A stretch of 64,000 bases of DNA from Synechococcales cyanobacterium CNB (GCA_030263455.1 SZOZ01000008.1:124001-188000), one strand, 5' to 3'; counted from the first letter of the stretch, positions 1 through 64,000 are shown. Numbers and translations are program-made. Notes: generated by a model from the letters alone, not told the origin.

Positions 1-90
1 CCGCGCCTTCGTCCGGTAGGCGCGCCGGATGTCGTCAGCGGAGGCGCCGCGTGTGACGCCGAGAATCTCGTAGTAATCGCGCACGGACAT
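1..90 (-). CDS. DnaJ-type J-domain protein, N-terminus only
   Basis: Only the first 30 codons are in the window; the gene runs off the left edge. The peptide begins MSVRDYYEILGV and continues with an ADDIRRAYR segment. This is helix I, the loop and the start of helix II of a J-domain, which stimulates Hsp70 (DnaK) ATPase activity. The diagnostic HPD motif would lie just outside the window. It starts 45 bases after the CpcT-FKBP gene on the same strand, so a foldase and a co-chaperone may be co-transcribed. DnaJ itself and a shorter J-domain protein such as CbpA cannot be told apart here. Confidence 0.8.
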   Translation of the reverse strand, partial: MSVRDYYEILGVTRGASADDIRRAYRTKAR

Positions 91-135
91 CTGTTGACTG
101 TATGTCGGAGACGAGCGATCGCGAGCCAGCGACGG

Positions 136-1266
136 TCAGTGCCCGTTGTGGTCGTGATCGTCGTGCTCGCCACCCTGCTCGCCGGCCGGGGCGGGCAGGT
201 CGTCCGGACGGCGGATGAACATGCACTCGACCTCGAAGACGAGGGTGGCGTTCGGGGGAATGCGTCCGTTCCCCGCGCCGCTCGCGCCGTAGGCCTGATC
301 GGGCGGGAGGATGAACTTACGGACATCGCCGAGGCGCATGCCGTAGGTCGCGGTCCGCCAGCCGGGGATGAGTCGTCCTGGCGCCTGGTAGGTCAGCGGG
401 CGGCCGCCGGGGCGGAGGGAGGAGTCGAACATCGTGCCGTCGGTGAGCCAGCCGCTGTAGTGGAAGGAGACCTGGTCGTTGTCGTCGAGGGCGACACCCT
501 CGGAGCCGGAGCGCATGATGATGACCTTGACGCCGTCGTCGCGGTCTTGGAGCCGGAACGGATGGTCGAACCGCTCGTAGGAGTAGTTCGCGTCGCCTGC
601 CGCGCCCCAGACGACCTTGCCGTCGGCGTCGTACCCGCGGTCGGCGGTGGTGAGGCGATTGCGTGTGATGGTCAGTTCGCTGGTCATCTCGACCGCGCCT
701 CCTGCGGCCGTGGGGTAGGGGTAGGGTGTCTTGCCCTTGTAGCCATCGCCGTCGCGGCTGAGCGCGAGGTCAAGGGTGGCGATGAGGGAATCGCGTGGCA
801 CGTCGGGAAAGAGGCCGGGGGTGAGCCAGATGCCGGTCATCATGCCGACGGTCTCGTGCTCCGGGTTGCGGAACTCGAGCGTGCGGAGTCGGACGTTACC
901 CGAGTGGCGGTACAACTGGAAGATGGCGCGCCTGTACGGGCGGTGCAGCGCGTCGGCGCGTGCGATCTCGGCGTAGAGGGCGTCGGGGATCTGGGAGAGA
1001 CGGACCGGGGTGACGGTCATGACGATCTCGACGGAGCCGCCGCCGTCCGCGACGGCCACGCCCGAGGTCGTGCGCCACGACCCGCTGAGCATGTCGGCGA
1101 TGCGTCCGAACTCGGGGTCCGACCACGCGGGCGTGTACGACAGCTCGACCGGGGCGGCGGGTGGAGCGGGCTGTGGTCCGTCCTGAGCGAACGAGGTGGC
1201 GGCGGCGAGCGCCGCCGCGCCGATCGCGCACGATGCGAGCAGCCTGGTGATGGACGCCTTGATCAT
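136..1266 (-). CDS. Secreted CpcT/CpeT-like domain fused to FKBP peptidyl-prolyl isomerase
   Basis: The 376-residue protein has a signal peptide (about residues 1-28, ending SFA-QDG). A CpcT/CpeT-like domain follows (about 45-225), recognised by PYRRAIFQLY, a GYKGKTPYP stretch and DRGYDADGKVVWGA. An FKBP domain follows (about 250-355; VSFHYSGWLTDGTMFDSS, RLIPGW, IPPNATLVFEVE). CpcT/CpeT proteins in cyanobacteria attach bilins to phycobiliproteins; nothing here suggests that substrate. FKBPs catalyse proline cis-trans isomerisation. The tail ends EHDDHDHNGH, a His/Asp-rich stretch reminiscent of metal-binding SlyD tails. I chose the ATG at 1266 because GGAG lies 9 bases upstream; an earlier in-frame ATG exists at 1281. 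It sits between mdh and dnaJ on one strand, probably in an operon. Confidence 0.85.
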   Translation of the reverse strand: MIKASITRLLASCAIGAAALAAATSFAQDGPQPAPPAAPVELSYTPAWSDPEFGRIADMLSGSWRTTSGVAVADGGGSVEIVMTVTPVRLSQIPDALYAEIARADALHRPYRRAIFQLYRHSGNVRLRTLEFRNPEHETVGMMTGIWLTPGLFPDVPRDSLIATLDLALSRDGDGYKGKTPYPYPTAAGGAVEMTSELTITRNRLTTADRGYDADGKVVWGAAGDANYSYERFDHPFRLQDRDDGVKVIIMRSGSEGVALDDNDQVSFHYSGWLTDGTMFDSSLRPGGRPLTYQAPGRLIPGWRTATYGMRLGDVRKFILPPDQAYGASGAGNGRIPPNATLVFEVECMFIRRPDDLPAPAGEQGGEHDDHDHNGH

Positions 1267-1304
1267 GGTTCCGATCTCCATCCTTCGGTCGATCCGTTGG
1301 CGGA

Positions 1305-2255
1305 TCAGGCCAGTTCGGGGAACATGCGCCGCACGACGCCGACGAGATCCTTCACGTGCGCGACGGACTCGGCGAAGAGTTTCTGCTCGTCGGGCTGGAG
1401 CTTGAACTCGACGATCCGCTCGACGCCGGCGGAGCCGAGCACGGCGGGGACGCCGACGAAGTATCCGCCGACGCCGAACTCGCGGTCGCAGTATGCGGCG
1501 CTGGGGATGATGCGTTTCTTGTCCTTGACGATGGCCTCGACCATCTGGACGGTTCCGCTGGCGGGCGCGTAGTAGGCGCTGGTGCCCATGAGTTTGACGA
1601 TTTCGCCGCCGCCGACCTTGGCGCGTTCGACGCAGGCGTCGATCTTTTCCTTGGGGAGCAGGTCGGCGATGGGGATGCCGTGGACGCTGGTGAGGCGCGG
1701 GAGGGGGACCATGTCATCGCCGTGCCCGCCGAGGAGCAGGGCGGAGATGTCCTCGATCGAGCAGCCGAGTTCCATGGCGAGGAACGCGCGGAACCGAGCC
1801 ACGTCCAGCGCGCCGGCCTGCCCCATGATCCGGGAGGTTGGGAAGCCCGTCGCCTTCCACGCCGTGTAGACCATCGCGTCGAGTGGGTTCGAGACGACGA
1901 TGACGATGGACTTCGGGGCGTGCTCGGCGACCTGCTCGGAGACGCTCTTGACGATCTTGACGTTGGTCTCGATGAGGTCGTCGCGGCTCATGCCGGGCTT
2001 GCGGGGAAGGCCGGCGGTGATGACGACGACGTCGGAGCCGGCGATGTCGCGGTAGTCGCTGGTGCCAACGACGCGCGAGTCGAAGCGCTCGATCGGTCCG
2101 CAGCAGAGGAGGTCGAGGGCCTTGCCCCTGGCGACGCCGTCGCGGTCGGGGATGTCAAGGAGCACGATGTCGCCGAGTTCCTTGGCGGCGGCCCAGTGGG
2201 CGCAGGTCGCCCCGACGTTTCCGGCGCCGATCACCGCAATCTTCGCACGACGCAT
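1305..2255 (-). CDS. mdh: Malate dehydrogenase (LDH-like type)
   Basis: The 316-residue enzyme has the usual length for the NAD-dependent lactate/malate dehydrogenase superfamily and interconverts malate and oxaloacetate in the citric acid cycle. The N-terminal Rossmann motif is GAGNVGATCA (residues 10-19). The mobile-loop segment AGLPRKPGMSRDD carries the two substrate-binding arginines, and its RKPGMSR form favours malate over lactate. SNPLDAMVY and the catalytic histidine in GGHGDDMVP are present. GGAGAG lies 5 bases before the ATG. A gap of 38 bases separates it from the downstream CpcT-FKBP gene. A citrate synthase gene is also in the window (50.7 kb). Confidence 0.95.
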   Translation of the reverse strand: MRRAKIAVIGAGNVGATCAHWAAAKELGDIVLLDIPDRDGVARGKALDLLCCGPIERFDSRVVGTSDYRDIAGSDVVVITAGLPRKPGMSRDDLIETNVKIVKSVSEQVAEHAPKSIVIVVSNPLDAMVYTAWKATGFPTSRIMGQAGALDVARFRAFLAMELGCSIEDISALLLGGHGDDMVPLPRLTSVHGIPIADLLPKEKIDACVERAKVGGGEIVKLMGTSAYYAPASGTVQMVEAIVKDKKRIIPSAAYCDREFGVGGYFVGVPAVLGSAGVERIVEFKLQPDEQKLFAESVAHVKDLVGVVRRMFPELA

Positions 2256-2523
2256 GGGTCTCTCCGGGTTCGCCAGCGGCGGCGTCCGCCGCGGCGGGCG
2301 GGACTATAGCCGGGCAGCATCCCGACAGGCCGCGCACCCGCTTCCGAGGACGCCACGGGGGCATGGTGGCCAGGTGCAGCCAGGCCGGCGCGAACAGCGA
2401 CCCGAAGTCGCACCGAAGCGCTTGATCCGGCGCCGGGAACCGCTGAAACTGTCGGGTGTGCCCCGCCCGACGCGCGGTGTGTTCACGCACCTTCGGTTCA
2501 CGCCATTCGAGGGAGAGAAGACG

Positions 2524-3321
2524 ATGAACTTCGCTGCACGCTTCGGCCTGTGCTCGACGATCGCCCTGGTTTCAACCTGCACGCTCTCGGTCGCGCAACC
2601 GACCTACTGGGTGACCAAGGAGACGACGCTCTACCGCTTCAAGCAGGGCGGGCCGGTGAAGACGTTCCAGTTGAGCGATCGAATCCGGGGGCTTGGCGCG
2701 CGATCGGACGGGTCGCTGTTCGCGGTCAGCCCGGTCCTGCCCGACAACGATGAGCCGGAGTTCTACCACATCTTCAACCCGTTCGCGGCGCACGTGAGCC
2801 TCACGCCGACGGACGTGCAGACGGTCGCGTTCTCCTCCGTCACGGAGGTCGGCAACGTGCTGTACGGGACGGGCGGTCCGGGGAACCTGTACCTGATCGA
2901 CCCGTCCAACAACTACCAGCCGACGCTGATCGGTTCCACGGGCCTGGCCGACGTCGGCGGGCTTGCCTACGACGCCCTCTCGGGCACGCTCTACGCGCTC
3001 GACAACGCGACCGACGGCCTCTACCCGATCGACTTCGGATCGGGCGCGGCGGGACCGCTCATCGGCACGCTCGGGATCGACTCCGATTCCTGCGGCATCG
3101 AGTTCCTGAACGGGACGCTCTACGCCGCGATCCAGAACATCACCGACGACAAGTTCCAGATCGGGACCATCGACACCTCGTCGGGGGCGTTCTCGCCGTT
3201 CTTCGACCTGCTCGACTTTGCGGAGCGGAGCGCCACCGGCTTCGCGCTCGTGCCCGCGCCGTCGGGTCTGGCCTTGCTGGGCACAGCGGGGCTCGTGCTG
3301 GCGCGCCGGCGGCGCGGCTGA
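2524..3321 (+). CDS. Secreted protein with PEP-CTERM-like sorting tail
   Basis: The 265-residue protein starts at an ATG preceded by GAGGGAGAGAAG and has a signal peptide (about residues 1-24, ending SVAQ). The body contains repeated strands such as TLYRFKQGG, LYGTGGPGNLYLID and YDALSGTLYALDN. These resemble the blades of a beta-propeller of the kind that reports on time or state data, but no precise family can be assigned. The C-terminus (APSGLALLGTAGLVLARRRRG) has the Pro motif, hydrophobic helix and Arg cluster of a PEP-CTERM-like signal, which an exosortase/archaeosortase-type enzyme would process. No such enzyme is in the window. The gene lies 23 bases before the flavin reductase. Confidence 0.8.
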   Translation: MNFAARFGLCSTIALVSTCTLSVAQPTYWVTKETTLYRFKQGGPVKTFQLSDRIRGLGARSDGSLFAVSPVLPDNDEPEFYHIFNPFAAHVSLTPTDVQTVAFSSVTEVGNVLYGTGGPGNLYLIDPSNNYQPTLIGSTGLADVGGLAYDALSGTLYALDNATDGLYPIDFGSGAAGPLIGTLGIDSDSCGIEFLNGTLYAAIQNITDDKFQIGTIDTSSGAFSPFFDLLDFAERSATGFALVPAPSGLALLGTAGLVLARRRRG

Positions 3322-3344
3322 GCCGACCCCCTTACCCTCGGGGC

Positions 3345-4022
3345 ATGGAGATCGACCCGGAGCGTCTCACGGTCGCCGAGCGGTACAAGCTGCTGATCGG
3401 TTGCATCGTCCCGCGCCCGATCGCGTTCGTTTCGACCGTCTCTCCCGACGGGCGGCCAAACCTTGCACCGTTCTCGTTCTTCGCGGGCGTCGGCTCGAAC
3501 CCGATGACGCTGCTCTTCTGCCCGGCGAACGACGCCGAGGGCGACGAGAAGGACACGCTGCGCAACTGCAAGCCGGAGAGCGAAGGCGGCACCGGCGAGT
3601 TCGTGGTGAACCTGGCGAGCGAGCGGTATGCGCACCTCGTTGCGGCCGCCGCGGAGCCGCTGCCGCACGGGGAGAGCGAGTTTGACCTGACGGGACTGAC
3701 GCCCGCGCCGAGCGTGGTCGTGCGTCCGCCGCGCGTCGCGGAGTCGCCGGTCGCGTTCGAGTGCCGGACGGAACAGGTGATCCGCACGAATCCGGGCGAG
3801 CCGGCGGGTGGGAACGTGGTGATCGGGCGGGTGGTTCACGTTCACGCCGATGAGGGCGTGCTGAACGAGCGGTTTCACGCCGACCCGGATCGGCTGGGGA
3901 CGGTTGCCCGGATGGGCGGGCACACGTACTGCCGGACGCGAGAGCGGTTCACGCTGGCCATCGGGCGTCCTTCGCTGGGAACGCCGCGACCGTGGGAAAA
4001 GCAAACGGGGCCTCCGCTCTGA
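3345..4022 (+). CDS. Flavin reductase family protein (FMN-binding split barrel)
   Basis: The 225-residue protein matches the flavin reductase / flavoredoxin family. RPIAFVSTVSPDGRPNLAPFSFF (about residues 25-47) is the typical N-terminal strand-turn that places FMN, followed by a GSNPMTLLFC segment, EFVVNLASE, and AGGNVVIGRVVHVHADE (about 155-172). Members reduce flavins with NAD(P)H or act as flavoredoxins; the natural partner is not apparent. A strong hairpin (4005-4037) overlaps the stop codon and probably ends transcription. The gene may be co-transcribed with the preceding PEP-CTERM gene, 23 bases away, but no functional link is evident. Confidence 0.85.
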   Translation: MEIDPERLTVAERYKLLIGCIVPRPIAFVSTVSPDGRPNLAPFSFFAGVGSNPMTLLFCPANDAEGDEKDTLRNCKPESEGGTGEFVVNLASERYAHLVAAAAEPLPHGESEFDLTGLTPAPSVVVRPPRVAESPVAFECRTEQVIRTNPGEPAGGNVVIGRVVHVHADEGVLNERFHADPDRLGTVARMGGHTYCRTRERFTLAIGRPSLGTPRPWEKQTGPPL

Positions 4023-4037
4023 TCGCGGAAGCCCCGT
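4005..4037. terminator. Bidirectional hairpin between convergent genes
   Basis: ACGGGGC..CCGC pairs with GCGG..GCCCCGT around a 7-base loop (12 of 13 pairs). The left arm overlaps the flavin reductase stop codon, and the hairpin separates it from the convergent PEP-CTERM gene. There is no clear T tract on either side. Confidence 0.6.
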
Positions 4038-4067
4038 GGACGGGGTTGAGTTGTGAAGCGGCGGCTC

Positions 4068-4724
4068 TCAGCGACGACGACGGAAGGCCACCGCGCCGCC
4101 GACGAGGGCGAGGGCGATGGTGCCCGGGGCGGGGATGATCTCCGCGCTGACGAGCGTGGGAACGCCACTGAAGCTCTTGGTCATGAACTCGCTGGCGGAG
4201 GAGATGAAGAGCTGGACGAGCGCGCCCTCGAAGGGAGCGATCGGGCCCTGGAAGTTGGTGCTGAAGACGCCGGCGGTGGAGCCGTTGAACTTGGCGTCGC
4301 CGGAGTTGTCGTTGATGAGGACGTTGCTGAGCTGTCCATTGAAGAAGACGGTGCCGAACGCGCCCTTGATCCAGGTACCCTCGACGAGGCCGGTGATGGT
4401 GTCGCCGTTGGCATCGGTGACGGTGAACGAGCCTTTGCCGTCGGCGGTCGAGCCGTTGTTGTTCGTGACGTCGATGGTGAGGGTGTAGTCGGCGGAGTCG
4501 AAGCCGTGGAAGCCGGCGTTGAACTGCGCCGTCCCGCCCGCGCCCGTCAGCCGGGTCACGTCGCCCGAGGTGAGCGAGCCGGCCTTTGCGTTGAAGATCG
4601 CGGTGCCCGCGTCATACGACCCGTCGAGGTCGCTGTAGGTGTACGAGAGGATCGCGTCCGCCGAAGCGACGCCCGCCAGCCCCAGCGCGGCAACCGCGCC
4701 CAGTCCGATGCACACACGGTTCAT
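4068..4724 (-). CDS. Secreted protein with PEP-CTERM-like sorting tail
   Basis: The 218-residue protein begins MNRVCIGLGAVAALGLAGV and has a signal peptide ending SADA (about residue 23). The middle is a Gly/Asn/Thr-rich beta-type sequence (TIDVTNNNGS, FTVTDANGDTITG, GQLSNVLIND) with no family I recognise. The tail IIPAPGTIALALVGGAVAFRRRR is a PEP-CTERM-like sorting signal with PAP in place of PEP. The start was chosen for AGGAGAG 8 bases before the ATG; the open frame extends further upstream without a better start. It may be distantly related to the two neighbouring secreted proteins at 5045 and 5894, which are encoded on the same strand. Confidence 0.8.
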   Translation of the reverse strand: MNRVCIGLGAVAALGLAGVASADAILSYTYSDLDGSYDAGTAIFNAKAGSLTSGDVTRLTGAGGTAQFNAGFHGFDSADYTLTIDVTNNNGSTADGKGSFTVTDANGDTITGLVEGTWIKGAFGTVFFNGQLSNVLINDNSGDAKFNGSTAGVFSTNFQGPIAPFEGALVQLFISSASEFMTKSFSGVPTLVSAEIIPAPGTIALALVGGAVAFRRRR

Positions 4725-5044
4725 TTCTGGTTCTCTCCTGTTTGAATCTTTCAACCCAACGGTCAGTGGACAAACACACACACGAAACCGCGGGAGTTCC
4801 CGGCCGACCCCGCATCCGCCCGAACCGGGCAGAAGCCTCCTCGGGGCCTCCGGCATCTCTCCCTTCGACGGGGGTACTGTACCAGTTTCACACCCGGTTT
4901 CAAGAGGCATCCCACGAATTGGCCAGTGAGAATCGCCGGCCGTGACTCGGACAGTCCGATACGCACACTCGAAACCATCCACTGATGCAAAACGCCCCTT
5001 ATGGGGCGTTTTGTGGGTGTCTGTACGGGTATGCGTGAGGCGAC
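4725..5044. other. Intergenic region, no gene seen
   Basis: This 320-bp gap separates two secreted-protein genes on the minus strand. It holds the perfect hairpin at 4988-5013 and presumably the promoter of the 4068-4724 gene, although no convincing -35/-10 pair was seen. Confidence 0.5.
4988..5013. terminator. Perfect hairpin terminator downstream of the 5045-5812 gene
   Basis: CAAAACGCCCC and GGGGCGTTTTG form a perfect 11-bp stem with a 4-base TTAT loop. The outer AAAA/TTTT arms make it work as an intrinsic terminator in either direction. It lies 32 bases beyond the stop of the minus-strand secreted-protein gene. Confidence 0.85.
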
Positions 5045-5812
5045 TCAGCGTCTGCGGCGAGTCGCGACGAATCCGAGACCAGTGCCGACGAGGGCGAGCA
5101 CCCCCGGAGCAGGGATGACCACGAAGACGCCAGTGCCGGCGGCCGAGTCGTTCGCTGTCAGGGTGAACTTCCACTCCGCGAACATCTCGGAAGCTGGACC
5201 ACCGAGGGCGATGAAGTTGCCCGCGCCGGCCGGGTACTCGTCAGAGTCGGAGTTGGTTCCCCAAGCGTCCGGCTCAACGAGCGGGCCGGAGATGAGGGAG
5301 GCGAAGGCGGTCCCGAAGTTGTAGCTGGTGTGGTACATGGTGCCGCCGGGCATCAGCCCCTTCACGGAGGCCCCGTTGCCGTCGCCGTCGGTCACGGTCA
5401 TCCCCGCGGACGCGCGTGCGAAGGGATTGCTGATGGTCGGGAAGCCAAGCGACCCGATGGTGATGGTGAAGGTGGTGTCAACCGCACCGGCCTGGACGGA
5501 GAAGCCGCCGCTGAGCACGGGATCGTGCTCGATGTAGGACGACCCTTGGACGAGGCGTGCGATGAGACTGCCGTTGTTGGGGTCGACGAAATCGATGGCG
5601 GAGGGGAGCATCCAGAACCACGCGTCCTCGGAGACCCACTCCCCGTCTTCGAGCGAGACCTTGTAGGTCGCCTCGCCCAGCGAACTGGTGGCCTTGAAGA
5701 TGAGCGGTGGGTTTGAAATGTCGGCGAGGGCCGGAGCGGCGAGCGCCAGGCAGAGGCCCCCCGCGACGAGAACTCGAACGAGCCGAGGCTCCGCCTCAAT
5801 GCGAACGTTCAT
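5045..5812 (-). CDS. Secreted PEP-CTERM-like protein, paralogue A of a tandem pair
   Basis: The 255-residue protein has an N-terminal signal peptide (cleavage near ALADISNPP, about residue 30) and ends FVVIPAPGVLALVGTGLGFVATRRRR, a PEP-CTERM-like tail. It is clearly homologous to the next gene (5894-6640). Shared features are the TTFTITIGSLGFPTI / TSFSVGSGLLSFPTL segment, ASAGMTVTDGDGNG / ASAGVSITDVNGNG, SDEYPAGAGNF / SDEFPGGGGFA, and a W-x-FTLTA-x-D stretch before the tail. The role is unknown, but a surface or matrix protein is likely. A perfect terminator hairpin follows at 4988-5013. Confidence 0.8.
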   Translation of the reverse strand: MNVRIEAEPRLVRVLVAGGLCLALAAPALADISNPPLIFKATSSLGEATYKVSLEDGEWVSEDAWFWMLPSAIDFVDPNNGSLIARLVQGSSYIEHDPVLSGGFSVQAGAVDTTFTITIGSLGFPTISNPFARASAGMTVTDGDGNGASVKGLMPGGTMYHTSYNFGTAFASLISGPLVEPDAWGTNSDSDEYPAGAGNFIALGGPASEMFAEWKFTLTANDSAAGTGVFVVIPAPGVLALVGTGLGFVATRRRR

Positions 5813-5893
5813 GCTTCAACCTCTCCTCTGTGGACTGTTGCAAACCCGGGAGGACTGCCACGCCCTTCCGGCGGGACTGCGCGAAATGACCGA

Positions 5894-6640
5894 TCAGCGA
5901 CGGCGACGGATCGCGGCCAGGCCGCTCAGGCCGAGGAGGGCCAGGGAGGCTGGAGCCGGGATGATGGTGTAGACGCTGGTGCCGCTGGCCAGGTCGAATG
6001 CGGTGAGTGTGAAGGCCCAGCGAGAGCTCATATCGAAGACGCCGCCACCGATGTTGGCGAACCCACCGCCGCCGGGGAACTCGTCGGACATCGTGTCGCT
6101 GGAGAAGGCCCCCGCGGAGAAGCTGCTGTTGAGGAGCGAGGCGAACTGGGTGCCTCCCGGGACTTCGCCGTTGTAGTGAGAGAGGTGCGCGCCGGCGGCG
6201 TCTGGGGTGAAGGTCACGCCGTTGCCGTTGACGTCGGTGATGCTGACGCCCGCGGAGGCAGCGCCCTTGGCGTTGAAGAGCGTCGGGAAGCTGAGGAGGC
6301 CGGAGCCGACCGAGAAGCTCGTGTTCTGGTTGTTCGCCTGCACGTTGAAGTTCAGGTGGATCACGGGGTCGGCGATGAAGGTGACGGACGCGGTGCCGAG
6401 CGTCGCGAGGACGGAGCCGCTCTGGGACTTGATGTCGATGGGGTTGTCCAGGTTCCAGTAGAAGTTGCCCTTGTCGTCCCACGTTCCCATGTCGCTGGTG
6501 GCGACGAAGGAGCCGGACTCGCCACCGACGGACGCGACGAGTGTGAAGACTTCGTACGAGATGTCCGCGTATGCGGCGCCGCTGACCGCGAGAAGCGCCA
6601 CCACACCGCTGACCGTCCCACCGAGCCGATTCCGTGTCAT
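5894..6640 (-). CDS. Secreted PEP-CTERM-like protein, paralogue B of a tandem pair
   Basis: The 248-residue protein has a signal peptide (about residues 1-26, ending AAYADIS). It has the same beta-rich body as its neighbour at 5045-5812 and a tail reading IIPAPASLALLGLSGLAAIRRRR. The ATG at 6640 is preceded by GGAGAGAAGG at good spacing; the open frame upstream to 6733 lacks signal-peptide character. Tandem duplication followed by divergence is the simplest explanation for the pair. The function is unknown. Confidence 0.8.
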   Translation of the reverse strand: MTRNRLGGTVSGVVALLAVSGAAYADISYEVFTLVASVGGESGSFVATSDMGTWDDKGNFYWNLDNPIDIKSQSGSVLATLGTASVTFIADPVIHLNFNVQANNQNTSFSVGSGLLSFPTLFNAKGAASAGVSITDVNGNGVTFTPDAAGAHLSHYNGEVPGGTQFASLLNSSFSAGAFSSDTMSDEFPGGGGFANIGGGVFDMSSRWAFTLTAFDLASGTSVYTIIPAPASLALLGLSGLAAIRRRR

Positions 6641-7037
6641 GACCTTCTCTCCAGTTCCGATCGCGCTCTTCGCGAGTCCGGGAACACCCCGCGCTCGAAC
6701 GCAACGCACTTTCCTGAACTGTTCCGGCCACACAACGGCGGCCGACGTCTCCTCCCGGTCTGTGACGGCAGCCCGACGAGGGGCTGAGGCATGCTCTCTC
6801 TGCCCACGATCTCACCGGGAATGAAAGGACATGTCAATACCTTTCATGTGCTTTCGTCCGAGAAATCGAACCGATGGAAACATCGTTAGGATTGTGTTTG
6901 GTCCCGATTGTTCATGTCTGGCCAAGTTGCCGGGGTCGAGGAGGGTGATTCGAGCCGCGGCAGGAGATCGAGTGATCGTCGCTCCACGCCGCCTTGGTAG
7001 ACTCGGGCTGCAGGGGCGAGGTAGAGAGAGAGGCCTT
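6641..7037. other. Intergenic region between divergent secreted-protein genes
   Basis: No gene is seen in these 397 bp. The segment 6825-6915 is clearly less GC-rich than its surroundings and probably holds promoters for both directions. One candidate on the minus strand is TTGACA at 6837-6832 with TGAGAT 17 bases further; the -10 match is poor, so this is only a suggestion. Confidence 0.4.
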
Positions 7038-8669
7038 GTGGGCCGATGCATGCCGACCATGCTGGTCGCCGCGCTGGCGTGCGCGACCTCGCTCGTGACC
7101 AACGCAAGCGCGCGACCATCGTGCTGCGCGATTCCCGTCCGCGCGTTTGAGCCGCCGCGCGAGAGCGGCTGGACCGAGGCGGGCGATCGCCGCCTGATTC
7201 TGAGGCTGGCCCCCGGCGCGTCGCTCACGATCGGCGCTGACGGGCGTGCAGCCATCACGCATCCCGCGGTGGACGGGGCTGTTTCCGAGCTGCTGAGCCG
7301 CACCGTGAACTCGCTGGGTGGAGAGTTCGAGCCGGCACTCCCGTTCAAGCCTGCGAGCACGGCGGCGTTTGCTGCCTCCGGCCTGGACCGGTTCGTTGCC
7401 CTGAGGCTGGACGCGAGCGCGGATGCGGATGCTGTCGTGCGCGCGCTCGCCGAGTACCCGTCGCTGATCGTGAGCGTGCGTCCTTCGCGGATCGGCCGCG
7501 CCGCAACGCAGGGGACCATACCGGACGATCCACTTTTCCCGCTGCAGTACGCACTCCTGAACACGGGTCAGACCGTGCAAGGGCAGCAGGGCATCGCGGG
7601 CGCGGACATCCGCGCGACAGGCGCGTGGGCGTTCGGCGCGGTCGGGACGGGCGTCGTGGTCGCCGTCCTGGATTCGGGGATCAGCGCGAGCCACCCGGAC
7701 CTGCTCGACAGGCTGCTGCCGGGCTGGAACTTCGTGGGCAACAACGACAACACGGACGACGAGTACTCCTCGCACGGCACGCACTGCGCCGGCATCGCGG
7801 CGGCCTCCGGCGACAACGGCGTGGGCATCGCGGGCGTCGCGTGGTCCGCCGGCATTCTGCCGGTGAAGGTGCTGAACAAGTACGGCTTCGGCACGGAACT
7901 GCTCTGCGGGGCGGGCCTGGTCTGGGCGGCGGATCGGGGTGCGCGGGTCGCGTCGGTGAGCATCGGGTTCGACCCCGCGCCGGGCGGGGACGAGGACACC
8001 TTTCTTCGCGCCGCCGTCGATTACGCGACGGCTGCCGGCATGCTGGTGGTGGCCTCCGCGGGCAACACGCCGACCGCCCCGGTCGTCGCGCCGGCCCGGT
8101 ACCCCAACGCGGTCGCGGTCGGCGCGACGGACAACCGCGACATCCTGTGGCCTGCGAGCGCGACGGGGCCTGAGATCAGCGTGGTCGCGCCCGGTGTCGG
8201 CATCATTTCGACGTGGGACTCGAAGCACTTCGGCCAGGGTGAGAACACGTATGACTACGCGACGGGCACGAGCCAGGCGTGCCCGCACGTCGCGGGTCTG
8301 GCCGCGCTGCTCTTTGCCGTTGACCCGTCGCTCACCCCGGCGAAGGCCCGAAGGATCATCGAATCGACGGCGGACGACCTGGGTCCGCCGGGCCGGGACG
8401 ACCAGCACGGTCACGGGCGCATCAACGCGGAACGGGCCGTTCGCGCTGCGCTCGCCCATCTGCCGGACGACGCGATCAACGGGGACGAGTGGTGGTGGTG
8501 CGTCGCGGACTTCAACCGCGACGGCATCGTGGACACACGCGACTTCGTCGGATACCTCAACGCGTGGGCGGGGGGCGAGGATGACGCCGACATCGCGGCG
8601 CCGTTCGGCGTGGTGGACACACTGGACTTCCTGGCGTTCTTGAACTGGTTTGCGAAGGGTTGTCCGTGA
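7038..8669 (+). CDS. Secreted subtilisin-like (S8) protease with C-terminal dockerin-like module
   Basis: The 543-residue protein has a signal peptide (MLVAALACATSLVTNASA) and an N-terminal propeptide-like part (about residues 25-160). The S8 catalytic domain follows: Asp in VVAVLDSGISASHPD (about 215), His in SSHGTHCAGIAA (about 250) and Ser in TGTSQACPHVAG (about 415). The C-terminus (CVADFNRDGIVDTRDF, then VVDTLDFLAFLNWF and KGCP) is a two-repeat dockerin-like module. In Planctomycetes such modules are thought to anchor or assemble exported proteins. The GTG at 7038 was chosen because GAGAGAGAGG lies just upstream; an ATG at 7050 is the alternative. It probably degrades external protein. 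Confidence 0.9.
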   Translation: MGRCMPTMLVAALACATSLVTNASARPSCCAIPVRAFEPPRESGWTEAGDRRLILRLAPGASLTIGADGRAAITHPAVDGAVSELLSRTVNSLGGEFEPALPFKPASTAAFAASGLDRFVALRLDASADADAVVRALAEYPSLIVSVRPSRIGRAATQGTIPDDPLFPLQYALLNTGQTVQGQQGIAGADIRATGAWAFGAVGTGVVVAVLDSGISASHPDLLDRLLPGWNFVGNNDNTDDEYSSHGTHCAGIAAASGDNGVGIAGVAWSAGILPVKVLNKYGFGTELLCGAGLVWAADRGARVASVSIGFDPAPGGDEDTFLRAAVDYATAAGMLVVASAGNTPTAPVVAPARYPNAVAVGATDNRDILWPASATGPEISVVAPGVGIISTWDSKHFGQGENTYDYATGTSQACPHVAGLAALLFAVDPSLTPAKARRIIESTADDLGPPGRDDQHGHGRINAERAVRAALAHLPDDAINGDEWWWCVADFNRDGIVDTRDFVGYLNAWAGGEDDADIAAPFGVVDTLDFLAFLNWFAKGCP

Positions 8670-8732
8670 GAGCCAGGCTGGAGAAGCGAAGCACGAACCG
8701 CTCATCTCATCACATCGGCGCAAAGAAAGAAT

Positions 8733-8763
8733 GCCCCCGGGCGTCGGTGGGTCGCCCGGGGGC
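8733..8763 (-). terminator. Intrinsic terminator of the dcd-nrdJ operon
   Basis: GCCCCCGGGCG and CGCCCGGGGGC form a perfect 11-bp stem with a 9-base loop. Read on the minus strand the stem is followed by ATTCTTTCTTTG, a T-rich run, so it terminates transcription arriving from nrdJ. It may also insulate the convergent protease gene. Confidence 0.8.
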
Positions 8764-8890
8764 TGGGAGGCGCGGGACCGACGGAGCCTGAAGACTCAGG
8801 CCCTCACGCCGATCCCGGTGGCGGGACCACGGGTTGTCGCTCGGGCGGCGCGGCGCGCTCCGTGCGCCGACGCGCCCGGCGTGTCATCCA

Positions 8891-11800
8891 TCAACTGCAC
8901 CCCATGCTGTTGCCGCAGTTGAGGCACTTGTAGCAGGTGCCGTTGCGAACGGTGATCGTGCCGCAGACGTCGCACGGCGGGGCGTCGTTCACGCTGTCGA
9001 GGGCGACCGAGAGCGTTGACGCCTGCACGGACGTGTAATCGACCAGCACCATCGACGATCGCCGCGAGACGGCGGCCGGCGGCGGCACGGCCTGCGCACT
9101 CGGGCGCGGCTCGACGATCGCCGACATCGCGGACGGCGCGGACGGCGCCCTCTGCGGCTCGGCAACGGGAACGGAGGCTGGGGTCGTGCAACTCGGTTGC
9201 TCCTTCGTGGTGGTGTCCCAGGCGGAGGGCGCCCGCCGCTGCTCTTCGGACGGGCGGCGCGGCGCGTTGGCCTCGCGGTAGCCGGGGATGAACTGCATCC
9301 CGAGCCAGCGGAAGATGTAGTCCACGAGGCTCTTGGCCATGGGGATGTCGCGGTTTGTGGTCATGCCCGCCGGCTCGAAGCGCTGGTGGGTGAACTTCGT
9401 GACGAGGCTCTCGACCGGGACGCCGTACTGCAGCGCGACGCTGGTTGCCGTTCCGAGCGAGTCCATTAGCCCGCCGATGGTGGAGCCTTCCTTGGCCATG
9501 GTGATGAACAGCTCGCCGGGGAGGCCGTCCTCGTAGAGGCCGACGGTCAGGTATCCCTCGTGTCCGGCGACGTTGAACTTGTGGGTGATCGAGCGTCGCG
9601 TGTCGGGGAGCCGGCGGCGCATGGGGCGGTGGATGATGGTGATGCCGTCGCTGGAGGAATCAGCCGGTCCACTCGCAGTCGCCGCAGCCGGGGCGGATGC
9701 AGCCGAAGCCGCCGGTGCCGCCGCCGGGCGGACAGACTCCCCCGCTTGGTGGCCCTCCCCTCGGGCGACTTCCGCATCCGCTGCCGCGGGGGTGTCCGAC
9801 TTGGTGCTGAGCGGCTGGCTGAGTTTGCACCCGTCGCGGTAGAGGGCGTTGGCCTTGAGGCCGAGCTCCCAACTGAGGCGGTAGCAGGCCTTGACGTCTT
9901 CGACCGTGGCTTCGTTGGGGAGGTTGATGGTTTTGCTGATCGCGCCGCTGATGAAGGGCTGGGCCGCGGCCATCATGCGGATGTGCCCCTCGGGCCGGAT
10001 GTACCGGACGCCGGTGCGGCCGCACTTGTTGGCGCAGTCGAAGACGGGCAGATGCTCCGGTTTGAGGTGCGGCGCCCCTTCGACGGTCTGCGTGCCGCAG
10101 ATGACGCGGTTGAGATGCTCGATCTGCGCCGCGGTCAGTCCGATCGCCCGCAGCACGCTGAAGGCGGGGTCTGCCTTCGCGGCGTCGGCGTCGATACCGA
10201 GGCGTTTGAGCGCGTCGTCTCCCAAGGCGAATGGCGCGAAGGCGAAGGAGAGTTCGAAGACGGTGGCGAGCAGTGCCGCGATGCGTTCGAGGTCGGATTC
10301 GTTGAGGCCTCGGGAGAGGAGCCAGCGTGAGAAGGTCTGTCCCTTCTTCGCGGCCTTGACGCCGTCGGGCAGGGGGACATCGAGGTGCAGTGTGCCGAGA
10401 AGGTATTGGAGGATTTCGCGGACCTGCGTGCGGTCGTAGCCGAGGGCGACGAGGGCCGGCTCGACGGAGTCGTTAGCAATCTTGAAGTACCCGCCGCCGG
10501 CGAGTTTCTTGAACTTGACGAGGGCGAAGTCCGGCTCGACGCCGGTGGTGTCGCAATCCATGAGCAGGCCGATGGTGCCGGTCGGGGCGATGACGGTGAC
10601 CTGCGCGTTTCGGTACCCGTGTTTTTCGCCGAGTGAGTGGGCCTCGTCCCAGGCCTGGGTGGCGTGCGCGAGGAGCGACTTGCCGTTGGCGAGCCGGAGC
10701 GACCCGGAGCGGATCAGTTCGTGGTCGATCGGGACGGGGCGGATGCGGAGGTCTTCCCATTCGTCCGAGTGCCGGTCGACCCCGTGGGCGGCGCGGCGGT
10801 GGTTCCGGATCACTCGGAGCATGGGGCCACGATCGGCCTCGAAGCCGGCGAACGGCCCGTGCTCGGCGGCCATGAGCGCGGACTGCCGGTAGGCGCGCCC
10901 GGTGAGGATCGACGTGAGGCAGGCGCACACGGCCCTCGCCTCGTCGGAATCGTAGGGGATGCCCGCCTGCATCAGCATCGCGCCGAGGTTCGCGTAACCC
11001 AGGCCGAGCGTGCGGTACTTCCAGCTCAGTTCGGCGATGCGGCTGCTGGGGTAGGCGGCCATGAGCACGCTGATCTCGAGGACGGTTGTCCAGAGGTCGA
11101 TGGCGTGCTCGTAGGCTTCGGCGTCGAAGAGTCGCCTGGTCGAGTCGTAGAAGCGCAGCACGTTCAGCGAGGCGAGGTTGCAGGCGGTGTCGTCGAGGAA
11201 CATGTATTCGCTGCAGGGGTTGCTCGCGTTGATCGCGCCGCCGTGCGGGCAGGTGTGCCAGGCGTTGATGGTTGAGTCGAACTGCACGCCGGGGTCGGCG
11301 CAGCGCCAGGCAGCGAAGGCCACGTCGTCCCAGAGTTTGCGGGCCTTGAAGACGCGGGCGACCTGGCCGGTGGTGCGCCACGTCGTCTCCCACTCGGCGT
11401 CGGCGTCCACCGCGTCGAAGAACTCGTCCGGCACGCGGACGGAGTTGTTCGAGTTCTGCCCGCTGACGGTCTGGTAGGCCTCGCCGTTGAAGTCGTAGTC
11501 GAGATCCAGCCCGAGCCGCCGGCAGGTCTCGGCGATCTCCTTGTCGGTCTTTTTGAGGAGGCGCAGCCCCTCCACCATCGCCGCGACCTTGATCTCTTCA
11601 CGGACCTTCCAGTTGATGAAGGCCTCGATGTCGGGGTGGTCCATGTCGAGGCAGACCATCTTGGCGGCGCGGCGTGTGGTTCCGCCGCTCTTGATGGCGG
11701 CCGCGGCCCGGTCGCCGATGCGGAGCCAGGACATCAGCCCGCTGCTTCGTCCGCCGCCGCTGAGGCGTTCGCCCTCGGCGCGCAGGCCGGAGAAGTTCGT

Positions 11801-12466
11801 GCCGGTGCCCGAGCCGTACTTGAACAGCCTGGCCTCGCGGGTCCAGAGGTCCATGATGCCGCCGGGGTTCACGAGATCGTCGGTGATCGACTGGATGAAG
11901 CACGCATGGGGTTGCGGGTGGCTGTAGGCGTCGGCGGCCTCGCGCACCTCGCCCGTCACCGGATCGGGGACGAAGTGCCCCTGCGCCGGACCGTCGATCC
12001 CGTAGGCCCAGTACAGCCCTGTGTTGAACCACTGCGGGCTGTTCGGCGCGCACATCTGGTGGACCATCATGTAGACGAGTTCGTCGTAAAACGCGCGAGC
12101 GTCCTCCGGTGTGTCGAAGTACCCGTGCTTCTCGCCCCAGTGCCGCCAGCACCCCGCCAAGCGATGGATCACCTGGCGGGCAGAACGCTCGGGGCCGAGC
12201 ACGGGATTGCCGTCCTCGCCCGTGACGACGGGCGAATCGCCCGGCAGCGCGTAGGGCTGCTCCAGTTGCGGCACGCCCGCCTTGCGGAAGTACTTGCTCA
12301 CCATGATGTCCACGGCGAGCTGGCTCCACGACGCGGGCGCCTCGGCGTCCTTCATCTCGAAGACGACCGAACCGTCCGGGTTGGTGATGCGACTCGACCG
12401 CTGCGACCACTGCACGGTGGCGAAGGGATCGGAACCGGCTGTCGTGAACTTCCGTGTGATCTTCAT
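8891..12466 (-). CDS. nrdJ: Adenosylcobalamin-dependent (class II) ribonucleotide reductase
   Basis: The 1191-residue enzyme reduces ribonucleotides to deoxyribonucleotides using a radical generated from adenosylcobalamin. The radical-site motif NPCSEYMFLDD (N-x-C-x-E) is followed by TACNLASLNVLRF. HACFIQSITDDL and KYGSGTGTNFSGLR match the long NrdJ type, as does the late APTGTIGLLMDCDTTGVEP block. The last 26 residues form a zinc-ribbon-like CDVCG...CYKCLNCG end, which probably also supplies the C-terminal redox cysteines. An Ala/Pro-rich linker lies near residues 890-930. The ATG at 12466 has only a weak GGA upstream. It follows dcd by 40 bases on the same strand, and a terminator hairpin lies beyond its stop. 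Confidence 0.95.
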   Translation of the reverse strand: MKITRKFTTAGSDPFATVQWSQRSSRITNPDGSVVFEMKDAEAPASWSQLAVDIMVSKYFRKAGVPQLEQPYALPGDSPVVTGEDGNPVLGPERSARQVIHRLAGCWRHWGEKHGYFDTPEDARAFYDELVYMMVHQMCAPNSPQWFNTGLYWAYGIDGPAQGHFVPDPVTGEVREAADAYSHPQPHACFIQSITDDLVNPGGIMDLWTREARLFKYGSGTGTNFSGLRAEGERLSGGGRSSGLMSWLRIGDRAAAAIKSGGTTRRAAKMVCLDMDHPDIEAFINWKVREEIKVAAMVEGLRLLKKTDKEIAETCRRLGLDLDYDFNGEAYQTVSGQNSNNSVRVPDEFFDAVDADAEWETTWRTTGQVARVFKARKLWDDVAFAAWRCADPGVQFDSTINAWHTCPHGGAINASNPCSEYMFLDDTACNLASLNVLRFYDSTRRLFDAEAYEHAIDLWTTVLEISVLMAAYPSSRIAELSWKYRTLGLGYANLGAMLMQAGIPYDSDEARAVCACLTSILTGRAYRQSALMAAEHGPFAGFEADRGPMLRVIRNHRRAAHGVDRHSDEWEDLRIRPVPIDHELIRSGSLRLANGKSLLAHATQAWDEAHSLGEKHGYRNAQVTVIAPTGTIGLLMDCDTTGVEPDFALVKFKKLAGGGYFKIANDSVEPALVALGYDRTQVREILQYLLGTLHLDVPLPDGVKAAKKGQTFSRWLLSRGLNESDLERIAALLATVFELSFAFAPFALGDDALKRLGIDADAAKADPAFSVLRAIGLTAAQIEHLNRVICGTQTVEGAPHLKPEHLPVFDCANKCGRTGVRYIRPEGHIRMMAAAQPFISGAISKTINLPNEATVEDVKACYRLSWELGLKANALYRDGCKLSQPLSTKSDTPAAADAEVARGEGHQAGESVRPAAAPAASAASAPAAATASGPADSSSDGITIIHRPMRRRLPDTRRSITHKFNVAGHEGYLTVGLYEDGLPGELFITMAKEGSTIGGLMDSLGTATSVALQYGVPVESLVTKFTHQRFEPAGMTTNRDIPMAKSLVDYIFRWLGMQFIPGYREANAPRRPSEEQRRAPSAWDTTTKEQPSCTTPASVPVAEPQRAPSAPSAMSAIVEPRPSAQAVPPPAAVSRRSSMVLVDYTSVQASTLSVALDSVNDAPPCDVCGTITVRNGTCYKCLNCGNSMGCS

Positions 12467-12506
12467 GGCTGCGTTTCCATGCAACAAGACCCCAACTTCC
12501 CCGCGT

Positions 12507-13079
12507 CTAGTCCACCCTCGGCAGTGTCAGCCCTTCCTGGTTCTGGTATTTGCCGCCCTTGTCCGCGTAACTGCGTTCGCAGGCCATCTCCGCCTTCAGG
12601 AAGACGAGTTGCGCGATGCCCTCGTTGGCGTACACCCGCGCCGGGAGAGGCGTGGTGTTGCTGATCTCGAGGGTGATGCGTCCGCGCCACTCCGGCTCCA
12701 GCGGCGTGACGTTCACGATCAGGCCGCAGCGTGCGTAGGTGCTCTTGCCCACGCAGATGGCGAGCACGTCGCGTGGTACTTCGACGAACTCGACGGTCTC
12801 ACAGAGCGCGAAGGAGTTGGGCGGGATGATGACGTACTCTGTGCCGGTCTTTGCGGTGTCCACTTCGACCATGAAGTCGTCGCTGAAGCGTTTGGGGTCC
12901 ACGACGGCGACGTCGCCGTGGCGCGGCGTGGGGGTGAAGATCTTGAACCGGGAGCCGACTCGGACGTCGTAGCCGTAGCTGGAGACGCCGTAGGAGATGC
13001 GTCCCGGCCGCTTGACGGCATCCTCGAAAGGCTCGATGCGGACGAGCCGTCGGATCTGGCTGTCGCAGAGCACGGGCAC
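12507..13079 (-). CDS. dcd: dCTP deaminase
   Basis: The 190-residue protein has the usual Dcd length and converts dCTP to dUTP, the precursor for thymidylate synthesis. Visible family features are the N-terminal [22 protein letters not shown], the [10 protein letters not shown] active-site stretch, and [12 protein letters not shown] with the catalytic glutamate. The likely start is GTG at 13079 (or the next GTG at 13073) after a G-rich stretch; the longer open frame upstream has no protein-like character. It lies 40 bases upstream of nrdJ. The two would form an operon for deoxynucleotide supply. Confidence 0.93.
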
Positions 13080-13466
13080 TGGCCGACCCCCGCTTCCAAA
13101 GGGGTGCCGATACGCAACACCCCCGGCGCGACGGCCCTCGCCGTCACGTCGCGTCCCTTGACTGTTCAATACCCAAACATATTCCGACTGTCGAGTCCCG
13201 TCCACCGAGACGGGTTGGCAGCATACCACTACGGATCGTGTCGGCAAGGGGGTCGAACCACAAAATCCGGGGGAGAGGCTGTGGACAAACTTGCGCAAAG
13301 ATCGCAAGCGGCGAAAGAACCGCCGCTTGCGCGCGGCCTAACTTTTTCGCCCCCCCCTGCCGCGCGCGATCCACACCCGGCATGGCGCAAACATCGGGAT
13401 CGAACCAAACTGTTCGCGGGCTTGTCGCGTACCCTTGCCTTCGAGGGGCCAGGCGGAGACCACGGC
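13080..13466. other. Divergent intergenic region between dcd-nrdJ and the FlgI-like gene
   Basis: This 387-bp gap has no convincing gene. It should contain the promoters for both directions. The lower-GC stretch at 13155-13190 (TTGACT, later CATATTCC) is the best candidate, but the match is poor. I looked for a B12-box-like riboswitch core and for an AT-rich NrdR box ahead of the B12-dependent reductase and saw neither. Confidence 0.4.
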
Positions 13467-15458
13467 GTGCAGACCATCGCTGGAAACAGGCATCGTGCGG
13501 CCGTGGCCTTGGCGGTCGCGCTTGCGGGGTCGTCGCTCGGCCTTGTCGCGTGTTCCAGCGGGAAGAAGAAGCCCTCGCGCGTGCAGCCGACGCCTTACGT
13601 CAGCCGCGAGGTGGAGCCGATCCTTCGCGGCACCGTGGGTTCCGTCGCCACGACCCGCGCGGGCGAGATGATCCTGCTCTCGGGGTTTGGCCTGGTCGTG
13701 GGCCTGAACGGCACGGGCGGGGGCACGCTTCCGGAGCCGATCGCAGCGACCATGGAGCGGACGATGAGCCTGCGGGGCCTGGGCAGGGCCGCCTCGGTCG
13801 AGGGCACCGCCCTGATCAACCCGCTGACGGGACAGCCTCGGTCGCCCCGCGAGGTTCTCCGCGACCCGAACACGGCCGTCGTGCAAGTACAGGCGGTGCT
13901 GGCACGCGGGTCGCCCGAGGGCTTCAGATTCGACGTCTTTGTTGAGGCCCTGAACGCTTCATCGCTCGAAGGCGGCACCCTGTGGAGCACGGACCTGCGG
14001 CTCGGCCCGCCGGGGCTGTTCGGCGCGACCCAGACCCGCCGGATCGCCCAGGCTCGCGGACCGATCTTCATCAACCCGTTCACCGACCCGGGGTCTGCCG
14101 GCACGACGACGCAGCGGACGGTCGGCCGCGTGCTGGACGGCGGGGTGGTCGTGGAGCCGCTGTCGATCGTGCTGAACCTCGACGTTCCCTCGCACCTGGT
14201 CGCGCGGCGGATCACGGAGGCGATCAACTCGCGGTTCCCGATGGGGCCGGGCGATGACGGTCCGGTCGCCCGGGGCCGGAGCGATTCGATCGTCGAGTTG
14301 TCCGTGCCCGCGGCGTACCGGGAGCGACCCGCGGAATACCTGACGCTCATTGAGTTCCTGCACGTGGACACGCTGAACACCGAGGTCCACGCCAGGCGGT
14401 TCGTCGATGCCCTCAAGTCCCAGCCCGAGATGAGCGAGGAGTTGTCGTGGTGCCTGGCCGCGCTGGGCGACCGCGCCCTTCCCTTCGCCCGCGAGTTGTA
14501 CGGCTACCCGGAGATCATGCCTCGGATGGCGGCGTTGCGGGCGGGAGTGCTGCTGCGCGACCCGATGGCTGCTCCGCACCTGGAGGACCTGGCCCGGAAC
14601 GGCGTGGGTGCGATCCGGCACGACGCGATCGGGATGCTCGGGCGCATCGACTCCGGTCCCTCGACGGACATGCTGCTGCGTGAACTGGCCGGTTCACGGG
14701 AGCTCACCGTCCGCGTCGCGGCTTACGAGGCGATGGTCAAGCGGAGCCAGCGGGCGTACCTGCGTCAACTGGTCGCTCGTGAGGCGTCCCGCCCGGCCGG
14801 GGCCGGCCCGGTGATGACCCAAGCGGACCTCGAGTTCATCGCCACGATGACGCTTCCGGAGGATCCGATCCGTCGGGTGCGCCGGACGCCAGTCGCCGGG
14901 CGTTTCCTGCTCGACCGGGTGCCCGAGGGCGAGCCGATGGTCTACATCACGCAGCAGGGGACGCCGAAGATCGTGCTGTTCGGGTCGGATATCCGGCTGG
15001 TGAAGCCCTTGCTCGCATCGGCGTGGTCGGATCGGCTGATGGTGACCGCGGACTCGCAAGAGGAGCCTGCCCGGCTGTACTACCGGGACCACCGGACCGG
15101 GCGGACGACGGTGCAGCAGGTTGCGGACGACGCCGAGTCGCTGATTTTCTTCTTTGCACACGAGCAGACGCCTGAGGATCCGCGGCCCGGCCTCGGCCTG
15201 AGTTACTCGGAGGTCGTGGGCGCGCTCCATGCGCTCTACGAGAGCCGGGCCTTGAATGCCTCCTTCACGACGGAGACCGACCGGCTGGTGGCGTTGCTGG
15301 CGGAGGCGGCAGCGGACACGGAGACGATGATGCGTCCCGAGTCGCCGACGGATGCGGAGATCAAGCGTGCGGAGCGGCAGATTCCGACGATCCACCGCGA
15401 GGTGCCGAGGCCGACGCTCGTGCCCATCCCCCCACCGTCCGGCCGGCGCGGGTCTTGA
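13467..15458 (+). CDS. FlgI-like (P-ring type) domain lipoprotein with HEAT-like C-terminal part
   Basis: The 663-residue protein starts at a GTG (GGCGGAG upstream) and has a lipoprotein signal with lipobox GLVAC near residue 30. Residues about 50-320 resemble the flagellar P-ring protein FlgI: ILLSGFGLVVGLNGTGGG is the family signature, followed by TLWSTDLRLG and RTVGRVLDGGVVV. FlgI normally forms a periplasmic ring around the flagellar rod and is not a lipoprotein. Here no other flagellar gene is nearby. The second half contains helical repeats (DPMAAPHLEDLARNGVG, RHDAIGMLGRIDSGPS, LTVRVAAYEAMVKRS) like HEAT repeats, then a beta-rich tail. The role is unknown and a flagellar function should not be assumed. 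Confidence 0.8.
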   Translation: MQTIAGNRHRAAVALAVALAGSSLGLVACSSGKKKPSRVQPTPYVSREVEPILRGTVGSVATTRAGEMILLSGFGLVVGLNGTGGGTLPEPIAATMERTMSLRGLGRAASVEGTALINPLTGQPRSPREVLRDPNTAVVQVQAVLARGSPEGFRFDVFVEALNASSLEGGTLWSTDLRLGPPGLFGATQTRRIAQARGPIFINPFTDPGSAGTTTQRTVGRVLDGGVVVEPLSIVLNLDVPSHLVARRITEAINSRFPMGPGDDGPVARGRSDSIVELSVPAAYRERPAEYLTLIEFLHVDTLNTEVHARRFVDALKSQPEMSEELSWCLAALGDRALPFARELYGYPEIMPRMAALRAGVLLRDPMAAPHLEDLARNGVGAIRHDAIGMLGRIDSGPSTDMLLRELAGSRELTVRVAAYEAMVKRSQRAYLRQLVAREASRPAGAGPVMTQADLEFIATMTLPEDPIRRVRRTPVAGRFLLDRVPEGEPMVYITQQGTPKIVLFGSDIRLVKPLLASAWSDRLMVTADSQEEPARLYYRDHRTGRTTVQQVADDAESLIFFFAHEQTPEDPRPGLGLSYSEVVGALHALYESRALNASFTTETDRLVALLAEAAADTETMMRPESPTDAEIKRAERQIPTIHREVPRPTLVPIPPPSGRRGS

Positions 15459-15641
15459 CGGAGCGAGCGTGGACAGGCCGATAAGTCGAATCTGCGGCCC
15501 ACGGCGGAGCAGCGGACGCTACTCTGTCGCGGCTCGCCCGGTCGCCCGGTGGCGTCCGGCCGGGCTTGGTCGCCGGCTCACGGACGTAGCCGGCCTCCGC
15601 CCCGGAAGCCGAAACGGGGCGGCGTGACAGGGAGGTTGCGG

Positions 15642-18600
15642 ATGCGTCTTGTCCGGCTCACGCTCAACGGGTTCAAGTCCTTCGCCGACGCGACGGAGTT
15701 CACGTTCGACGAGTCGATCACGGGGATCGTCGGCCCGAACGGGTGCGGGAAGAGCAACGTCGTGGACGCGGTGAAGTGGGTGCTCGGCGAGCGTTCGAGC
15801 AAGAGCCTGCGCGGGAAGGAGATGATCGATGTCATCTTCGCCGGCTCAGCCGGGCGCAAGCCGGCGGGCATGGCGAGCGTGACGCTCACCTTCGAGAACC
15901 CGGAGGTCGTCGGCGCGCCGGTCGCCGCCGGTGACGGCGAGTTGATCGCGGTCGCGGCGGTCGGCGATGAGGACAACCCGGACGACCCGGACGACCCGGC
16001 GGGCGACGAAGGCGTTTCCGTGATCGATGCGCGGCTGCGTGGTCGGCGGTCCCTGCCCATCGACGCCGACGTCGTCGAGGTGGAGCGGCGGCTGTACCGC
16101 GACGGCACGAGCCAGTACCTCATCAACGGCCGGAGGGCGCGGCTGCGCGACATCCGCGAGCTTTTTCTCGACACGGGCGTGGGCGCGGATGCGTACTCGA
16201 TCATCGAGCAGGGGAAGGTCGATGCCATGCTGCTCGCCTCGCCGCAGGAGCGGCGCACGGTGTTCGAGGAAGCAGCGGGGATCGCGCGGTACAAGCAGCG
16301 GCGCGTCGAGTCCGAGCGTCGGCTGGAGCGCTCGCAGGCGAACCTTTCGCTGACGCGTGAGCAGCTCGAATCGACGGAGCGCCGGCTGCGCATCGTGCGC
16401 GGCCAGGCCGCCAAGGCGCGCCGCTTCCGGGAACTGGACGACGAACTGCGGGCGTTGCGCGCTGCGGTCGCGTTCGACCAGTACGACGACCTGCGTCAGC
16501 GTCTCGACGGGCTGACCTCTCGGCTGACGGACCTGGAAGGCAAGCGCGAGGAAGCCATCGAGAAGGTGCGCCACTACGAGGCGGCGCGGCAGGAGGCCGA
16601 TCTTGCCCGCGCCGAGCTGGCGAGCGAGCAGCGGCGCGCCGAGCAGTCCCGGCTGCAGAGTGAGCACGAGGCATCCAGCGCGGCGCAGCGAGCGGAGATG
16701 GCCCGGGCCACGCTCGCCGAGACGCGCCGCCAGGCGGAGGTGGACGCCGCACGACTGGCCGAGGCAAGGCGGAAGATCGACGACCTCGGTGCGGCGGCTG
16801 ACCGGCTGGCCGAGCAGGTGGCCGCGCTTGCCGAGAGCGTCGCGGACGCCGAGCGCGCCTTGAGCCGAGCGGGTGAAGAACGTGCGGAAGTCGTCGCGCG
16901 GCTGGCGGAAGAGACGGCGTCGCTCAACGAGCGGCGTGCTGCGGTGGTGAGCGTGGACCGCGAGCGCACTGGGCTGCTGGCGTCGATCGAGAGCGACGAG
17001 CGTCGCGTGGAATCGGTGCGTGACGAACTGGAACGGCTCGCGTCGCGGATCGGCGCTCTCGAGGGCGAAGCCGCGAACCTGCGCCGCGAAGCCGATGCGC
17101 TGGAAACGGCGACGAGGCGGCGCGAGGCGCGCGCCGCGGAACTCGAGACGGAACTGCTGCGGCGTGATGACTCCTCGGCCTCGCTGTCGGAGGGCCGCCG
17201 CGTCGTGGCGGAGCGACTTGCGGAGCGCGAGCAGCACCACGTGCGGCTCGACAGCCGGCGGCAGACGCTTGAAGAAATGCTCGCGGCCCGCGCGGGGCTG
17301 GGCGAGGCGGTGCGGGCGGTGCTGGCACGGCGCGAGCGCGGCGAGGGTTTCACGGGTGTGATCGCGCCGCTCGCCGACTTGGTGGAGACTTCGCCGGAGC
17401 ACGCCGCAGCGGTCGAGGCCGCGCTGGGGCCGGCGCTGCAGGCGCTGGTGGTTGAGACGGTGTCTTCGCTGCCGCGCCCTGAGGAACTCGCCACGCTGCC
17501 CGGCCGCGTGACGTTCGTCCCGATCGCGCGGATCGGCCCGATGCCGGCCCGCAAGTCGCCCGGCGCGGCGGACGGCGCGTTCGAGCGCGTCGTACCGCTG
17601 CGCACGGTCGTGCGTGCTCGTGGCGGTCTCGAGAGCGAGCGCACCGAGGCTCTCCTCGACCGCCTGCTCGGCGATGCGTACCTCGTGCCTGACCTGGACT
17701 CGGCGGTGCTGCTCGCCGCGGGACCGCTCGCGGGATGCCGAATGGTGACGCGCGACGGTTCGGCACTGGAGCCGGACGGGCGTGTCGTCGCCGGTCCGCG
17801 GGCGGCGTCCGAGGGCGTGCTGCAGCAGCGCAGCGAACTGACTCGCCTGGAGGCGGAACTGGACGAATCGGCGGCGGGCCTGGCACGGGAACGAGCCGCG
17901 CTGGAGCGGGTCGATGCCGAGGCCGCCGCGCTCAACGCCGTGCGCACGGAACTTCGTCAGTCGCTGGCGAACGAGCAGCGGCAACTTGCCTCGGAGCAGT
18001 CCCGCCTGGACCGCCTGCGGACCGAGGCGGCGCGTCTCGAACGCGAGCGGCAGGGCGCTGCGGAGGAGGCGGACCGAGCGCGTGAACGACTCGCCCGCAT
18101 CGAGCGAGATCGGGCCGCGCTGCGCGAGCGGGCGGAGATGCTGGCGCGCCTGCACGACGACCAGGCGGCGGAGGCCGAACGCCTCGAAGCGGAAGTCGCC
18201 CGCACGCAGGCGCTGCGGGACGCGATCGGCGAGCGGATCGGGTCGGCAAGGGTCGAGATCGGGCGTGTCGGCGAGCAGTTGGCGGCGGCACGGCGCGAGC
18301 ACAGCCGCGTTCAACTCGCCCGCGATGACGCCGAGCGGCAGGTGCGCGACGTCGAGCAGCACCTTGCGCGTGTGCGGGCACGGGTCGCGGACCTGGAGCG
18401 TGAGATCGACGACGCCGGGGGGCGCGAGGCGGATGCTCGCGCGGAAGCGGAACGCCTCCTCGCCGAATGCGAGCGGACAACGGCGAGTCTCGCGGAAGCG
18501 GACGCCCGGGCGTCCGAACTGGGCGAGGCGCTGGGGGTTGCGCGGCAGCGGGCGCACGCCGTGGAGCGCGACTGGCACAGCGTCGAGGTCGCCCGGCGCG

Positions 18601-19577
18601 AGGTGGAGGTCAAGCGTGAGAACATCGAGGAGCGAGCCCAGGAGGATCTCGGCATCGACCTGAACGCCGAGTACGCCGACTACCGCGCCGTGATGGAGCC
18701 GGGCGACGTGGCGCGCGTGGACCAGTCCGAGGCTTCGGCTCGCATCGACGCGCTGCGTGAGGAGATTCGTCGGCTGGGGAACGTGAACCTCGACGCGATC
18801 GAGGAAGAGACGCAGTTGGAGGGCCGGAACGAGGAACTCTCGCGGCAGGTGGCCGACATCGACGAGGCGTGTGTGAAGCTGCGCGAGTTGATCGACCGGC
18901 TGAACGTGGCGAGCCGGGAGCGATTCGCGGAGGCGTTCGAGCGCATCACGCGCGAGTTCGCGGGGCAGGAGGGCATGTTCCGACGGCTGTTCGGCGGCGG
19001 CAGCGCGGAACTGCGGCTGATGCCGCTCGTCAAGACCGTCGACGGCCCGGACGGCCCGCGGAAGGTGGAGACCGACGAGATCGACCTGCTCGAGAGCGGC
19101 ATCGAGATCGTCGCCAAGCCGCCGGGCAAGCAGCCGCGCACCATCAGCCAGCTCTCCGGCGGCGAGAAGACGCTGACCGCGGTGGCTCTGCTGATGTCCA
19201 TTTTCCGCAGCAAGCCGAGTTGCTTCTGCATTCTCGACGAGGTGGACGCCGCGCTCGACGACGCCAACGTCGGCCGGTACTGCGAGGTCGTCCGGCAGTT
19301 CACCGATCGCTCGCACTTCATTGTCATCACGCACAACAAGCGAACGATGCAGGCCGCGGATCGCCTGTACGGCGTGACGATGCAGGAACGTGGCGTCTCG
19401 ACTCGCGTGAGCGTGAAGTTCGAGCAGACGGGCGGACGGGTGCAGGCCGAGGGCGCACCCGCGGCCGCCGAGGTGAAGACGAACGGCGCGATCTCGAACG
19501 GCGATGCCACGCCGCTGCGTCGCGCCCTCGGCGTGATGCGCGAGGCACGCGAAGCCTCGACAGTCGAGCGCTCGTAG
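15642..19577 (+). CDS. smc: Chromosome partition protein SMC
   Basis: The 1311-residue condensin subunit begins [16 protein letters not shown], with Walker [17 protein letters not shown] (about residues 32-47). Two long Arg/Glu/Ala-rich coiled coils flank a hinge domain near residues 570-720. The signature motif [15 protein letters not shown] and Walker [15 protein letters not shown] follow near the C-terminus. It compacts and segregates the chromosome, usually with ScpA and ScpB, which are not in the window. GGGAGG lies 7 bases before the ATG. It is longer than usual SMCs (about 1150-1200). One reason is an acidic insertion at about residues 88-138 in the head domain, including [14 protein letters not shown]. 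Confidence 0.96.
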
Positions 19578-19583
19578 ACGGGC

Positions 19584-20723
19584 CTACTCCGACCGGCGGG
19601 CAAGGTCGCCGCGCTGCCACGCGCGGATGACCGCCCCCGCGACCTCGTCGCACGCCTTCGGGGCGGAGTCGCCGGCGCAGTTTGTCGCTACGAGCACGGC
19701 GAAATCCTTCTCCGGCGCGGCCCAGACCACGCAGAACCACATCGTGTTGCTTCCGGCGTGCGTGAGCGTGCTCCCCCCCGCCCAAGGCCGAGCCGGCGTC
19801 CCCCACCCCATCGCGTACGACTGGGCGTCGGCGTCCTCGTGCATGGCGGCGAAGGAGTCGGGCTTGAGCAGCAGGCCCCGCTCGCCGCGCGCGCCGGCGA
19901 GGTGCAGTCGCACGAACTTCGCCCAGTCCGCGAGGGAGGCGTGGACGGTCCCGGCCGGCGCGAGCACGGCCGGGTTGTCCGCGCGCGGCCCCGGCTCGAC
20001 GGGCGTCCACGAGTCGCCCGTGCGGCGGTGCGCGCGCGGCTGGTCGATCCTGCCTGCGTTGCCGGGCGGTCCGAAGCCGGCCGAGCCCATCTCGAGCGGG
20101 GCGAAGACGCGCTCGCGGACCAGGTCTTCCCACGCCCTGCCCGTGACGCGCTCGCACATCGCGCCGGCGATGATGTACCCGGCGTTGGAGTAGTGCATCG
20201 CGGAACCGGGCTGGACCTCGGGCGCGTCGGCGAAAGCGAGTTCGACGACACGGCGTCGCCGGTCGATCATCGGGCCGGTGAGCGTCCAGAGCCTGGCGTG
20301 CAGTGAGTCGGGTCGGCGATCCTCGGCGAGACCGGAGCGGTGGCGGAGGAACTGCGCGAGCGTGACACCGCGCCATCCCTCGTGGATGGTATCGATCTGG
20401 TCCGCGAAGACCTCGCCGACGGTGGAATCCCAGCGGAGCAATCCTTCCTCGACGAGCACGCCGCAGAGCGTCGCGGTCATCGCCTTGGTGCATGAGCCGA
20501 GATGCCAGAGGTCATCGCGGGAGACGGGTTGCTCGCTTCCGGCGGCGCGCACGCCCACGGCTTCGAGAGCAACGATCTCGCCCTCGACGATGACGGCAGC
20601 GGCGAGCGCGGGCAGACCGTGCTGAGAACGCCGGGCATTGAGTTCGGCAGCGAGTGTCCAGTCCTGTGCGAAGACCGACTGCCCCAGGATGCACAGGAAC
20701 ACGAGTACGATCCGAAGAGCCAT
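19584..20723 (-). CDS. Exported serine hydrolase (class C beta-lactamase / D-Ala-D-Ala peptidase family)
   Basis: The 379-residue protein has a signal peptide (MALRIVLVFLCILGQSVFAQ) and the three family motifs: S-x-x-K in GSCTKAMTATLCG (about residue 71), Y-x-N in MHYSNAGYIIAG (about 165) and H-x-G in LTHAGSNTMWF near the end. Members include class C beta-lactamases, penicillin-binding proteins and esterases; sequence alone does not decide among them. GGAGGCAGGCGT directly before the ATG at 20723 decides the start against in-frame ATGs at 20741 and 20753. The stop codons of this gene and smc face each other with six bases between. Confidence 0.88.
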   Translation of the reverse strand: MALRIVLVFLCILGQSVFAQDWTLAAELNARRSQHGLPALAAAVIVEGEIVALEAVGVRAAGSEQPVSRDDLWHLGSCTKAMTATLCGVLVEEGLLRWDSTVGEVFADQIDTIHEGWRGVTLAQFLRHRSGLAEDRRPDSLHARLWTLTGPMIDRRRRVVELAFADAPEVQPGSAMHYSNAGYIIAGAMCERVTGRAWEDLVRERVFAPLEMGSAGFGPPGNAGRIDQPRAHRRTGDSWTPVEPGPRADNPAVLAPAGTVHASLADWAKFVRLHLAGARGERGLLLKPDSFAAMHEDADAQSYAMGWGTPARPWAGGSTLTHAGSNTMWFCVVWAAPEKDFAVLVATNCAGDSAPKACDEVAGAVIRAWQRGDLARRSE

Positions 20724-20796
20724 ACGCCTGCCTCCATCCATGGCCTGGTTCATGACTAAACCACGGCTCAAGTCCTGACACGCACCGGCGGTGGGT

Positions 20797-21780
20797 TCAC
20801 TCGACGAGCACACCCCCCACAAGTTCCCCGATCCCCGCTGTGCCATGCCTTCCCACCCACCGCTCCAGGCCGCGGACGACGCGCACCGGTGAGCGTGGGT
20901 CGGCAAAGAGCGCGGTGCCCATCTGCACCGCGCTTGCGCCGGCGAGGATGAGTTCGGCGGCATCGTCCCATGTCTGCACGCCGCCGCAGCCGATGATGGG
21001 CGTGCCGGTGTCGCGGCAGACGAGCCGGTGCGCGTCGTAGACGAGTTTGACGGCGATGGGGTGCACGGCAGGCCCGCTCAGCCCGCCGGTCACGTTCGCC
21101 AATCGCGGCCTTCGCGTCGCGGGGTCGATCGCCATCGCGGGCACGGTGTTCGCGATCGTCAGGGCGTCCGCGCCGGGTCGGCTGTTCGGCCCGCTCGGCA
21201 CAGCCCCTGCCTCGATCGCGGCCCGCGCGAGGTCGGCGATGCCGTGCGGCGTGCCGATGGCCACCGGGCTGAGTTTCACGAACATCCGAGTTCGCGGGAG
21301 CGCGGCCCGGACAGCCCCCACCAGTTCGCGCAGCAGCCGGGGGTCTGCGCCAAACTCGGTTCCATGGCGCACGTTCGGACAGGAAACGTTCAGTTCTACC
21401 GCAGCGATCGCTTCGATCTCGCCCATCGCTCCCGCGACGAGGACGTAGTCATCCACGGAGAAGCCCGCGACGGAGCCAACGATTGCCGTCGGCACGCTGG
21501 GGATCCGTGGCGCGACGTGGGCCTCGAAGGCGTCCAGCCCGACGTTCGCCAGGCCGATCGAGTTGAGCATCCCCGCCTTGGATTCGAGGATGCGCCAGGT
21601 CGCGTTCCCCTCGCGAGGCTGGGGGGTGATCGACTTCGTCACAACCGCTCCGAGCTGGCCCAAGTCGAGTACATCCGCCATCTCGTCGAGCGTGCCGGCG
21701 GTCCCAGCGGCCAGCATGACGGGATTGCGCAGCCGCAATCCGGCAAGGTCGGTCACGAGCGTCGAGTCCCGGTGGTTCAT
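20797..21780 (-). CDS. pyrD: Dihydroorotate dehydrogenase, class 1 (type B)
   Basis: The 327-residue flavoenzyme oxidises dihydroorotate to orotate in pyrimidine synthesis. The FMN-binding N-terminus is NPVMLAAGTAG. SKAGMLNSIGLAN is a substrate-binding segment. NVSCPN carries the catalytic base as cysteine, which marks class 1; the length and the NAD-type features suggest subclass 1B. FVKLSPV, IANTVPAM, GGLSGPAVHPIA and IIGCGGV complete the TIM barrel. Class 1B enzymes usually pair with an electron-transfer subunit, PyrK, which is not in the window. It is encoded 73 bases upstream of the serine hydrolase on the same strand. Confidence 0.93.
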   Translation of the reverse strand: MNHRDSTLVTDLAGLRLRNPVMLAAGTAGTLDEMADVLDLGQLGAVVTKSITPQPREGNATWRILESKAGMLNSIGLANVGLDAFEAHVAPRIPSVPTAIVGSVAGFSVDDYVLVAGAMGEIEAIAAVELNVSCPNVRHGTEFGADPRLLRELVGAVRAALPRTRMFVKLSPVAIGTPHGIADLARAAIEAGAVPSGPNSRPGADALTIANTVPAMAIDPATRRPRLANVTGGLSGPAVHPIAVKLVYDAHRLVCRDTGTPIIGCGGVQTWDDAAELILAGASAVQMGTALFADPRSPVRVVRGLERWVGRHGTAGIGELVGGVLVE

Positions 21781-21885
21781 CCTGTTCCGTAGCCTACTCC
21801 GCCCTGACTGTCTCGGTGTCCTCCGGGCGGCTTTCGGATCCTGCGCGTTGCGCCCGAATCACAGCGGCAGCGGCTATGGTTGGAC

Positions 21886-22503
21886 ATGGACGTCGAGCAA
21901 CGGATCGCCCAGTTCGAGAAGATGGCTCTCGAAGACCCCGACAACGACATGGCCCACTTCTCGCTTGGGGGCGCGTACAACCAGGCGGGCCGGTTCGCCG
22001 AGGCGGCGGCCAGTTACCAGCGGTGCATCGCGCTGAATCCCGGCATGTCGAAGGCGTACCAGCTCGCCGGGGCCGCGCTCATGGCGTGCGGGCGCGAGGA
22101 CGAGGCGGCTGAGGTGCTGACGCGGGGGTATGCCGCCGCGGCGGAGCGTGGCGACCTGATGCCGAAGAAGGCGATCGGGGAACTGCTGGAACGGCTCGGT
22201 CGGCCTGTTCCCGAGGTTCGTTCGGCCGCCCAGGCGCGCGCCCCCACTGCCGGCGGGTTCGTGTGCCGGCGCACGGGCCGGCCGGGGACGAAGATGGACC
22301 GCCCCCCCTTCCGCGGCCCTATCGGCGAGTGGATCGCGGCGAACATCTCGCGTGAGACCTGGGAGTCATGGATCGCGCAGGGCACCAAGGTGATCAACGA
22401 GTTGCGGCTGGACCTGAGCCGAGATGAGGACGCGGCAACTTACGACCAGCACATGAGGGAGTTCCTCGGCATGGAAGATGCCGATAAGCCGGGTCGGCAT
22501 TAG
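21886..22503 (+). CDS. TPR domain fused to YggX-type Fe(2+)-trafficking domain
   Basis: Residues about 5-100 of this 205-residue protein are tetratricopeptide repeats (MAHFSLGGAYNQAGRFAEAAASYQRCIALNP, shown here only in part: GAYNQAGRFAEAA). Residues about 125-200 match the YggX family: FVCRRTGRPGTKMDRPPF, EWIAANISRETWESW and GTKVINELRLDL, the last aligning with the LINE-R-LNL region. YggX (about 90 residues alone) protects iron-sulphur clusters and may handle Fe(2+). The single conserved Cys near the YggX N-terminus is present. The ATG at 21886 is used; a TTG two codons earlier is possible. It is divergent from pyrD. Confidence 0.85.
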   Translation: MDVEQRIAQFEKMALEDPDNDMAHFSLGGAYNQAGRFAEAAASYQRCIALNPGMSKAYQLAGAALMACGREDEAAEVLTRGYAAAAERGDLMPKKAIGELLERLGRPVPEVRSAAQARAPTAGGFVCRRTGRPGTKMDRPPFRGPIGEWIAANISRETWESWIAQGTKVINELRLDLSRDEDAATYDQHMREFLGMEDADKPGRH

Positions 22504-22688
22504 ACCCCGAGGAAACTCCGAATCGGGTTTGCGATGCCCGAACATCCATGAGACATCGGCCCGAAATCGGCCGTTTTCTCGGGAAACGGTCTTGAGACGA
22601 ACCGCGGAACCCTTTACGCTGGGCGGCAGTAGGAACCGCTGTGTCGCGGTCTGAGAGAGTGTTCCCCGAGATCGAGAGGAGACAGGAC

Positions 22689-23198
22689 ATGAAGAAGCTC
22701 GCTGTTCTGCCGCTTGTGTGCGGCCTGGCTGTCGCGTCCCACGCGTCGGCGATGGATTACGTGTTCAACTTCGGCAACGTTCTGATCACGCCTGCCAACC
22801 CGCAGTCGCAGAACGCGAACCTCAGCCCCGGCGCGGGGTGGCAGGTCGTCGGCTTCACGTTCGACGGCTATTACAACTACACGCACTCGTTCTTCGCCAC
22901 CGACGCCCGCCTGGACATCTTCGGGCCGGGCGGTTTCCACTACGCGGTCGGCGGGTACGACAACTACTCCGGCAACCCGTGGCAGTTCGGCGACGGCGAG
23001 GGTCAGAAGACCCACACCGCGGCGATCGGACCCGTGAACGCCAACGGCAACTGGACGGTCCAGATCATCAACGACTGGGCCCCCAGCAGCGGCCACAACT
23101 GGTCGAACCTGACCGTCACCCTGCACATGGTCCCCGCGCCCGGCGGCCTCGCGCTGCTCGGCCTGGCTGGCGCGGCCGCGTTCCGTCGCCGGCGTTGA
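22689..23198 (+). CDS. Secreted PEP-CTERM-like protein with proprotein-convertase-P-like jelly roll
   Basis: The 169-residue protein starts after GAGAGGAGACAGG and has a signal peptide (about residues 1-20, ending SHASA). The body (about 21-145) ends with GPVNANGNWTVQIIND and NWSNLTVTLHM. This resembles the last strands of P/Homo-B (proprotein convertase P) domains, where NGTW-L-V and a closing WSL-L strand are typical. The assignment is suggestive rather than certain. The tail VPAPGGLALLGLAGAAAFRRRR is the sorting signal. A hairpin with T-rich tail follows (23232-23263). Confidence 0.8.
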   Translation: MKKLAVLPLVCGLAVASHASAMDYVFNFGNVLITPANPQSQNANLSPGAGWQVVGFTFDGYYNYTHSFFATDARLDIFGPGGFHYAVGGYDNYSGNPWQFGDGEGQKTHTAAIGPVNANGNWTVQIINDWAPSSGHNWSNLTVTLHMVPAPGGLALLGLAGAAAFRRRR

Positions 23199-23231
23199 TA
23201 TCGCCTCCTGAATCGCAGTGACAACACACGA

Positions 23232-23263
23232 GCGGCCCCGGCGTTCTGTCGGGGTCGCTTCTT
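23232..23263 (+). terminator. Intrinsic terminator after the 22689-23198 gene
   Basis: GCGGCCCCG pairs with CGGGGTCGC (one G-T pair) around a 9-base loop and is followed by TTCTTTC on the plus strand, 33 bases past the stop codon. Confidence 0.8.
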
Positions 23264-23295
23264 TCATTGGGCTTGGCGATGCCCGTTGACACGTC

Positions 23296-23324
23296 AAAAC
23301 GCCCCGGGGGCGGCTCCCGGGGCG
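23296..23324 (-). terminator. Intrinsic terminator of rpsA
   Basis: CGCCCCGGG and CCCGGGGCG form a perfect 9-bp stem with a 7-base loop. On the minus strand it is followed by GTTTTGACG. It lies 30 bases past the rpsA stop codon. Confidence 0.8.
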
Positions 23325-23353
23325 GAGGGTTCAGAAGGGGATGGTGTTGCCGG

Positions 23354-25114
23354 TCAGGGCAGGCGTATCTTGTCGCTGCCGAGGGCGTCGTGGGCGTCCA
23401 TGCCGCCGCGCTTCGGGCTGGGGGCCGGGCGTCCCGAGTCGTCGTCGCGTTCGTCGCCGCCGGTGGTGTCGCCCCACTGCGCCCGCTTGAGTGAGAGGCC
23501 GATCTTTCGGTCGGCGGTATCGACGCGGAGAATCTTGACGTCGATCTCGTCGCCGGGCTTGACGACGTCCTGGGGGTTCTCGACCTTGTGGTCGGCGAGT
23601 TCGGAGATGTGGAGAAGGCCCTCGAGATCGTCTTCGAGTTCGACGAAGACGCCGAAGTTGGTGATCTTGGTGACCTTGCCGCGGACGACCATGCCCGGCT
23701 TGTATGCCGAGGGGATGGCTTCGAGCCACGGGTCCTCGGTGAGTTGCTTGATGCCGAGGCTGATGCGCTGCTTCTCGCGGTCGACGTCGAGGACGACGCA
23801 GCGGACGACGTCGCCCTTCTTGACGACCTCGTTGGGGTGCGTGACCTTCTTGGTCCAGGACATGTCGGTGACGTGGAGGAGGCCGTCGATTCCCGGCTCG
23901 ATCTCGACGAACGCGCCGTAGTTGGCGAGGTTGCGGACCGCGCCCTCGACGATGGTGCCCGGGGGGTACTTCTCGCCGACGAGTTCCCACGGGTTGACCT
24001 CGGTCTGCTTCATGCCGAGGCTGATTTCCTGCTTGTTCTTGTCCACGTCGAGGATGACGACGTCGACCTTGTCTCCCTGGTTGAGAACCTCGGAGGGGTG
24101 GTTGATGCGGCGAGTCCACGACATCTCGGAGATGTGGACGAGTCCCTCGATGCCGTCGTCGAGGCGGACGAACGCGCCGTAGGACATGATGTTGACGACC
24201 TCGCCGGTGACGCGTGCGCCGACGGGGTACTTCTTCTCGATCTCCTCCCAGGGGGAGGTTTCCTTCTGCTTGAGTCCGAGGGCGATCTTCTCCTTCTCCA
24301 TGTCGATGTTGAGGATTTTGACCTCGATCTTGTCGTCGATCTTGAGGAGTTCGCTGGGATGGTTGATGCGACCCCACGACATGTCGGTGATGTGGAGCAG
24401 TCCATCGATCCCGCCCAGGTCGACGAACGCGCCGAAGTCGGCGATGTTCTTGACGGTGCCGGTGACGATGTCGCCTTCCTTGAGCGTGGAGAGCAGTCGC
24501 TTCTTGGCGGCGTCGCGCTCTTCCTCGATCAGTTTGCGTCGGCTGATGACGATGTTGCGGCGTTCGGTGTCGATCTTCAGGATCTGCGCCCGCACGCGGC
24601 GGCCGACGAAATCGCCGATCTCGTGCGGCCTGCGGATGTCCACCTGGCTCGCGGGCAGGAAGACCGGCACGCCGATGTCCACGAGCAGGCCGCCCTTGAT
24701 CTTGCGCATCACCTGCCCCTCGACGACGTCCCCTTCCTTCGTCGAGTCGATGATCCGCTGCCAGTTGAGGATGCGGTCGGCCTTGCGCTTGGAGAGCTGG
24801 ACCAGCCCGCCGTCGCCCTCGATGTTTTCGAGCAGGACGTCCACGGTCTCGCCCGGCTTGATCTCTTCATCGCCGAACTCCTCGCGCGGCACCAGCCCCT
24901 CGCTCTTGAGTCCGACTTCGAGGACCACGTCATCGCCCGCGAACCCGATGACCTTTCCCTTGATGATCTTGCCGGGCGACAGGTCCGCCAGGTTGTCAAC
25001 CAGGAAGGCGTCCATGTGGGCGTCGGCGGGCGACTTGCCCAATGCCTCCGCCAGCAGGCGGTCCGTCTCCGCGTCCGTCAGTCCGAGCGATGCGATCAGC
25101 GTTTCATCAACCAT
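23354..25114 (-). CDS. rpsA: 30S ribosomal protein S1
   Basis: The 586-residue protein contains six S1 (OB-fold) RNA-binding domains. Examples are GKIIKGKVIGFAGDDVVLEV, GDVVEGQVMRKIKGGLLVDI, GDIVTGTVKNIADFGAFVDL, then GARVTGEVVNIMSYGAFVRL, GTIVEGAVRNLANYGAFVEI and GMVVRGKVTKITNFGVFVEL. S1 binds mRNA and helps start translation on structured messages. The C-terminal tail is hydrophilic (Asp/Gly/Pro-rich). The ATG at 25114 (MVDETLIASLGL) is preceded by GAAGGAAC at good spacing. A clear terminator follows. Confidence 0.95.
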   Translation of the reverse strand: MVDETLIASLGLTDAETDRLLAEALGKSPADAHMDAFLVDNLADLSPGKIIKGKVIGFAGDDVVLEVGLKSEGLVPREEFGDEEIKPGETVDVLLENIEGDGGLVQLSKRKADRILNWQRIIDSTKEGDVVEGQVMRKIKGGLLVDIGVPVFLPASQVDIRRPHEIGDFVGRRVRAQILKIDTERRNIVISRRKLIEEERDAAKKRLLSTLKEGDIVTGTVKNIADFGAFVDLGGIDGLLHITDMSWGRINHPSELLKIDDKIEVKILNIDMEKEKIALGLKQKETSPWEEIEKKYPVGARVTGEVVNIMSYGAFVRLDDGIEGLVHISEMSWTRRINHPSEVLNQGDKVDVVILDVDKNKQEISLGMKQTEVNPWELVGEKYPPGTIVEGAVRNLANYGAFVEIEPGIDGLLHVTDMSWTKKVTHPNEVVKKGDVVRCVVLDVDREKQRISLGIKQLTEDPWLEAIPSAYKPGMVVRGKVTKITNFGVFVELEDDLEGLLHISELADHKVENPQDVVKPGDEIDVKILRVDTADRKIGLSLKRAQWGDTTGGDERDDDSGRPAPSPKRGGMDAHDALGSDKIRLP

Positions 25115-25331
25115 GTTGTTCCTTCGATCGATTGTCGGGGCCGCTCCATCGTGCCGCGGTCGGCGTGCGGAAAGGCGGTGCGAACCCCGCGCCGGCGAGC
25201 CTTCGCCCTTCGGCGCGCCCCATCGGGGCTGTTGCAGGCAGGTGGGACCGCTTCCGCGCGCGCGGAATGACCGAGCGGGCCGACCACCGAGAGCTGGACG
25301 GTAGCCCGGCGCGACCGCCAAGGAAAGGCGT

Positions 25332-25703
25332 TTACGCCCCTCCGGGCGGCTCGCCGCGTCCGCTCAGGGCGAGCAGCAGGTCCGGCAACGAGTGGTCGAA
25401 CGCTCCCCGCGTCAGCACCTCGTCGGCCCCGGCATCCCGAGCGGCCTGCAGGCGGGCTTTCTGCACGTGCGGCCCGAAGGCGACGATCCGGACCGTCGCC
25501 CCCGCCTCCGCCCGCGCCAGGGCGATCAGGTCCAGCCCGGCCTCTGCTTCGAGGTCCACGATCAATGCCCGGACGGGGGAGTCCGCCAGCCGTGCCCGGA
25601 GCATGTCAGCGTTGCGGGCGGGTCGGCAGGGGACGGCCAGCGCATCGGCGGTCGCCTTGATGCGGGTCGCCCACAGGAGGTCGGCAGCGGCGTAGAGTAC
25701 CAC
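25332..25703 (-). CDS. Small receiver-like (CheY-fold) protein
   Basis: The predicted 123-residue protein (GTG start at 25703, GGAA upstream) reads like a single alpha/beta receiver domain: VVLYAAADLLWATRIKATAD, then RALIVDLEAEAGLDLIAL, TVRIVAFGPHVQKARLQAARDAGADEVLTR. The Asp in LIVDLE sits where the phospho-acceptor usually is, but the acidic pair expected at the end of strand 1 is replaced by AAAD. It may be a degenerate receiver that is not phosphorylated. No sensor kinase is nearby. It is divergent from gdhA. Confidence 0.6.
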   Translation of the reverse strand: MVLYAAADLLWATRIKATADALAVPCRPARNADMLRARLADSPVRALIVDLEAEAGLDLIALARAEAGATVRIVAFGPHVQKARLQAARDAGADEVLTRGAFDHSLPDLLLALSGRGEPPGGA

Positions 25704-25916
25704 GGTCGTTCCGGGGAAAGTGGAGAGGCCTACCGTACAGACTTCGCCGACGCCAGGCGGGCGCCGGAATCCAGCCGCGGCGTCGCACCGAAGCGACCAA
25801 CTCGCAGCCGTTTGGAATGTTCGGCTCGCCGACCGCCGATGACAAGGTCGGTAGACAACACCGGCTCGCCCTCTCATCGGCGAGACCGGGGCTTGACACC
25901 ACCGGACGTTGCACCC

Positions 25917-27290
25917 ATGACACAGACAGCGACTCCCGCCGCGAAGCCCGCTCCCGCCGTCGGACGAGACCCGATCTTCGACGAGCTCGGCTTCCCCACG
26001 GACCCTGACAACCTCTACCTCCAGACCGTCGCCACCATGCTCCGCGCGGCGGAGTTGCTCGACCTGCGGCACCGAGTTCGCATCATCCTCGCCCAGCCGA
26101 AGAACGAGACCATGGTCCACTTCCCCGTCCGCATGGACGACGGGCACCACAAACTCTTCAAGGGCTACCGCGTCCAGCACAACAACGCCCTGGGCCCGTA
26201 CAAGGGCGGCCTGCGTTTCCACCCCGACGTCCACCTCGACGACGTCAAGGCCCTCGCTCTCCTGATGACCATGAAGTGCTCCCTCGCCCGCGTGCCGTTC
26301 GGCGGGGGCAAGGGCGGCGTGAAGGTCGATCCCCGCGCCCACTCGCCCTCCGAGATGGAGCGCATCACACGCCGCTTCACCTCCGCGATCATGCACCTCA
26401 TCGGCCCGGACTTTGACATCCCCGCCCCCGACGTCGGCACCAACGCGCAGCACATGGCGTGGATCGCCGACACCTACATGATGAGCCAGCCCAGCAACAC
26501 GCCCAACGACGCGCTCCGCGTCGTGACAGGAAAGCCGGTCGAGTTCGGCGGCTCGCTCGGCCGCGAGAAGGCCACGGGACAGGGTGTCGTTGACGTGCTC
26601 ATCGAGATGCTCCCCGAGCTGGGCATCGAACTCAAGGACATGCGGGTGAGCATCCTCGGCTTCGGGAACGTGGGCTCATGGGCCGGGCGCATTCTCGACG
26701 AACTCGGCGCGAAGATCGTCGCCGTCATGGATCACACCGGGGCGATCCGCAACGACGCCGGCTTCGACTGCGAGGCGCTGGCCGCGCACGTCGCGGAGAA
26801 GGGAGGCGTCGCGGGCTTCGGCAAGGGGACCGGCTCCGGCGGCAGCCCGCGCCTGGGCGGCCAGCCGATCTCCGCGGACGAGTTCTACAAGACCGCGGTG
26901 GACGTGTTCATTCCGGCCGCGCTCGAACAGATGATCAAGGAGCGCGAGGCGCGGATGCTCGACTGCAAGGTCGTGGTCGAGGCCGCCAACGCACCCACCG
27001 TCCCCGCGGGCGACCGCGTGCTGAGCGAGCGGGGGATCGAGGTCATCCCGGCCATTCTCGCCAACTCGGGCGGCGTGACGGTCTCCTACTTCGAGTGGGT
27101 GCAGAACAAGTCGTGCGTCACGTGGGATGCCGAGACCGTGGACAAGGAGCTCAACCGCCACATGGTGATGGCCGCGCGGCGCACCGTGCTCGCCCGCCAG
27201 CGATACGGCTGCGACATGCGCACCGCCGCTTACGTGGCCGCGCTCGACCACATCGGCAAGGTCTACGCCGTCCGCGGCATCTTCCCGTGA
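25917..27290 (+). CDS. gdhA: Glutamate dehydrogenase (Glu/Leu/Phe/Val family)
   Basis: The 457-residue enzyme interconverts glutamate with 2-oxoglutarate and ammonia. The substrate-site segment NALGPYKGGLRFHP is followed by MKCSLARVPFGGGKGGVKVDP with the catalytic Lys, then DIPAPDVGT with the catalytic Asp. The Rossmann motif is GFGNVGSWAG (about residue 248). ANSGGVTVSYFEW is the C-terminal signature. The ATG at 25917 directly follows an upstream region without protein-like sequence. A strong terminator follows at 27320. NAD versus NADP use cannot be settled from sequence reading. Confidence 0.94.
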   Translation: MTQTATPAAKPAPAVGRDPIFDELGFPTDPDNLYLQTVATMLRAAELLDLRHRVRIILAQPKNETMVHFPVRMDDGHHKLFKGYRVQHNNALGPYKGGLRFHPDVHLDDVKALALLMTMKCSLARVPFGGGKGGVKVDPRAHSPSEMERITRRFTSAIMHLIGPDFDIPAPDVGTNAQHMAWIADTYMMSQPSNTPNDALRVVTGKPVEFGGSLGREKATGQGVVDVLIEMLPELGIELKDMRVSILGFGNVGSWAGRILDELGAKIVAVMDHTGAIRNDAGFDCEALAAHVAEKGGVAGFGKGTGSGGSPRLGGQPISADEFYKTAVDVFIPAALEQMIKEREARMLDCKVVVEAANAPTVPAGDRVLSERGIEVIPAILANSGGVTVSYFEWVQNKSCVTWDAETVDKELNRHMVMAARRTVLARQRYGCDMRTAAYVAALDHIGKVYAVRGIFP

Positions 27291-27319
27291 ACCGCTGACA
27301 ACCCGTCGATCACACGACG

Positions 27320-27353
27320 CAGGCCCGCCGTCCACCCCCGGCGGGCCTGTTTC
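27320..27353 (+). terminator. Intrinsic terminator of gdhA
   Basis: CAGGCCCGCC and GGCGGGCCTG form a 10-bp stem with a 10-base C-rich loop, followed by TTTC. It begins 30 bases past the gdhA stop. Confidence 0.8.
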
Positions 27354-27508
27354 ATGCTCGGCCCCCGGGGTTGGCGTGACGTGGCGTGTGAAGGTTTGAC
27401 GGCGGTCGGCACTTGCTCGCGCTTCATGCCCGATATGAACGTGCGAATGGTAAGCGTGCGGCACACCAGCGTCGGCTTGAAGCGGCCGGCGCCGGTGGCA
27501 CAGGCCGG

Positions 27509-28258
27509 TCAATACATCGTCAGCCCGCCGTCGACGGCGATCACCTGGCCGGTCAGGTAGCCGGCGTCGTCGCTGGTGGCGTATGCGACGGCGGCGGCGA
27601 TGTCCTCCGGGGTGCCGAGGCGCTTGACCGCCATGGTCTCCTTGACCTTTTCGACGATGGTCTCGGGGAGGCCTGCTGTCATGTCGGTCTCGACGAAGCC
27701 GGGGGCGATGAGGTTGCAGGTGATGCCCTTGGAACCGAGTTCGCGCGCGACGGTCTTCGTGAGACCGACGAGGCCCGCCTTGGCTGCTGCGTAGTTGGCC
27801 TGTCCGGGGTTGCCCATCAGGCCGCTGGTCGAGCCGATGTTGACGATGCGCCCGAAGCGGTTCTTCATCATTGGGCGTGCGGCGGCGCGGATGGCGACGA
27901 ACGCACTGGTCAGGTTCACGCGCAGCACCTCATCCCACTCGGCGTCGGTCATGCGCAGCAGGAGGTTGTCGCGAGTGATGCCCGCGTTGTTCACGAGGAT
28001 GTCAAGGCGGCCGAGTTCGCTGGCGACTTCGTCGATCGCTGCGGCGAGAGCGTCGGCGTGGCCGACGTCGACGGCCTTCACCCACGCGGAGCCGCCCGCT
28101 TCCTCGATCGTCGAGCGGACCTCGGTGAGGGGGCCTTCGGAACGCGCCACCAGGACGACGCGCCGCCCCTCGCGCGCCAGACGCACGGCCGCCGCGCGCC
28201 CGATGCCGCGGCTGGCTCCGGTTACGATCGCCACCCGGGCGTCGTCCGCATTGGTCAT
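27509..28258 (-). CDS. fabG: 3-oxoacyl-[acyl-carrier-protein] reductase
   Basis: The 249-residue short-chain dehydrogenase performs the first reduction of the fatty acid elongation cycle with NADPH. TGASRGIGRA is the cofactor motif, NNAGITRDNLLLRM is a FabG signature, and the catalytic Ser (NIGSTSGLMG) and Tyr-Lys (NYAAAKAG) follow. The C-terminus (DDAGYLTGQVIAVDGGLTMY) is typical. It is the last gene of the minus-strand fatty acid locus, separated from fabD by a lipoprotein gene. No acpP follows; the next gene (gdhA) is convergent. Confidence 0.94.
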   Translation of the reverse strand: MTNADDARVAIVTGASRGIGRAAAVRLAREGRRVVLVARSEGPLTEVRSTIEEAGGSAWVKAVDVGHADALAAAIDEVASELGRLDILVNNAGITRDNLLLRMTDAEWDEVLRVNLTSAFVAIRAAARPMMKNRFGRIVNIGSTSGLMGNPGQANYAAAKAGLVGLTKTVARELGSKGITCNLIAPGFVETDMTAGLPETIVEKVKETMAVKRLGTPEDIAAAVAYATSDDAGYLTGQVIAVDGGLTMY

Positions 28259-28294
28259 GGTCTGCCCCTTGGCTCGTGTCGGCCCGGTGCGAGT

Positions 28295-29215
28295 TCACCC
28301 GCCCGGGATGGTGATCGGCCCGCCGGGGGTGTTCTTACGGCGGGGGTCGCGTTCGGAGTCCTGCTGCGTGCCGCCCGGCGCCGTGCCCGGCGTAATTCCG
28401 GCGTCGCGGAGTTTGCGGAGCAGGTCGCGAATCTGCCGGACGACCTCCGGCGGCAACTGGTCGCCCATCTCCTCGAGCATCTTTTCGATGGCGTCGAGGT
28501 CGAGGTTGGCCGGGTCGAGACCCATCGCCCGCAACTGCGCGAGCACCTCTTCGGGCAGTCCGAAGGGGTTGCCGCCGTCGGCGAGCGCCATGCCGCCGGC
28601 GGACTCGTAGTCGCTCTGTGCCAGGCCGTCCCAGGCGGTCGCGCGGACACGGACTTCGGGCGTGGCGGGCGCACCGCCGAAGACCCAGGAGTCGAAGACG
28701 CGCGTGCCGTCCCAGCGCAGGATGTAGGACGCGCCCGGCTCCTGCACCGCGAAGGCGACGGATGCAGCCGTGGGTGATTCGCTGAAACGGGCGTAGTCGT
28801 CGATCCAGACGATGCGGACGGCCTCGATGCGCGAGGTCGCCTCGGCCCACTCGTCGGAAGCGACAAGCGTGTCCAGCACGCTCTGCGCGGGCTTGTCGAG
28901 CAGGCGACGGGCGGCGCTCGCGTCGCCCCGGGCGAAGGCGTCGGCGAGGCGCACGACAGCCTCGGCGAGCGAGCGATCCACGGGCGCCTGCGACTCGACG
29001 AACTGCACCGCCGCGCTGGCGTTGAGCGCCTGCACCACGGCGCGGGCGTCCACCGGCTCGGGCGGCGGAGGGGGGGGCGGCGCGGGCGGCGGCGGCGGGG
29101 GCGGAGGGGGCGGCGGCTTGCTGCACCCCCCGAGGGCGAGGGGGATCGAGGCGACCAGGCACGCCAGCGCGAGGCCGCGGGCGGCGAGGCGGGACGGCTT
29201 ATTCGCTCGGAACAT
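28295..29215 (-). CDS. Lipoprotein with long polyproline segment, function unknown
   Basis: The 306-residue protein has a lipoprotein signal peptide (lipobox ALGGC, about residue 30). After it comes a run of about 20 almost uninterrupted prolines (residues 34-53), presumably a stiff periplasmic spacer. Residues about 55-220 form a folded alpha/beta region (VVRLADAFARGDASAARRLL, VRIVWIDDYARF, YILRWDGTRVFDSWVFGG). The rest is an acidic helical part (LPEEVLAQLRAMGLDPAN) and a Gly/Pro tail. The family is not recognised. The start codon overlaps the end of fabD by 17 bases and GGAGG lies within fabD, so translation is probably coupled. Confidence 0.8.
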   Translation of the reverse strand: MFRANKPSRLAARGLALACLVASIPLALGGCSKPPPPPPPPPPPAPPPPPPPEPVDARAVVQALNASAAVQFVESQAPVDRSLAEAVVRLADAFARGDASAARRLLDKPAQSVLDTLVASDEWAEATSRIEAVRIVWIDDYARFSESPTAASVAFAVQEPGASYILRWDGTRVFDSWVFGGAPATPEVRVRATAWDGLAQSDYESAGGMALADGGNPFGLPEEVLAQLRAMGLDPANLDLDAIEKMLEEMGDQLPPEVVRQIRDLLRKLRDAGITPGTAPGGTQQDSERDPRRKNTPGGPITIPGG

Positions 29216-30188
29216 CGTGCGCCTCCACTTTCAACCCCCGGTCAATCCGTCGCATCAGCCCGGCGAGGGTTCGGCCGGGGGCGAGTTCATGCATCGCGGC
29301 CGCGGCGGTGTTGGCCGCGAGCCATCGGGCGCAGTCGGCCCAGCGGACGGGCTGGGTCAACTGCTCGACGAGGCGGAGGCGGATGGAGTCCGCAAGCGCC
29401 TTCGGCACAGGCGGGACGCCTGTGCCACCTTGGATCGTATCACTCGCCGCGGCGTGCGGCAGACCGGTCACGTTCGACAGCACGGGGCAGCGTGGGGGGC
29501 GGATGGTGGTGCGGGCGAGGGCCTCGGCGAGGCGTTCCGCGGCGGGGGCCATCAGCGGCGAGTGGAACGCGCCGGCGACGGGGAGCGGCTGGACGCGAAG
29601 GCCCATGGATTCCGCGGCCTTGACGGCGCGCTCGCAGGCCGCGGTCGCGCCGCTGAGGACGACCTGGCCGGGTGCGTTGAAGTTGGCGCAGACGAGGATG
29701 TCGGCGGCGCGGGCCGTGTCGCAGACGGCGCGGGCCTGGGCTTCGTCCGCGCCGATGAGGGCGACCATGCCGGAGGGTGTCGCTTCGGCGGCGTCCTGCA
29801 TGGCGCGGCCGCGGAGGGTGACGAGTTCGAGTGCATCGGCGAACGCGATCGCGTCGGCGGCGTGGAGGGCGGTGTATTCGCCGAGCGAGAGGCCGGCCGT
29901 GGCGGCGAGGGGGAGTTCGTCGGGCGAGACGGCCCAGGCGGCGCAAAGGGCGCGCAGGCAGGCGACGGAGACGGTGAAGATCGCGGGCTGGGAGACGTCG
30001 GTGCGGTTGAGGGTGTCGGCTGGGCCGTCGAAGCAGAGGGATCGGAGGGGCGCGCCGAGGCGGGCGCCGAGGATGCGCTCCGCGTCGTCGAAGACGGCGC
30101 GTGCCTCGGGCGAGGCGTCGTGCCAGGCGCGTCCCATGGCGAGTGCCTGCGCGCCCTGGCCGGGGCAGAGGAGGACGATGGGGTTCAT
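29199..30188 (-). CDS. fabD: Malonyl-CoA:ACP transacylase
   Basis: The 329-residue enzyme loads malonate from CoA onto acyl carrier protein. LCPGQGAQALAMGRAWHD is the N-terminal signature, TAGLSLGEYTAL carries the nucleophilic serine (about residue 97), and AGAFHSPLM has the catalytic histidine (about 207). A short stretch IQGGTGVPPVPKA at about residues 257-269 does not belong to the family. It coincides with a perfect DNA palindrome (29404-29426), which suggests a small in-frame insertion. The gene has the same orientation as fabH-plsX-rpmF but is separated from them by a plus-strand cluster. Confidence 0.94.
   Translation of the reverse strand: MNPIVLLCPGQGAQALAMGRAWHDASPEARAVFDDAERILGARLGAPLRSLCFDGPADTLNRTDVSQPAIFTVSVACLRALCAAWAVSPDELPLAATAGLSLGEYTALHAADAIAFADALELVTLRGRAMQDAAEATPSGMVALIGADEAQARAVCDTARAADILVCANFNAPGQVVLSGATAACERAVKAAESMGLRVQPLPVAGAFHSPLMAPAAERLAEALARTTIRPPRCPVLSNVTGLPHAAASDTIQGGTGVPPVPKALADSIRLRLVEQLTQPVRWADCARWLAANTAAAAMHELAPGRTLAGLMRRIDRGLKVEAHDVPSE
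29404..29426. repeat. Perfect palindrome inserted in frame in fabD
   Basis: GGCACAGGCG and CGCCTGTGCC form a 10-bp inverted repeat around GGA. On the coding strand it translates as GTGVPPV, a peptide foreign to the FabD family. From memory, the same GGCACAGGCG-type palindrome recurs in other Planctomycetes and Verrucomicrobia genomes, giving GTGVPPV or GTPVPP peptides; that recollection needs checking. Confidence 0.75.
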
Positions 30189-30288
30189 GGGGGACTGTAG
30201 GGGACGCTCCGGGAGTTGGGTGCGGAGCGCATGTGAAGGCCAAGAGCCGGAGGGCGTGGGGAATCACTATACTTCTGCGAGGTTGACC

Positions 30289-30600
30289 ATGGTGTACTTC
30301 GGCAAGGTCAAGGGCGGTCGGATCGAGTTGGACCCGCCGGGGCGGCTGCCGGAGGGCGCGCGCGTTCGCGTCGAGCCTGTCGGTGAGCAGGGGAGCGGGA
30401 ATGGACAGCATCCCGACCCGGCCGACAACCTCGCGAGCGAAGCCGTGGACGTCGGCATCACCGACATGTCGGACGAGCACGACCACTATGCAGCCGAGGG
30501 GGACGATCCTGTTTATCATTTGGGCGATGATGCCGCGGATGCCCCATCACTTTCCGCCGATCTGGCCGCTAGGCACGATCACTTCCTCTGCTGCACATAA
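30289..30600 (+). CDS. Small AF2212/antitoxin-like protein
   Basis: The 103-residue protein starts at an ATG with GAGG 7 bases upstream. Its first 32 residues (MVYFGKVKGGRIELDPPG, then LPEGARVRVEPV) match the small beta-fold of AF2212-like/DUF104 proteins often described as antitoxins. The rest is acidic, with two similar stretches, SDEHDHYAAEGDD and ARHDHFLCCT, that look like an internal duplication. The expected toxin partner (usually a PIN-domain protein directly downstream) is absent; the next gene starts about 360 bases later. It may be a decayed or solitary antitoxin. Confidence 0.65.
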   Translation: MVYFGKVKGGRIELDPPGRLPEGARVRVEPVGEQGSGNGQHPDPADNLASEAVDVGITDMSDEHDHYAAEGDDPVYHLGDDAADAPSLSADLAARHDHFLCCT

Positions 30601-30961
30601 AGGCGCAGCGACACTTGAGCGTGCTGCCCCTGACAGAACACCTCAACTCCCCGTTTGAACTGCTCCAGACTTCGGCTATCGCCGGCAGCCCGCGCGGTTC
30701 CTCCGGAGCGGGCGATCAACTCGTACCCCGTGCCACGCGACGACCGGACGATGTTAGGGTACTATGGAGGGCAAGAGGCTACTTGTGAGGCACTGCACCG
30801 CGCCTCCACAGGGCGGCGTCAATCACCGCACGATGGCCCTCTGTGTATGGTACGTTCTTGTCGTAACAGGACTTGCGCAATATCAAGGAAAGCCGACGGG
30901 AGGGGCTTGACAACCCCGCCCCCCCCCCGGTAAACTGCGGGGGAAGGCAGGGGCATGACCC
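30601..30961. other. Intergenic region upstream of the MauE-like gene
   Basis: No convincing gene is present in these 361 bp. The last 60 bases hold a good sigma-70 type promoter (30907-30936). The rest contains only short frames without protein-like composition. A toxin gene lost from the antitoxin-like gene upstream could have lain here, but no remnant was recognised. Confidence 0.5.
30907..30936 (+). promoter_or_regulatory. Predicted sigma-70 type promoter for the MauE-like operon
   Basis: A perfect TTGACA at 30907-30912 is followed after 18 bases by TAAACT (four of six matches to TATAAT). The spacer is a C-rich homopolymer run whose length could affect promoter strength. The start codon of the MauE-like gene is 26 bases after the -10 element. 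Confidence 0.6.
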
Positions 30962-31441
30962 ATGCGCGCGTTGCTCGCTCTCGCAGCCCGGTTCGTTCCG
31001 CTGCTCGCCGGCACGGTCCTCTTCCTCGCCGGAATTGCGAAGGCCGTTCAGCCCTCAGATACCCTGACCTCGCTCGCATGGGTATTCGGGGAAGAAGCTG
31101 CTCCCGCAAGTCTCGTGCTCCTGATCTCGGTCGAGATCGTTCTCGGTTCACTGCTCGTTGCGTCTTTGCTGCCGAAGTGGTCGCTCGGCGCTTCGGTATT
31201 GCTGTTTAGTTCGTTCCTGGCCTGGATCGGTGTCTTGGAGTGGATGAACGCGCCAGTGGGGTGTGGCTGCGGCGTCCGCCTGCCGATGGCTTCCGCGCTG
31301 ACGAGCGCCGACAGCCGGTCCGAGGCGCTTGTTCGCGCCGGGGGAATGTTCGTGTTGTGTGTGCTCGGGTTCGTGGGGTCTTGCCTTCGCACCACGACCG
31401 GGCTGATTCGAAATCCTGCGAAGGTGAGCGGAGTCGAATGA
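30962..31441 (+). CDS. MauE/DoxX-like membrane protein
   Basis: The 159-residue protein has four predicted membrane helices (about residues 8-27, 49-70, 75-97 and 122-142). The sequence FLAGIAKAVQPSDTL in helix 1 and the glutamate in ISVEIVLGSLL of helix 2 fit the MauE branch of the DoxX family. A CGCG cluster follows helix 3. MauE proteins are linked to periplasmic disulfide formation, for example in methylamine dehydrogenase maturation. The stop overlaps the start of the next gene (ATGA), which encodes a secreted protein with ten cysteines. A role in oxidising that product is a reasonable inference. Confidence 0.75.
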   Translation: MRALLALAARFVPLLAGTVLFLAGIAKAVQPSDTLTSLAWVFGEEAAPASLVLLISVEIVLGSLLVASLLPKWSLGASVLLFSSFLAWIGVLEWMNAPVGCGCGVRLPMASALTSADSRSEALVRAGGMFVLCVLGFVGSCLRTTTGLIRNPAKVSGVE

Positions 31442-31710
31442 TGAGAACTCATCGGGATCGGATCATTGCCCTGTTCCGTGCCGCGGCTGCCATCGGCATG
31501 GTGGCGATGGGCGCCGGCATGGTTTTCGCCGCGGACGGAGGGGGTGGTCCGGCCCCCAGTCCCGACTACTGCTGCTTCACCAAGTGTTGTCCTGACGGCG
31601 GCGGGGGGTTCGACTGCGCTACGCACTGTCGATCGGCCTGTCCGAGCGGGAAAACCTGTTCCGGGACCGGTACGTGCAATCCCGTGACCGCTCAGGCGCA
31701 GTGCATCTGA
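31438..31710 (+). CDS. Small secreted Cys-rich protein
   Basis: The 90-residue protein has a signal peptide (about residues 1-31, ending VFAADGG) and a mature part of about 58 residues with ten cysteines: YCCFTKCCPDG, then FDCATHCRSACPSGKTC and GTCNP...QC. No family is recognised. The even number and close pairing suggest disulfide bonds, although metal binding is possible. Its start overlaps the stop of the MauE-like gene by four bases (ATGA), so the two are translationally coupled. An ATG one codon later is an equivalent start. Confidence 0.7.
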   Translation: MMRTHRDRIIALFRAAAAIGMVAMGAGMVFAADGGGGPAPSPDYCCFTKCCPDGGGGFDCATHCRSACPSGKTCSGTGTCNPVTAQAQCI

Positions 31711-31774
31711 TTACCGCACAGGCGGCGACCCGTGGCGACGGAGCGCCGCCGTTTGCTCGTATGAGTTCAATCCC

Positions 31775-32569
31775 ATGCACAATGGTTCTCACCAGCGAGG
31801 AAACGTTCGCCTACGGTTGATACTGGCGATCGTCGTCATGGTTGCCGGTCTGGGTCTTGCCTTCCGCGCGCTGCGGCCGGTCCTCTGGCCGGCAACGCCT
31901 TCGCCACTACCACCGCAACTCACGGAAGCTTCGGAGCGACTCGGTCCCGGCCTTCTCGACACCGATCCGGCCAAGGAGCCTGCGGGCGACGCCGTTTCGC
32001 GCGCGGCGGGAGTTGCTCGTCTCGCCCTGGGTCATCCCTCATTCTCAGGAGTCGTCGGTCCGCGACGGCTTGACGATCTGGTTCTAGCGTTCGAGGAACG
32101 GTTGATTGCGACACTCGATGGAGAATACGAGCGAGATATGGCCGCACGACTTGCTCGCGGCATGCCACCTCCGCCATCTCCGCCAAGTCAAGTTACGATC
32201 GACAACTACAGGAAGACGGCAGATTGGACCAGACACACTGCGATCGGTATCGATCGGATTGAAGTACGCGTCATCTTCGACAAAGGGAAACCAGCAGCTC
32301 CCACGCCGACTGAGGAGGGGTTTGACGCGCTTACCTACACCAAAAAAGGCGCTACCGCGTTCCCCATCCCGGAGGATCCCTCCAAGGCGGGGCTCGACGT
32401 CGTTGAGGTTCGAATCCCCATGGCGCTTCGTCCGATCTCCGGCCGCTCGCGTGGAGCTGTTCTTGTTGGCTACCAGTTTGCTTGGAGCGAGAACCGGCAG
32501 CAGTGGATTCCGTTCGTGAACGTCGTCTATTGTGCACAAGGGGAGAGTTATGCCATACTCCCGTTCTGA
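31775..32569 (+). CDS. Membrane-anchored protein, function unknown
   Basis: The 264-residue protein has one N-terminal membrane helix (about residues 13-32) after a basic stretch, so most of it lies outside the cytoplasm. A Pro-rich linker (TPSPLPPQL) and a folded region follow, the latter with RRLDDLVLAFEERLIATLDG, a second Pro-rich loop PPPPSPPSQV and the C-terminal VEVRIPMALRP and VGYQFAWSENRQQWIPFVNVVY. The family is not recognised. Its 3' end overlaps the pseudopilin gene by 20 bases, and codon use is visibly less GC-biased than in the flanking fab genes. The topology resembles minor components of pilus-like export systems, but that is inference from context. Confidence 0.7.
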   Translation: MHNGSHQRGNVRLRLILAIVVMVAGLGLAFRALRPVLWPATPSPLPPQLTEASERLGPGLLDTDPAKEPAGDAVSRAAGVARLALGHPSFSGVVGPRRLDDLVLAFEERLIATLDGEYERDMAARLARGMPPPPSPPSQVTIDNYRKTADWTRHTAIGIDRIEVRVIFDKGKPAAPTPTEEGFDALTYTKKGATAFPIPEDPSKAGLDVVEVRIPMALRPISGRSRGAVLVGYQFAWSENRQQWIPFVNVVYCAQGESYAILPF

Positions 32570-33311
32570 CAAAGGGGAGTCCTACCGCCCAGCCGCCTTC
32601 ACGCTGATCGAGATTCTCGTTACGATCGGTGTGCTCGCCGTGCTGATTGCGATTCTGATCCCTGCGCTCGCCGGGGCGCGGGCCGCAGGGAGCGGAACCG
32701 TGACGCTCTCCAATCTCCGCCAACTCGCCGCAACTTTCGAGCAGTACCTGCGCGCGTACGATCAGACTTGGCCGTATGCGCCTCCCGGCGCCGCTTTCGT
32801 CGTCTCGCCTCCGGACGATGGTGAGATCGACATCGTCTATCCGGGATACTGGGAGCTGGACATCTACTGGACCGCACTTATGCACGACGTCGCACCGTGG
32901 CGAGAACACTTCCGAACTTGGATCGGCCCCGGGGCGGCTCCTGACGAGTCGCGTCCGTGGCGCCGAGACGGCGTAGGCGTTGGGGTACCATCGTACCGCT
33001 TGAGCCACACCCTATTCGCACGCCCCGAACTGTGGGCGCCCGCTCCTGAGAGCGATCCGGCTTTCTACAGGCCCGTTCGATCGCACGACGTGCTGTACCC
33101 GTCGTCAAAGGCGACTCTGTGGGACGCGGAACTGACACACCTGCGGGCCAGCCCGAACGCAGACCGCGACCCGAGGGCCATGACCTTTGCCGACGGGCAT
33201 GTCGCCGTGCGCCGGCTTTCCGAAGCCGCGGTGCCACCCATCATACCCTCGAAGCCTGACACTAAACCCGTTCAGGATACACCCCGTGGGGCGAGGGGTC
33301 GCGACTACTGA
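32550..33311 (+). CDS. Type II secretion / pilin-like protein (prepilin N-terminus)
   Basis: The 253-residue protein has a prepilin leader and methylation site, AFTLIEILVTIGVLAVLIA, with the +5 glutamate, starting near residue 16, followed by IPALAGARAAGSG. Planctomycetes carry many such pseudopilin-like proteins. The C-terminal part has the common AMTFADGHVAVRR motif found at the end of planctomycete pilin-like (DUF1559-type and relatives) proteins. The ATG at 32550 with AAGGGGAGAG upstream was preferred to the GTG at 32532. It is the last gene of the MauE-like cluster and is convergent with fabH. Confidence 0.8.
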   Translation: MPYSRSDKGESYRPAAFTLIEILVTIGVLAVLIAILIPALAGARAAGSGTVTLSNLRQLAATFEQYLRAYDQTWPYAPPGAAFVVSPPDDGEIDIVYPGYWELDIYWTALMHDVAPWREHFRTWIGPGAAPDESRPWRRDGVGVGVPSYRLSHTLFARPELWAPAPESDPAFYRPVRSHDVLYPSSKATLWDAELTHLRASPNADRDPRAMTFADGHVAVRRLSEAAVPPIIPSKPDTKPVQDTPRGARGRDY

Positions 33312-33372
33312 TCGATCGCGACTTCATCACAAGCTGGCTGAACGCTGCATCTGTCTTTGAACACATCCACGC

Positions 33373-34386
33373 TCAGAACTGCCACAGGCTGCTGGCCCAG
33401 GTGAGGCCGGCGCCGAAGGCGAGGAACATGACCTTGTGTCCCTCGCGGAGGCGGCCGCTGTGCTTCAGCTCGTCAAGCACTAGCGGGCACGAGGCGGCGA
33501 CGGTGTTGCCGAAGCGGTCGATGTTGACGTGGAGTTTCTCGCGCGGGAGACCGAAGCGCTCGCGGGCGGCTTCGAGGATGCGCGAGTTGGACTGGTGGCA
33601 GACGTAGTGGTCCACGTCCTCGGCGGAGAGGCCGGCGCGCTTGAGCGTTTCCTCGATGAGGCTGGGGAAGGTGCCGACGGCGAACTTGAAGACTGCCGGG
33701 CCGTGCATCTGCACGACGCCCATCTTGCGCTCGTCGAAGTCGTCGCCCGGCGTCATGTGGCAGCGGTGGGTGGGGATATAGAGGTGCCGCGCTCCCCCGC
33801 CGTCGGAGTGCATGATCTGGGCGAGCAGGCCCTTCGAGGCGTCGTCGGTGCGTTGGAGGAGGACCGCCCCGGCCGCGTCGCCGAAGAGGATGGCGGTGCC
33901 TCGGCCCATGGTCGAGTAGTCAGCGTGTCGGGTGAGGCAGTCCGCGCCGACGAGGCCCACCGTTCGGTAGCCCGCGGTGCGCATCAGGGACTCGGCAACG
34001 TTCAGGGCGTACACGAAGCCGGAGCACGCCGCCGAGAGGTCGAAGGCGGGAATCTGCCCGGCGCCGACCCGATCGGCGATCATGCACGCCACGCCGGGCG
34101 TGGGCATATCGGGCGTCATGGTGGCCGCGAGGATGATGTCGAGCTCGCCCGCCGCGACGCCCGCCTCGGCCATGGCCTTGCAAAGGGCATCTGCGCCGAG
34201 CGAGGCGGTGCCCTCGCCCGCCTCGGGGTCGTGAACATGGCGCTCGCGGATGCCGGTGCGCTGGACGATCCACTCGTCCGAGGTGTCCATGACCTTCTCG
34301 AGGTCGGCGTTCGTCAGCACTCGCCGAGGCACTGCAGAGCCTGTGCCCGCGAACCGGACGCCGATCGCGGGCTTCGGCCTGCTCAT
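33373..34386 (-). CDS. fabH: 3-oxoacyl-ACP synthase III
   Basis: The 337-residue condensing enzyme starts fatty acid synthesis by joining acetyl-CoA to malonyl-ACP. The catalytic triad is visible: Cys in DLSAACSGFVYALN (about residue 124), His in VCHQSNSRIL (about 267) and Asn in DRFGNTVAAS (about 297). DEWIVQRTGIRERH is the N-terminal signature. The start ATG overlaps the plsX stop (ATGA), so the two are coupled. The usual next gene, fabD, is displaced by about 3.2 kb because a plus-strand cluster lies in between. Confidence 0.95.
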   Translation of the reverse strand: MSRPKPAIGVRFAGTGSAVPRRVLTNADLEKVMDTSDEWIVQRTGIRERHVHDPEAGEGTASLGADALCKAMAEAGVAAGELDIILAATMTPDMPTPGVACMIADRVGAGQIPAFDLSAACSGFVYALNVAESLMRTAGYRTVGLVGADCLTRHADYSTMGRGTAILFGDAAGAVLLQRTDDASKGLLAQIMHSDGGGARHLYIPTHRCHMTPGDDFDERKMGVVQMHGPAVFKFAVGTFPSLIEETLKRAGLSAEDVDHYVCHQSNSRILEAARERFGLPREKLHVNIDRFGNTVAASCPLVLDELKHSGRLREGHKVMFLAFGAGLTWASSLWQF

Positions 34387-35417
34387 GCGTGCTCCCGTTG
34401 CGGTTCGGCCAGGTGGGCGACCTCCCCCAGCCTCGCCACGATCGCCTCGTTGACGTGGCTGGAGACGAAGTCGCGGCAGTTTCGGACCGCGGCCCGGATG
34501 GTACGCGCCTCGCTCGACCCGTGCGCGATGAAGAACCCCCCGTTCACGCCCAGCAGGGGCGCGCCGCCGTACTCGTGGTAGTCGTTCTTGGTGTATATCC
34601 GCTTGACGATCGGCTCGAACTGCATGGCAAGTTCGGGGTCTGCGGCGAGCACCTCGTGGGCGATGGCGGTGAAGAGGCTCTTGGCCAGGCCCTCGGCCAT
34701 TTTCAGAAGGGTGTTGCCGACGAAGCCGTCGGTGACGATCACGTCGGCGACGCCGTCGAAGAAGTCGCGGCCTTCGACGTAGCCGACGAAGTTCACGCCT
34801 GGGGTCTTTCGGAGGAGGTCGCGTGTCTCGCGGACGAGGTCGGAGCCTTTGCCCTCTTCCGCGCCGATGTTCATCACGCCGATGCGCGGGTTGGCGATGC
34901 CGAGCACCACGCGAGAATAGGTCTCGGCCATCAGCCCGTACTGCCAGAGGTGCGAGGGGCGCGGCTCGGGGTTCGCCCCGGCGTCGCAGAGGACGACCGG
35001 TCCGTGGAAGGCGGGAATGGTGACGGCGATGCCGGGCCGGTGGACGCCGGGCAGGCGCTTCATGTGCATGATGGCGGCGGAGACGCACGCACCGGTGTTC
35101 CCGGCCGAGAGCACGACGTCTGCGGGCCGCTCGTGCTTGCGCGAGCCGAGGAGAGCCATCTTCACGATGGAGGACTCGGGCTTGGCCCGCACGGCCTTGG
35201 CTGGCGAGTCATCCATGGTGATGACCTGCTCGGCCGGCTCGATCGAGAGGCGCGGATCGCGCACGCCACGCTCGGTCAGGTAGTCGTCAATGATGCGGGG
35301 TGGGCCGACGAGAATGAGGTGGTCATCGGGGGCGAGGATCGGCAGCGCGTCCACACAGCCCTTCAGGATGGCGTCGGGCGCGTGATCGCCGCCCATCACG
35401 TCGATGGCCAGCCTCAT
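34383..35417 (-). CDS. plsX: Phosphate acyltransferase PlsX
   Basis: The 344-residue enzyme makes acyl-phosphate from acyl-ACP for phospholipid synthesis. Family features are MRLAIDVMGGDHAPDAI at the N-terminus, VLSAGNTGACVSAA, GVMNIGAEEGKG, FVGYVEGRDFF, VIVTDGFVGNTLLKMAEG and EYGGAPLLGVNGGFFIAHGS. The ATG at 35417 fits the conserved N-terminus exactly. It lies 8 bases after rpmF and overlaps fabH, giving the classical rpmF-plsX-fabH order that links ribosome and membrane synthesis. Confidence 0.96.
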   Translation of the reverse strand: MRLAIDVMGGDHAPDAILKGCVDALPILAPDDHLILVGPPRIIDDYLTERGVRDPRLSIEPAEQVITMDDSPAKAVRAKPESSIVKMALLGSRKHERPADVVLSAGNTGACVSAAIMHMKRLPGVHRPGIAVTIPAFHGPVVLCDAGANPEPRPSHLWQYGLMAETYSRVVLGIANPRIGVMNIGAEEGKGSDLVRETRDLLRKTPGVNFVGYVEGRDFFDGVADVIVTDGFVGNTLLKMAEGLAKSLFTAIAHEVLAADPELAMQFEPIVKRIYTKNDYHEYGGAPLLGVNGGFFIAHGSSEARTIRAAVRNCRDFVSSHVNEAIVARLGEVAHLAEPQREHA

Positions 35418-35425
35418 GCTGTCTC

Positions 35426-35626
35426 TCAGTCTCTGGGCGTCCCGATCCCGAGCTTGGGTACACGGATGCGCAGGCCCGGACGCACATACCCCGACTCCTT
35501 GCAGGCCTTGTGGGGGAGTTTGGGCATGCCGCTGAGGGGGCAAACCGTGGGCCGCTCGGGACGCAAGGCGTGGTGCGAACGCCGACGACGGGACCGGCCA
35601 TGGCTCTGGCGATGGGTGGGAAGCAT
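35426..35626 (-). CDS. rpmF: 50S ribosomal protein L32
   Basis: The 66-residue protein matches bL32: THRQSHGRSRRRRSHHAL at the N-terminus, then PKLPHKACKESGYVRPG. GGAG lies 8 bases before the ATG. In zinc-binding L32 two CxxC pairs hold the metal. Here the corresponding positions read CPLS and CKES, so each pair keeps only its first cysteine. The C-terminal part is somewhat longer than usual (RIRVPKLGIGTPRD). The position directly before plsX confirms the assignment. Confidence 0.9.
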   Translation of the reverse strand: MLPTHRQSHGRSRRRRSHHALRPERPTVCPLSGMPKLPHKACKESGYVRPGLRIRVPKLGIGTPRD

Positions 35627-35950
35627 GATCGCAACTCCGGGAATCGCCCGACCGGAAGAAAACAGGCCCGCCCGGGGACCGCAACGCTACGCGGGGGCGT
35701 GGGGGCAGTCAATCGGCGGAGGCCCGAGGGGGAAGCCGAAGGCCGAAGCGGAAAAGGCGGGGGGAGTAGGAGGAGAGGCGGGGAGGGCGCGGCATTGTAT
35801 TCGGCCCTCGTCTTCTTCCGGCCTTCGGCCTTGAACCTCCGGCCTCTGGACTTCGGCCTTGCCCGGCCTGCCTTCGGCCTCGCCTGGTGCCGCGGAGCGG
35901 TATACTCTCCCCGTCGGCGGAGGGCGACCGGCACGGCCGCCCGCCCCGCT
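35627..35950. other. Intergenic region between rpmF and tRNA-Lys
   Basis: This 324-bp gap has no gene. It should hold the rpmF-plsX-fabH promoter and the tRNA promoter. It is rich in repeats of CTTCGGCC and the complementary GGCCGAAG (35732-35882). Confidence 0.5.
35732..35882. repeat. CTTCGGCC repeat cluster with inverted arms
   Basis: The left arm (35732-35748) reads GAAGCCGAAGGCCGAAG. The right part (35815-35882) has several CTTCGGCCT or CCGGCCT copies in the opposite sense. The two sides could pair, giving a large imperfect hairpin. Confidence 0.6.
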
Positions 35951-36023
<73 letters not shown>

Positions 36024-36229
36024 CTTCGTGCGTGCTGCATCGGCGGGAGGGGTTGTTGAGGGCCGGGCGGTACTGCGGGGGCTCGCCTGATCGACGGTTG
36101 GCGAGCAGCGACATTACGGACCGATCGCGGTGGCCAGATGGGATGTTCGGCGTCATCCGATCGATACGCTTGTCGGATAACATACAGCAGGATGGAGTGG
36201 TATAGCCGCCCGCACGCGTGAGGTTTGGG

Positions 36230-37108
36230 ATGGCAGTGAGCACGATCCGCGCGATCGACATGGACCTGATTGACGATCTCTTCGGCATGCGCGGCGGATA
36301 CGTTCTGGACTTCAACAACAGGCAGTTCTCCGAGTTTTTCGCCAGTGAACTCGGCGTCAACATCGATGACGGGCGTTATGCCATAGACGGGTCCAGCAAG
36401 GCCAATCGCTTCCGCTGTTTCTTGAAGACCGTGGAGCCTCAGGTTCGGGTGAAAGCGCTGTTGGCCCTGTGGGAGTATCGGGAGACGAAGCGGCGAAGAA
36501 GTGGCAGAGCAGAGGAGTATCCGGATGCCGAAAACGAGTTTCGTTTGCTCATGGAGCGGCTTGGCTGCCAGCGAATAGCTGGCGAGCGTCCTGCGGCAGC
36601 GAATGCCCCCGAACTCGAAGTGAACTTCGGACGGGCACAAGCGCTCAAGCAGGAACTGCTCGACCTGTCGAGCCTTCCCGCCCAGGAGCGAGGATACGGC
36701 TTTGAGCGATTCCTAAAGGGGCTCTTCGACGCGAGTGGCCTAGCTCCGAGGGCTTCGTTTCGCCTTGCCGGTGAGCAAATCGATGGCAGTCTCGAACTCT
36801 CTGGGGATACGTACCTCCTCGAAGCGAAGTGGACAAGCCCACTCGTTGGGGTTGCGGACTTGCGATCGTTCGAGGGTAAGGTTGCGGACAAGGCGGTTTG
36901 GAGTCGAGGTTTGTTCATCAGCCACAGCGGATTCAGCAAGGATGGACTCGATGCATTTGGGCGGGGGAAACGGATAGTCTGCATGGATGGGCTTGATCTG
37001 CACGACCTCCTGGACCGGCGACTCCCGCTCGGTGATGTCCTGAAGTGGAAAGTACGTCGAATGGCGGAGACCGGCGATCCGTTCGTGCGGGTGCGAGAAA
37101 TTCACTGA
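36230..37108 (+). CDS. Restriction-endonuclease-like (PD-(D/E)XK) protein, putative defence gene
   Basis: The 292-residue protein has two parts. The N-terminal part (about residues 1-105; DLFGMRGGYVLDFNNRQFSEFF, given in part as RGGYVLDFNNRQFSEFF) is a helical domain I do not recognise by name. The C-terminal part (about 140-270) resembles Mrr-type restriction nucleases: ERGYGFERFLKGLFDASG supplies the first Glu, EQIDGSLELSG the Asp, and YLLEAKWTS the E-x-K pair, followed by FISHSGFSKDGLDAF. Codon use is less GC-biased than in neighbouring genes. It lies 206 bases after tRNA-Lys. A role in defence against foreign DNA is inferred; no methylase or other partner is present. Confidence 0.75.
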   Translation: MAVSTIRAIDMDLIDDLFGMRGGYVLDFNNRQFSEFFASELGVNIDDGRYAIDGSSKANRFRCFLKTVEPQVRVKALLALWEYRETKRRRSGRAEEYPDAENEFRLLMERLGCQRIAGERPAAANAPELEVNFGRAQALKQELLDLSSLPAQERGYGFERFLKGLFDASGLAPRASFRLAGEQIDGSLELSGDTYLLEAKWTSPLVGVADLRSFEGKVADKAVWSRGLFISHSGFSKDGLDAFGRGKRIVCMDGLDLHDLLDRRLPLGDVLKWKVRRMAETGDPFVRVREIH

Positions 37109-37375
37109 GAGGGTGGGACATTCGGCGGCGGACGGGGGCGCGTTGCGCTCAGGGCAGATCGCCGCGTCGAGGCCGAACCGGCAGGTCAGACCGAGAGGCT
37201 TGGTGGAGGACGCTCGGTCTGATATGCTCGCCGAGGGCCGATGGCGCTACAAAGCGCTACTCGGCGGCAGTGGCGTGCGTTGCGTCGCGGGAACGGAAAT
37301 ACCGAGATCGCAGAGCCGATCTCGTCGGCACGGCGCGAGAACGTCGGTGCCCCCCTGCCGTTGGGAGTCGTCAGC

Positions 37376-37738
37376 ATGCGATTGATCCAGCTCTCCCCTG
37401 CTGATGCTGAGCCGATCAGCCTGTTCGCAGCCACGGGTGCGTCCAGTCGGCTCCTTGCTGACGGTGATGGCGAGGCTCATGTGCATTGGCTGCAGTTCGA
37501 ACCCGGCGGCCAAATCGGCCAACACCCGACCGGTTTCGGTCAGCTGTTCATCGTAGTCGAAGGGTCGGGCTGGGTCGCGGGTGGCGACGGCCGTCGCGTT
37601 GAACTCCGCGCGGGTGAGGCCGCGTACTTCGAGCGGGGAGAACGTCACTCCAAGGGAAGCGATCGCGGCATGAAGGTAATCATGGTTCAGATTGCCGACC
37701 TCAAACTCTCCGCGTCGACGGCGGCGGAGCGAAGCTAA
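37376..37738 (+). CDS. Small cupin-domain protein
   Basis: The 120-residue protein is a single cupin barrel. Motif 1 is represented by FEPGGQIGQHPTGFGQLFIVVEG and motif 2 by LRAGEAAYFERGERHSKGSD (each cited in part here: GGQIGQHPTGFGQLF, FERGERHSKG). The histidine and glutamine pattern is a reduced version of the metal-binding set, so catalysis is uncertain. Proteins of this type often bind small molecules or act in stress responses. GGGAG precedes the ATG at 37376; the longer open frame upstream is not protein-like. The 267-bp gap between the nuclease and this gene shows no other gene. Confidence 0.75.
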   Translation: MRLIQLSPADAEPISLFAATGASSRLLADGDGEAHVHWLQFEPGGQIGQHPTGFGQLFIVVEGSGWVAGGDGRRVELRAGEAAYFERGERHSKGSDRGMKVIMVQIADLKLSASTAAERS

Positions 37739-37817
37739 TATCGGCGCCACCCTGCCGCTGGCAGGATGCAGCGAGAGGCTCATCGCCCATGCACCCCACG
37801 CTCGAAACCGTCCGGTC

Positions 37818-37938
37818 GGCACGGCCCGACTTTCCTCCTGTCACCGGTGCGGCGTGTTCATGGGCAGGGCGCGTTGTAGGCGTTGAGGAAAGCCAAGACG
37901 TCGAGCGTGTTCCACGTGCCGTCGCCGTTGAAGTCGCC
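37818..37938. repeat. 121-bp direct repeat, copy 1
   Basis: This copy spans the last dockerin half and stop of the SGNH-like gene and about 40 bases beyond. It differs from copy 2 (39575-39695) at only two positions. The coding part is the 3' end of the SGNH gene. Confidence 0.9.
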
Positions 37939-39579
37939 GTTCGGGTCGTTCGCCGTCCACGCGTTGAGGAAGGCGAGGAGGTCGAGCGTGTTGACCGAAC
38001 CATCCTGGTTGAAGTCGGCGGGGCAGAACGAGGCGGCGAGCGCATCGCCGATGAGCTTGGCGTAGAAGGCGGCTGCGGGCGTCGAGGAGAGGTGCAGCCC
38101 GTCGGCGGTCATCACACCGTCCAGCCCGCCGTTCTCGGTGGAGGACAGGTTATAGGTCTGGCCGCCGAAGGTGATGGTGGACCATCCGTTTGCGTCGAGC
38201 CAGTCGCGAGCCTGCTGCTGCGCGCCGGGGCCGCCCCAGCTGTCGGTCGTGAAGTAGACGCCGTCGGTCGCTCGGTAGAGGGAGAAGAAGGCGCAGTCCG
38301 GTTCGGACGAAGCGAGCGACTCGTAGATGGCGTCGAGATCCTCGATGAACGGGCGGCTTTCCTCGGGCGGTCGGTTGCCGACCCGGTGCATGTACGACCC
38401 GACGAGCAGGAAGCGCGGGGGCGCGGTTCCGATGGCGGCGAAGGCGGTGCGGTACCGGGCAAGGATGCCCCGGACGGAGGCATCGATCACCTCTCGGTCC
38501 TTGCCTTCCGTCGCCATGTGGATGATGACGACGGGGGTCTGGGATCGGTCCAGCGTCGTCACGTCGAGCCAGTGGAGCAGTTGCTCGTCGGAGAAGGTCT
38601 TTCCCGTCGGCCCGCCGCCCCCGTTGCTCGCCTCGTCTTTCGCGTGCCCGTTGAAGGACCACGAGTCCTGCGCGAGTCCCGAGTGGTAGTAGCCTGGAAC
38701 GCGCGCGGAGTCCTGGCCGATCCTGTAGAAGACCGCGCCGGCGAAGAACCAGTATTCGGAACTGCCCGCGATCGGGAGGGCGGGGTCCTGGAGGATCGCA
38801 AGTCGCGGCCCGGTGGAGACGTCCTGCTCGAGCAGCACGTCGATCCGTGCGGCGTTGATCTGCGAAGGCGTGGCGGCGGCGGCGGGATCCGATTCGGGAT
38901 CCGCGTCCTGAATCCACTTCGGGCGCGCGGCGTGGCGGAGGTCTATCGACCCCCGAACCGCCCCGGCGGAGTCCGCGAGCACGACCACGGGCGTCATGTC
39001 GAGAGGGTCCGCCGGCGTGTAGTAGAGCAGCCTGCCGTGGAAACGGTCGCCCGGCCTTGCGAAGGGGCCGCTGTCGGTCTGAGCGAAGCGGCTGTTGTTG
39101 ACTCCGAGTGCCTGGATCCAATCGGTGTTGACGCCAGTCCCCGTGAGCAGGAGCGATGGATCGCCGTAGACCCTGGTCATGTCGTTGAGGGGGAGCGCGA
39201 AGAAGGCTGGCGTTCCGTTCTTCACTTCCACCGTCCAGCCGGTGGAGTGGTTGACTTCTTCGAGCGAACCCGTGCCGTCGGTGTAGTTGAACGCGCGGCC
39301 GAGGCCGCCGCCGGGTCGGTGCGCGAGGCAGACCGCGGTCACGTCTTCAAACCTCCACGTGCAGAGCGCGCCGTAGGGAAGGCGCGAGATGTGGTGCAGC
39401 CTGCACCAGCTGTCGCCGATCCAGACCGCCCTGGCGTCGCCGTCGAGGAGAACCCGCACTCGGTGAAGGTTCGTGGAGACGGGAGGGTGTGGCAGGGGCA
39501 CGTTCTCGCCGGCGAGCGAGCAGACCGCGAGCGTGAAAGTTCCGCACACTGCTGCGGCACACTGAGTCATGGAAGGCAC
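37858..39579 (-). CDS. Secreted SGNH-hydrolase-like protein with dockerin-like module
   Basis: The 573-residue protein has a signal peptide (ending SLAGENVP) and motifs that fit SGNH/GDSL hydrolases: AVWIGDSWCRLH (about residue 55) with the nucleophilic Ser, and DGLHLSSTPAAAFYAKLI (about 490) with a D-x-x-H pair. Between them lie a beta-rich stretch and a segment with VVIIHMATEGKDREVID. The C-terminus is a dockerin-like module (CPADFNQDGSVNTLDLLAF, then GDFNGDGTWNTLDVLAFLN). The substrate, perhaps an acylated carbohydrate, is unknown. A GTG start at 39579 has GGAGG 11 bases upstream; an ATG at 39570 is the alternative. The gene's end and start both coincide with copies of a 121-bp repeat. Confidence 0.8.
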   Translation of the reverse strand: MPSMTQCAAAVCGTFTLAVCSLAGENVPLPHPPVSTNLHRVRVLLDGDARAVWIGDSWCRLHHISRLPYGALCTWRFEDVTAVCLAHRPGGGLGRAFNYTDGTGSLEEVNHSTGWTVEVKNGTPAFFALPLNDMTRVYGDPSLLLTGTGVNTDWIQALGVNNSRFAQTDSGPFARPGDRFHGRLLYYTPADPLDMTPVVVLADSAGAVRGSIDLRHAARPKWIQDADPESDPAAAATPSQINAARIDVLLEQDVSTGPRLAILQDPALPIAGSSEYWFFAGAVFYRIGQDSARVPGYYHSGLAQDSWSFNGHAKDEASNGGGGPTGKTFSDEQLLHWLDVTTLDRSQTPVVIIHMATEGKDREVIDASVRGILARYRTAFAAIGTAPPRFLLVGSYMHRVGNRPPEESRPFIEDLDAIYESLASSEPDCAFFSLYRATDGVYFTTDSWGGPGAQQQARDWLDANGWSTITFGGQTYNLSSTENGGLDGVMTADGLHLSSTPAAAFYAKLIGDALAASFCPADFNQDGSVNTLDLLAFLNAWTANDPNGDFNGDGTWNTLDVLAFLNAYNAPCP

Positions 39580-39695
39580 GGCCCGACTTTCCTCCTGTCA
39601 CCGGTGCGGCGTGTTCATGGGCAGGGCGCGTTGTAGGCGTTGAGGAACGCCAGGACGTCGAGCGTGTTCCACGTGCCGTCGCCGTTGAAGTCGCC
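39575..39695. repeat. 121-bp direct repeat, copy 2
   Basis: This copy covers the dockerin-encoding 3' end of the sialidase-like gene, the 35-base gap and the first codon of the SGNH-like gene. It is 119/121 identical to copy 1; the differences are A/C and A/G in the dockerin codons. Confidence 0.9.
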
Positions 39696-41093
39696 CTTGG
39701 CCGTCTTGGCGTTCCACGCGTTGAGGAAGTCGAGCACGTCGACCGTGTTGATCGTTTCGTCGGCGTTGAAATCGCCGGGGCAGGGGTGGTATATCTTGTG
39801 GGTGTAGGTGTGGGGCTGATTTCCCTGGCCGGAGAGGTAGAGGGGCCAGAAGTACGAGCCTGCGGGGCCGTGGGCCTGTCCCATGCCGAGGTAGTCTCCG
39901 ATGAACCCGCCGCCGTTGCCGTCGAACTGGCTGCTCCAGCTCGTGGGCGTGAGGCGGATTTCCTTCCAGGTCGCGCCCTTGTCCTCGGAGTAGGAGTAGT
40001 ACGCGTCGATCCAGGCGTAGGTGGTGTTGTCGTTCTGGTCCACGTGGCGGGTGTCGTAGAAGTGCAGCCCGATGCGGCCTGTGCGATCGACTTCGAGCCA
40101 GGGGAAGAACGAGTCGGCCTTGGGGTTGCCGGCCGCGCCGTTGATGATCTTCGGGGTGCTCCAGTTCGCCCCCTTGTTGGTGCTCTTCGTGAAGTAGAGG
40201 TCCACGTCGCGGTTGCCCTGCGAGACCTGCGTGGTGTCGAAGTAGACGACGTAGAGGGTCTCATCGACGGGATCGACGGCGAGGTAGGCGAGCGGCGGCA
40301 CACGGAACTGGCCTGGGAAGCGTGTGCCGTCGATGCCCCAGACGTCCAAGCGGGTCGCGACGCGAACCGCTGGTGTGAGGCTGACGCCGCCGTTGGTGCT
40401 TGTGCGGATCCAGATGCCGTTGCTGAAGTCCCAGTAGAGGATGTAGAGCGTGCCGCTGGGGCCGACTCGTGGGAGAAAGCCGATCGAGCCGCTGGCGATG
40501 GCGAGGGGTGCGGTCCAGGTTTGTCCCTTGTCAGTTGAGCGGATGAGGCCCTGGTTGTACGCGACGTAAACGATCGACTTGCCGGGGTTGTTCAGGTCGT
40601 TCGGGTCCGGCCCGACGCACATCCAGCCCTTGTCGACGCTGCCCGAGATGCGAGCCATGACCGAGGCGTTGAAGGTGTTGGAGCCGGGGTCCTTGCGGGC
40701 GACGTAGATGCCGCCGTTGCCGGCGAAGGACATCGCGCCGGCGTAGAGGGTGCCGTCGCGGTGATCGTGGGCGGCCATGGGGTCGCCCTCGACGGTGGAC
40801 TGGTGCTGCGCGGGGGGGCGGATGGCGAAGTCGTTCCAAGTCACGCCGCCGTCGAGGGAGAGCGTAAAGAACGACTTGATGTTGCTCCGGTAGTCGTTCC
40901 AGCCGCCGACGATGTGGTTGTGCTTTGCATCGCCGACGGACATGGTGGTCTCGTTGACGGCGGCGTTGGTGGTGTTGTTGGGGTCGACGCGTTTCTGCGG
41001 CCCGACTACAGGCTGCGCGAGGGCGGCTCCCGCGAGAACCCCCCCCGCCAGGACAGCCGCCGCCGCGCCGAACTTGGTACTGGTGCGCTTCAT
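39615..41093 (-). CDS. Secreted sialidase-like beta-propeller with dockerin-like module
   Basis: The 492-residue protein has a signal peptide (ending GAALAQPVV) and a propeller made of BNR/Asp-box type repeats: SLDGGVTWND, STDKGQTWTA, STNGGVSLTP, STNKGANWST and SEDKGATWKE. Such folds occur in sialidases and other glycosidases and in non-enzymatic proteins. The catalytic arginine triad and nucleophilic Tyr of true sialidases are not evident, so enzyme activity is uncertain. A dockerin-like module ends the protein (CPGDFNADETINTVDVLDF, then GDFNGDGTWNTLDVLAFLN). The ATG at 41093 is preferred because GGAG lies 6 bases upstream; an ATG at 41099 is in frame. Confidence 0.82.
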   Translation of the reverse strand: MKRTSTKFGAAAAVLAGGVLAGAALAQPVVGPQKRVDPNNTTNAAVNETTMSVGDAKHNHIVGGWNDYRSNIKSFFTLSLDGGVTWNDFAIRPPAQHQSTVEGDPMAAHDHRDGTLYAGAMSFAGNGGIYVARKDPGSNTFNASVMARISGSVDKGWMCVGPDPNDLNNPGKSIVYVAYNQGLIRSTDKGQTWTAPLAIASGSIGFLPRVGPSGTLYILYWDFSNGIWIRTSTNGGVSLTPAVRVATRLDVWGIDGTRFPGQFRVPPLAYLAVDPVDETLYVVYFDTTQVSQGNRDVDLYFTKSTNKGANWSTPKIINGAAGNPKADSFFPWLEVDRTGRIGLHFYDTRHVDQNDNTTYAWIDAYYSYSEDKGATWKEIRLTPTSWSSQFDGNGGGFIGDYLGMGQAHGPAGSYFWPLYLSGQGNQPHTYTHKIYHPCPGDFNADETINTVDVLDFLNAWNAKTAKGDFNGDGTWNTLDVLAFLNAYNAPCP

Positions 41094-41139
41094 CGCCATC
41101 TCCTGCGTGCTAAGCCGCGTGTCATCGCGGCGACGGGTG

Positions 41140-41841
41140 TTACTGGCCGATCATCGCCTTGAGTTGCGGGGGGACCGCGCCACCGAAACGCTCGGCCTGC
41201 ACGGCGTGCGCTCGCGCGCCGTCATGGTCGCCCAGGTAGTACCGGGCGACGGCGAGCCTCGCGTGCGCCTCGCCGTGCTCGGGGGCGAAGGCGACGATCC
41301 GCGCGAGCTCCGCCGCCCAGCCGTCGAGGTCGCCCGTGCGGTTGATCGTCTCTGCGAACTTCAGCCGCAGGTCGGCGTTGGCCGGGTCGAGCATGGCTGC
41401 GGTGCGGTACGCGGCGAGGGCATCGCCGTCCTTTCGCTTGCCGAGCAGCGCATCGCCCAGGCCCTCGTAGGCACGAGCGTTGTCGCCGTCCGCGAGGATG
41501 GCGGTACGGTACTCGCCGGCCGCGCCGGTGAAGTCGTTCTCGCCCATCAGCGCGTGCCCGCGAGCGACCGCGGGGGCCGAGTCCGCGACGGCAAGACCTC
41601 GCATGAGGTCCGCCGCCGCCTGCTCGTCCACCCGCACCAGTCCATCCTGGATGCGCAGCCCGCGCATCGCCTCGGCGAACCGGATGCGGCGGTAGTCCCA
41701 TTGGTCCTGCGATTCGGGTCCGGCTGTTGCTGCGACCCCAGGGGCGGTGCGGGTCGCCGTGCCGCCGGAACAGCCGAGAAGTGCCGCCGCGCAGCACACG
41801 CCGGCGGCCAGACACGCGATCCGAAGCCTTGCTGCGCTCAT
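41140..41841 (-). CDS. TPR-repeat lipoprotein
   Basis: The 233-residue protein has a lipoprotein signal (lipobox ALLGC, about residue 24) and three to four tetratricopeptide repeats between about residues 80 and 225 (GENDFTGAAGEYRTAILADG, ARAYEGLGDALLGKRKDGDA, HGEAHARLAVARYYLGDHDG). TPR lipoproteins commonly scaffold envelope complexes; no partner is obvious. It ends with QLKAMIGQ, 46 bases before the sialidase-like gene on the same strand, so co-expression is possible. Confidence 0.82.
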   Translation of the reverse strand: MSAARLRIACLAAGVCCAAALLGCSGGTATRTAPGVAATAGPESQDQWDYRRIRFAEAMRGLRIQDGLVRVDEQAAADLMRGLAVADSAPAVARGHALMGENDFTGAAGEYRTAILADGDNARAYEGLGDALLGKRKDGDALAAYRTAAMLDPANADLRLKFAETINRTGDLDGWAAELARIVAFAPEHGEAHARLAVARYYLGDHDGARAHAVQAERFGGAVPPQLKAMIGQ

Positions 41842-41914
41842 GCATCACGCTCCTTGTGCAAAGGCGACCCCCAGAGTACCCGCACCGCGCCGACCGACGC
41901 AACATCGACGCAAG

Positions 41915-41952
41915 AAAAAGCCCCACGCCGTCCTCAATGGCGCGTGGGGCTT
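41915..41952 (-). terminator. Intrinsic terminator of the DUF3467 gene
   Basis: AAGCCCCACGC and GCGTGGGGCTT form a perfect 11-bp stem with a 13-base loop. On the minus strand it is followed by a TTTTT run (41919-41915). It lies 30 bases beyond the stop. Confidence 0.85.
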
Positions 41953-41981
41953 CAGACTGTGCGGGTGCCTGTGGGGTCCGA

Positions 41982-42314
41982 TCAGTCAGCCAGCCGGGGG
42001 CCGCCCTGCTGCGGCACGGGGCGCTGGAGGGGGATTTCCCCGTGGCGCTCCTCGTACTGCCGGATGACCTGTCCGAGACTGATGGCGAGCCGCTTCGCCC
42101 CTGCCCAGTTCATGATGACCCGGCTGCCGACGGCAAAGAGGAGGGCGGTCTGGCCGTCCGGCCCCTGCACGGGAAGGTTGACGCCGAAGTCAAGAATGAC
42201 CTCATCCTGAGTGGTGGAGGTGCGGATGGTGTTGGCGTAGGTGCTGTGCATCTTGGACTCGTCGATGCGCAGCTGAATCTGGCGCTGCTGGGCGCCCTCG
42301 GGAGTGTCAGACAT
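41982..42314 (-). CDS. DUF3467 family protein
   Basis: The 110-residue protein matches the DUF3467 family: the central IDESKMHSTYANTIRTSTTQ and EVILDFGVN segments and the later NWAGAKRLAISLGQVIRQYE are characteristic. The family is small, widespread and uncharacterised. The Pro/Gln-rich C-terminal tail (QRPVPQQGGPRLAD) is not conserved as far as I know. GGAA lies before the ATG at 42314, and an intrinsic terminator follows. It is transcribed alone. Confidence 0.88.
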   Translation of the reverse strand: MSDTPEGAQQRQIQLRIDESKMHSTYANTIRTSTTQDEVILDFGVNLPVQGPDGQTALLFAVGSRVIMNWAGAKRLAISLGQVIRQYEERHGEIPLQRPVPQQGGPRLAD

Positions 42315-42441
42315 GGTGTGCGTTCCTTTCCGTGCGAGGATGTACGTTTGGAGGGCCGCCCGCGACCGTCCTCCACGCCGGGCAGCCTGCGGTCCGTGCG
42401 GCCCGCGGGTGTCAACCCTAGGCGCGGCCGCGGGACTCGAA

Positions 42442-42525
42442 TGCCGGAGGGGGGAATCGAACCCCCAAGCCCTTGCGGGCGGCGGATTTTGAATCCGCTG
42501 CGTCTGCCAGTTCCGCCACTCCGGC
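42442..42525 (-). tRNA. tRNA-Leu (anticodon CAA)
   Basis: The 84-base class II tRNA begins GCCGGAG and ends CTCCGGC plus A. The anticodon loop TTCAAAA gives CAA. The long variable arm is GCCCGCAAGGGCTT, and the T-arm is GGGGG-TTCGATT-CCCCC. CCA is not encoded. Confidence 0.95.
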
Positions 42526-42686
42526 GTGCAGCGGAATCGTGGGCGGCAGGGCGGGCGTGGTCAACCGTGGCCATGACACCTGTCTGTGGATCGCCGAGAC
42601 CCGCCCGCTAGACTTGGCCCCCCTGCGCGCTGGACGGGTTTGCCCTTGTCGGGCCGGCCCCGGGGCGCGCCCCCGGAGACCGTCCG

Positions 42687-44066
42687 ATGGCCGAGGCAAC
42701 GACCGAGATTCGCCCCAACGTTACTGTTACCGACGCGGGGCCGAGTCGCAAGAAACTGACGATCGAGATTCCTGCGGAGGCGGTTTCTGGGCAGTTGGAG
42801 GATTCGTTCGAGACGCTGCTGGTGGAGGCGCAGTTGCCGGGTTTCCGCAAGGGCCGCGCCCCGCGTCGTCTGATCGAGCGCCGCTTCGGCGACACGCTGC
42901 GGCGCGAGACCAAGGCCCGCCTCGTCGCCGACGCCTACGGCAAGGCGGTCGAGGAACACAAGCTGAAGGTGCTGGGCGACCCGGTCAGCCCCGAGCTGGA
43001 CAAGATCGAGATCGAGGTCGGCAAGCCGTTCTCGTTCGAGGTCGAGGTCGAGGTCGTGCCGGAGTTCACGCTGCCGGACCTGAAGGGGATCAAGGTCCGC
43101 AAACCGCTGATCGAGGTCACGGACCAGATGGTGCAGGCCGAACTGGACCGCATCTGCGTGAACGAGGGCACGCTCGAGGAACGGGAGGCTTCCGAGCCTG
43201 GGGACTACCTCACGGGGCGGGCGACGATGACGCTCCAGGACGGGACGGAAATCTACGACATCCGCGGCGCGGTCGTGCAGGTCCCGCCGCCCGAGCGAGA
43301 GGGCCGGGGCATGATCCTCGGCGTGATGGTCGATGATCTCGGCAAGCAGCTGGGCCTGCCAAAGCCCGGCGAGAAGACGACGATCACCACGACCGGCCCG
43401 AAGAACCATGAACTCGAGCGGGTTCGCAACGCGAAACTGACGATGACCTTCGAAGTAGAGCGGGTCGACCGCATCAATCCAGCCTCCGCGGACACCATCG
43501 CGCTCGCGATGGGGTTCGGCAGCGTGGATGCGTTGAAGGATGAGATTCGCTCGCGACTGTTCGACCGCGCCACGGTGCAGCAGCAGGTGGCGATGAGGCA
43601 GCAGATCGCCCGGCACCTGGCGAAGACCGTCAAGATGGACCTGCCCGAACGGCTGACCGCGAACCAGGCCGAACGGAACCTCGCGCGTCGGAAGATGGAA
43701 CTCGCGTACCGCGGGATCGACCCGCAGCACGTCGAGGAACAGGTCGCCGACATGCGCAACGCTTCCAACGAAGCGGCCGCCAACGAACTCAAACTGCTGT
43801 TCATCCTCCACACGATCGCGGAGCAGTTGAAGGTCGGCGTGACGGAGGCGGAGGTCAACGGTCGCATTGCGCAGATCGCGGCGTCGCGGGGCGTCCGGCC
43901 GGAGAAGCTGCGGCAGGAACTCCTCCAGTCCGGGCAGGCCGGCACCATCTATCAGCAGATCCGCGAGCACAAGACGCTCGACGCGCTGCTCGCCGACGCG
44001 GAGATCACGGAGATGTCCGCCGAGGAATACAACAAGCTGGTCGAGTCCGAAGGGCTGGACGCGTGA
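42687..44066 (+). CDS. tig: Trigger factor (ribosome-associated chaperone)
   Basis: The 459-residue chaperone binds the ribosome exit tunnel and folds new proteins. The ribosome-binding N-terminal domain carries the signature LPGFRKGRAPRRLIERRFG (about residues 50-68). The PPIase-like middle domain spans about 165-265, and the helical C-terminal domain follows (LEDIRSRL-type helices, for example DALKDEIRSRLFDRA, and NEAAANELKLLFILHTIAEQ). In the middle domain the FKBP active site is poorly conserved, so isomerase activity is doubtful. No clpP or clpX follows, unlike in many bacteria; the next gene is convergent. Confidence 0.94.
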   Translation: MAEATTEIRPNVTVTDAGPSRKKLTIEIPAEAVSGQLEDSFETLLVEAQLPGFRKGRAPRRLIERRFGDTLRRETKARLVADAYGKAVEEHKLKVLGDPVSPELDKIEIEVGKPFSFEVEVEVVPEFTLPDLKGIKVRKPLIEVTDQMVQAELDRICVNEGTLEEREASEPGDYLTGRATMTLQDGTEIYDIRGAVVQVPPPEREGRGMILGVMVDDLGKQLGLPKPGEKTTITTTGPKNHELERVRNAKLTMTFEVERVDRINPASADTIALAMGFGSVDALKDEIRSRLFDRATVQQQVAMRQQIARHLAKTVKMDLPERLTANQAERNLARRKMELAYRGIDPQHVEEQVADMRNASNEAAANELKLLFILHTIAEQLKVGVTEAEVNGRIAQIAASRGVRPEKLRQELLQSGQAGTIYQQIREHKTLDALLADAEITEMSAEEYNKLVESEGLDA

Positions 44067-44088
44067 CCACGCCGCGCCACGGGCGTGT

Positions 44089-44415
44089 TCAGCCCGCCGC
44101 GTCGTCGTCGCCTTCGTCGGTCGGCTCCTCGCCCTGCGCGAGCGTGCCGATCGGCAGCGTGACGAACCCGCACTCATCGCAGAGGACGCCGTAGGCCCCC
44201 GGCGGCCCGTCGGTGAGCCTCGCCCCGCACCCGTGGCAGACCGGGGCCTTGAGCCTCGCGGTCATGTGGTTCACGGCGACGGCTGCGGCCGCGAACGCCA
44301 CGCCCACGACCGGCCACGCGGGCAGGGTCGTCAGCGAGATCGTCCCGAGCACAGCGAGCGTCAGCCCGAGCAGGAACGCGAGCACCCGGAATCGGATCCT
44401 GGCCATCCAGTCCAT
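44089..44415 (-). CDS. Small membrane protein with C-terminal zinc ribbon
   Basis: The 108-residue protein has two N-terminal membrane helices (about residues 9-28 and 31-50). A zinc-ribbon-like part follows, with two CxxC pairs, VCHGCGARL and LCDECGFVT (about 59-86), and then an acidic tail (EEPTDEGDDDAAG). The family is not recognised. GGAG lies 7 bases before the ATG at 44415; a second ATG is present at 44406. Confidence 0.75.
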   Translation of the reverse strand: MDWMARIRFRVLAFLLGLTLAVLGTISLTTLPAWPVVGVAFAAAAVAVNHMTARLKAPVCHGCGARLTDGPPGAYGVLCDECGFVTLPIGTLAQGEEPTDEGDDDAAG

Positions 44416-44558
44416 CGCTTCGCTCCGTCACCCGCGACGAGGATCGCGCAACAGCCCGAGTCATAGACCGCCCGCGGCCGGAATCCACTCGACGGCGACC
44501 GATCATACCGCAAACCGGCGGCAAAGCCCGACAAACGCTCTCCCTATACTCGGCTCGA

Positions 44559-46253
44559 ATGAGGATTCTCCTCGTCAACTGGGCCTATGTCTGGGACGGG
44601 GCGGCCGTCGGAGGGGGTGTCAACGGCTACCTCCAGTCGCTCGCCCTCGAACTCCTCCGACGCGGGCACGAGGTCTTCTCCTTGTGCGGCGGGACGCGGT
44701 TTACCGCCCAGGACGGCCGCGTCGGGCCCTGCGAAATCCGCCGCCACGATGATTGGCTTGGCATCCGCGTCTTCGAGGTCGTCAACAGCCCGGTGCTCGC
44801 GCCGTCGATCCTCCAGTTCAATGCGCCGGAAGACGAGATCGCCGCGCCGGAACTGGAGGCCCGATTCGCGGACCTGCTCGCGGGGCTGTGCCCGGACGTT
44901 GTCCACTTCCACAATCTCGAGGGCTTCTCGGCGGCGTGCGTCGAGGTCGCGCAGCGGCCGAGCGGTGACTGGCCCGGGGCGCGCGTCGTCGTCTCCCTCC
45001 ACAACTACCACACCATCTGCCCCCAGGTCTACCTGATGCAGGGGCACGAGCGGCCTTGCCAGAGCGCGGAGGGCGGCAGGCGCTGCGACGGATGCATCGA
45101 GGCGTGCGACCCGCGCGAGGAACGCCTCCGGCGGGCCGGGCTTGGTTCGCACGACGACGGCGCGCCGGCGAACGCCCAGCGTTCGCCCTCCGTGCTCGGC
45201 AGGCTGGTGCGGGCGATCGCGTCGCCGGCGCATCACGAGCAGCCCCCCCCCGCGCTGAACCCGACCGCGCCCGACCCGTCCGCGCGCCCGGTGCTCGGCC
45301 CGGCGGACGTGCTGCTGCCGCGGCCGCGCCCGGGCGACGAGACCCGCGGCCGGGCCGCCGCCCTCCAGACCGAGATGTCCACCTGCTTTCGTCCTCGTCC
45401 GGAGTCGCCCGAATGGCAGCCGCTGGGCAACGAGGTCCGCCACGAACCCTCGCCCGACCCGTCAACCCGGTACGGTCGGCGTCGTCTTGCGATGCTGCGC
45501 GCCCTGAACCGGAGCGACGCCGTGCTCGCGGTGTCGGACTTCGTCCGCCGCAAGTTCGAATCGCTGGGCGTCAGCCCGGCCCGGCTCCGCACGCTGCACA
45601 TCGGCACGCGCGCCGGCGAGATCGCGGCGCAGCACTCGGAGCTGGTCTTCGACCCCCCCCCATTCGAGCGAGCGCGTCCGCGCGCCGTCCGCCTCGCGTT
45701 CATGGGCTACGACAACCCGTACAAGGGGCTGCACGTCCTGGCGGACGCGCTGGAGCTGCTCACGCCGGAGGTGATCGGTCGCTTTGAGGTCTCCGTCTAT
45801 GCCCTCGGCGGCAAGCGGACCGAGTGGCGGTTCAGCCGATTGCAGCCGCGGCTCGCCGGCTTGCGCTGGTTCGAGGGGTACGAGCACCGCGACATCCCGT
45901 GGATGCTGGGAGGGCAGGACCTCGGCGTCGTGCCGAGCACGTGGTGGGACAACGGCCCGCAGACAGTCCTCGAGTTCTTCTCCTGCCGCGTGCCCGTGCT
46001 CGGGGCCGCGGTCGGGGGCATCCCGGACTTTGTGCGCCACGGCGTGAACGGGCTGCTCTTCAGGGGCAACGATCGCTACGACCTGGCCCGAACGCTCGCC
46101 CGGGTCGCGCGCGAGCCGTGGGCGCTGACGGACCTCCGGGCCGGTGTCCGGCCGCCGAAGTCGATGCCCGAGCACGCGGCGGAGGTCGAGGCCGTCTACG
46201 CTGCGTGCATGGAGGAGGCGTCGCGCCGCCGGGCTGCCGCCGCGACCGCCTGA
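44559..46253 (+). CDS. Glycosyltransferase family 4, first of a three-gene operon
   Basis: The 564-residue protein has a GT-B fold. The N-terminal nucleotide-sugar half starts MRILLVNWAY and GGGVNGYLQSLALELLRRGH. The acceptor/donor half includes RLAFMGYDNPYKGLHVLADAL and VPSTWWDNGPQTVLEFFSCRVPVLGAAVGGIPDFV (seen here in short: STWWDNGPQTVLEFFSC), the region of the GT4 E-x7-E motif. A Cys cluster (TICPQVYLM, C in ERPCQSA, RRCDGCIEAC) follows SLHNYH. After it lies an insertion of about 120 residues rich in Pro/Ala/Arg. The gene is 10 bases upstream of the GT2 gene. The sugar and acceptor are unknown; surface glycan synthesis is likely. Confidence 0.88.
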   Translation: MRILLVNWAYVWDGAAVGGGVNGYLQSLALELLRRGHEVFSLCGGTRFTAQDGRVGPCEIRRHDDWLGIRVFEVVNSPVLAPSILQFNAPEDEIAAPELEARFADLLAGLCPDVVHFHNLEGFSAACVEVAQRPSGDWPGARVVVSLHNYHTICPQVYLMQGHERPCQSAEGGRRCDGCIEACDPREERLRRAGLGSHDDGAPANAQRSPSVLGRLVRAIASPAHHEQPPPALNPTAPDPSARPVLGPADVLLPRPRPGDETRGRAAALQTEMSTCFRPRPESPEWQPLGNEVRHEPSPDPSTRYGRRRLAMLRALNRSDAVLAVSDFVRRKFESLGVSPARLRTLHIGTRAGEIAAQHSELVFDPPPFERARPRAVRLAFMGYDNPYKGLHVLADALELLTPEVIGRFEVSVYALGGKRTEWRFSRLQPRLAGLRWFEGYEHRDIPWMLGGQDLGVVPSTWWDNGPQTVLEFFSCRVPVLGAAVGGIPDFVRHGVNGLLFRGNDRYDLARTLARVAREPWALTDLRAGVRPPKSMPEHAAEVEAVYAACMEEASRRRAAAATA

Positions 46254-46263
46254 GACGATCCGC

Positions 46264-47931
46264 ATGAGCGACCCGACCACGACCGCCAAGCCCGTGCTGC
46301 AGCCGAAGCGCCCGGTGGCGGTCGATGCGCACTCGTCGGTGGCGGTCCCGAACATTGCGATCGTGATCGTGACGTGGAACCGCGCGGCGTTGGTCTCGGA
46401 CGTGATCGCCGCGCTGGCTCGCCAGCGCTACCCGCGTGCGAGCATCGACGTCGTGGTCGTGGACAACGCCTCAACGGACGGCACCGCGGAGATGCTGGTC
46501 GAGCGGTGGGGAGCCGAGCGTGTCGTCAGTAACCCGACGGAGCGCGCGCACGAGCCGGCGTTCGCCGAGCCGACGCCGACGGGTCACGGGCCGAACCGCG
46601 CAGGCCTGCGTTCGCTCACGGTCGTCCGCAACGCGCACAACCTCGGCGGGTGCGGCGGGTTCAACACGGGCTTCGCCTACGTGCAGCACGCGCTTGACCG
46701 TCCCGGGTCGCCGACGCCGCCCGACTACGTGTGGCTGGTGGACGACGACATCGACCTGCCCGATGACGCGGCGCAGCGGCTCGTCGAGGCCGCGCAGAGC
46801 GATCCGGCGATCGGCCTGGTCGGCTCGCGGACCGTGGACATCCGCAACCGCGACACGACCATCGAGACGACCGTGTATCTCGACCGACGCACCGGCCTGA
46901 TGACCGACAACGCCCCCCCCGGCCACCCGCGCCACGAGGAGCACAAGGCGTGGGCAGAGCGCGTTGGCGGCACGAAGGGAAGGCACGAGTACGGCGGCCT
47001 GCGCGACGTGGACGTGGTTTCCGCGTGTTCGCTGCTGGCACGGTGGCCCGCGGTGCGCGAGGTCGGCTTCTGGGACTGGCGGTACTTCATCTACTGCGAC
47101 GACGCGGACTGGTGCCTGCGCTTCGGGCGCGCCGGCTGGCGCGTGGTGCTGAACCTGGACGCGGTGGTCTACCACACGCCGTGGCACCACAAGCTCACGC
47201 CCGCGCGGCTGTACTACGCGCAGCGCAACATTCTCTGGGTGCTGCGGAAGATTCTTCCGCGGCGCGAACTTCGCCGCGTCACGCTCCGGCGGCTGGCCGG
47301 GCTGATGAGGGACTCGCTCCGCGCCGGGGTCCACCGCCGCCTCTTCCACGCGGAGATCATCCGCCGCACGGCGGACGACGCCTGCCGCGGGCGCGCCGGC
47401 AAGCTGGACTTCGAAGGCCCGCCGACCGAGCCGCTGATGGACGCGCTGGAGCGCACCGGTTCGCTCGCAGACGGCGCGACCGTCGTGATCGCGTGCAACC
47501 ATCCCGACTCGCTCGCCTGGAGCGCGGAACTCCGCGACGAGGCGGCCAAGCGGCTGTCCGGGCGTGCCGGTCCGTGCTGGGTCGAGGTTGTCCGCAATGA
47601 CGTTCCGGATTGCTACGCTCCGGCGGGCGGGGGCGTGTCGCGGCGGATCGTCTACTCCGGAAGGCTTCTCTCACGGGTCCGCCGCCAGTGGCCGCTGCTC
47701 CTGTCGCCCGTGCGATCGTGCGTCGTCTTCGACCAGGTGAACGACTTTCCGCTGGTGCGAGGGAGGTGGAACATCCACGTCGATCGGCGCGCGCCCGAGC
47801 GCGCCCAGGTCGAGCGCGACGGTCCGGGTCGGCGCGCGGCGTTCCTCGCGCGTTGGTTCGTCACCGGCTTCCGGTGCGTGCTGCACGCCGCTACACTCCG
47901 CCCGGACACGTCCACGACGCGCTACGGCTGA
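46264..47931 (+). CDS. Glycosyltransferase family 2
   Basis: The 555-residue protein has an N-terminal GT-A domain: IAIVIVTWNRAALVSDV, VVVDNASTDGTAEML, NLGGCGGFNTGFAY and the metal-binding WLVDDDIDLPDD. The later FFIYCDDADWCLRFG-like stretch (YFIYCDDADWCLRFGRAG) is the acceptor-site region found in rhamnosyl- and galactofuranosyl-type enzymes. HPRHEEHKAW and a longer C-terminal part (about residues 340-555) have no recognised domain. The start ATG at 46264 is 10 bases after the preceding GT4 gene, and the next gene follows after 18 bases, so the three form an operon. Confidence 0.9.
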   Translation: MSDPTTTAKPVLQPKRPVAVDAHSSVAVPNIAIVIVTWNRAALVSDVIAALARQRYPRASIDVVVVDNASTDGTAEMLVERWGAERVVSNPTERAHEPAFAEPTPTGHGPNRAGLRSLTVVRNAHNLGGCGGFNTGFAYVQHALDRPGSPTPPDYVWLVDDDIDLPDDAAQRLVEAAQSDPAIGLVGSRTVDIRNRDTTIETTVYLDRRTGLMTDNAPPGHPRHEEHKAWAERVGGTKGRHEYGGLRDVDVVSACSLLARWPAVREVGFWDWRYFIYCDDADWCLRFGRAGWRVVLNLDAVVYHTPWHHKLTPARLYYAQRNILWVLRKILPRRELRRVTLRRLAGLMRDSLRAGVHRRLFHAEIIRRTADDACRGRAGKLDFEGPPTEPLMDALERTGSLADGATVVIACNHPDSLAWSAELRDEAAKRLSGRAGPCWVEVVRNDVPDCYAPAGGGVSRRIVYSGRLLSRVRRQWPLLLSPVRSCVVFDQVNDFPLVRGRWNIHVDRRAPERAQVERDGPGRRAAFLARWFVTGFRCVLHAATLRPDTSTTRYG

Positions 47932-47949
47932 GACGACGTCGCACACCCG

Positions 47950-49740
47950 ATGCCACACACCGATCCGAACAGCGCGAGTTCGCAGCGGACGCCCCTGGGC
48001 TGGCCGCGCACCGACCGCCCTGTGCGGATCGCGATCCTCGGTTGGGCGAGACTCCGCCTCCAGGCGCTCGAAGGCTCAGGCTACAACCTGTCGGCCACCG
48101 AACTCGCCGCGGGCCTCGCCTTGAGCGGGCACAGTGTGCACTACCTCCGTTCGGGCCTCGACTATTCACTCGTCGGCGGCCCGTGGATCCGCGACGAGCA
48201 GCCGTGGCGCGGCGTCCGCTGCGCGTCGCTCGTCAACAGCAGGAACTTCTCGCCCGCCTCGACGAACTTCGCCCACGTCGCCAGCGAGTTGTCCTCTCCC
48301 CGCGACGACGCGCTCGTGCTCCGCTGGCTCGACTCGGTCGGGGCGGAGGTCGTCCACGTCCATTCGCTGGAGGGCTTCGCGCTCAGCGTTGTGGGAGCGA
48401 TCAGGCGCACGGGCCGGCCCGTTGTCGTCACGCCGCACAACTACTGGTACGTCTGCCCGCAGGTGGACCTGCTGCACCGCGAGCGGGACTGCTGCATGGA
48501 CTACGACGGCGGTCGGCGCTGCGTGGGGTGCCTCGAAACCAGTTCGCCGCGCACCGTCCGCTTCAACCGCGCGGTCGAGCAGGGGGCGGAGCGGCTCTTC
48601 GGGCCTGAGACCGCGGCCCTCCTGGAGGTTGTCTTCAAGGCCGCACGAGATGCCGTCAGGGGCAAGCGCAAGCCCAGCCCCGAGGACGTCGAGCAGGCCG
48701 ACCGCATCAAGCCGGACCCCGAGTCCGCCCGGGGTTTCGACCCCGGCCCGGCTGACCACCCCGGCACCTTCGACCACGGGCTGGAGCTGCGACCACGCGA
48801 CAAGATCGACGAACTGGGCAGCCCCCCCCTCGACGCCAACGAGCGCTTCCTCGCCACGCGCGAGGTGCACCTCCGGGTGCTCGACAACAGTCTCTACGGT
48901 CGGCGCCGTCTCGCGGGCGTCGAGGCGCTCAACCACGCATCGCTCGTCATCCCGCCCAGCGAGTTCATGTGCCGCGTGTACGAGACCATGGGCGTCGATC
49001 GTTCGCGGCTGCGGCACGTGCGTCTCGGCCAGCCGCACTTCGACCAGATCAACCGCCGCGCCCGGCGAAGCCCGTTCTATCACACGAGGCCATGGAACCC
49101 GGCCGAAGCGCGCCGCCCCGTCCGCTTCGGATTCCTCGGCACGACGCGCAACAACAAGGGCCTCGGCGTGCTCGCCCGCGCGATCCAGCGCCTCGAACCC
49201 GCCGTGCGCAAGCGATGCCAGTTCATCGTCCACGCCTACGGCATCGACTGGGGCTACCGCAAGATGCTCAGCGCGTACCCCGAGGTCAGTTTCCTCGGCG
49301 GGTACGACACGATCATGCTCCTCGCCGCCGCCGGCGAGTACGACGTCGGCATCCTCCCTCACATCTGGTTCGAGAACTCACCGCTTGTCATGCTCGAGCA
49401 CCTGCACGCGGGCAAGTTCATCGTCGCGTCGCGTCTCGGCGGCCCGGTGGACTGGCTGCACGAGCCGGGCTCGGCGGGCAGCCGCGCCAACGGCGGGCTT
49501 GGGAACGCGCTCCTCTTCCGCGCGGGTGACCCCGACGCCCTGGCCGACTGCCTGCGGCGCATCGTTGCGGGCGAGGTCGTCATCCCCAGCCCGCGCGAGA
49601 TACACGACGTGAGCATCCTTCGCAGTTACCCGGAGCACGTCGGGGAGGTCGAGTCGATCTATCGTGAGTTGCTCAACGGCGAGCCGGCTCGCGCCGCACG
49701 CGCTGAGGCGGGTCACACGCCTGTCTCCGCCGCGCCGTAG
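47950..49740 (+). CDS. Glycosyltransferase family 4, third gene of the operon
   Basis: The 596-residue protein is a GT-B enzyme related to the first gene of the operon. It shares the HNY..-ICPQV-type Cys cluster (NYWYVCPQVDLL, RDCCMDYDGGRRCVGCLE) and the RFGFLGTTRNNKGLGVLARAI and LPHIWFENSPLVMLEHLHAGKF regions (cited in part). A Pro/Asp-rich insertion again follows the cluster (about residues 225-310), but its sequence differs from the first gene's. The C-terminal tail is Ala-rich. Acceptor and donor are unknown. Confidence 0.88.
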   Translation: MPHTDPNSASSQRTPLGWPRTDRPVRIAILGWARLRLQALEGSGYNLSATELAAGLALSGHSVHYLRSGLDYSLVGGPWIRDEQPWRGVRCASLVNSRNFSPASTNFAHVASELSSPRDDALVLRWLDSVGAEVVHVHSLEGFALSVVGAIRRTGRPVVVTPHNYWYVCPQVDLLHRERDCCMDYDGGRRCVGCLETSSPRTVRFNRAVEQGAERLFGPETAALLEVVFKAARDAVRGKRKPSPEDVEQADRIKPDPESARGFDPGPADHPGTFDHGLELRPRDKIDELGSPPLDANERFLATREVHLRVLDNSLYGRRRLAGVEALNHASLVIPPSEFMCRVYETMGVDRSRLRHVRLGQPHFDQINRRARRSPFYHTRPWNPAEARRPVRFGFLGTTRNNKGLGVLARAIQRLEPAVRKRCQFIVHAYGIDWGYRKMLSAYPEVSFLGGYDTIMLLAAAGEYDVGILPHIWFENSPLVMLEHLHAGKFIVASRLGGPVDWLHEPGSAGSRANGGLGNALLFRAGDPDALADCLRRIVAGEVVIPSPREIHDVSILRSYPEHVGEVESIYRELLNGEPARAARAEAGHTPVSAAP

Positions 49741-49746
49741 CCCGCT

Positions 49747-50619
49747 TCAGTCGTCGCGCTTCCACCCGTCGTAGAGCCTGGCGAGCCTCCGCGTCATCCG
49801 CCGCGCGCCGCGTTCGAAGACGGTCTCGCCGAGCGCGAACGCCCGGAGTCGCAACGCCTCCCTCCGGAGCTTCGTCCCGTCGATCAGCGCGCGGATCGTG
49901 GCGTCGCCGTCGCCGAGCGAGTCGAGCCGGTCGGCCAGGAGCGCGAGGTCTCGTTCCTCGCCCAGCGCTGTGCAGAGGTCGCGAAGCCGCGTGACCAGCC
50001 GTTCCATCTCCTTGGGCCGGATGCGCCGCAGCAGTTTCGCGTGCGCGTGGCAGGCTTTGCATCGCTTGCGCCACTCGTGGAGCCGCTCGTCGGTCGGCTG
50101 TCCGGCGGCGGCGAACATTGCCTGTCGCGCCCGCTTCCACGCCCGCCGCAGACCGGGTTCGATCAGGTCGAAACCGCTCGCTGAAAAGCGCACGGCCTCG
50201 ATCTCGATTCGGGCCGACTCGACCGCGTGCAGGGCGTGGGCGACGGAGGCGTCGGACGGCGGCGCGGGGTCCTGCCGTGCGCCGCCGACGAACTGATCTC
50301 TCACGCGCTCCGCGCCCTCGACGGTTCCCGCCAGCGCATCGAGCGCCGCGAGCGTCACGGCGGCGTCGCGGCTGGTCGAGAGCGACTTTGCCGCTTTGCG
50401 CAGTTTCGCGTTCGCGGCATCGAAGGGGTCGCCCGCGTCGTGCCTCACCAGCCGCAGCGTGCCGCGAGCCCGCGTGATGCACTTGCGCGCCTCGTGCACG
50501 GCCCGCTCGTGGTCGTCGCGCGTCGCGGCGAGCGCTCGCTCGGCCTTGGCGAGCTGTTCCAGCACGACCCGGCGAACGCCCGCGCCGATCTCCTCGCGCC
50601 GTCCGAACCGGAACGCCAC
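49747..50619 (-). CDS. CHAD-domain protein
   Basis: The 290-residue protein is an alpha-helical CHAD domain (conserved histidine alpha-helical domain). The typical His/Arg/Lys helices are visible: VHEARKCITRARGTLRLVR (about residues 39-57), LHEWRKRCKACHAHAKLLRR (about 178-197) and the GEERDLALLADRL helix. CHAD proteins bind inorganic polyphosphate and often accompany triphosphate-tunnel enzymes (CYTH), which are not seen here. The GTG at 50619 is preceded by GGGAGGGG at good spacing. The open frame continues upstream, but that part is antisense to citrate synthase. Confidence 0.85.
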   Translation of the reverse strand: MAFRFGRREEIGAGVRRVVLEQLAKAERALAATRDDHERAVHEARKCITRARGTLRLVRHDAGDPFDAANAKLRKAAKSLSTSRDAAVTLAALDALAGTVEGAERVRDQFVGGARQDPAPPSDASVAHALHAVESARIEIEAVRFSASGFDLIEPGLRRAWKRARQAMFAAAGQPTDERLHEWRKRCKACHAHAKLLRRIRPKEMERLVTRLRDLCTALGEERDLALLADRLDSLGDGDATIRALIDGTKLRREALRLRAFALGETVFERGARRMTRRLARLYDGWKRDD

Positions 50620-50675
50620 CGCACGCCCCTCCCGCGGGAAAGCGGCCGGACCGACCGCCCCGCACGCCAGACGAC

Positions 50676-51839
50676 TCAGCCCTTCCACTTCAGGTTGCGC
50701 GGCCCGGTGTACTGCGCGATCGGGCGGATCAGCCGGTTGTTCGCGTGCTGCTCCATGACGTGCGCGCACCAGCCGGTGATCCGCGACGCGACGAAGATCG
50801 GCGTGTACTGGGGCACCGCGATCCCCATCGTGTAGTACGTCATCCCGCACGGGAAGTCCACGTTCGGGTAGATCTGCTTCTGCTCGGCCATGATCCGCTG
50901 CACGTGCTCGCCCAGTTCGAACAACCTCACGAACTCCGGCCCCTTCTTCTCCGCGATCTTCCGCCCCAGCGCGTGCAGCAGCGACGCCCGGTGGTCGCCG
51001 TGCTTGTAGACGCGGTGCCCGAAGCCCATGAGCTTGCGCTTCTCCGCGAAGGCCCGCTGCATCCACGCGTCGATCTTCTTCGGGTCGTTCTCCGGCCCGA
51101 GGTCGCGCCGCATCTCCTTGAGCATCTCCATCGCGGCCTCGTTCGCCCCGCCGTGCAGCGGCCCCTTGAGCGCGGCGATCGCGCCCGTTACCGCCCCGTG
51201 CATGTCGCTCAGCGTCGCGGCGATCACCCGGCTCGTGAAGGTGCTGGCGTTGTAGTCGTGCTCCGCGTAGAGGATCAGCGACACGTCCAGCACGTGCGCG
51301 TGCTCGGGGCTGGGCTTCTCGCCGCTCATCAGGTAGAGCAGGTTCGCGGCGTGCCCGAGCTTCGCGTCGCCGCCCGTGTTCGGCGAGACGATCTCGCGCC
51401 CGTCGATCAGGTTCTGCATGTGCCCGATGATCGTCGGGATCTTCGCCGTCAGCCGCTTGGCCTTGCGCAGGTTCGCCTCGGGCGAGTTGTCCTGGCTCTC
51501 GGCGTCGGTGTTCCCGAGGATGCTCACGCACGTCCGCAGGACGTCCATCGGCACCGCCGAGCCTTGCTTGAGCAGCGGCACGGCCGCCCGCAGGTAGTCC
51601 ACGCACTGCGGCGGGAGCGCGCGGTTCGCCACCAACTCGTCCTTGAAGAAGCGGAGTTCCTCGGCCGAGGGCTTGTGCCCGACGAGCAGCAGGAACGCCA
51701 CCTCCTCGAACGTCGCGTTCTCGGCCAGGTCGTGAATCTCGTACCCGCGATAGATGAGCGCGCCCTGCTCGACCGAACAGATCTCGGTCTCGCCGGCGAT
51801 TACGCCCTCGAGGCCGCGGGTGGGGGTTGCCGTCGTCAT
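50676..51839 (-). CDS. Citrate synthase (possibly 2-methylcitrate synthase)
   Basis: The 387-residue enzyme has the length of the gram-positive/archaeal-type citrate synthases and condenses acetyl-CoA with oxaloacetate. GPLHGGANEAAMEML holds the first catalytic His (about residue 226), KLMGFGHRVYKHGDHRA the second (about 262), and YPNVDFPCG the catalytic Asp (about 315). The same subfamily includes 2-methylcitrate synthases (PrpC), and an isocitrate-lyase/PEP-mutase family gene like PrpB lies 2 kb away on the same strand. Which substrate is preferred cannot be read from sequence. Confidence 0.93.
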   Translation of the reverse strand: MTTATPTRGLEGVIAGETEICSVEQGALIYRGYEIHDLAENATFEEVAFLLLVGHKPSAEELRFFKDELVANRALPPQCVDYLRAAVPLLKQGSAVPMDVLRTCVSILGNTDAESQDNSPEANLRKAKRLTAKIPTIIGHMQNLIDGREIVSPNTGGDAKLGHAANLLYLMSGEKPSPEHAHVLDVSLILYAEHDYNASTFTSRVIAATLSDMHGAVTGAIAALKGPLHGGANEAAMEMLKEMRRDLGPENDPKKIDAWMQRAFAEKRKLMGFGHRVYKHGDHRASLLHALGRKIAEKKGPEFVRLFELGEHVQRIMAEQKQIYPNVDFPCGMTYYTMGIAVPQYTPIFVASRITGWCAHVMEQHANNRLIRPIAQYTGPRNLKWKG

Positions 51840-51960
51840 GATCGGGATCCTTTCGGCGTCTTGCGTGCAGTTACGCCGATTGTAGGGGTCCGACAGGTGC
51901 GAGTTCGAGCACCAGACAAATGGCGCGGGCCACAGACGCCCAACGGGTCAGACAGCCCGC

Positions 51961-52563
51961 TCAACCCGGAGGATCGACCATGAGCTCACGGAGCGAGGCG
52001 CTCCTTGCGGCGGCAACGATCACCTCAGTATGGGCGAGAGGCGCATAGTCCTCTTCGGTGAATCCCGCGTCTCGCATCCGTTTGTGCACCCAGCCACGCA
52101 ACAGCCCGGCGTGGACATAGGGGACGTGTGAGGCAAGCGTGCGGTGGCTTGCCATGATGCTCATCGCGATTGTGTCGAGCGTACTCCACGCTTCCAGCGA
52201 TCGCTCTTGGTTGTCCACGAGCCAGGCGCCGACAGCCTCGCCAACGGCCTTGATCGTCGCACTGTTGATGACAATATGCGCGTCCGCACAGGTCACCGTA
52301 TCAGGAGCCGCGAGGGATGAGAACCATCGTACTGACTGAATACCATCTGGAGCGACATCGAGGAGCACCGACACGCCGCTTGTGTCACCGAGTTGAAGAC
52401 GCGTCCATGCATCAGCGATATCGATGGCGATCAGAGACTCTTCATCGACACTGCCACTCGCTGTCGGAGAGGAGCTGCTGCTGTCCGCACTGTTCCGGGC
52501 CGATTCGTCGCCACACGCGGCAATGACGAGCGTGAGCAGGAGCGGAATCGCATACTTGAGCAT
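51961..52563 (-). CDS. Lipoprotein, function unknown
   Basis: The 200-residue protein has a lipoprotein signal (MLKYAIPLLLTLVIAACGD, lipobox IAAC, Cys about residue 17) and a Ser-rich linker (NSADSSSSSPTAS). The globular part contains SLIAIDIADAWTRLQLGD, VTCADAHIVINSATIKAV and AHTEVIVAAARSASLRE. The family is not recognised. The ATG at 52563 has GAGAGAAAG upstream. Codon use is less GC-biased than in citrate synthase downstream, as for the next gene upstream, which suggests the two share an origin. Confidence 0.75.
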   Translation of the reverse strand: MLKYAIPLLLTLVIAACGDESARNSADSSSSSPTASGSVDEESLIAIDIADAWTRLQLGDTSGVSVLLDVAPDGIQSVRWFSSLAAPDTVTCADAHIVINSATIKAVGEAVGAWLVDNQERSLEAWSTLDTIAMSIMASHRTLASHVPYVHAGLLRGWVHKRMRDAGFTEEDYAPLAHTEVIVAAARSASLRELMVDPPG

Positions 52564-52638
52564 GATCTTTCTCTCGTACTCACCCCACAAATCCCCGTGA
52601 AGCCTGGCGTGGAGTCAGAAGGTGTGCGTACGAAAATA

Positions 52639-53640
52639 CTAGTTGGGTATAGGGCCGCATTTCCGGATGCAGCTGGCACAGCTGCCCGCAGCATCGATGA
52701 CGTCATTCAGGCAGTTGGGAAGGAAGTTGAGACGAAGGTTGTCGAGGCACGCAGAAATCTCGAAATAATCACCAAGCTCCCAGCACGCGCACTCCGCCTC
52801 CTTGAGAGCGTTGCGGCACTCCCACGCCTGATCGAGCTTGCTGCCGCATTTCACGCCGCAGATGAAGCACTTGATGATCTTTCCGATGCCGGCGACGGGC
52901 TCGTCTTCTCCAAGTTCAGGTTCGTTGAGCCTCGATTCGAAATCAGAGAAATCGAAGCTACTCCCATTACATCCGAGCGAAAGGACGACTTGCAGCACAT
53001 CGTACTCGTCAACGACGCCGCTGTTGTCGACATCAGCATCGCCCGCGACATCGGCGGACGCGCCTTGCCATGCAAGCACCTCCGCAACATCGCTGCCGTC
53101 GACGATACCGGACAGGCCGACGTTCGTGATGCAGAAGGGTCTGACCTCGAAGTAGTCAGGCCCGATCTCAACGAGGTAGGCGCGCACGATCGGCGTTCCG
53201 TCGATTCCGCTGAAGAAGGTGATTCTTGCTGTGTAGTCGCCGTTCGCGCCGGAAGCGACAAGCGAGCCGACTGCGATGTCGGGAGTCCCATCGTTGTTCA
53301 CGTCACCACCATCGACGACAACAAACCCGAACCAGTGGTCCCCTGTCCAGCCGTTCAGATCGTAGAGGAGCGAGTGACTCGCTCCACTGAAAACCTGAAC
53401 TCTCGGATTGAAGAAGCCACTGTTCGGATCCCATACCGCATAGTCGCCGAAGTCGTCGCCGTCCAGATCAGGAAGGGGCGTGACGTGCTTCTCGAAAAAC
53501 TCGGAATCGAAACCGCCTGATGAGACGGACTCGCAGAAGTCGGATTGCTGAGCGATCGAAGGCCGTGCGTATAGAAGAACAATGACCAGCACCACGGCGA
53601 ACGCGACTGCATGCTGGACGAGTCGAGATGGTCTGTTCAT
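52639..53640 (-). CDS. Secreted FG-GAP/dockerin-like protein with Cys-rich C-terminus
   Basis: The 333-residue protein has a signal peptide (ending RPSIAQQSD, about residue 31) and FG-GAP type calcium-binding repeats (LPDLDGDDFGDYAVWDP, GDVNNDGTPDIAVGSL). A dockerin-like module follows (GIVDGSDVAEVLAW, then DADVDNSGVVDEYDVLQVV ending SLGC). The last 75 residues are unusual: about 14 cysteines (KCFICGVKCGS, ECACWELG, SCASCIRKCG) after an Asp/Glu-rich linker. The ATG at 53640 is preferred for its upstream GAGG. Base composition is lower in GC than the surroundings. The role is unknown, perhaps in surface assembly. Confidence 0.75.
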   Translation of the reverse strand: MNRPSRLVQHAVAFAVVLVIVLLYARPSIAQQSDFCESVSSGGFDSEFFEKHVTPLPDLDGDDFGDYAVWDPNSGFFNPRVQVFSGASHSLLYDLNGWTGDHWFGFVVVDGGDVNNDGTPDIAVGSLVASGANGDYTARITFFSGIDGTPIVRAYLVEIGPDYFEVRPFCITNVGLSGIVDGSDVAEVLAWQGASADVAGDADVDNSGVVDEYDVLQVVLSLGCNGSSFDFSDFESRLNEPELGEDEPVAGIGKIIKCFICGVKCGSKLDQAWECRNALKEAECACWELGDYFEISACLDNLRLNFLPNCLNDVIDAAGSCASCIRKCGPIPN

Positions 53641-53845
53641 AGGTATCCTCATCTTGCGTGTCGATACGATGCCAACGATAACAGGATACGGAACCCGCCG
53701 GCACTCGTCTCGGGACTACCCGCACCAAAATATCATCGCTGCGGGCCGATATCAAGGTGCGAAGAGCCATGCTGGGGGAACAGTGGGCAGGTGGACATGC
53801 CGTTGCGATTGGGCGGTGTGCGCACTGTCGCAGATCAACTACAGG

Positions 53846-54736
53846 CTATGGCTTTGGCCACTCCCACGCCCTGCCTGGCTCGTACCCGATCAGGTCGTAC
53901 AGGTCCTTGCGCGTCTGCATCCCGCCCAGCAGCGATTCCGCCGAGCCTTCTCGCCCGAGCGTTTCGAGCGCCTTCGTCACCGCCCCCATCGCCACGCGCA
54001 GCAGCGTCACCGGGAAGATCACGAGGTGATACCCCATCTCTCCGAACCGCGCGAGTGGGATCATCGGCGTCTTCCCGAACTCCGTCATGTTCGCCAGCAG
54101 GAAGGGCTTCGATCCGCCCGGCCGAACTTCTCGCGCGAAGGCCGCGAACTCATCTTCGCCTGTCAGGCCTTCGGGGAAGATCATCTCCGCGCCGGCCTGC
54201 ACGTAGGCCTTCGCCCGTGCCACGGCCGCGTCAAACCCATCCACGCCGCGTGCGTCGGTCCGCGCGCACACGATGAACGCCCCCCCCGAGGAGTCGCGCG
54301 ACGCCTTCGCGGCCCACTCGACCTTCTCGCACATGTGGTCCGTCGGCACGAGCGCCTTGCCGTCGAGGTGCCCGCACCGCTTGGGGAAGACCTGGTCCTC
54401 TAGGTGCAGGCCCGCCGCGCCTGCCCGCTCGTACTCGAACACCGTCCGGCGGACCATCTCCGCCTCGCCGAAGCCCGTGTCGGCGTCCGCGAGCACGGGC
54501 AGCCCGCTCCCGTCCGCCACCTCGCGCACCACGCTCGCGAAATGTTCGAGCGTCAGCAGCCCGACGTCCGGCACGCCCGCGCACACGCTCGTCGCCGCGC
54601 CCGACACATAGCACGCCTCGAACCCCGCCCGTGCCACCGCGCGCGCGCACAGCCCGTTGAAGGCCCCCGGCGCCGCCACCACGCCGCGCCCCATCGCCTC
54701 ACGCAGACGCACCCCGGGATGCACACGCTCGCTCAT
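53846..54736 (-). CDS. Isocitrate lyase / PEP mutase family protein, PrpB-like
   Basis: The 296-residue TIM-barrel protein has the hallmarks of 2-methylisocitrate lyase: VYVSGAATSVC-like start (ACYVSGAATS), VLADADTGFGEAE with the metal-binding Asp pair, GLHLEDQVFPKRCGHLDGK with the catalytic Cys in KRCGH, and IVCARTDARGVDGFD. PrpB splits methylisocitrate into pyruvate and succinate in propionate breakdown. Related enzymes with the same fold include oxaloacetate decarboxylases and petal-death type hydrolases. The KRCGH motif supports the lyase branch. No prpD is present. It is separated from citrate synthase by two compositionally different genes. Confidence 0.85.
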   Translation of the reverse strand: MSERVHPGVRLREAMGRGVVAAPGAFNGLCARAVARAGFEACYVSGAATSVCAGVPDVGLLTLEHFASVVREVADGSGLPVLADADTGFGEAEMVRRTVFEYERAGAAGLHLEDQVFPKRCGHLDGKALVPTDHMCEKVEWAAKASRDSSGGAFIVCARTDARGVDGFDAAVARAKAYVQAGAEMIFPEGLTGEDEFAAFAREVRPGGSKPFLLANMTEFGKTPMIPLARFGEMGYHLVIFPVTLLRVAMGAVTKALETLGREGSAESLLGGMQTRKDLYDLIGYEPGRAWEWPKP

Positions 54737-54768
54737 GCCGTCAGCCTATCACGCTCCGCGGCGGGAAG

Positions 54769-54925
54769 AACGCAGAGGTCACGGAGACGGAACGCAGAGA
54801 ACGCAGAGAAGAAGAAAAGAGCAGATCGATCAGAATCGCAGGGACATCGAGCGGATCGCATTTCCATCCCATCCTCCACTCCGCGCACTCTGCGTTCCTC
54901 CTCTGCGCCCTCTGCGTTCCGCCTT
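54769..54925. repeat. CGCAGAG-type inverted repeat element
   Basis: The left arm (54770-54812) contains AACGCAGAG repeats, and the right arm (54880-54925) contains the same repeat in reverse (CTCTGCGTT), joined by about 65 bases. The whole element could fold into a long imperfect hairpin. It lies between the PrpB-like gene and apaG. Similar CGCAGAG repeats occur, from memory, in many Planctomycetes and other genomes. Confidence 0.7.
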
Positions 54926-55350
54926 CAGGCTTCATCGGCCACCAGGTAGAACCTCGCCACGCGGACCTCGAACGGCTCGGTCTCGCCCTCGAAGAAGTAG
55001 GTTCCCTGCATCGTGCCCCACGGCGTCTCCAGCGGGCAGAAGCTCTCGTACTCGAAGTGCCCGCCCGGTTCGAGTTCGGGGCGGCGCCCGACGACGCCGT
55101 CGCCCTCGACGATCCGCTCGCCGCCGTCGGCGTCGATGATGATCCACCTGCGAGAGACGAGCCGCACGGTCTGGTCGCTCTGGTTGGTGATGCGCACGCG
55201 GTACGCGAAGACGAACTTGCCCGAGGCGGGGTGGGACTGGTCCGGGGCGTAGGACGGCCGGACCTCGACGCGGATGCCGCGCGTCACCGCCTCCGACCCG
55301 CGGCAGCGGTTCGTGCCCCCTCCCCTGGTCTGGCTCTGGCGCGTGCTCAC
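54925..55350 (-). CDS. apaG: ApaG family protein
   Basis: The 141-residue protein matches ApaG: IRVEVRPSYAPDQSHP, FAYRVRITNQSDQTVRLVSRRWIIIDADG, VVGRRPELEPGGHFEYESFCPLETPWGTMQG and VARFYLV (segments cited in part). ApaG is a fibronectin-III-like protein of unclear molecular role, linked to cobalt/magnesium and diadenosine tetraphosphate phenotypes. The GTG at 55350 is the likely start; the first 20 residues (MSTRQSQTRGGGTNRCRG) are not conserved. It is divergent from the M28 peptidase gene. Confidence 0.9.
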   Translation of the reverse strand: MSTRQSQTRGGGTNRCRGSEAVTRGIRVEVRPSYAPDQSHPASGKFVFAYRVRITNQSDQTVRLVSRRWIIIDADGGERIVEGDGVVGRRPELEPGGHFEYESFCPLETPWGTMQGTYFFEGETEPFEVRVARFYLVADEA

Positions 55351-55451
55351 TCGTGCCGTTCCTTCGGGCCGCAAGCCCCTCGGACACCATCTTACGCCCC
55401 GCGCAGCGCGGCCCCGACCACGGGGGGACGGCACTCGGTAGACTCGCGGGG

Positions 55452-56930
55452 ATGGAACGCACCGATCGGTCCCCTTCGCCGCGTCGGCGAGCCGCGTTCG
55501 TGCTCGCGTGCGCCGCCGCCTGGAGCACACCCGTGCACGCACAGCCCGGGGCGCCGCCCGCCGAGACCGTCGCCGCGGCCCTCGAGGCCGTCTCCGCCGA
55601 GCGGCTGCGCCGCGACGTGGACACGCTCGCCGCCTTCGGCACGCGCCACACGCTCAGCGACACCGAGAGCGAGACCCGCGGCATCGGCGCGGCACGCCGA
55701 TGGCTGCACGCCGAGTTCGAGCGCGCCGTCGCCGGCTCGGGGCGTGAGGGCGACCTCGCCCCGCGCGTCTGGTTCGACGTTCACCCCGTCGAGCCGGGCG
55801 GGCGCATCGCGCGTGCGGTCGAGGTCGTGAACGTCGTATGCGAAATCCCCGGCTCGTCGCCCGAGGCACGGTTCCGGCACTACTACGTGCTCGGGCACTA
55901 CGACTCGCGCGCCAGCGACGGCAGCAACACCGAGGGCGATGCGCCGGGCGCGAACGACGACGCCTCGGGCGTGGCCGCGTGCCTCGAACTCGCGCGCGTC
56001 CTCGCGCACATGCGGCTCGAATCGACGGTCGTGCTGATGGCGACCGCCGGCGAGGAGCAGGGCCTGTTCGGCGCGCGCCTGCACGCCCTGAACGCCCGCC
56101 GCCAGGGCCGCACCATCGGCGCGGTCCTCAACAACGACACCGTCGGCGACCCCTCCGCGCCCGGCGGCCGCTCCGCCCGTGACCGGGTGCGCGTTTTCAG
56201 CGAGGGCGTGCCCGTTTCGATGCTGATGGAACAGCCTCGCACCGCCGTCGTCCGCGACGAGGAGCCTGAAACGCCCGAGTCCCGCCTGCGCGAGGCGCGG
56301 AACCGCCTCTTCCAGGTCTCCATGCTCCGGCGCGACGGCGGCGAGAACGACTCGCCCAGCCGCCAACTGGCCCGCTACATCGCCGAGGTCGCGCGACAGC
56401 ACGCGACGCCCGTGCAGCCCATGCTCATCAACCGCCCCGATCGCTACCTCCGCGGCGGGGACCACACGCCGTTCAACGAACTCGGCTGGCCCGCCGTCCG
56501 ATTCGTCGAGGTCTACGAGAACTACGACCGCCAGCACCAGGACCCGCGCGTCGAGGACGGCGTGCAGTACGGCGACCTGCCGGAGTACGTCGACGCCGAG
56601 TATCTCGCCGACGTGACGCGGCTGAACGCGGCCGTGCTGGTGCACCTGGCGAACGCGCCCTCGCCGCCCGCGCGCCCGCGCCTCATCGTCGCGGGGCTGT
56701 CGTACGACACGACGCTGCGCTGGGACGCCAGCCCCGAGCCGGACGTCGCCGGGTACGAGGTCGTGTGGCGCGAGACGACGGCCCACGAGTGGCAGCACGT
56801 GCGCGACGTGGGCGACGCGACCGAGGCCACCATCAACCGCAGCAAGGACAACTGGTTCTTCGGCGTCCGCGCCTACGACCGCGACGGCTACCGCAGCCCG
56901 GTCGTCACGCCCACGGCGGCGACGCAGTGA
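55452..56930 (+). CDS. Secreted M28-family metallopeptidase with C-terminal FN3-like domain
   Basis: The 492-residue protein has a signal peptide (ending TPVHAQPGA). The M28 aminopeptidase domain (about residues 30-410) shows the zinc ligands: GHYDSRASD (His/Asp), PGANDDASGVAA (bridging Asp), ATAGEEQGLFGA (Glu-Glu) and, later, GGDHTPFNELGW with the last His. It should release N-terminal amino acids from peptides using two zinc ions. The C-terminal 80 residues (LRWDASPEPDVAGYEVVWRET and FFGVRAYDRDGYRSPV) form a fibronectin-III-like domain. The next gene, an exported aminotransferase-like protein, begins 27 bases later. Confidence 0.9.
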   Translation: MERTDRSPSPRRRAAFVLACAAAWSTPVHAQPGAPPAETVAAALEAVSAERLRRDVDTLAAFGTRHTLSDTESETRGIGAARRWLHAEFERAVAGSGREGDLAPRVWFDVHPVEPGGRIARAVEVVNVVCEIPGSSPEARFRHYYVLGHYDSRASDGSNTEGDAPGANDDASGVAACLELARVLAHMRLESTVVLMATAGEEQGLFGARLHALNARRQGRTIGAVLNNDTVGDPSAPGGRSARDRVRVFSEGVPVSMLMEQPRTAVVRDEEPETPESRLREARNRLFQVSMLRRDGGENDSPSRQLARYIAEVARQHATPVQPMLINRPDRYLRGGDHTPFNELGWPAVRFVEVYENYDRQHQDPRVEDGVQYGDLPEYVDAEYLADVTRLNAAVLVHLANAPSPPARPRLIVAGLSYDTTLRWDASPEPDVAGYEVVWRETTAHEWQHVRDVGDATEATINRSKDNWFFGVRAYDRDGYRSPVVTPTAATQ

Positions 56931-56957
56931 GTCGTCCTCTCTGACCGGAGCATCTCC

Positions 56958-58262
56958 ATGCAATCTCGCAGAGCGTTTCTCGGCGCGTTGAGCGTTCCCG
57001 CGGCCGCGCTGGCGGCGGCGTCCGGCCGGCTGCCGATGCCGCGCGCGTCGGCGGCCGAGATCGTCGCCGAACTCGCGGCCACGCCCGGCGACCCGGAGGC
57101 CATCGCCCGCGACGAGACCTACTGGCGCCACGCGCAGGAGGCGTTCACGGTCGATCGCAGCCTCATCAACTTCAACAACGGCGGGGTCAGCCCCTCGCCG
57201 CGCTGGGTGCAGGAGGCCATGCGCCAGCACCAGGAGCTCTCGAACAAGGCGCCGGCGTACTACATGTGGCAGGTCCTCGAACCGCGGCGCGAGGTCGTGC
57301 GCACGCGCCTGGCCCGGCAGTGGGGCGTGGACGCGGAGGAGATCGCTATCACGCGCAACTCCTCCGAGGCGCTGCAGATCTGCCAGCTGGGCCTGGACCT
57401 CGGGCCGGGCGACGAGATCCTCACGACCACGCAGGACTACCCGCGCATGCTCACGACCTTCCGCCAGCGCGAGCGGCGTGAGGGCGTCGTGCTCCGGCAG
57501 TTCAGGATTCCCGTCCCGGCGGAGAACCCGTCCGAGGTCGTGCGGCTGTTCGAGGAGCACATCACCCCGCGGACGCGCGTCATCCTCGCCTGCCACATGA
57601 TCAACCTGACGGGGCAGATCCTGCCGGTCCGCGGGATCGTCGCCATGGCGCGGCGGCGGGGCATCCCGGTGATCGTGGACGGGGCGCACGCGCTCGCCCA
57701 CTTCGACTTCCTGCTCTCCGACCTCGAGTGCGACTACTACGGGGTGAGCCTGCACAAGTGGCTCTTCGCCCCGCACGGGACGGGGCTGCTCTACGTCCGC
57801 CGCGACAGGATCGCGGGCCTGTGGCCGATGATGGCCGCGCCGCCCGAGATGGAGGGGGACATCCGCAAGTTCGAGGAGATCGGCACGCACCCGGCGGCGA
57901 ACTTCCTCGCCATCGCCGAGGCGCTCACCTTCCACCAGGGCCTCGGCCCGAAGCGCAAGGAGGCCCGCATGGTCTTCCTGCGCGAGCGGTGGATGGAGCG
58001 GCTCGCCGGGCTGGACCGGGTGCGCTTCCACACCAGCCGCAGGCCGGGCCTCGCCTGCGGCATCGGGACGGTGCAGGTCGAGGGCATCGCCACCGGCGAG
58101 CTGAACCAGTGGCTCTGGGACCGCCACCGCATCTTCACCACGGGGATCGTCCACGACGAGTTCGAGGGGCTGCGCGTCTCGCCGAGCGTCTACAGCACGC
58201 TGGAAGAGGTGGAGCGCTTCTGCGAGGCGATGGAAGAGGCGGTGAAGAAGGGGATCGCCTGA
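56958..58262 (+). CDS. Exported class V aminotransferase-like protein
   Basis: The 434-residue protein starts with a Tat-type signal (MQSRRAFLGALSVPAAALAA; the RRAFLG motif). The rest is a class V aminotransferase fold: ITRNSSEALQICQLGL, HMINLTGQILPVRGI, IPVIVDGAHALAHFDF with the pyridine-ring Asp, and YYGVSLHKWLFAPHGTGLL with the PLP-binding Lys (about residue 258). Family members include isopenicillin N epimerases, cysteine desulfurases and kynureninases; the closest by eye is the isopenicillin N epimerase-like group. The physiological substrate is unknown. An exported PLP enzyme via Tat is consistent with folding with its cofactor in the cytoplasm. Confidence 0.88.
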   Translation: MQSRRAFLGALSVPAAALAAASGRLPMPRASAAEIVAELAATPGDPEAIARDETYWRHAQEAFTVDRSLINFNNGGVSPSPRWVQEAMRQHQELSNKAPAYYMWQVLEPRREVVRTRLARQWGVDAEEIAITRNSSEALQICQLGLDLGPGDEILTTTQDYPRMLTTFRQRERREGVVLRQFRIPVPAENPSEVVRLFEEHITPRTRVILACHMINLTGQILPVRGIVAMARRRGIPVIVDGAHALAHFDFLLSDLECDYYGVSLHKWLFAPHGTGLLYVRRDRIAGLWPMMAAPPEMEGDIRKFEEIGTHPAANFLAIAEALTFHQGLGPKRKEARMVFLRERWMERLAGLDRVRFHTSRRPGLACGIGTVQVEGIATGELNQWLWDRHRIFTTGIVHDEFEGLRVSPSVYSTLEEVERFCEAMEEAVKKGIA

Positions 58263-60567
<2,305 letters not shown>

Positions 60568-60596
60568 ACGAACGAGCCATCCTGCCGCCAGTCCGG

Positions 60597-60625
60597 GCCC
60601 CGACGCCGCTCGGGGCTTTCTTGTC
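60597..60625 (+). terminator. Intrinsic terminator of atpD
   Basis: GCCCCGA and TCGGGGC form a 7-bp stem with a 6-base loop, followed by TTTCTTGTCTTTG. It is 30 bases past the stop and confirms that atpD is not followed by atpC in the same transcript. Confidence 0.8.
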
Positions 60626-60691
60626 TTTGCTTTGCTGCGGCCAGGCCCGTCCGCCGGCCTGCCACGCGACCGCCGCGATGGAGTCCGCGAG

Positions 60692-61210
60692 ATGCCGCAC
60701 TTCTCAACCCCCTCTTCTCCCCTCGACGACCAGCTCCGCGTCCTGCCGATCATCGTCGGCGGCTTGATCGCCGGGCTGATCACCTTCGCCGTGATCGTGC
60801 TCATGGTCGCGCCCGGCGGCCCGCTCACGAACACGCCGGCCCCGGCCGCGCCCTCGATCAATACACCGCTGCTCGTCGCCGTCGCCGGGCTGATGTTCGT
60901 CGGGGTGGTCGGCTTCATCGCGGTCGGCGCATCCGCACGAGCCCGCGCCCGCAGCGCGTGGCAGGAGCGGGCGGACGATGAGCAGGGCGCGCACGCCGTC
61001 GGCGCGGTCCTGCTGAACACGACCATCGTGCGCGCAGCGCTCGTCGAGGGGCCGGGCCTGTTCGGCTGCGTCTCCACGCTCATCACCGGCCATCTCGCGG
61101 GCCTCGCCGCCGCGGCGGTCAGTGTCGTGTTCCTCGTGTCGCTCGTGCCCGTCCGTTCGCGCTCGCGCGCGCTGTTGGAGCACGCGACAGCCGGCGCGCC
61201 ATCGCTGTAA
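60692..61210 (+). CDS. Four-helix membrane protein, function unknown
   Basis: The 172-residue protein has four predicted membrane helices (about residues 18-40, 58-80, 107-125 and 130-150). The N-terminal cytoplasmic part (MPHFSTPSSPLDDQLRVL) and the loop ASARARARSAWQERADDEQG are hydrophilic. The family is not recognised. GGAG lies 8 bases before the ATG. In many Planctomycetes small membrane proteins precede or follow atp genes; whether this one belongs to the ATP synthase is unknown. Confidence 0.7.
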   Translation: MPHFSTPSSPLDDQLRVLPIIVGGLIAGLITFAVIVLMVAPGGPLTNTPAPAAPSINTPLLVAVAGLMFVGVVGFIAVGASARARARSAWQERADDEQGAHAVGAVLLNTTIVRAALVEGPGLFGCVSTLITGHLAGLAAAAVSVVFLVSLVPVRSRSRALLEHATAGAPSL

Positions 61211-61238
61211 GCTACCACGCCCTCGACGGAGCCGCACC

Positions 61239-61739
61239 GTGACCGCACCAGCCATCGACACCCGCGCCGTCACCGACCGCCGCACGCTCCGGTTCGCGAC
61301 GACGGACGAACTCCGGCGCGAGATCGAACGGCTCGCCGAGGCCGCCCGGGCGGGCACGCTGCGCGCCACCGGGAACTGGTCGCTCGGCCAGGCGTTCGGC
61401 CACCTCGCCGCGTGGACCGACTACGCCTACGACGGGTACCCGCCCGAGGCTCGCCCGCCGTGGTTCGTCAAGGTGGTGTGCCGCATGATGAAGAAGAAGT
61501 TCTTCACCCGCGGCCTGCCCGCGGGCGTGCGCCTCCCCCGCGTGAAGGGCGGCACCTTCGGGATCGACCCGCTGCCGCTGGAGGAGGGACGCGCCCGGCT
61601 CCTCCGCGCGCTCGGCCGTCTCGACAGCACGCCCCCGCCGCGGCCCAGCCCCGTCTTCGGCCCGCTGTCGCACGACGAGTGGCGCCGCATGAACCTCGCC
61701 CACGCCGAACTGCACCTCTCCTTCTTCCATCCCGGCTGA
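61239..61739 (+). CDS. DUF1569 (DinB-like) family protein
   Basis: The 166-residue protein matches DUF1569: LRFATTDELRREIERLAE, then NWSLGQAFGHLAAWTDYAYDG with the conserved His, the VCRMMKKKFFTRGLPAGVRLP segment (given in part), and NLAHAELHLSFFHPG at the C-terminus with a second His pair. The family has a DinB-like four-helix bundle and is thought to bind metal, and perhaps thiols. GTG at 61239 with GGAG upstream is the best start. It is transcribed in the same direction as the preceding membrane gene, 28 bases away. Confidence 0.85.
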   Translation: MTAPAIDTRAVTDRRTLRFATTDELRREIERLAEAARAGTLRATGNWSLGQAFGHLAAWTDYAYDGYPPEARPPWFVKVVCRMMKKKFFTRGLPAGVRLPRVKGGTFGIDPLPLEEGRARLLRALGRLDSTPPPRPSPVFGPLSHDEWRRMNLAHAELHLSFFHPG

Positions 61740-61798
61740 CCGGCCCGCTCGCGGGCGTGTACTCCGCCATGCTGCGGCGTGCGTTGCTATGGTCTGCG

Positions 61799-62992
61799 AT
61801 GCCTCCGACCGATTCGCTCGCCGCACCCGCAACACAACCCGACATCGACGCCGTGGTCCGCGCGACCTCGCTCGCCTTCGCCGGTGCGCCGGACGCGACC
61901 GAGGCGTGGCTGCGCGCGGCCGGCCTCGACAACGTGCGCGTGCTGCGCGATGCCGGCAGGCCTGCCGCAAGCCTGGTGCGTGTGCCGATGGGGCAGTTCT
62001 TCGGCGGGCGGTCGGTCCCGATGCTCGGCATCGCCGCGGTCGCCGTGCCGCCGGAGCGACGAGGGGGGGGGCTTGCCCGCCGCCTGATGATCGCCGCGTT
62101 GCGCGAGGCCCACGCCGACGGTTTCGCGCTCTCGACTCTCTACGCCTCCACGCAGGCGTTCTACCGCCAGGTCGGCTACGAGCAGGCGGGACTGCTCTTC
62201 CGCACGACGCTTCCGCTGCGCACCATCGGCGTGCGCGACCGGTCGCTGCCCGTCCGCCCGCTCGACGCCGGCGACGAGCGGGCGGTCCGCGAGTGCTACA
62301 ACTCGTTCGCGTCGCGCTTCAACGGTACGTTGGACCGCGGGCCGTACTGCTGGACGCGGACGCGCGAACTGCGCGGCGATCGCTACGCAGGGTTCGGCGT
62401 GGTCGCGCCGGATGCGCCGGGCCGACTCGATGGGTACGTCTTCTTCGCGCAGCGGCGCAAGCCCGATTCGGGACGGCACGACGTCGCGGTCTCCGACATC
62501 GCCTTCACGAACGCCCGCGCGGGCAAACGCCTGCTCGGCTTGCTCGCCGACCTCGCCACCGTCGGCGACGACGCGGCCTTCCACGGCCCGCCGCTGCACC
62601 CGCTGCTCACGCTCATGGATCAGCAGTTCCACACCTCCGCCTTTGTTGACGTGTGGATGCTGCGCATCGTGCGTGTGCGCGAAGCCCTCGAAGCCCGCGG
62701 CTACCCCGCGCACGCCGACGCAACGCTCACGCTCGACGTTTCCGACGACCTCACCCCCGACAACGCGGGGCCGTGGACGCTCCGCGTGCGAGACGGACGC
62801 GCGAGCGTCGAACGCGCGACAGGCATGCGCACGCTCCGCCTGAGCATCCGCGGCCTGGCCGCGATGTACGCCGGTCTCTACTCCGCGTCGCAGACGGTTG
62901 CGCTCGGGCTGGCGGAGGGCGACGCCGGTGCGCTTGCCGCCGCCGACGCGATCTTCGCCACGAACACCCCCTGGATGTCCGACCGCTTCTGA
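61799..62992 (+). CDS. GNAT-family acetyltransferase, Eis-like
   Basis: The 397-residue protein has the Eis-type two-GNAT-domain plus C-terminal SCP2-like layout. The acetyl-CoA site of the first domain is VAVPPERRGGGLARRLM (about residues 85-100), followed by STLYASTQAFYRQVGYE. The second domain follows (about 155-290), and the C-terminal domain contains the typical LRLSIRGLAAMYAGLYSA segment. Eis proteins acetylate amines such as aminoglycosides. The physiological substrate in this bacterium is not known. In-frame ATGs at 61769 and 61799 are both possible; the second was chosen. Confidence 0.85.
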   Translation: MPPTDSLAAPATQPDIDAVVRATSLAFAGAPDATEAWLRAAGLDNVRVLRDAGRPAASLVRVPMGQFFGGRSVPMLGIAAVAVPPERRGGGLARRLMIAALREAHADGFALSTLYASTQAFYRQVGYEQAGLLFRTTLPLRTIGVRDRSLPVRPLDAGDERAVRECYNSFASRFNGTLDRGPYCWTRTRELRGDRYAGFGVVAPDAPGRLDGYVFFAQRRKPDSGRHDVAVSDIAFTNARAGKRLLGLLADLATVGDDAAFHGPPLHPLLTLMDQQFHTSAFVDVWMLRIVRVREALEARGYPAHADATLTLDVSDDLTPDNAGPWTLRVRDGRASVERATGMRTLRLSIRGLAAMYAGLYSASQTVALGLAEGDAGALAAADAIFATNTPWMSDRF

Positions 62993-63026
62993 CGCGTACG
63001 CTCCGACCATCACAACGAGCACACCC

Positions 63027-63290
63027 ATGGCCAAACGACCCGACCTCAGCGGCCATCAACGCCGCATCGTGCAGCGCTACTACGACAACCTCGGCACGAT
63101 CTCCGTCCAGAAACTCCAGGAGATCGTCTCCGATCTCGCCCTCGCGGACGACCCGAAGCAGGCCGAGCGTCTGTGGAAACGGGCCGAGACCGCGCTGGCG
63201 AAGACGGCCGCGAACGACGCCGAGGCCCGGACCGCGCTCGCGGAGCGCAATCTCCAGAAGTTGGCCCAGGTCGTTGCCCGACTGGCGTAG
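63027..63290 (+). CDS. Small conserved-looking helical protein, function unknown
   Basis: The 87-residue protein starts MAKRPDLSGHQRRIVQRYYDN and reads as three amphipathic helices (QRRIVQRYYDNLGTISVQKL, EIVSDLALADDPKQAERLWK, RTALAERNLQKLAQVVARL). It is basic at the N-terminus. The family is not named here, but similar short MAKRPDL..HQ..IV.RYY proteins appear, from memory, in other Planctomycetes. No domain or partner is recognised. It starts 34 bases after the GNAT gene on the same strand. Confidence 0.7.
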   Translation: MAKRPDLSGHQRRIVQRYYDNLGTISVQKLQEIVSDLALADDPKQAERLWKRAETALAKTAANDAEARTALAERNLQKLAQVVARLA

Positions 63291-63342
63291 TGCCCTTCGG
63301 ACCCGGGCACTCGCTCTCGCTTCGTGCCGGGTTCAGCACGCC

Positions 63343-63999
63343 TCACTTCACGGCCCGTCGCGGCGGCTTGAGCAACTCGCCCAGCACGCCCAGGAGCAGC
63401 AGCCCTGTCAGTCCGCTGTACGCGCTCCCCGCGATGACGATCAGGGGCACGAAGGCGGGTGACAGGCGCGCCAGCCACCAGCCGCCCATGTCCGCCAGCA
63501 GGGCGAGGCCCATCAGTCCCACGCCCCACGACGTCAGCCCCCGCGGCCAGGTCGTCATCAGCGCGAGCGCCGCGACCACGAACGCCATCGTCCCCAATGC
63601 AAGCGCGTGCGCGTGCGTGGACGCGACGAGCACGCCCGCGGGTGTCCGCTGAATCTGCCGTGAGAACGCGACGCGCTGGACGTCGCTCCAGAACTCGAGC
63701 GGGATCGTCTTGCCGATGCCGTCGCCCTCGGTCGCCTGCCGCGCGTGGCAGCGCAGGCAGTGGGCGGCGATGATCTCCGCGGGCGCATCGTCGCCGAGGT
63801 CGAGGCTGTCGAAGTCCTCGCTCACCCGGTCGCCGCGCAGCCACGCGAGCAGCGTCTCGCGGTCGGCCTGGGGCAGTTCGGGCGGGTGGCCGCGCTCCAG
63901 CGCAACGATCAGCGGGGCGCGCCGCTCGACGCCGCTGTAGGCCCCCGTGAAGTCGTCGAGTGTGAGTCCGGGCCGCTCGTCGCGGTTCTCGTAGTGCCA
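63343..63999 (-). CDS. Membrane protein with c-type haem motif, N-terminus missing
   Basis: The frame is open from the right edge of the window, so the N-terminal part is outside. The visible 218 residues include a soluble part with one c-haem motif CLRCH (about 75 residues into the visible part, AAHCLRCHARQ). After it come about four membrane helices (LALGTMAFVVAALALMTTWP, SWGVGLMGLALLADMGGWWL, FVPLIVIAGSAYSGLTGLLL and a preceding stretch). The part before the haem motif (DDFTGAYSGVERRAPLIVALERG) repeats no known domain by eye. An electron-transfer role is likely. A GTG at 63825 is in frame but not the true start. Confidence 0.7.
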   Translation of the reverse strand, partial: WHYENRDERPGLTLDDFTGAYSGVERRAPLIVALERGHPPELPQADRETLLAWLRGDRVSEDFDSLDLGDDAPAEIIAAHCLRCHARQATEGDGIGKTIPLEFWSDVQRVAFSRQIQRTPAGVLVASTHAHALALGTMAFVVAALALMTTWPRGLTSWGVGLMGLALLADMGGWWLARLSPAFVPLIVIAGSAYSGLTGLLLLGVLGELLKPPRRAVK

Positions 64000-64000
64000 C

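Follow-up and report, generated by a model that had tools for sequence, protein, structure and literature searches.

The window, i.e., the whole 64,000-nucleotide stretch of DNA analysed here, contains four plus-strand genes placed between two minus-strand genes, fabD (29199–30188) and fabH (33373–34386). Do these four genes constitute a joint system, and what might such a system do? As to the first question, we hold it nearly certain that the four-gene unit is a real joint system, and the window locus is one of about 15–17 dispersed copies of a four-gene cassette in one planctomycete genome. The second question is approached below through the properties of the individual components.

The first gene of the unit (30962–31441) encodes a MauE-type membrane protein of 159 residues (PF07291, 43 bits against a cut-off of 27), with a CxC motif at C101-x-C103. 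Its TGA stop codon is overlapped, as ATGA, by the ATG of the second gene (31438–31710), which encodes a secreted protein of 90 residues; all 10 of its cysteines are located downstream of a hydrophobic leader. The third gene product, termed here P3 (31775–32569), is an extracytoplasmic protein of 264 residues with one N-terminal transmembrane anchor. Like the Cys-rich protein, it matches no Pfam or NCBIfam family. The start of the fourth gene (32550–33311) overlaps the P3 stop by 20 bp, and its product is a pseudopilin of 253 residues, composed of an AFTLIE prepilin motif, a subsequent hydrophobic helix and a C-terminus that ends in GARGRDY (hence “GRD-type”). This pilin scores above the NCBIfam cut-off for TIGR02532 (18.5 versus 16.3 bits); for the Pfam N_methyl family (PF07963), the score is just below the cut-off on the protein (20.9 versus 21.2) and above it in a six-frame scan (25.9 versus 21.2). 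The initial annotation had described four tightly spaced or overlapping plus-strand genes for a MauE-like protein, a ten-cysteine secreted peptide coupled to it by ATGA, an anchored extracytoplasmic protein and a pilin-like protein, and all of these are present at 30962–33311.

The proposed limits of the cluster and its “good promoter” fared less well. A promoter-like TTGACA-18-TAAACT is indeed found on the plus strand at 30907–30936, ending 25 bp upstream of the MauE gene (10 of 12 consensus positions matched), but the consensus scan found one such site where 0.4 would be expected, and the site alone would thus be weak evidence for a promoter. The unit begins near 30907/30962 rather than at 30289, and the plus-strand open reading frame at 30289–30600, which had been counted as part of the cluster, lies outside the cassette and is unrelated to it. 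In the nearest named relative, Phycisphaeraceae isolate TGS_PLA3 (FabH 88% identical), the slot between fabD and fabH contains a VapB-like gene of 78 codons and a PIN-domain gene, and the first 69 residues of the open reading frame are 94% identical to the VapB-like product. Judged by this similarity, the reading frame is a truncated antitoxin, apparently left from a toxin-antitoxin pair that formerly occupied the slot. DNA similarity between the window and the relative stops at 30491 and restarts at 33370, and the stretch at 30492–33370 is missing from the slot of the relative. In several other Phycisphaerales, fabD adjoins fabH with no cassette between them. A mobile element was considered and rejected: there are no terminal repeats around the window cassette, no transposase or integrase was seen in it, and congeners share the sites of several cassettes.

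The window genome (3.2 Mb, 17 contigs) contains 17 full MauE genes and one weak match. One of the 17 belongs to a housekeeping locus with the conserved order DUF1573–rhodanese–MauE. Nearly all of the other sixteen adjoin a secreted Cys-rich open reading frame and a pilin, and mostly also a membrane-anchored P3-type protein (200–390 residues). Because about 15 copies of the unit occur in this genome, and dozens of related genomes possess it as well, it is far beyond chance. The order of the genes differs among the cassettes: P3–Cys–MauE–pilin in type A, pilin–Cys–P3–MauE in type B, Cys–P3–(MauE-pilin fusion) in type C and MauE–Cys–P3–pilin in the window type. The latter order recurs in another genus (L067), where a homologous P3 (25% identity, E 5e-6) occupies the same place. 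At two further loci (L076 and L193), the MauE and Cys-rich genes are neighbours, with a pilin nearby. In 27 of the 85 MauE genes, MauE and pilin are fused in frame as a single open reading frame.

MauE itself is sometimes dispensed with. It is broken by a stop in two window-genome copies (L015 and L018) and is missing from several units of the single-contig genome G208, where the GRD-pilins without MauE are kept in tandem pilin–Cys–P3 repeats. The pilin and the Cys-rich protein would therefore form the core of the cassette, with MauE and P3 as its usual companions. The initial proposal of a joint system thus receives strong support from co-conservation, from the MauE-pilin fusions, from MauE lineages that match P3 types (see below) and from the recurrence of the gene order in a second genus. 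Absence of the Cys-rich gene from homologous clusters had been named as a finding that would refute a joint system; on examination, this gene is the most constant neighbour.

The pilins of the cassettes share a C-terminal domain of roughly 200 residues with a conserved G-x-x-G-R-D at its end, and the window pilin matches the cassette pilin model over its full length (204 bits). By these sequence features, the cassette pilin is a distinct subfamily. Among the 59 prepilin proteins of the window genome, 14 are full-length GRD-pilins, every one of them (14/14) beside a MauE, and one more is truncated at a contig end (L014); the other ~45 lack the GRD C-terminal domain and match mainly in the N-terminal helix. 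GRD-pilins occur in 51 of the 61 genomes of the family (1–22 copies each) and in 24 of 100 genomes of the order, mostly of the same family and a few of others. In the phylum, with 20 candidates scored per genome, a GRD-pilin was found in one of the 159 genomes sampled, which is the window genome itself. No match to SBP_bac_10/DUF1559 was found in the window or L010 pilins, and a PDB search with the pilin C-domain gave no credible sequence relatives.

A Cys-rich open reading frame is located within 2 kb of 72 of the 90 GRD-pilins, versus 17 of 133 control genes (p=6e-25). One set of criteria was used for pilins and controls, and antisense artefacts were removed by hand from the pilin list and not from the control list, which works against the difference. 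The exceptions include the GRD-pilins L194–L197, with no Cys-rich reading frame nearby by the criteria used, and one window-genome cassette (L011) in which the called peptide has three cysteines only. The products are secreted proteins of 85–150 residues. In several subfamilies, cysteines account for most of the conserved columns, and CC and CxC pairs are frequent; the window protein groups weakly with the short Cys-rich cassette peptides. After removal of near-duplicates, and with signal cleavage assigned by a simple rule, the cysteine count of the mature part is even in 60 of 71 peptides (p=2.6e-9). Even counts are the expectation for disulfides, and this bias therefore favours disulfide bonds.

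The cassette MauE proteins are invariant in a CxCG motif, one Glu and one Arg. PMC7794033, citing van der Palen 1997, describes the MauE family as membrane proteins proposed to help an exported Cys-rich protein form its disulfides. It is probable that MauE serves in the disulfide maturation of the Cys-rich protein. Of the earlier suggestion that the cluster oxidises its peptide and displays or exports it, the part concerning disulfide formation gains support from the even Cys counts and the invariant CxC; for pilin-based display or export of the Cys-rich protein, the chances appear to us about even. In the MauE tree, the grouping of the copies follows P3 type and requires 8 changes, against a minimum of 7 and a mean of 36 after shuffling; MauE and P3 type therefore stay together over long times.

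The P3 proteins themselves are not a single family, a possibility that was rejected, as they fall into four or more groups among which no kinship is detectable (A; B/D/F; C/E; and the window type). Assignment of the window P3 to group C was likewise rejected, the match not being significant. PDB searches with P3 sequences gave no credible relatives. Structure prediction covered the P3-A and P3-C types. The P3-A model (pLDDT 85.8) consists of a LolA/LolB-like half-barrel and a C-terminal transmembrane helix, and Foldseek matches it moderately to solved LolA/LolB structures (prob 1.0, E 3e-6, target TM 0.42–0.50); the common P3 type thus models as a membrane-anchored LolA/LolB fold. The P3-C model (pLDDT 90.7) had no match among PDB structures at E<=0.001.

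Between congeners, cassettes that occupy the same site were compared by dS, the high values of which are near saturation and rough, whereas the low ones are not. In L012/L052, the Cys-rich and P3 genes have diverged far more than MauE and pilin (0.82–1.8 versus 0.26–0.27), and the same holds for L021/L048 (1.76 versus 0.50–0.53). In L017/L054, the reverse is true (0.10–0.12 versus 0.32–0.84). The two genes are thus inherited or exchanged jointly in these three pairs. In L010/L045, only the Cys-rich gene is discordant, and P3 was not swapped along with it (0.58 versus 1.5). In L023/L049, the whole cassette shows values of 0.05–0.08, compared to 0.37–0.81 for the flanks. The simplest reading is that recombination replaces the Cys-P3 pair and sometimes the whole cassette. 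Since the pair often differs in dS from MauE, pilin and flanks, it appears to behave as exchangeable cargo on a conserved MauE/pilin platform. None of the genes compared has dN/dS >1, i.e., positive selection was not detected. GC3 is lower in the cassette genes (0.73–0.75) than in other genes (0.88), and their codon use is less typical (p=1.6e-16).

Taken as a whole, the best explanation, to which we give even weight for and against, is that of a disulfide-folded Cys-rich cargo with its own MauE, a pilin filament and a cognate P3. The Cys-rich protein would be exported by Sec and then folded by disulfide bonds, which would be made or shuffled by the cassette's own MauE as a membrane CxC thiol protein. 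Once folded, it would work with its own pseudopilin. Prepilin peptidase matures prepilins, and GspE/PilB ATPases drive their assembly. None of the cassettes encodes a secretin, an ATPase or a thioredoxin-like MauD of its own, and no type II secretion gene (secretin, ATPase, platform) was seen in them; the export and electron routes are therefore assumed. Elsewhere in the window genome there are many ATPases of the PilB/GspE type and one prepilin peptidase, and the shared type II secretion or type IV pilus machinery of the genome could build the pseudopilin into a short filament by which the Cys-rich protein is presented or expelled. The membrane-anchored P3 would be its cognate extracytoplasmic partner, whether as chaperone, receptor or immunity-like protein. 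Specificity would lie with the Cys-rich gene and P3, diverging and recombining together, while MauE and pilin would remain constant, and the role would most likely be cell-cell competition or recognition at the surface. We infer that MauE acts on the adjacent Cys-rich peptide, that the pilin displays or exports this peptide, that P3 is its cognate partner and that the role is competition or recognition.

How this role is to be pictured depends on the nature of the cargo. The cassettes may form an effector-immunity arsenal, in which a disulfide-stabilised antibacterial effector sits on, or is expelled by, a pseudopilus and P3 is the membrane-anchored immunity protein. The joint swapping and divergence of Cys and P3 beside conserved MauE and pilin speaks for such an arsenal, as do the many unlinked copies, the tandem pilin–Cys–P3 duplications, the exchange of the window slot with a toxin-antitoxin pair, and the low GC3 and atypical codon use. 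We nevertheless rate it as possible rather than probable: neither a toxicity domain (Pfam, NCBIfam) nor, for the seven cassette proteins compared, a PADLOC anti-phage defence family was matched, the predicted LolA-like fold of the common P3 type would suit a carrier or chaperone equally well, and P3 did not follow the Cys-rich gene in L010/L045. Alternatively, variable Cys-rich and pilin structures may form a surface filament for recognition, adhesion or phage reception, with P3 as assembly chaperone; their diversity would then stem from binding specificity or from the need to evade phages and grazers. The constant type IV filament subunit, the GRD motif, which suggests a conserved docking end, and a cargo exchange that resembles surface antigen variation are in line with this. 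A single filament type would, however, rarely be spread over as many as 22 loci whose pilins differ, Pfam recognised no adhesive domain, and we regard this reading, too, as possible rather than probable. A further proposal, namely a new class of surface weapon or kin recognition, with many dispersed loci per genome for pilus-borne, disulfide-folded effectors, each accompanied by a cognate membrane partner and a presumed oxidase of its own, and diversified by swaps of the effector-partner pair within a conserved oxidase-pilin platform, is put forward tentatively.

Two other readings concern the cysteines. MauA is a small protein with many disulfides, and the Cys-rich protein could, by analogy, be a small catalytic or electron-transfer subunit with P3 as its larger partner, MauE being the maturation factor common to both systems. 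This seems improbable, as the scans of the cassettes recognised no mau-type gene besides MauE, no tryptophan is common to all Cys subfamilies, and fast cargo exchange would be odd for an enzyme. If, on the other hand, the cysteines held metal ions, the unit would be a metal-scavenging surface system, with which the frequent CC and CxC pairs would agree; the strong bias towards even counts and export beside a thiol-type membrane protein both favour disulfides, and metal binding is accordingly very improbable.

MauE, the prepilin N-terminus and the P3-A fold belong to known broad families, whereas the Cys-rich proteins and the remaining P3 types have no match. No system described in the libraries and open-access papers searched corresponds to the combination, to the GRD pilin, to the MauE-pilin fusion or to the cargo exchange, and the literature searches returned no description of such a cassette. 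The cassettes share the MauE family with the mau methylamine utilisation system, yet contain many MauE copies, often fused to pilin, and a partner without detectable relation to MauA; no mauA, mauB or mauD family was found beside mauE in the cassette proteins scanned. They offer MauE a function beyond methylamine metabolism that can be tested. Compared to LolA/LolB carriers, which P3-A resembles in predicted fold, P3-A has a C-terminal transmembrane anchor, no detectable sequence similarity and a cassette context. With effector-immunity loci (bacteriocins, polymorphic toxins), the cassettes share a two-gene cargo exchanged in a conserved platform, a pattern that suggests conflict or recognition; they differ in the lack of a toxin domain.

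Like the Verru_Chthon cassette of a related superphylum (TIGR02596, TIGR02599), the present cassettes include pilin-like proteins, but the NCBIfam cut-offs are not reached (15.4 versus 256.5 and 14.7 versus 70), and the prepilin N-terminus alone matches. Phycisphaerales are mostly known from metagenomes, and we know of no role for their numerous prepilin-like proteins. The cassettes define a subset of prepilins that pairs one-to-one with a disulfide-type membrane protein and with a secreted, hypervariable protein rich in cysteines, and offer a testable function for pseudopilins without a full secretion operon. Planctomycetales possess expanded N_methyl/SBP_bac_10 pilins, with many dispersed prepilin proteins per genome (PMC8567305); the GRD pilins tested lack SBP_bac_10 and are a subfamily apart, linked to genes for MauE and Cys-rich proteins. 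Finally, in candidate RiPP clusters of Streptomyces detected by decRiPPter, mauE lies beside a small candidate precursor peptide (PMC7794033). Those clusters belong to another phylum, with no pilin or P3 reported there, whereas the cassette products are secreted proteins of 85–150 residues. The cassette families are a new source of disulfide-rich proteins, supplied together with a presumed folding factor of their own.

In genome G208 (L178 11000-18500, L180, L184, L187 and L188), the genes for the pilin and the Cys-rich protein, with or without that for the membrane-anchored extracytoplasmic protein P3, form [pilin][Cys][P3] or [pilin][Cys] units which are tandemly duplicated. Each array holds two or three consecutive units, and MauE is missing from some of them. 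Two cassettes of the bacterium's own genome (L015, 5994-6461, and L018, 6090-6767) contain intact Cys-rich genes and a MauE gene broken by a single in-frame stop (TGA and TAG, respectively), which may reflect either decay or an assembly error.

At locus L011 (6578-6778), the gene that separates P3 from MauE was called as a peptide having only three cysteines, which possibly represents a degenerate or a different cargo. A cassette remnant at L022 (5310-6630) retains MauE and, on the opposite strand, the C-terminal half of a GRD-pilin, the pseudopilin with a C-terminal G-x-x-GRD motif; no Cys-rich gene was found there, and an adjoining ORF resembles an IS3-type transposase. The GRD-pilin-like genes at L194-L197 (genomes G214 and G018) are without a Cys-rich ORF under the criteria used, and could represent a more remote lineage within the subfamily.

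A housekeeping MauE resides in a DUF1573-rhodanese-MauE locus (L009, 4272-6529), conserved in the family (orthologues in L026, L037, L044, L051, L059, L064, L071, L074 and L077), which contains neither a pilin nor a Cys-rich gene.

The predicted structure of P3-C, one of several P3 types (L013, 6546-7433; alignment A6), is of high confidence (pLDDT 90.7) and matched none of the solved structures with which it was compared; it is a possible new fold.

The window cassette, located between fabD and fabH, is adjoined by a truncated VapB-like antitoxin gene (30289-30600). In the close relative TGS_PLA3 (L098, 2054-2703), the same slot holds an intact antitoxin-like gene together with a PIN-domain gene. 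A gene for an Mrr-type restriction endonuclease (PF04471; window 36230-37108) lies a few kb from the cassette.
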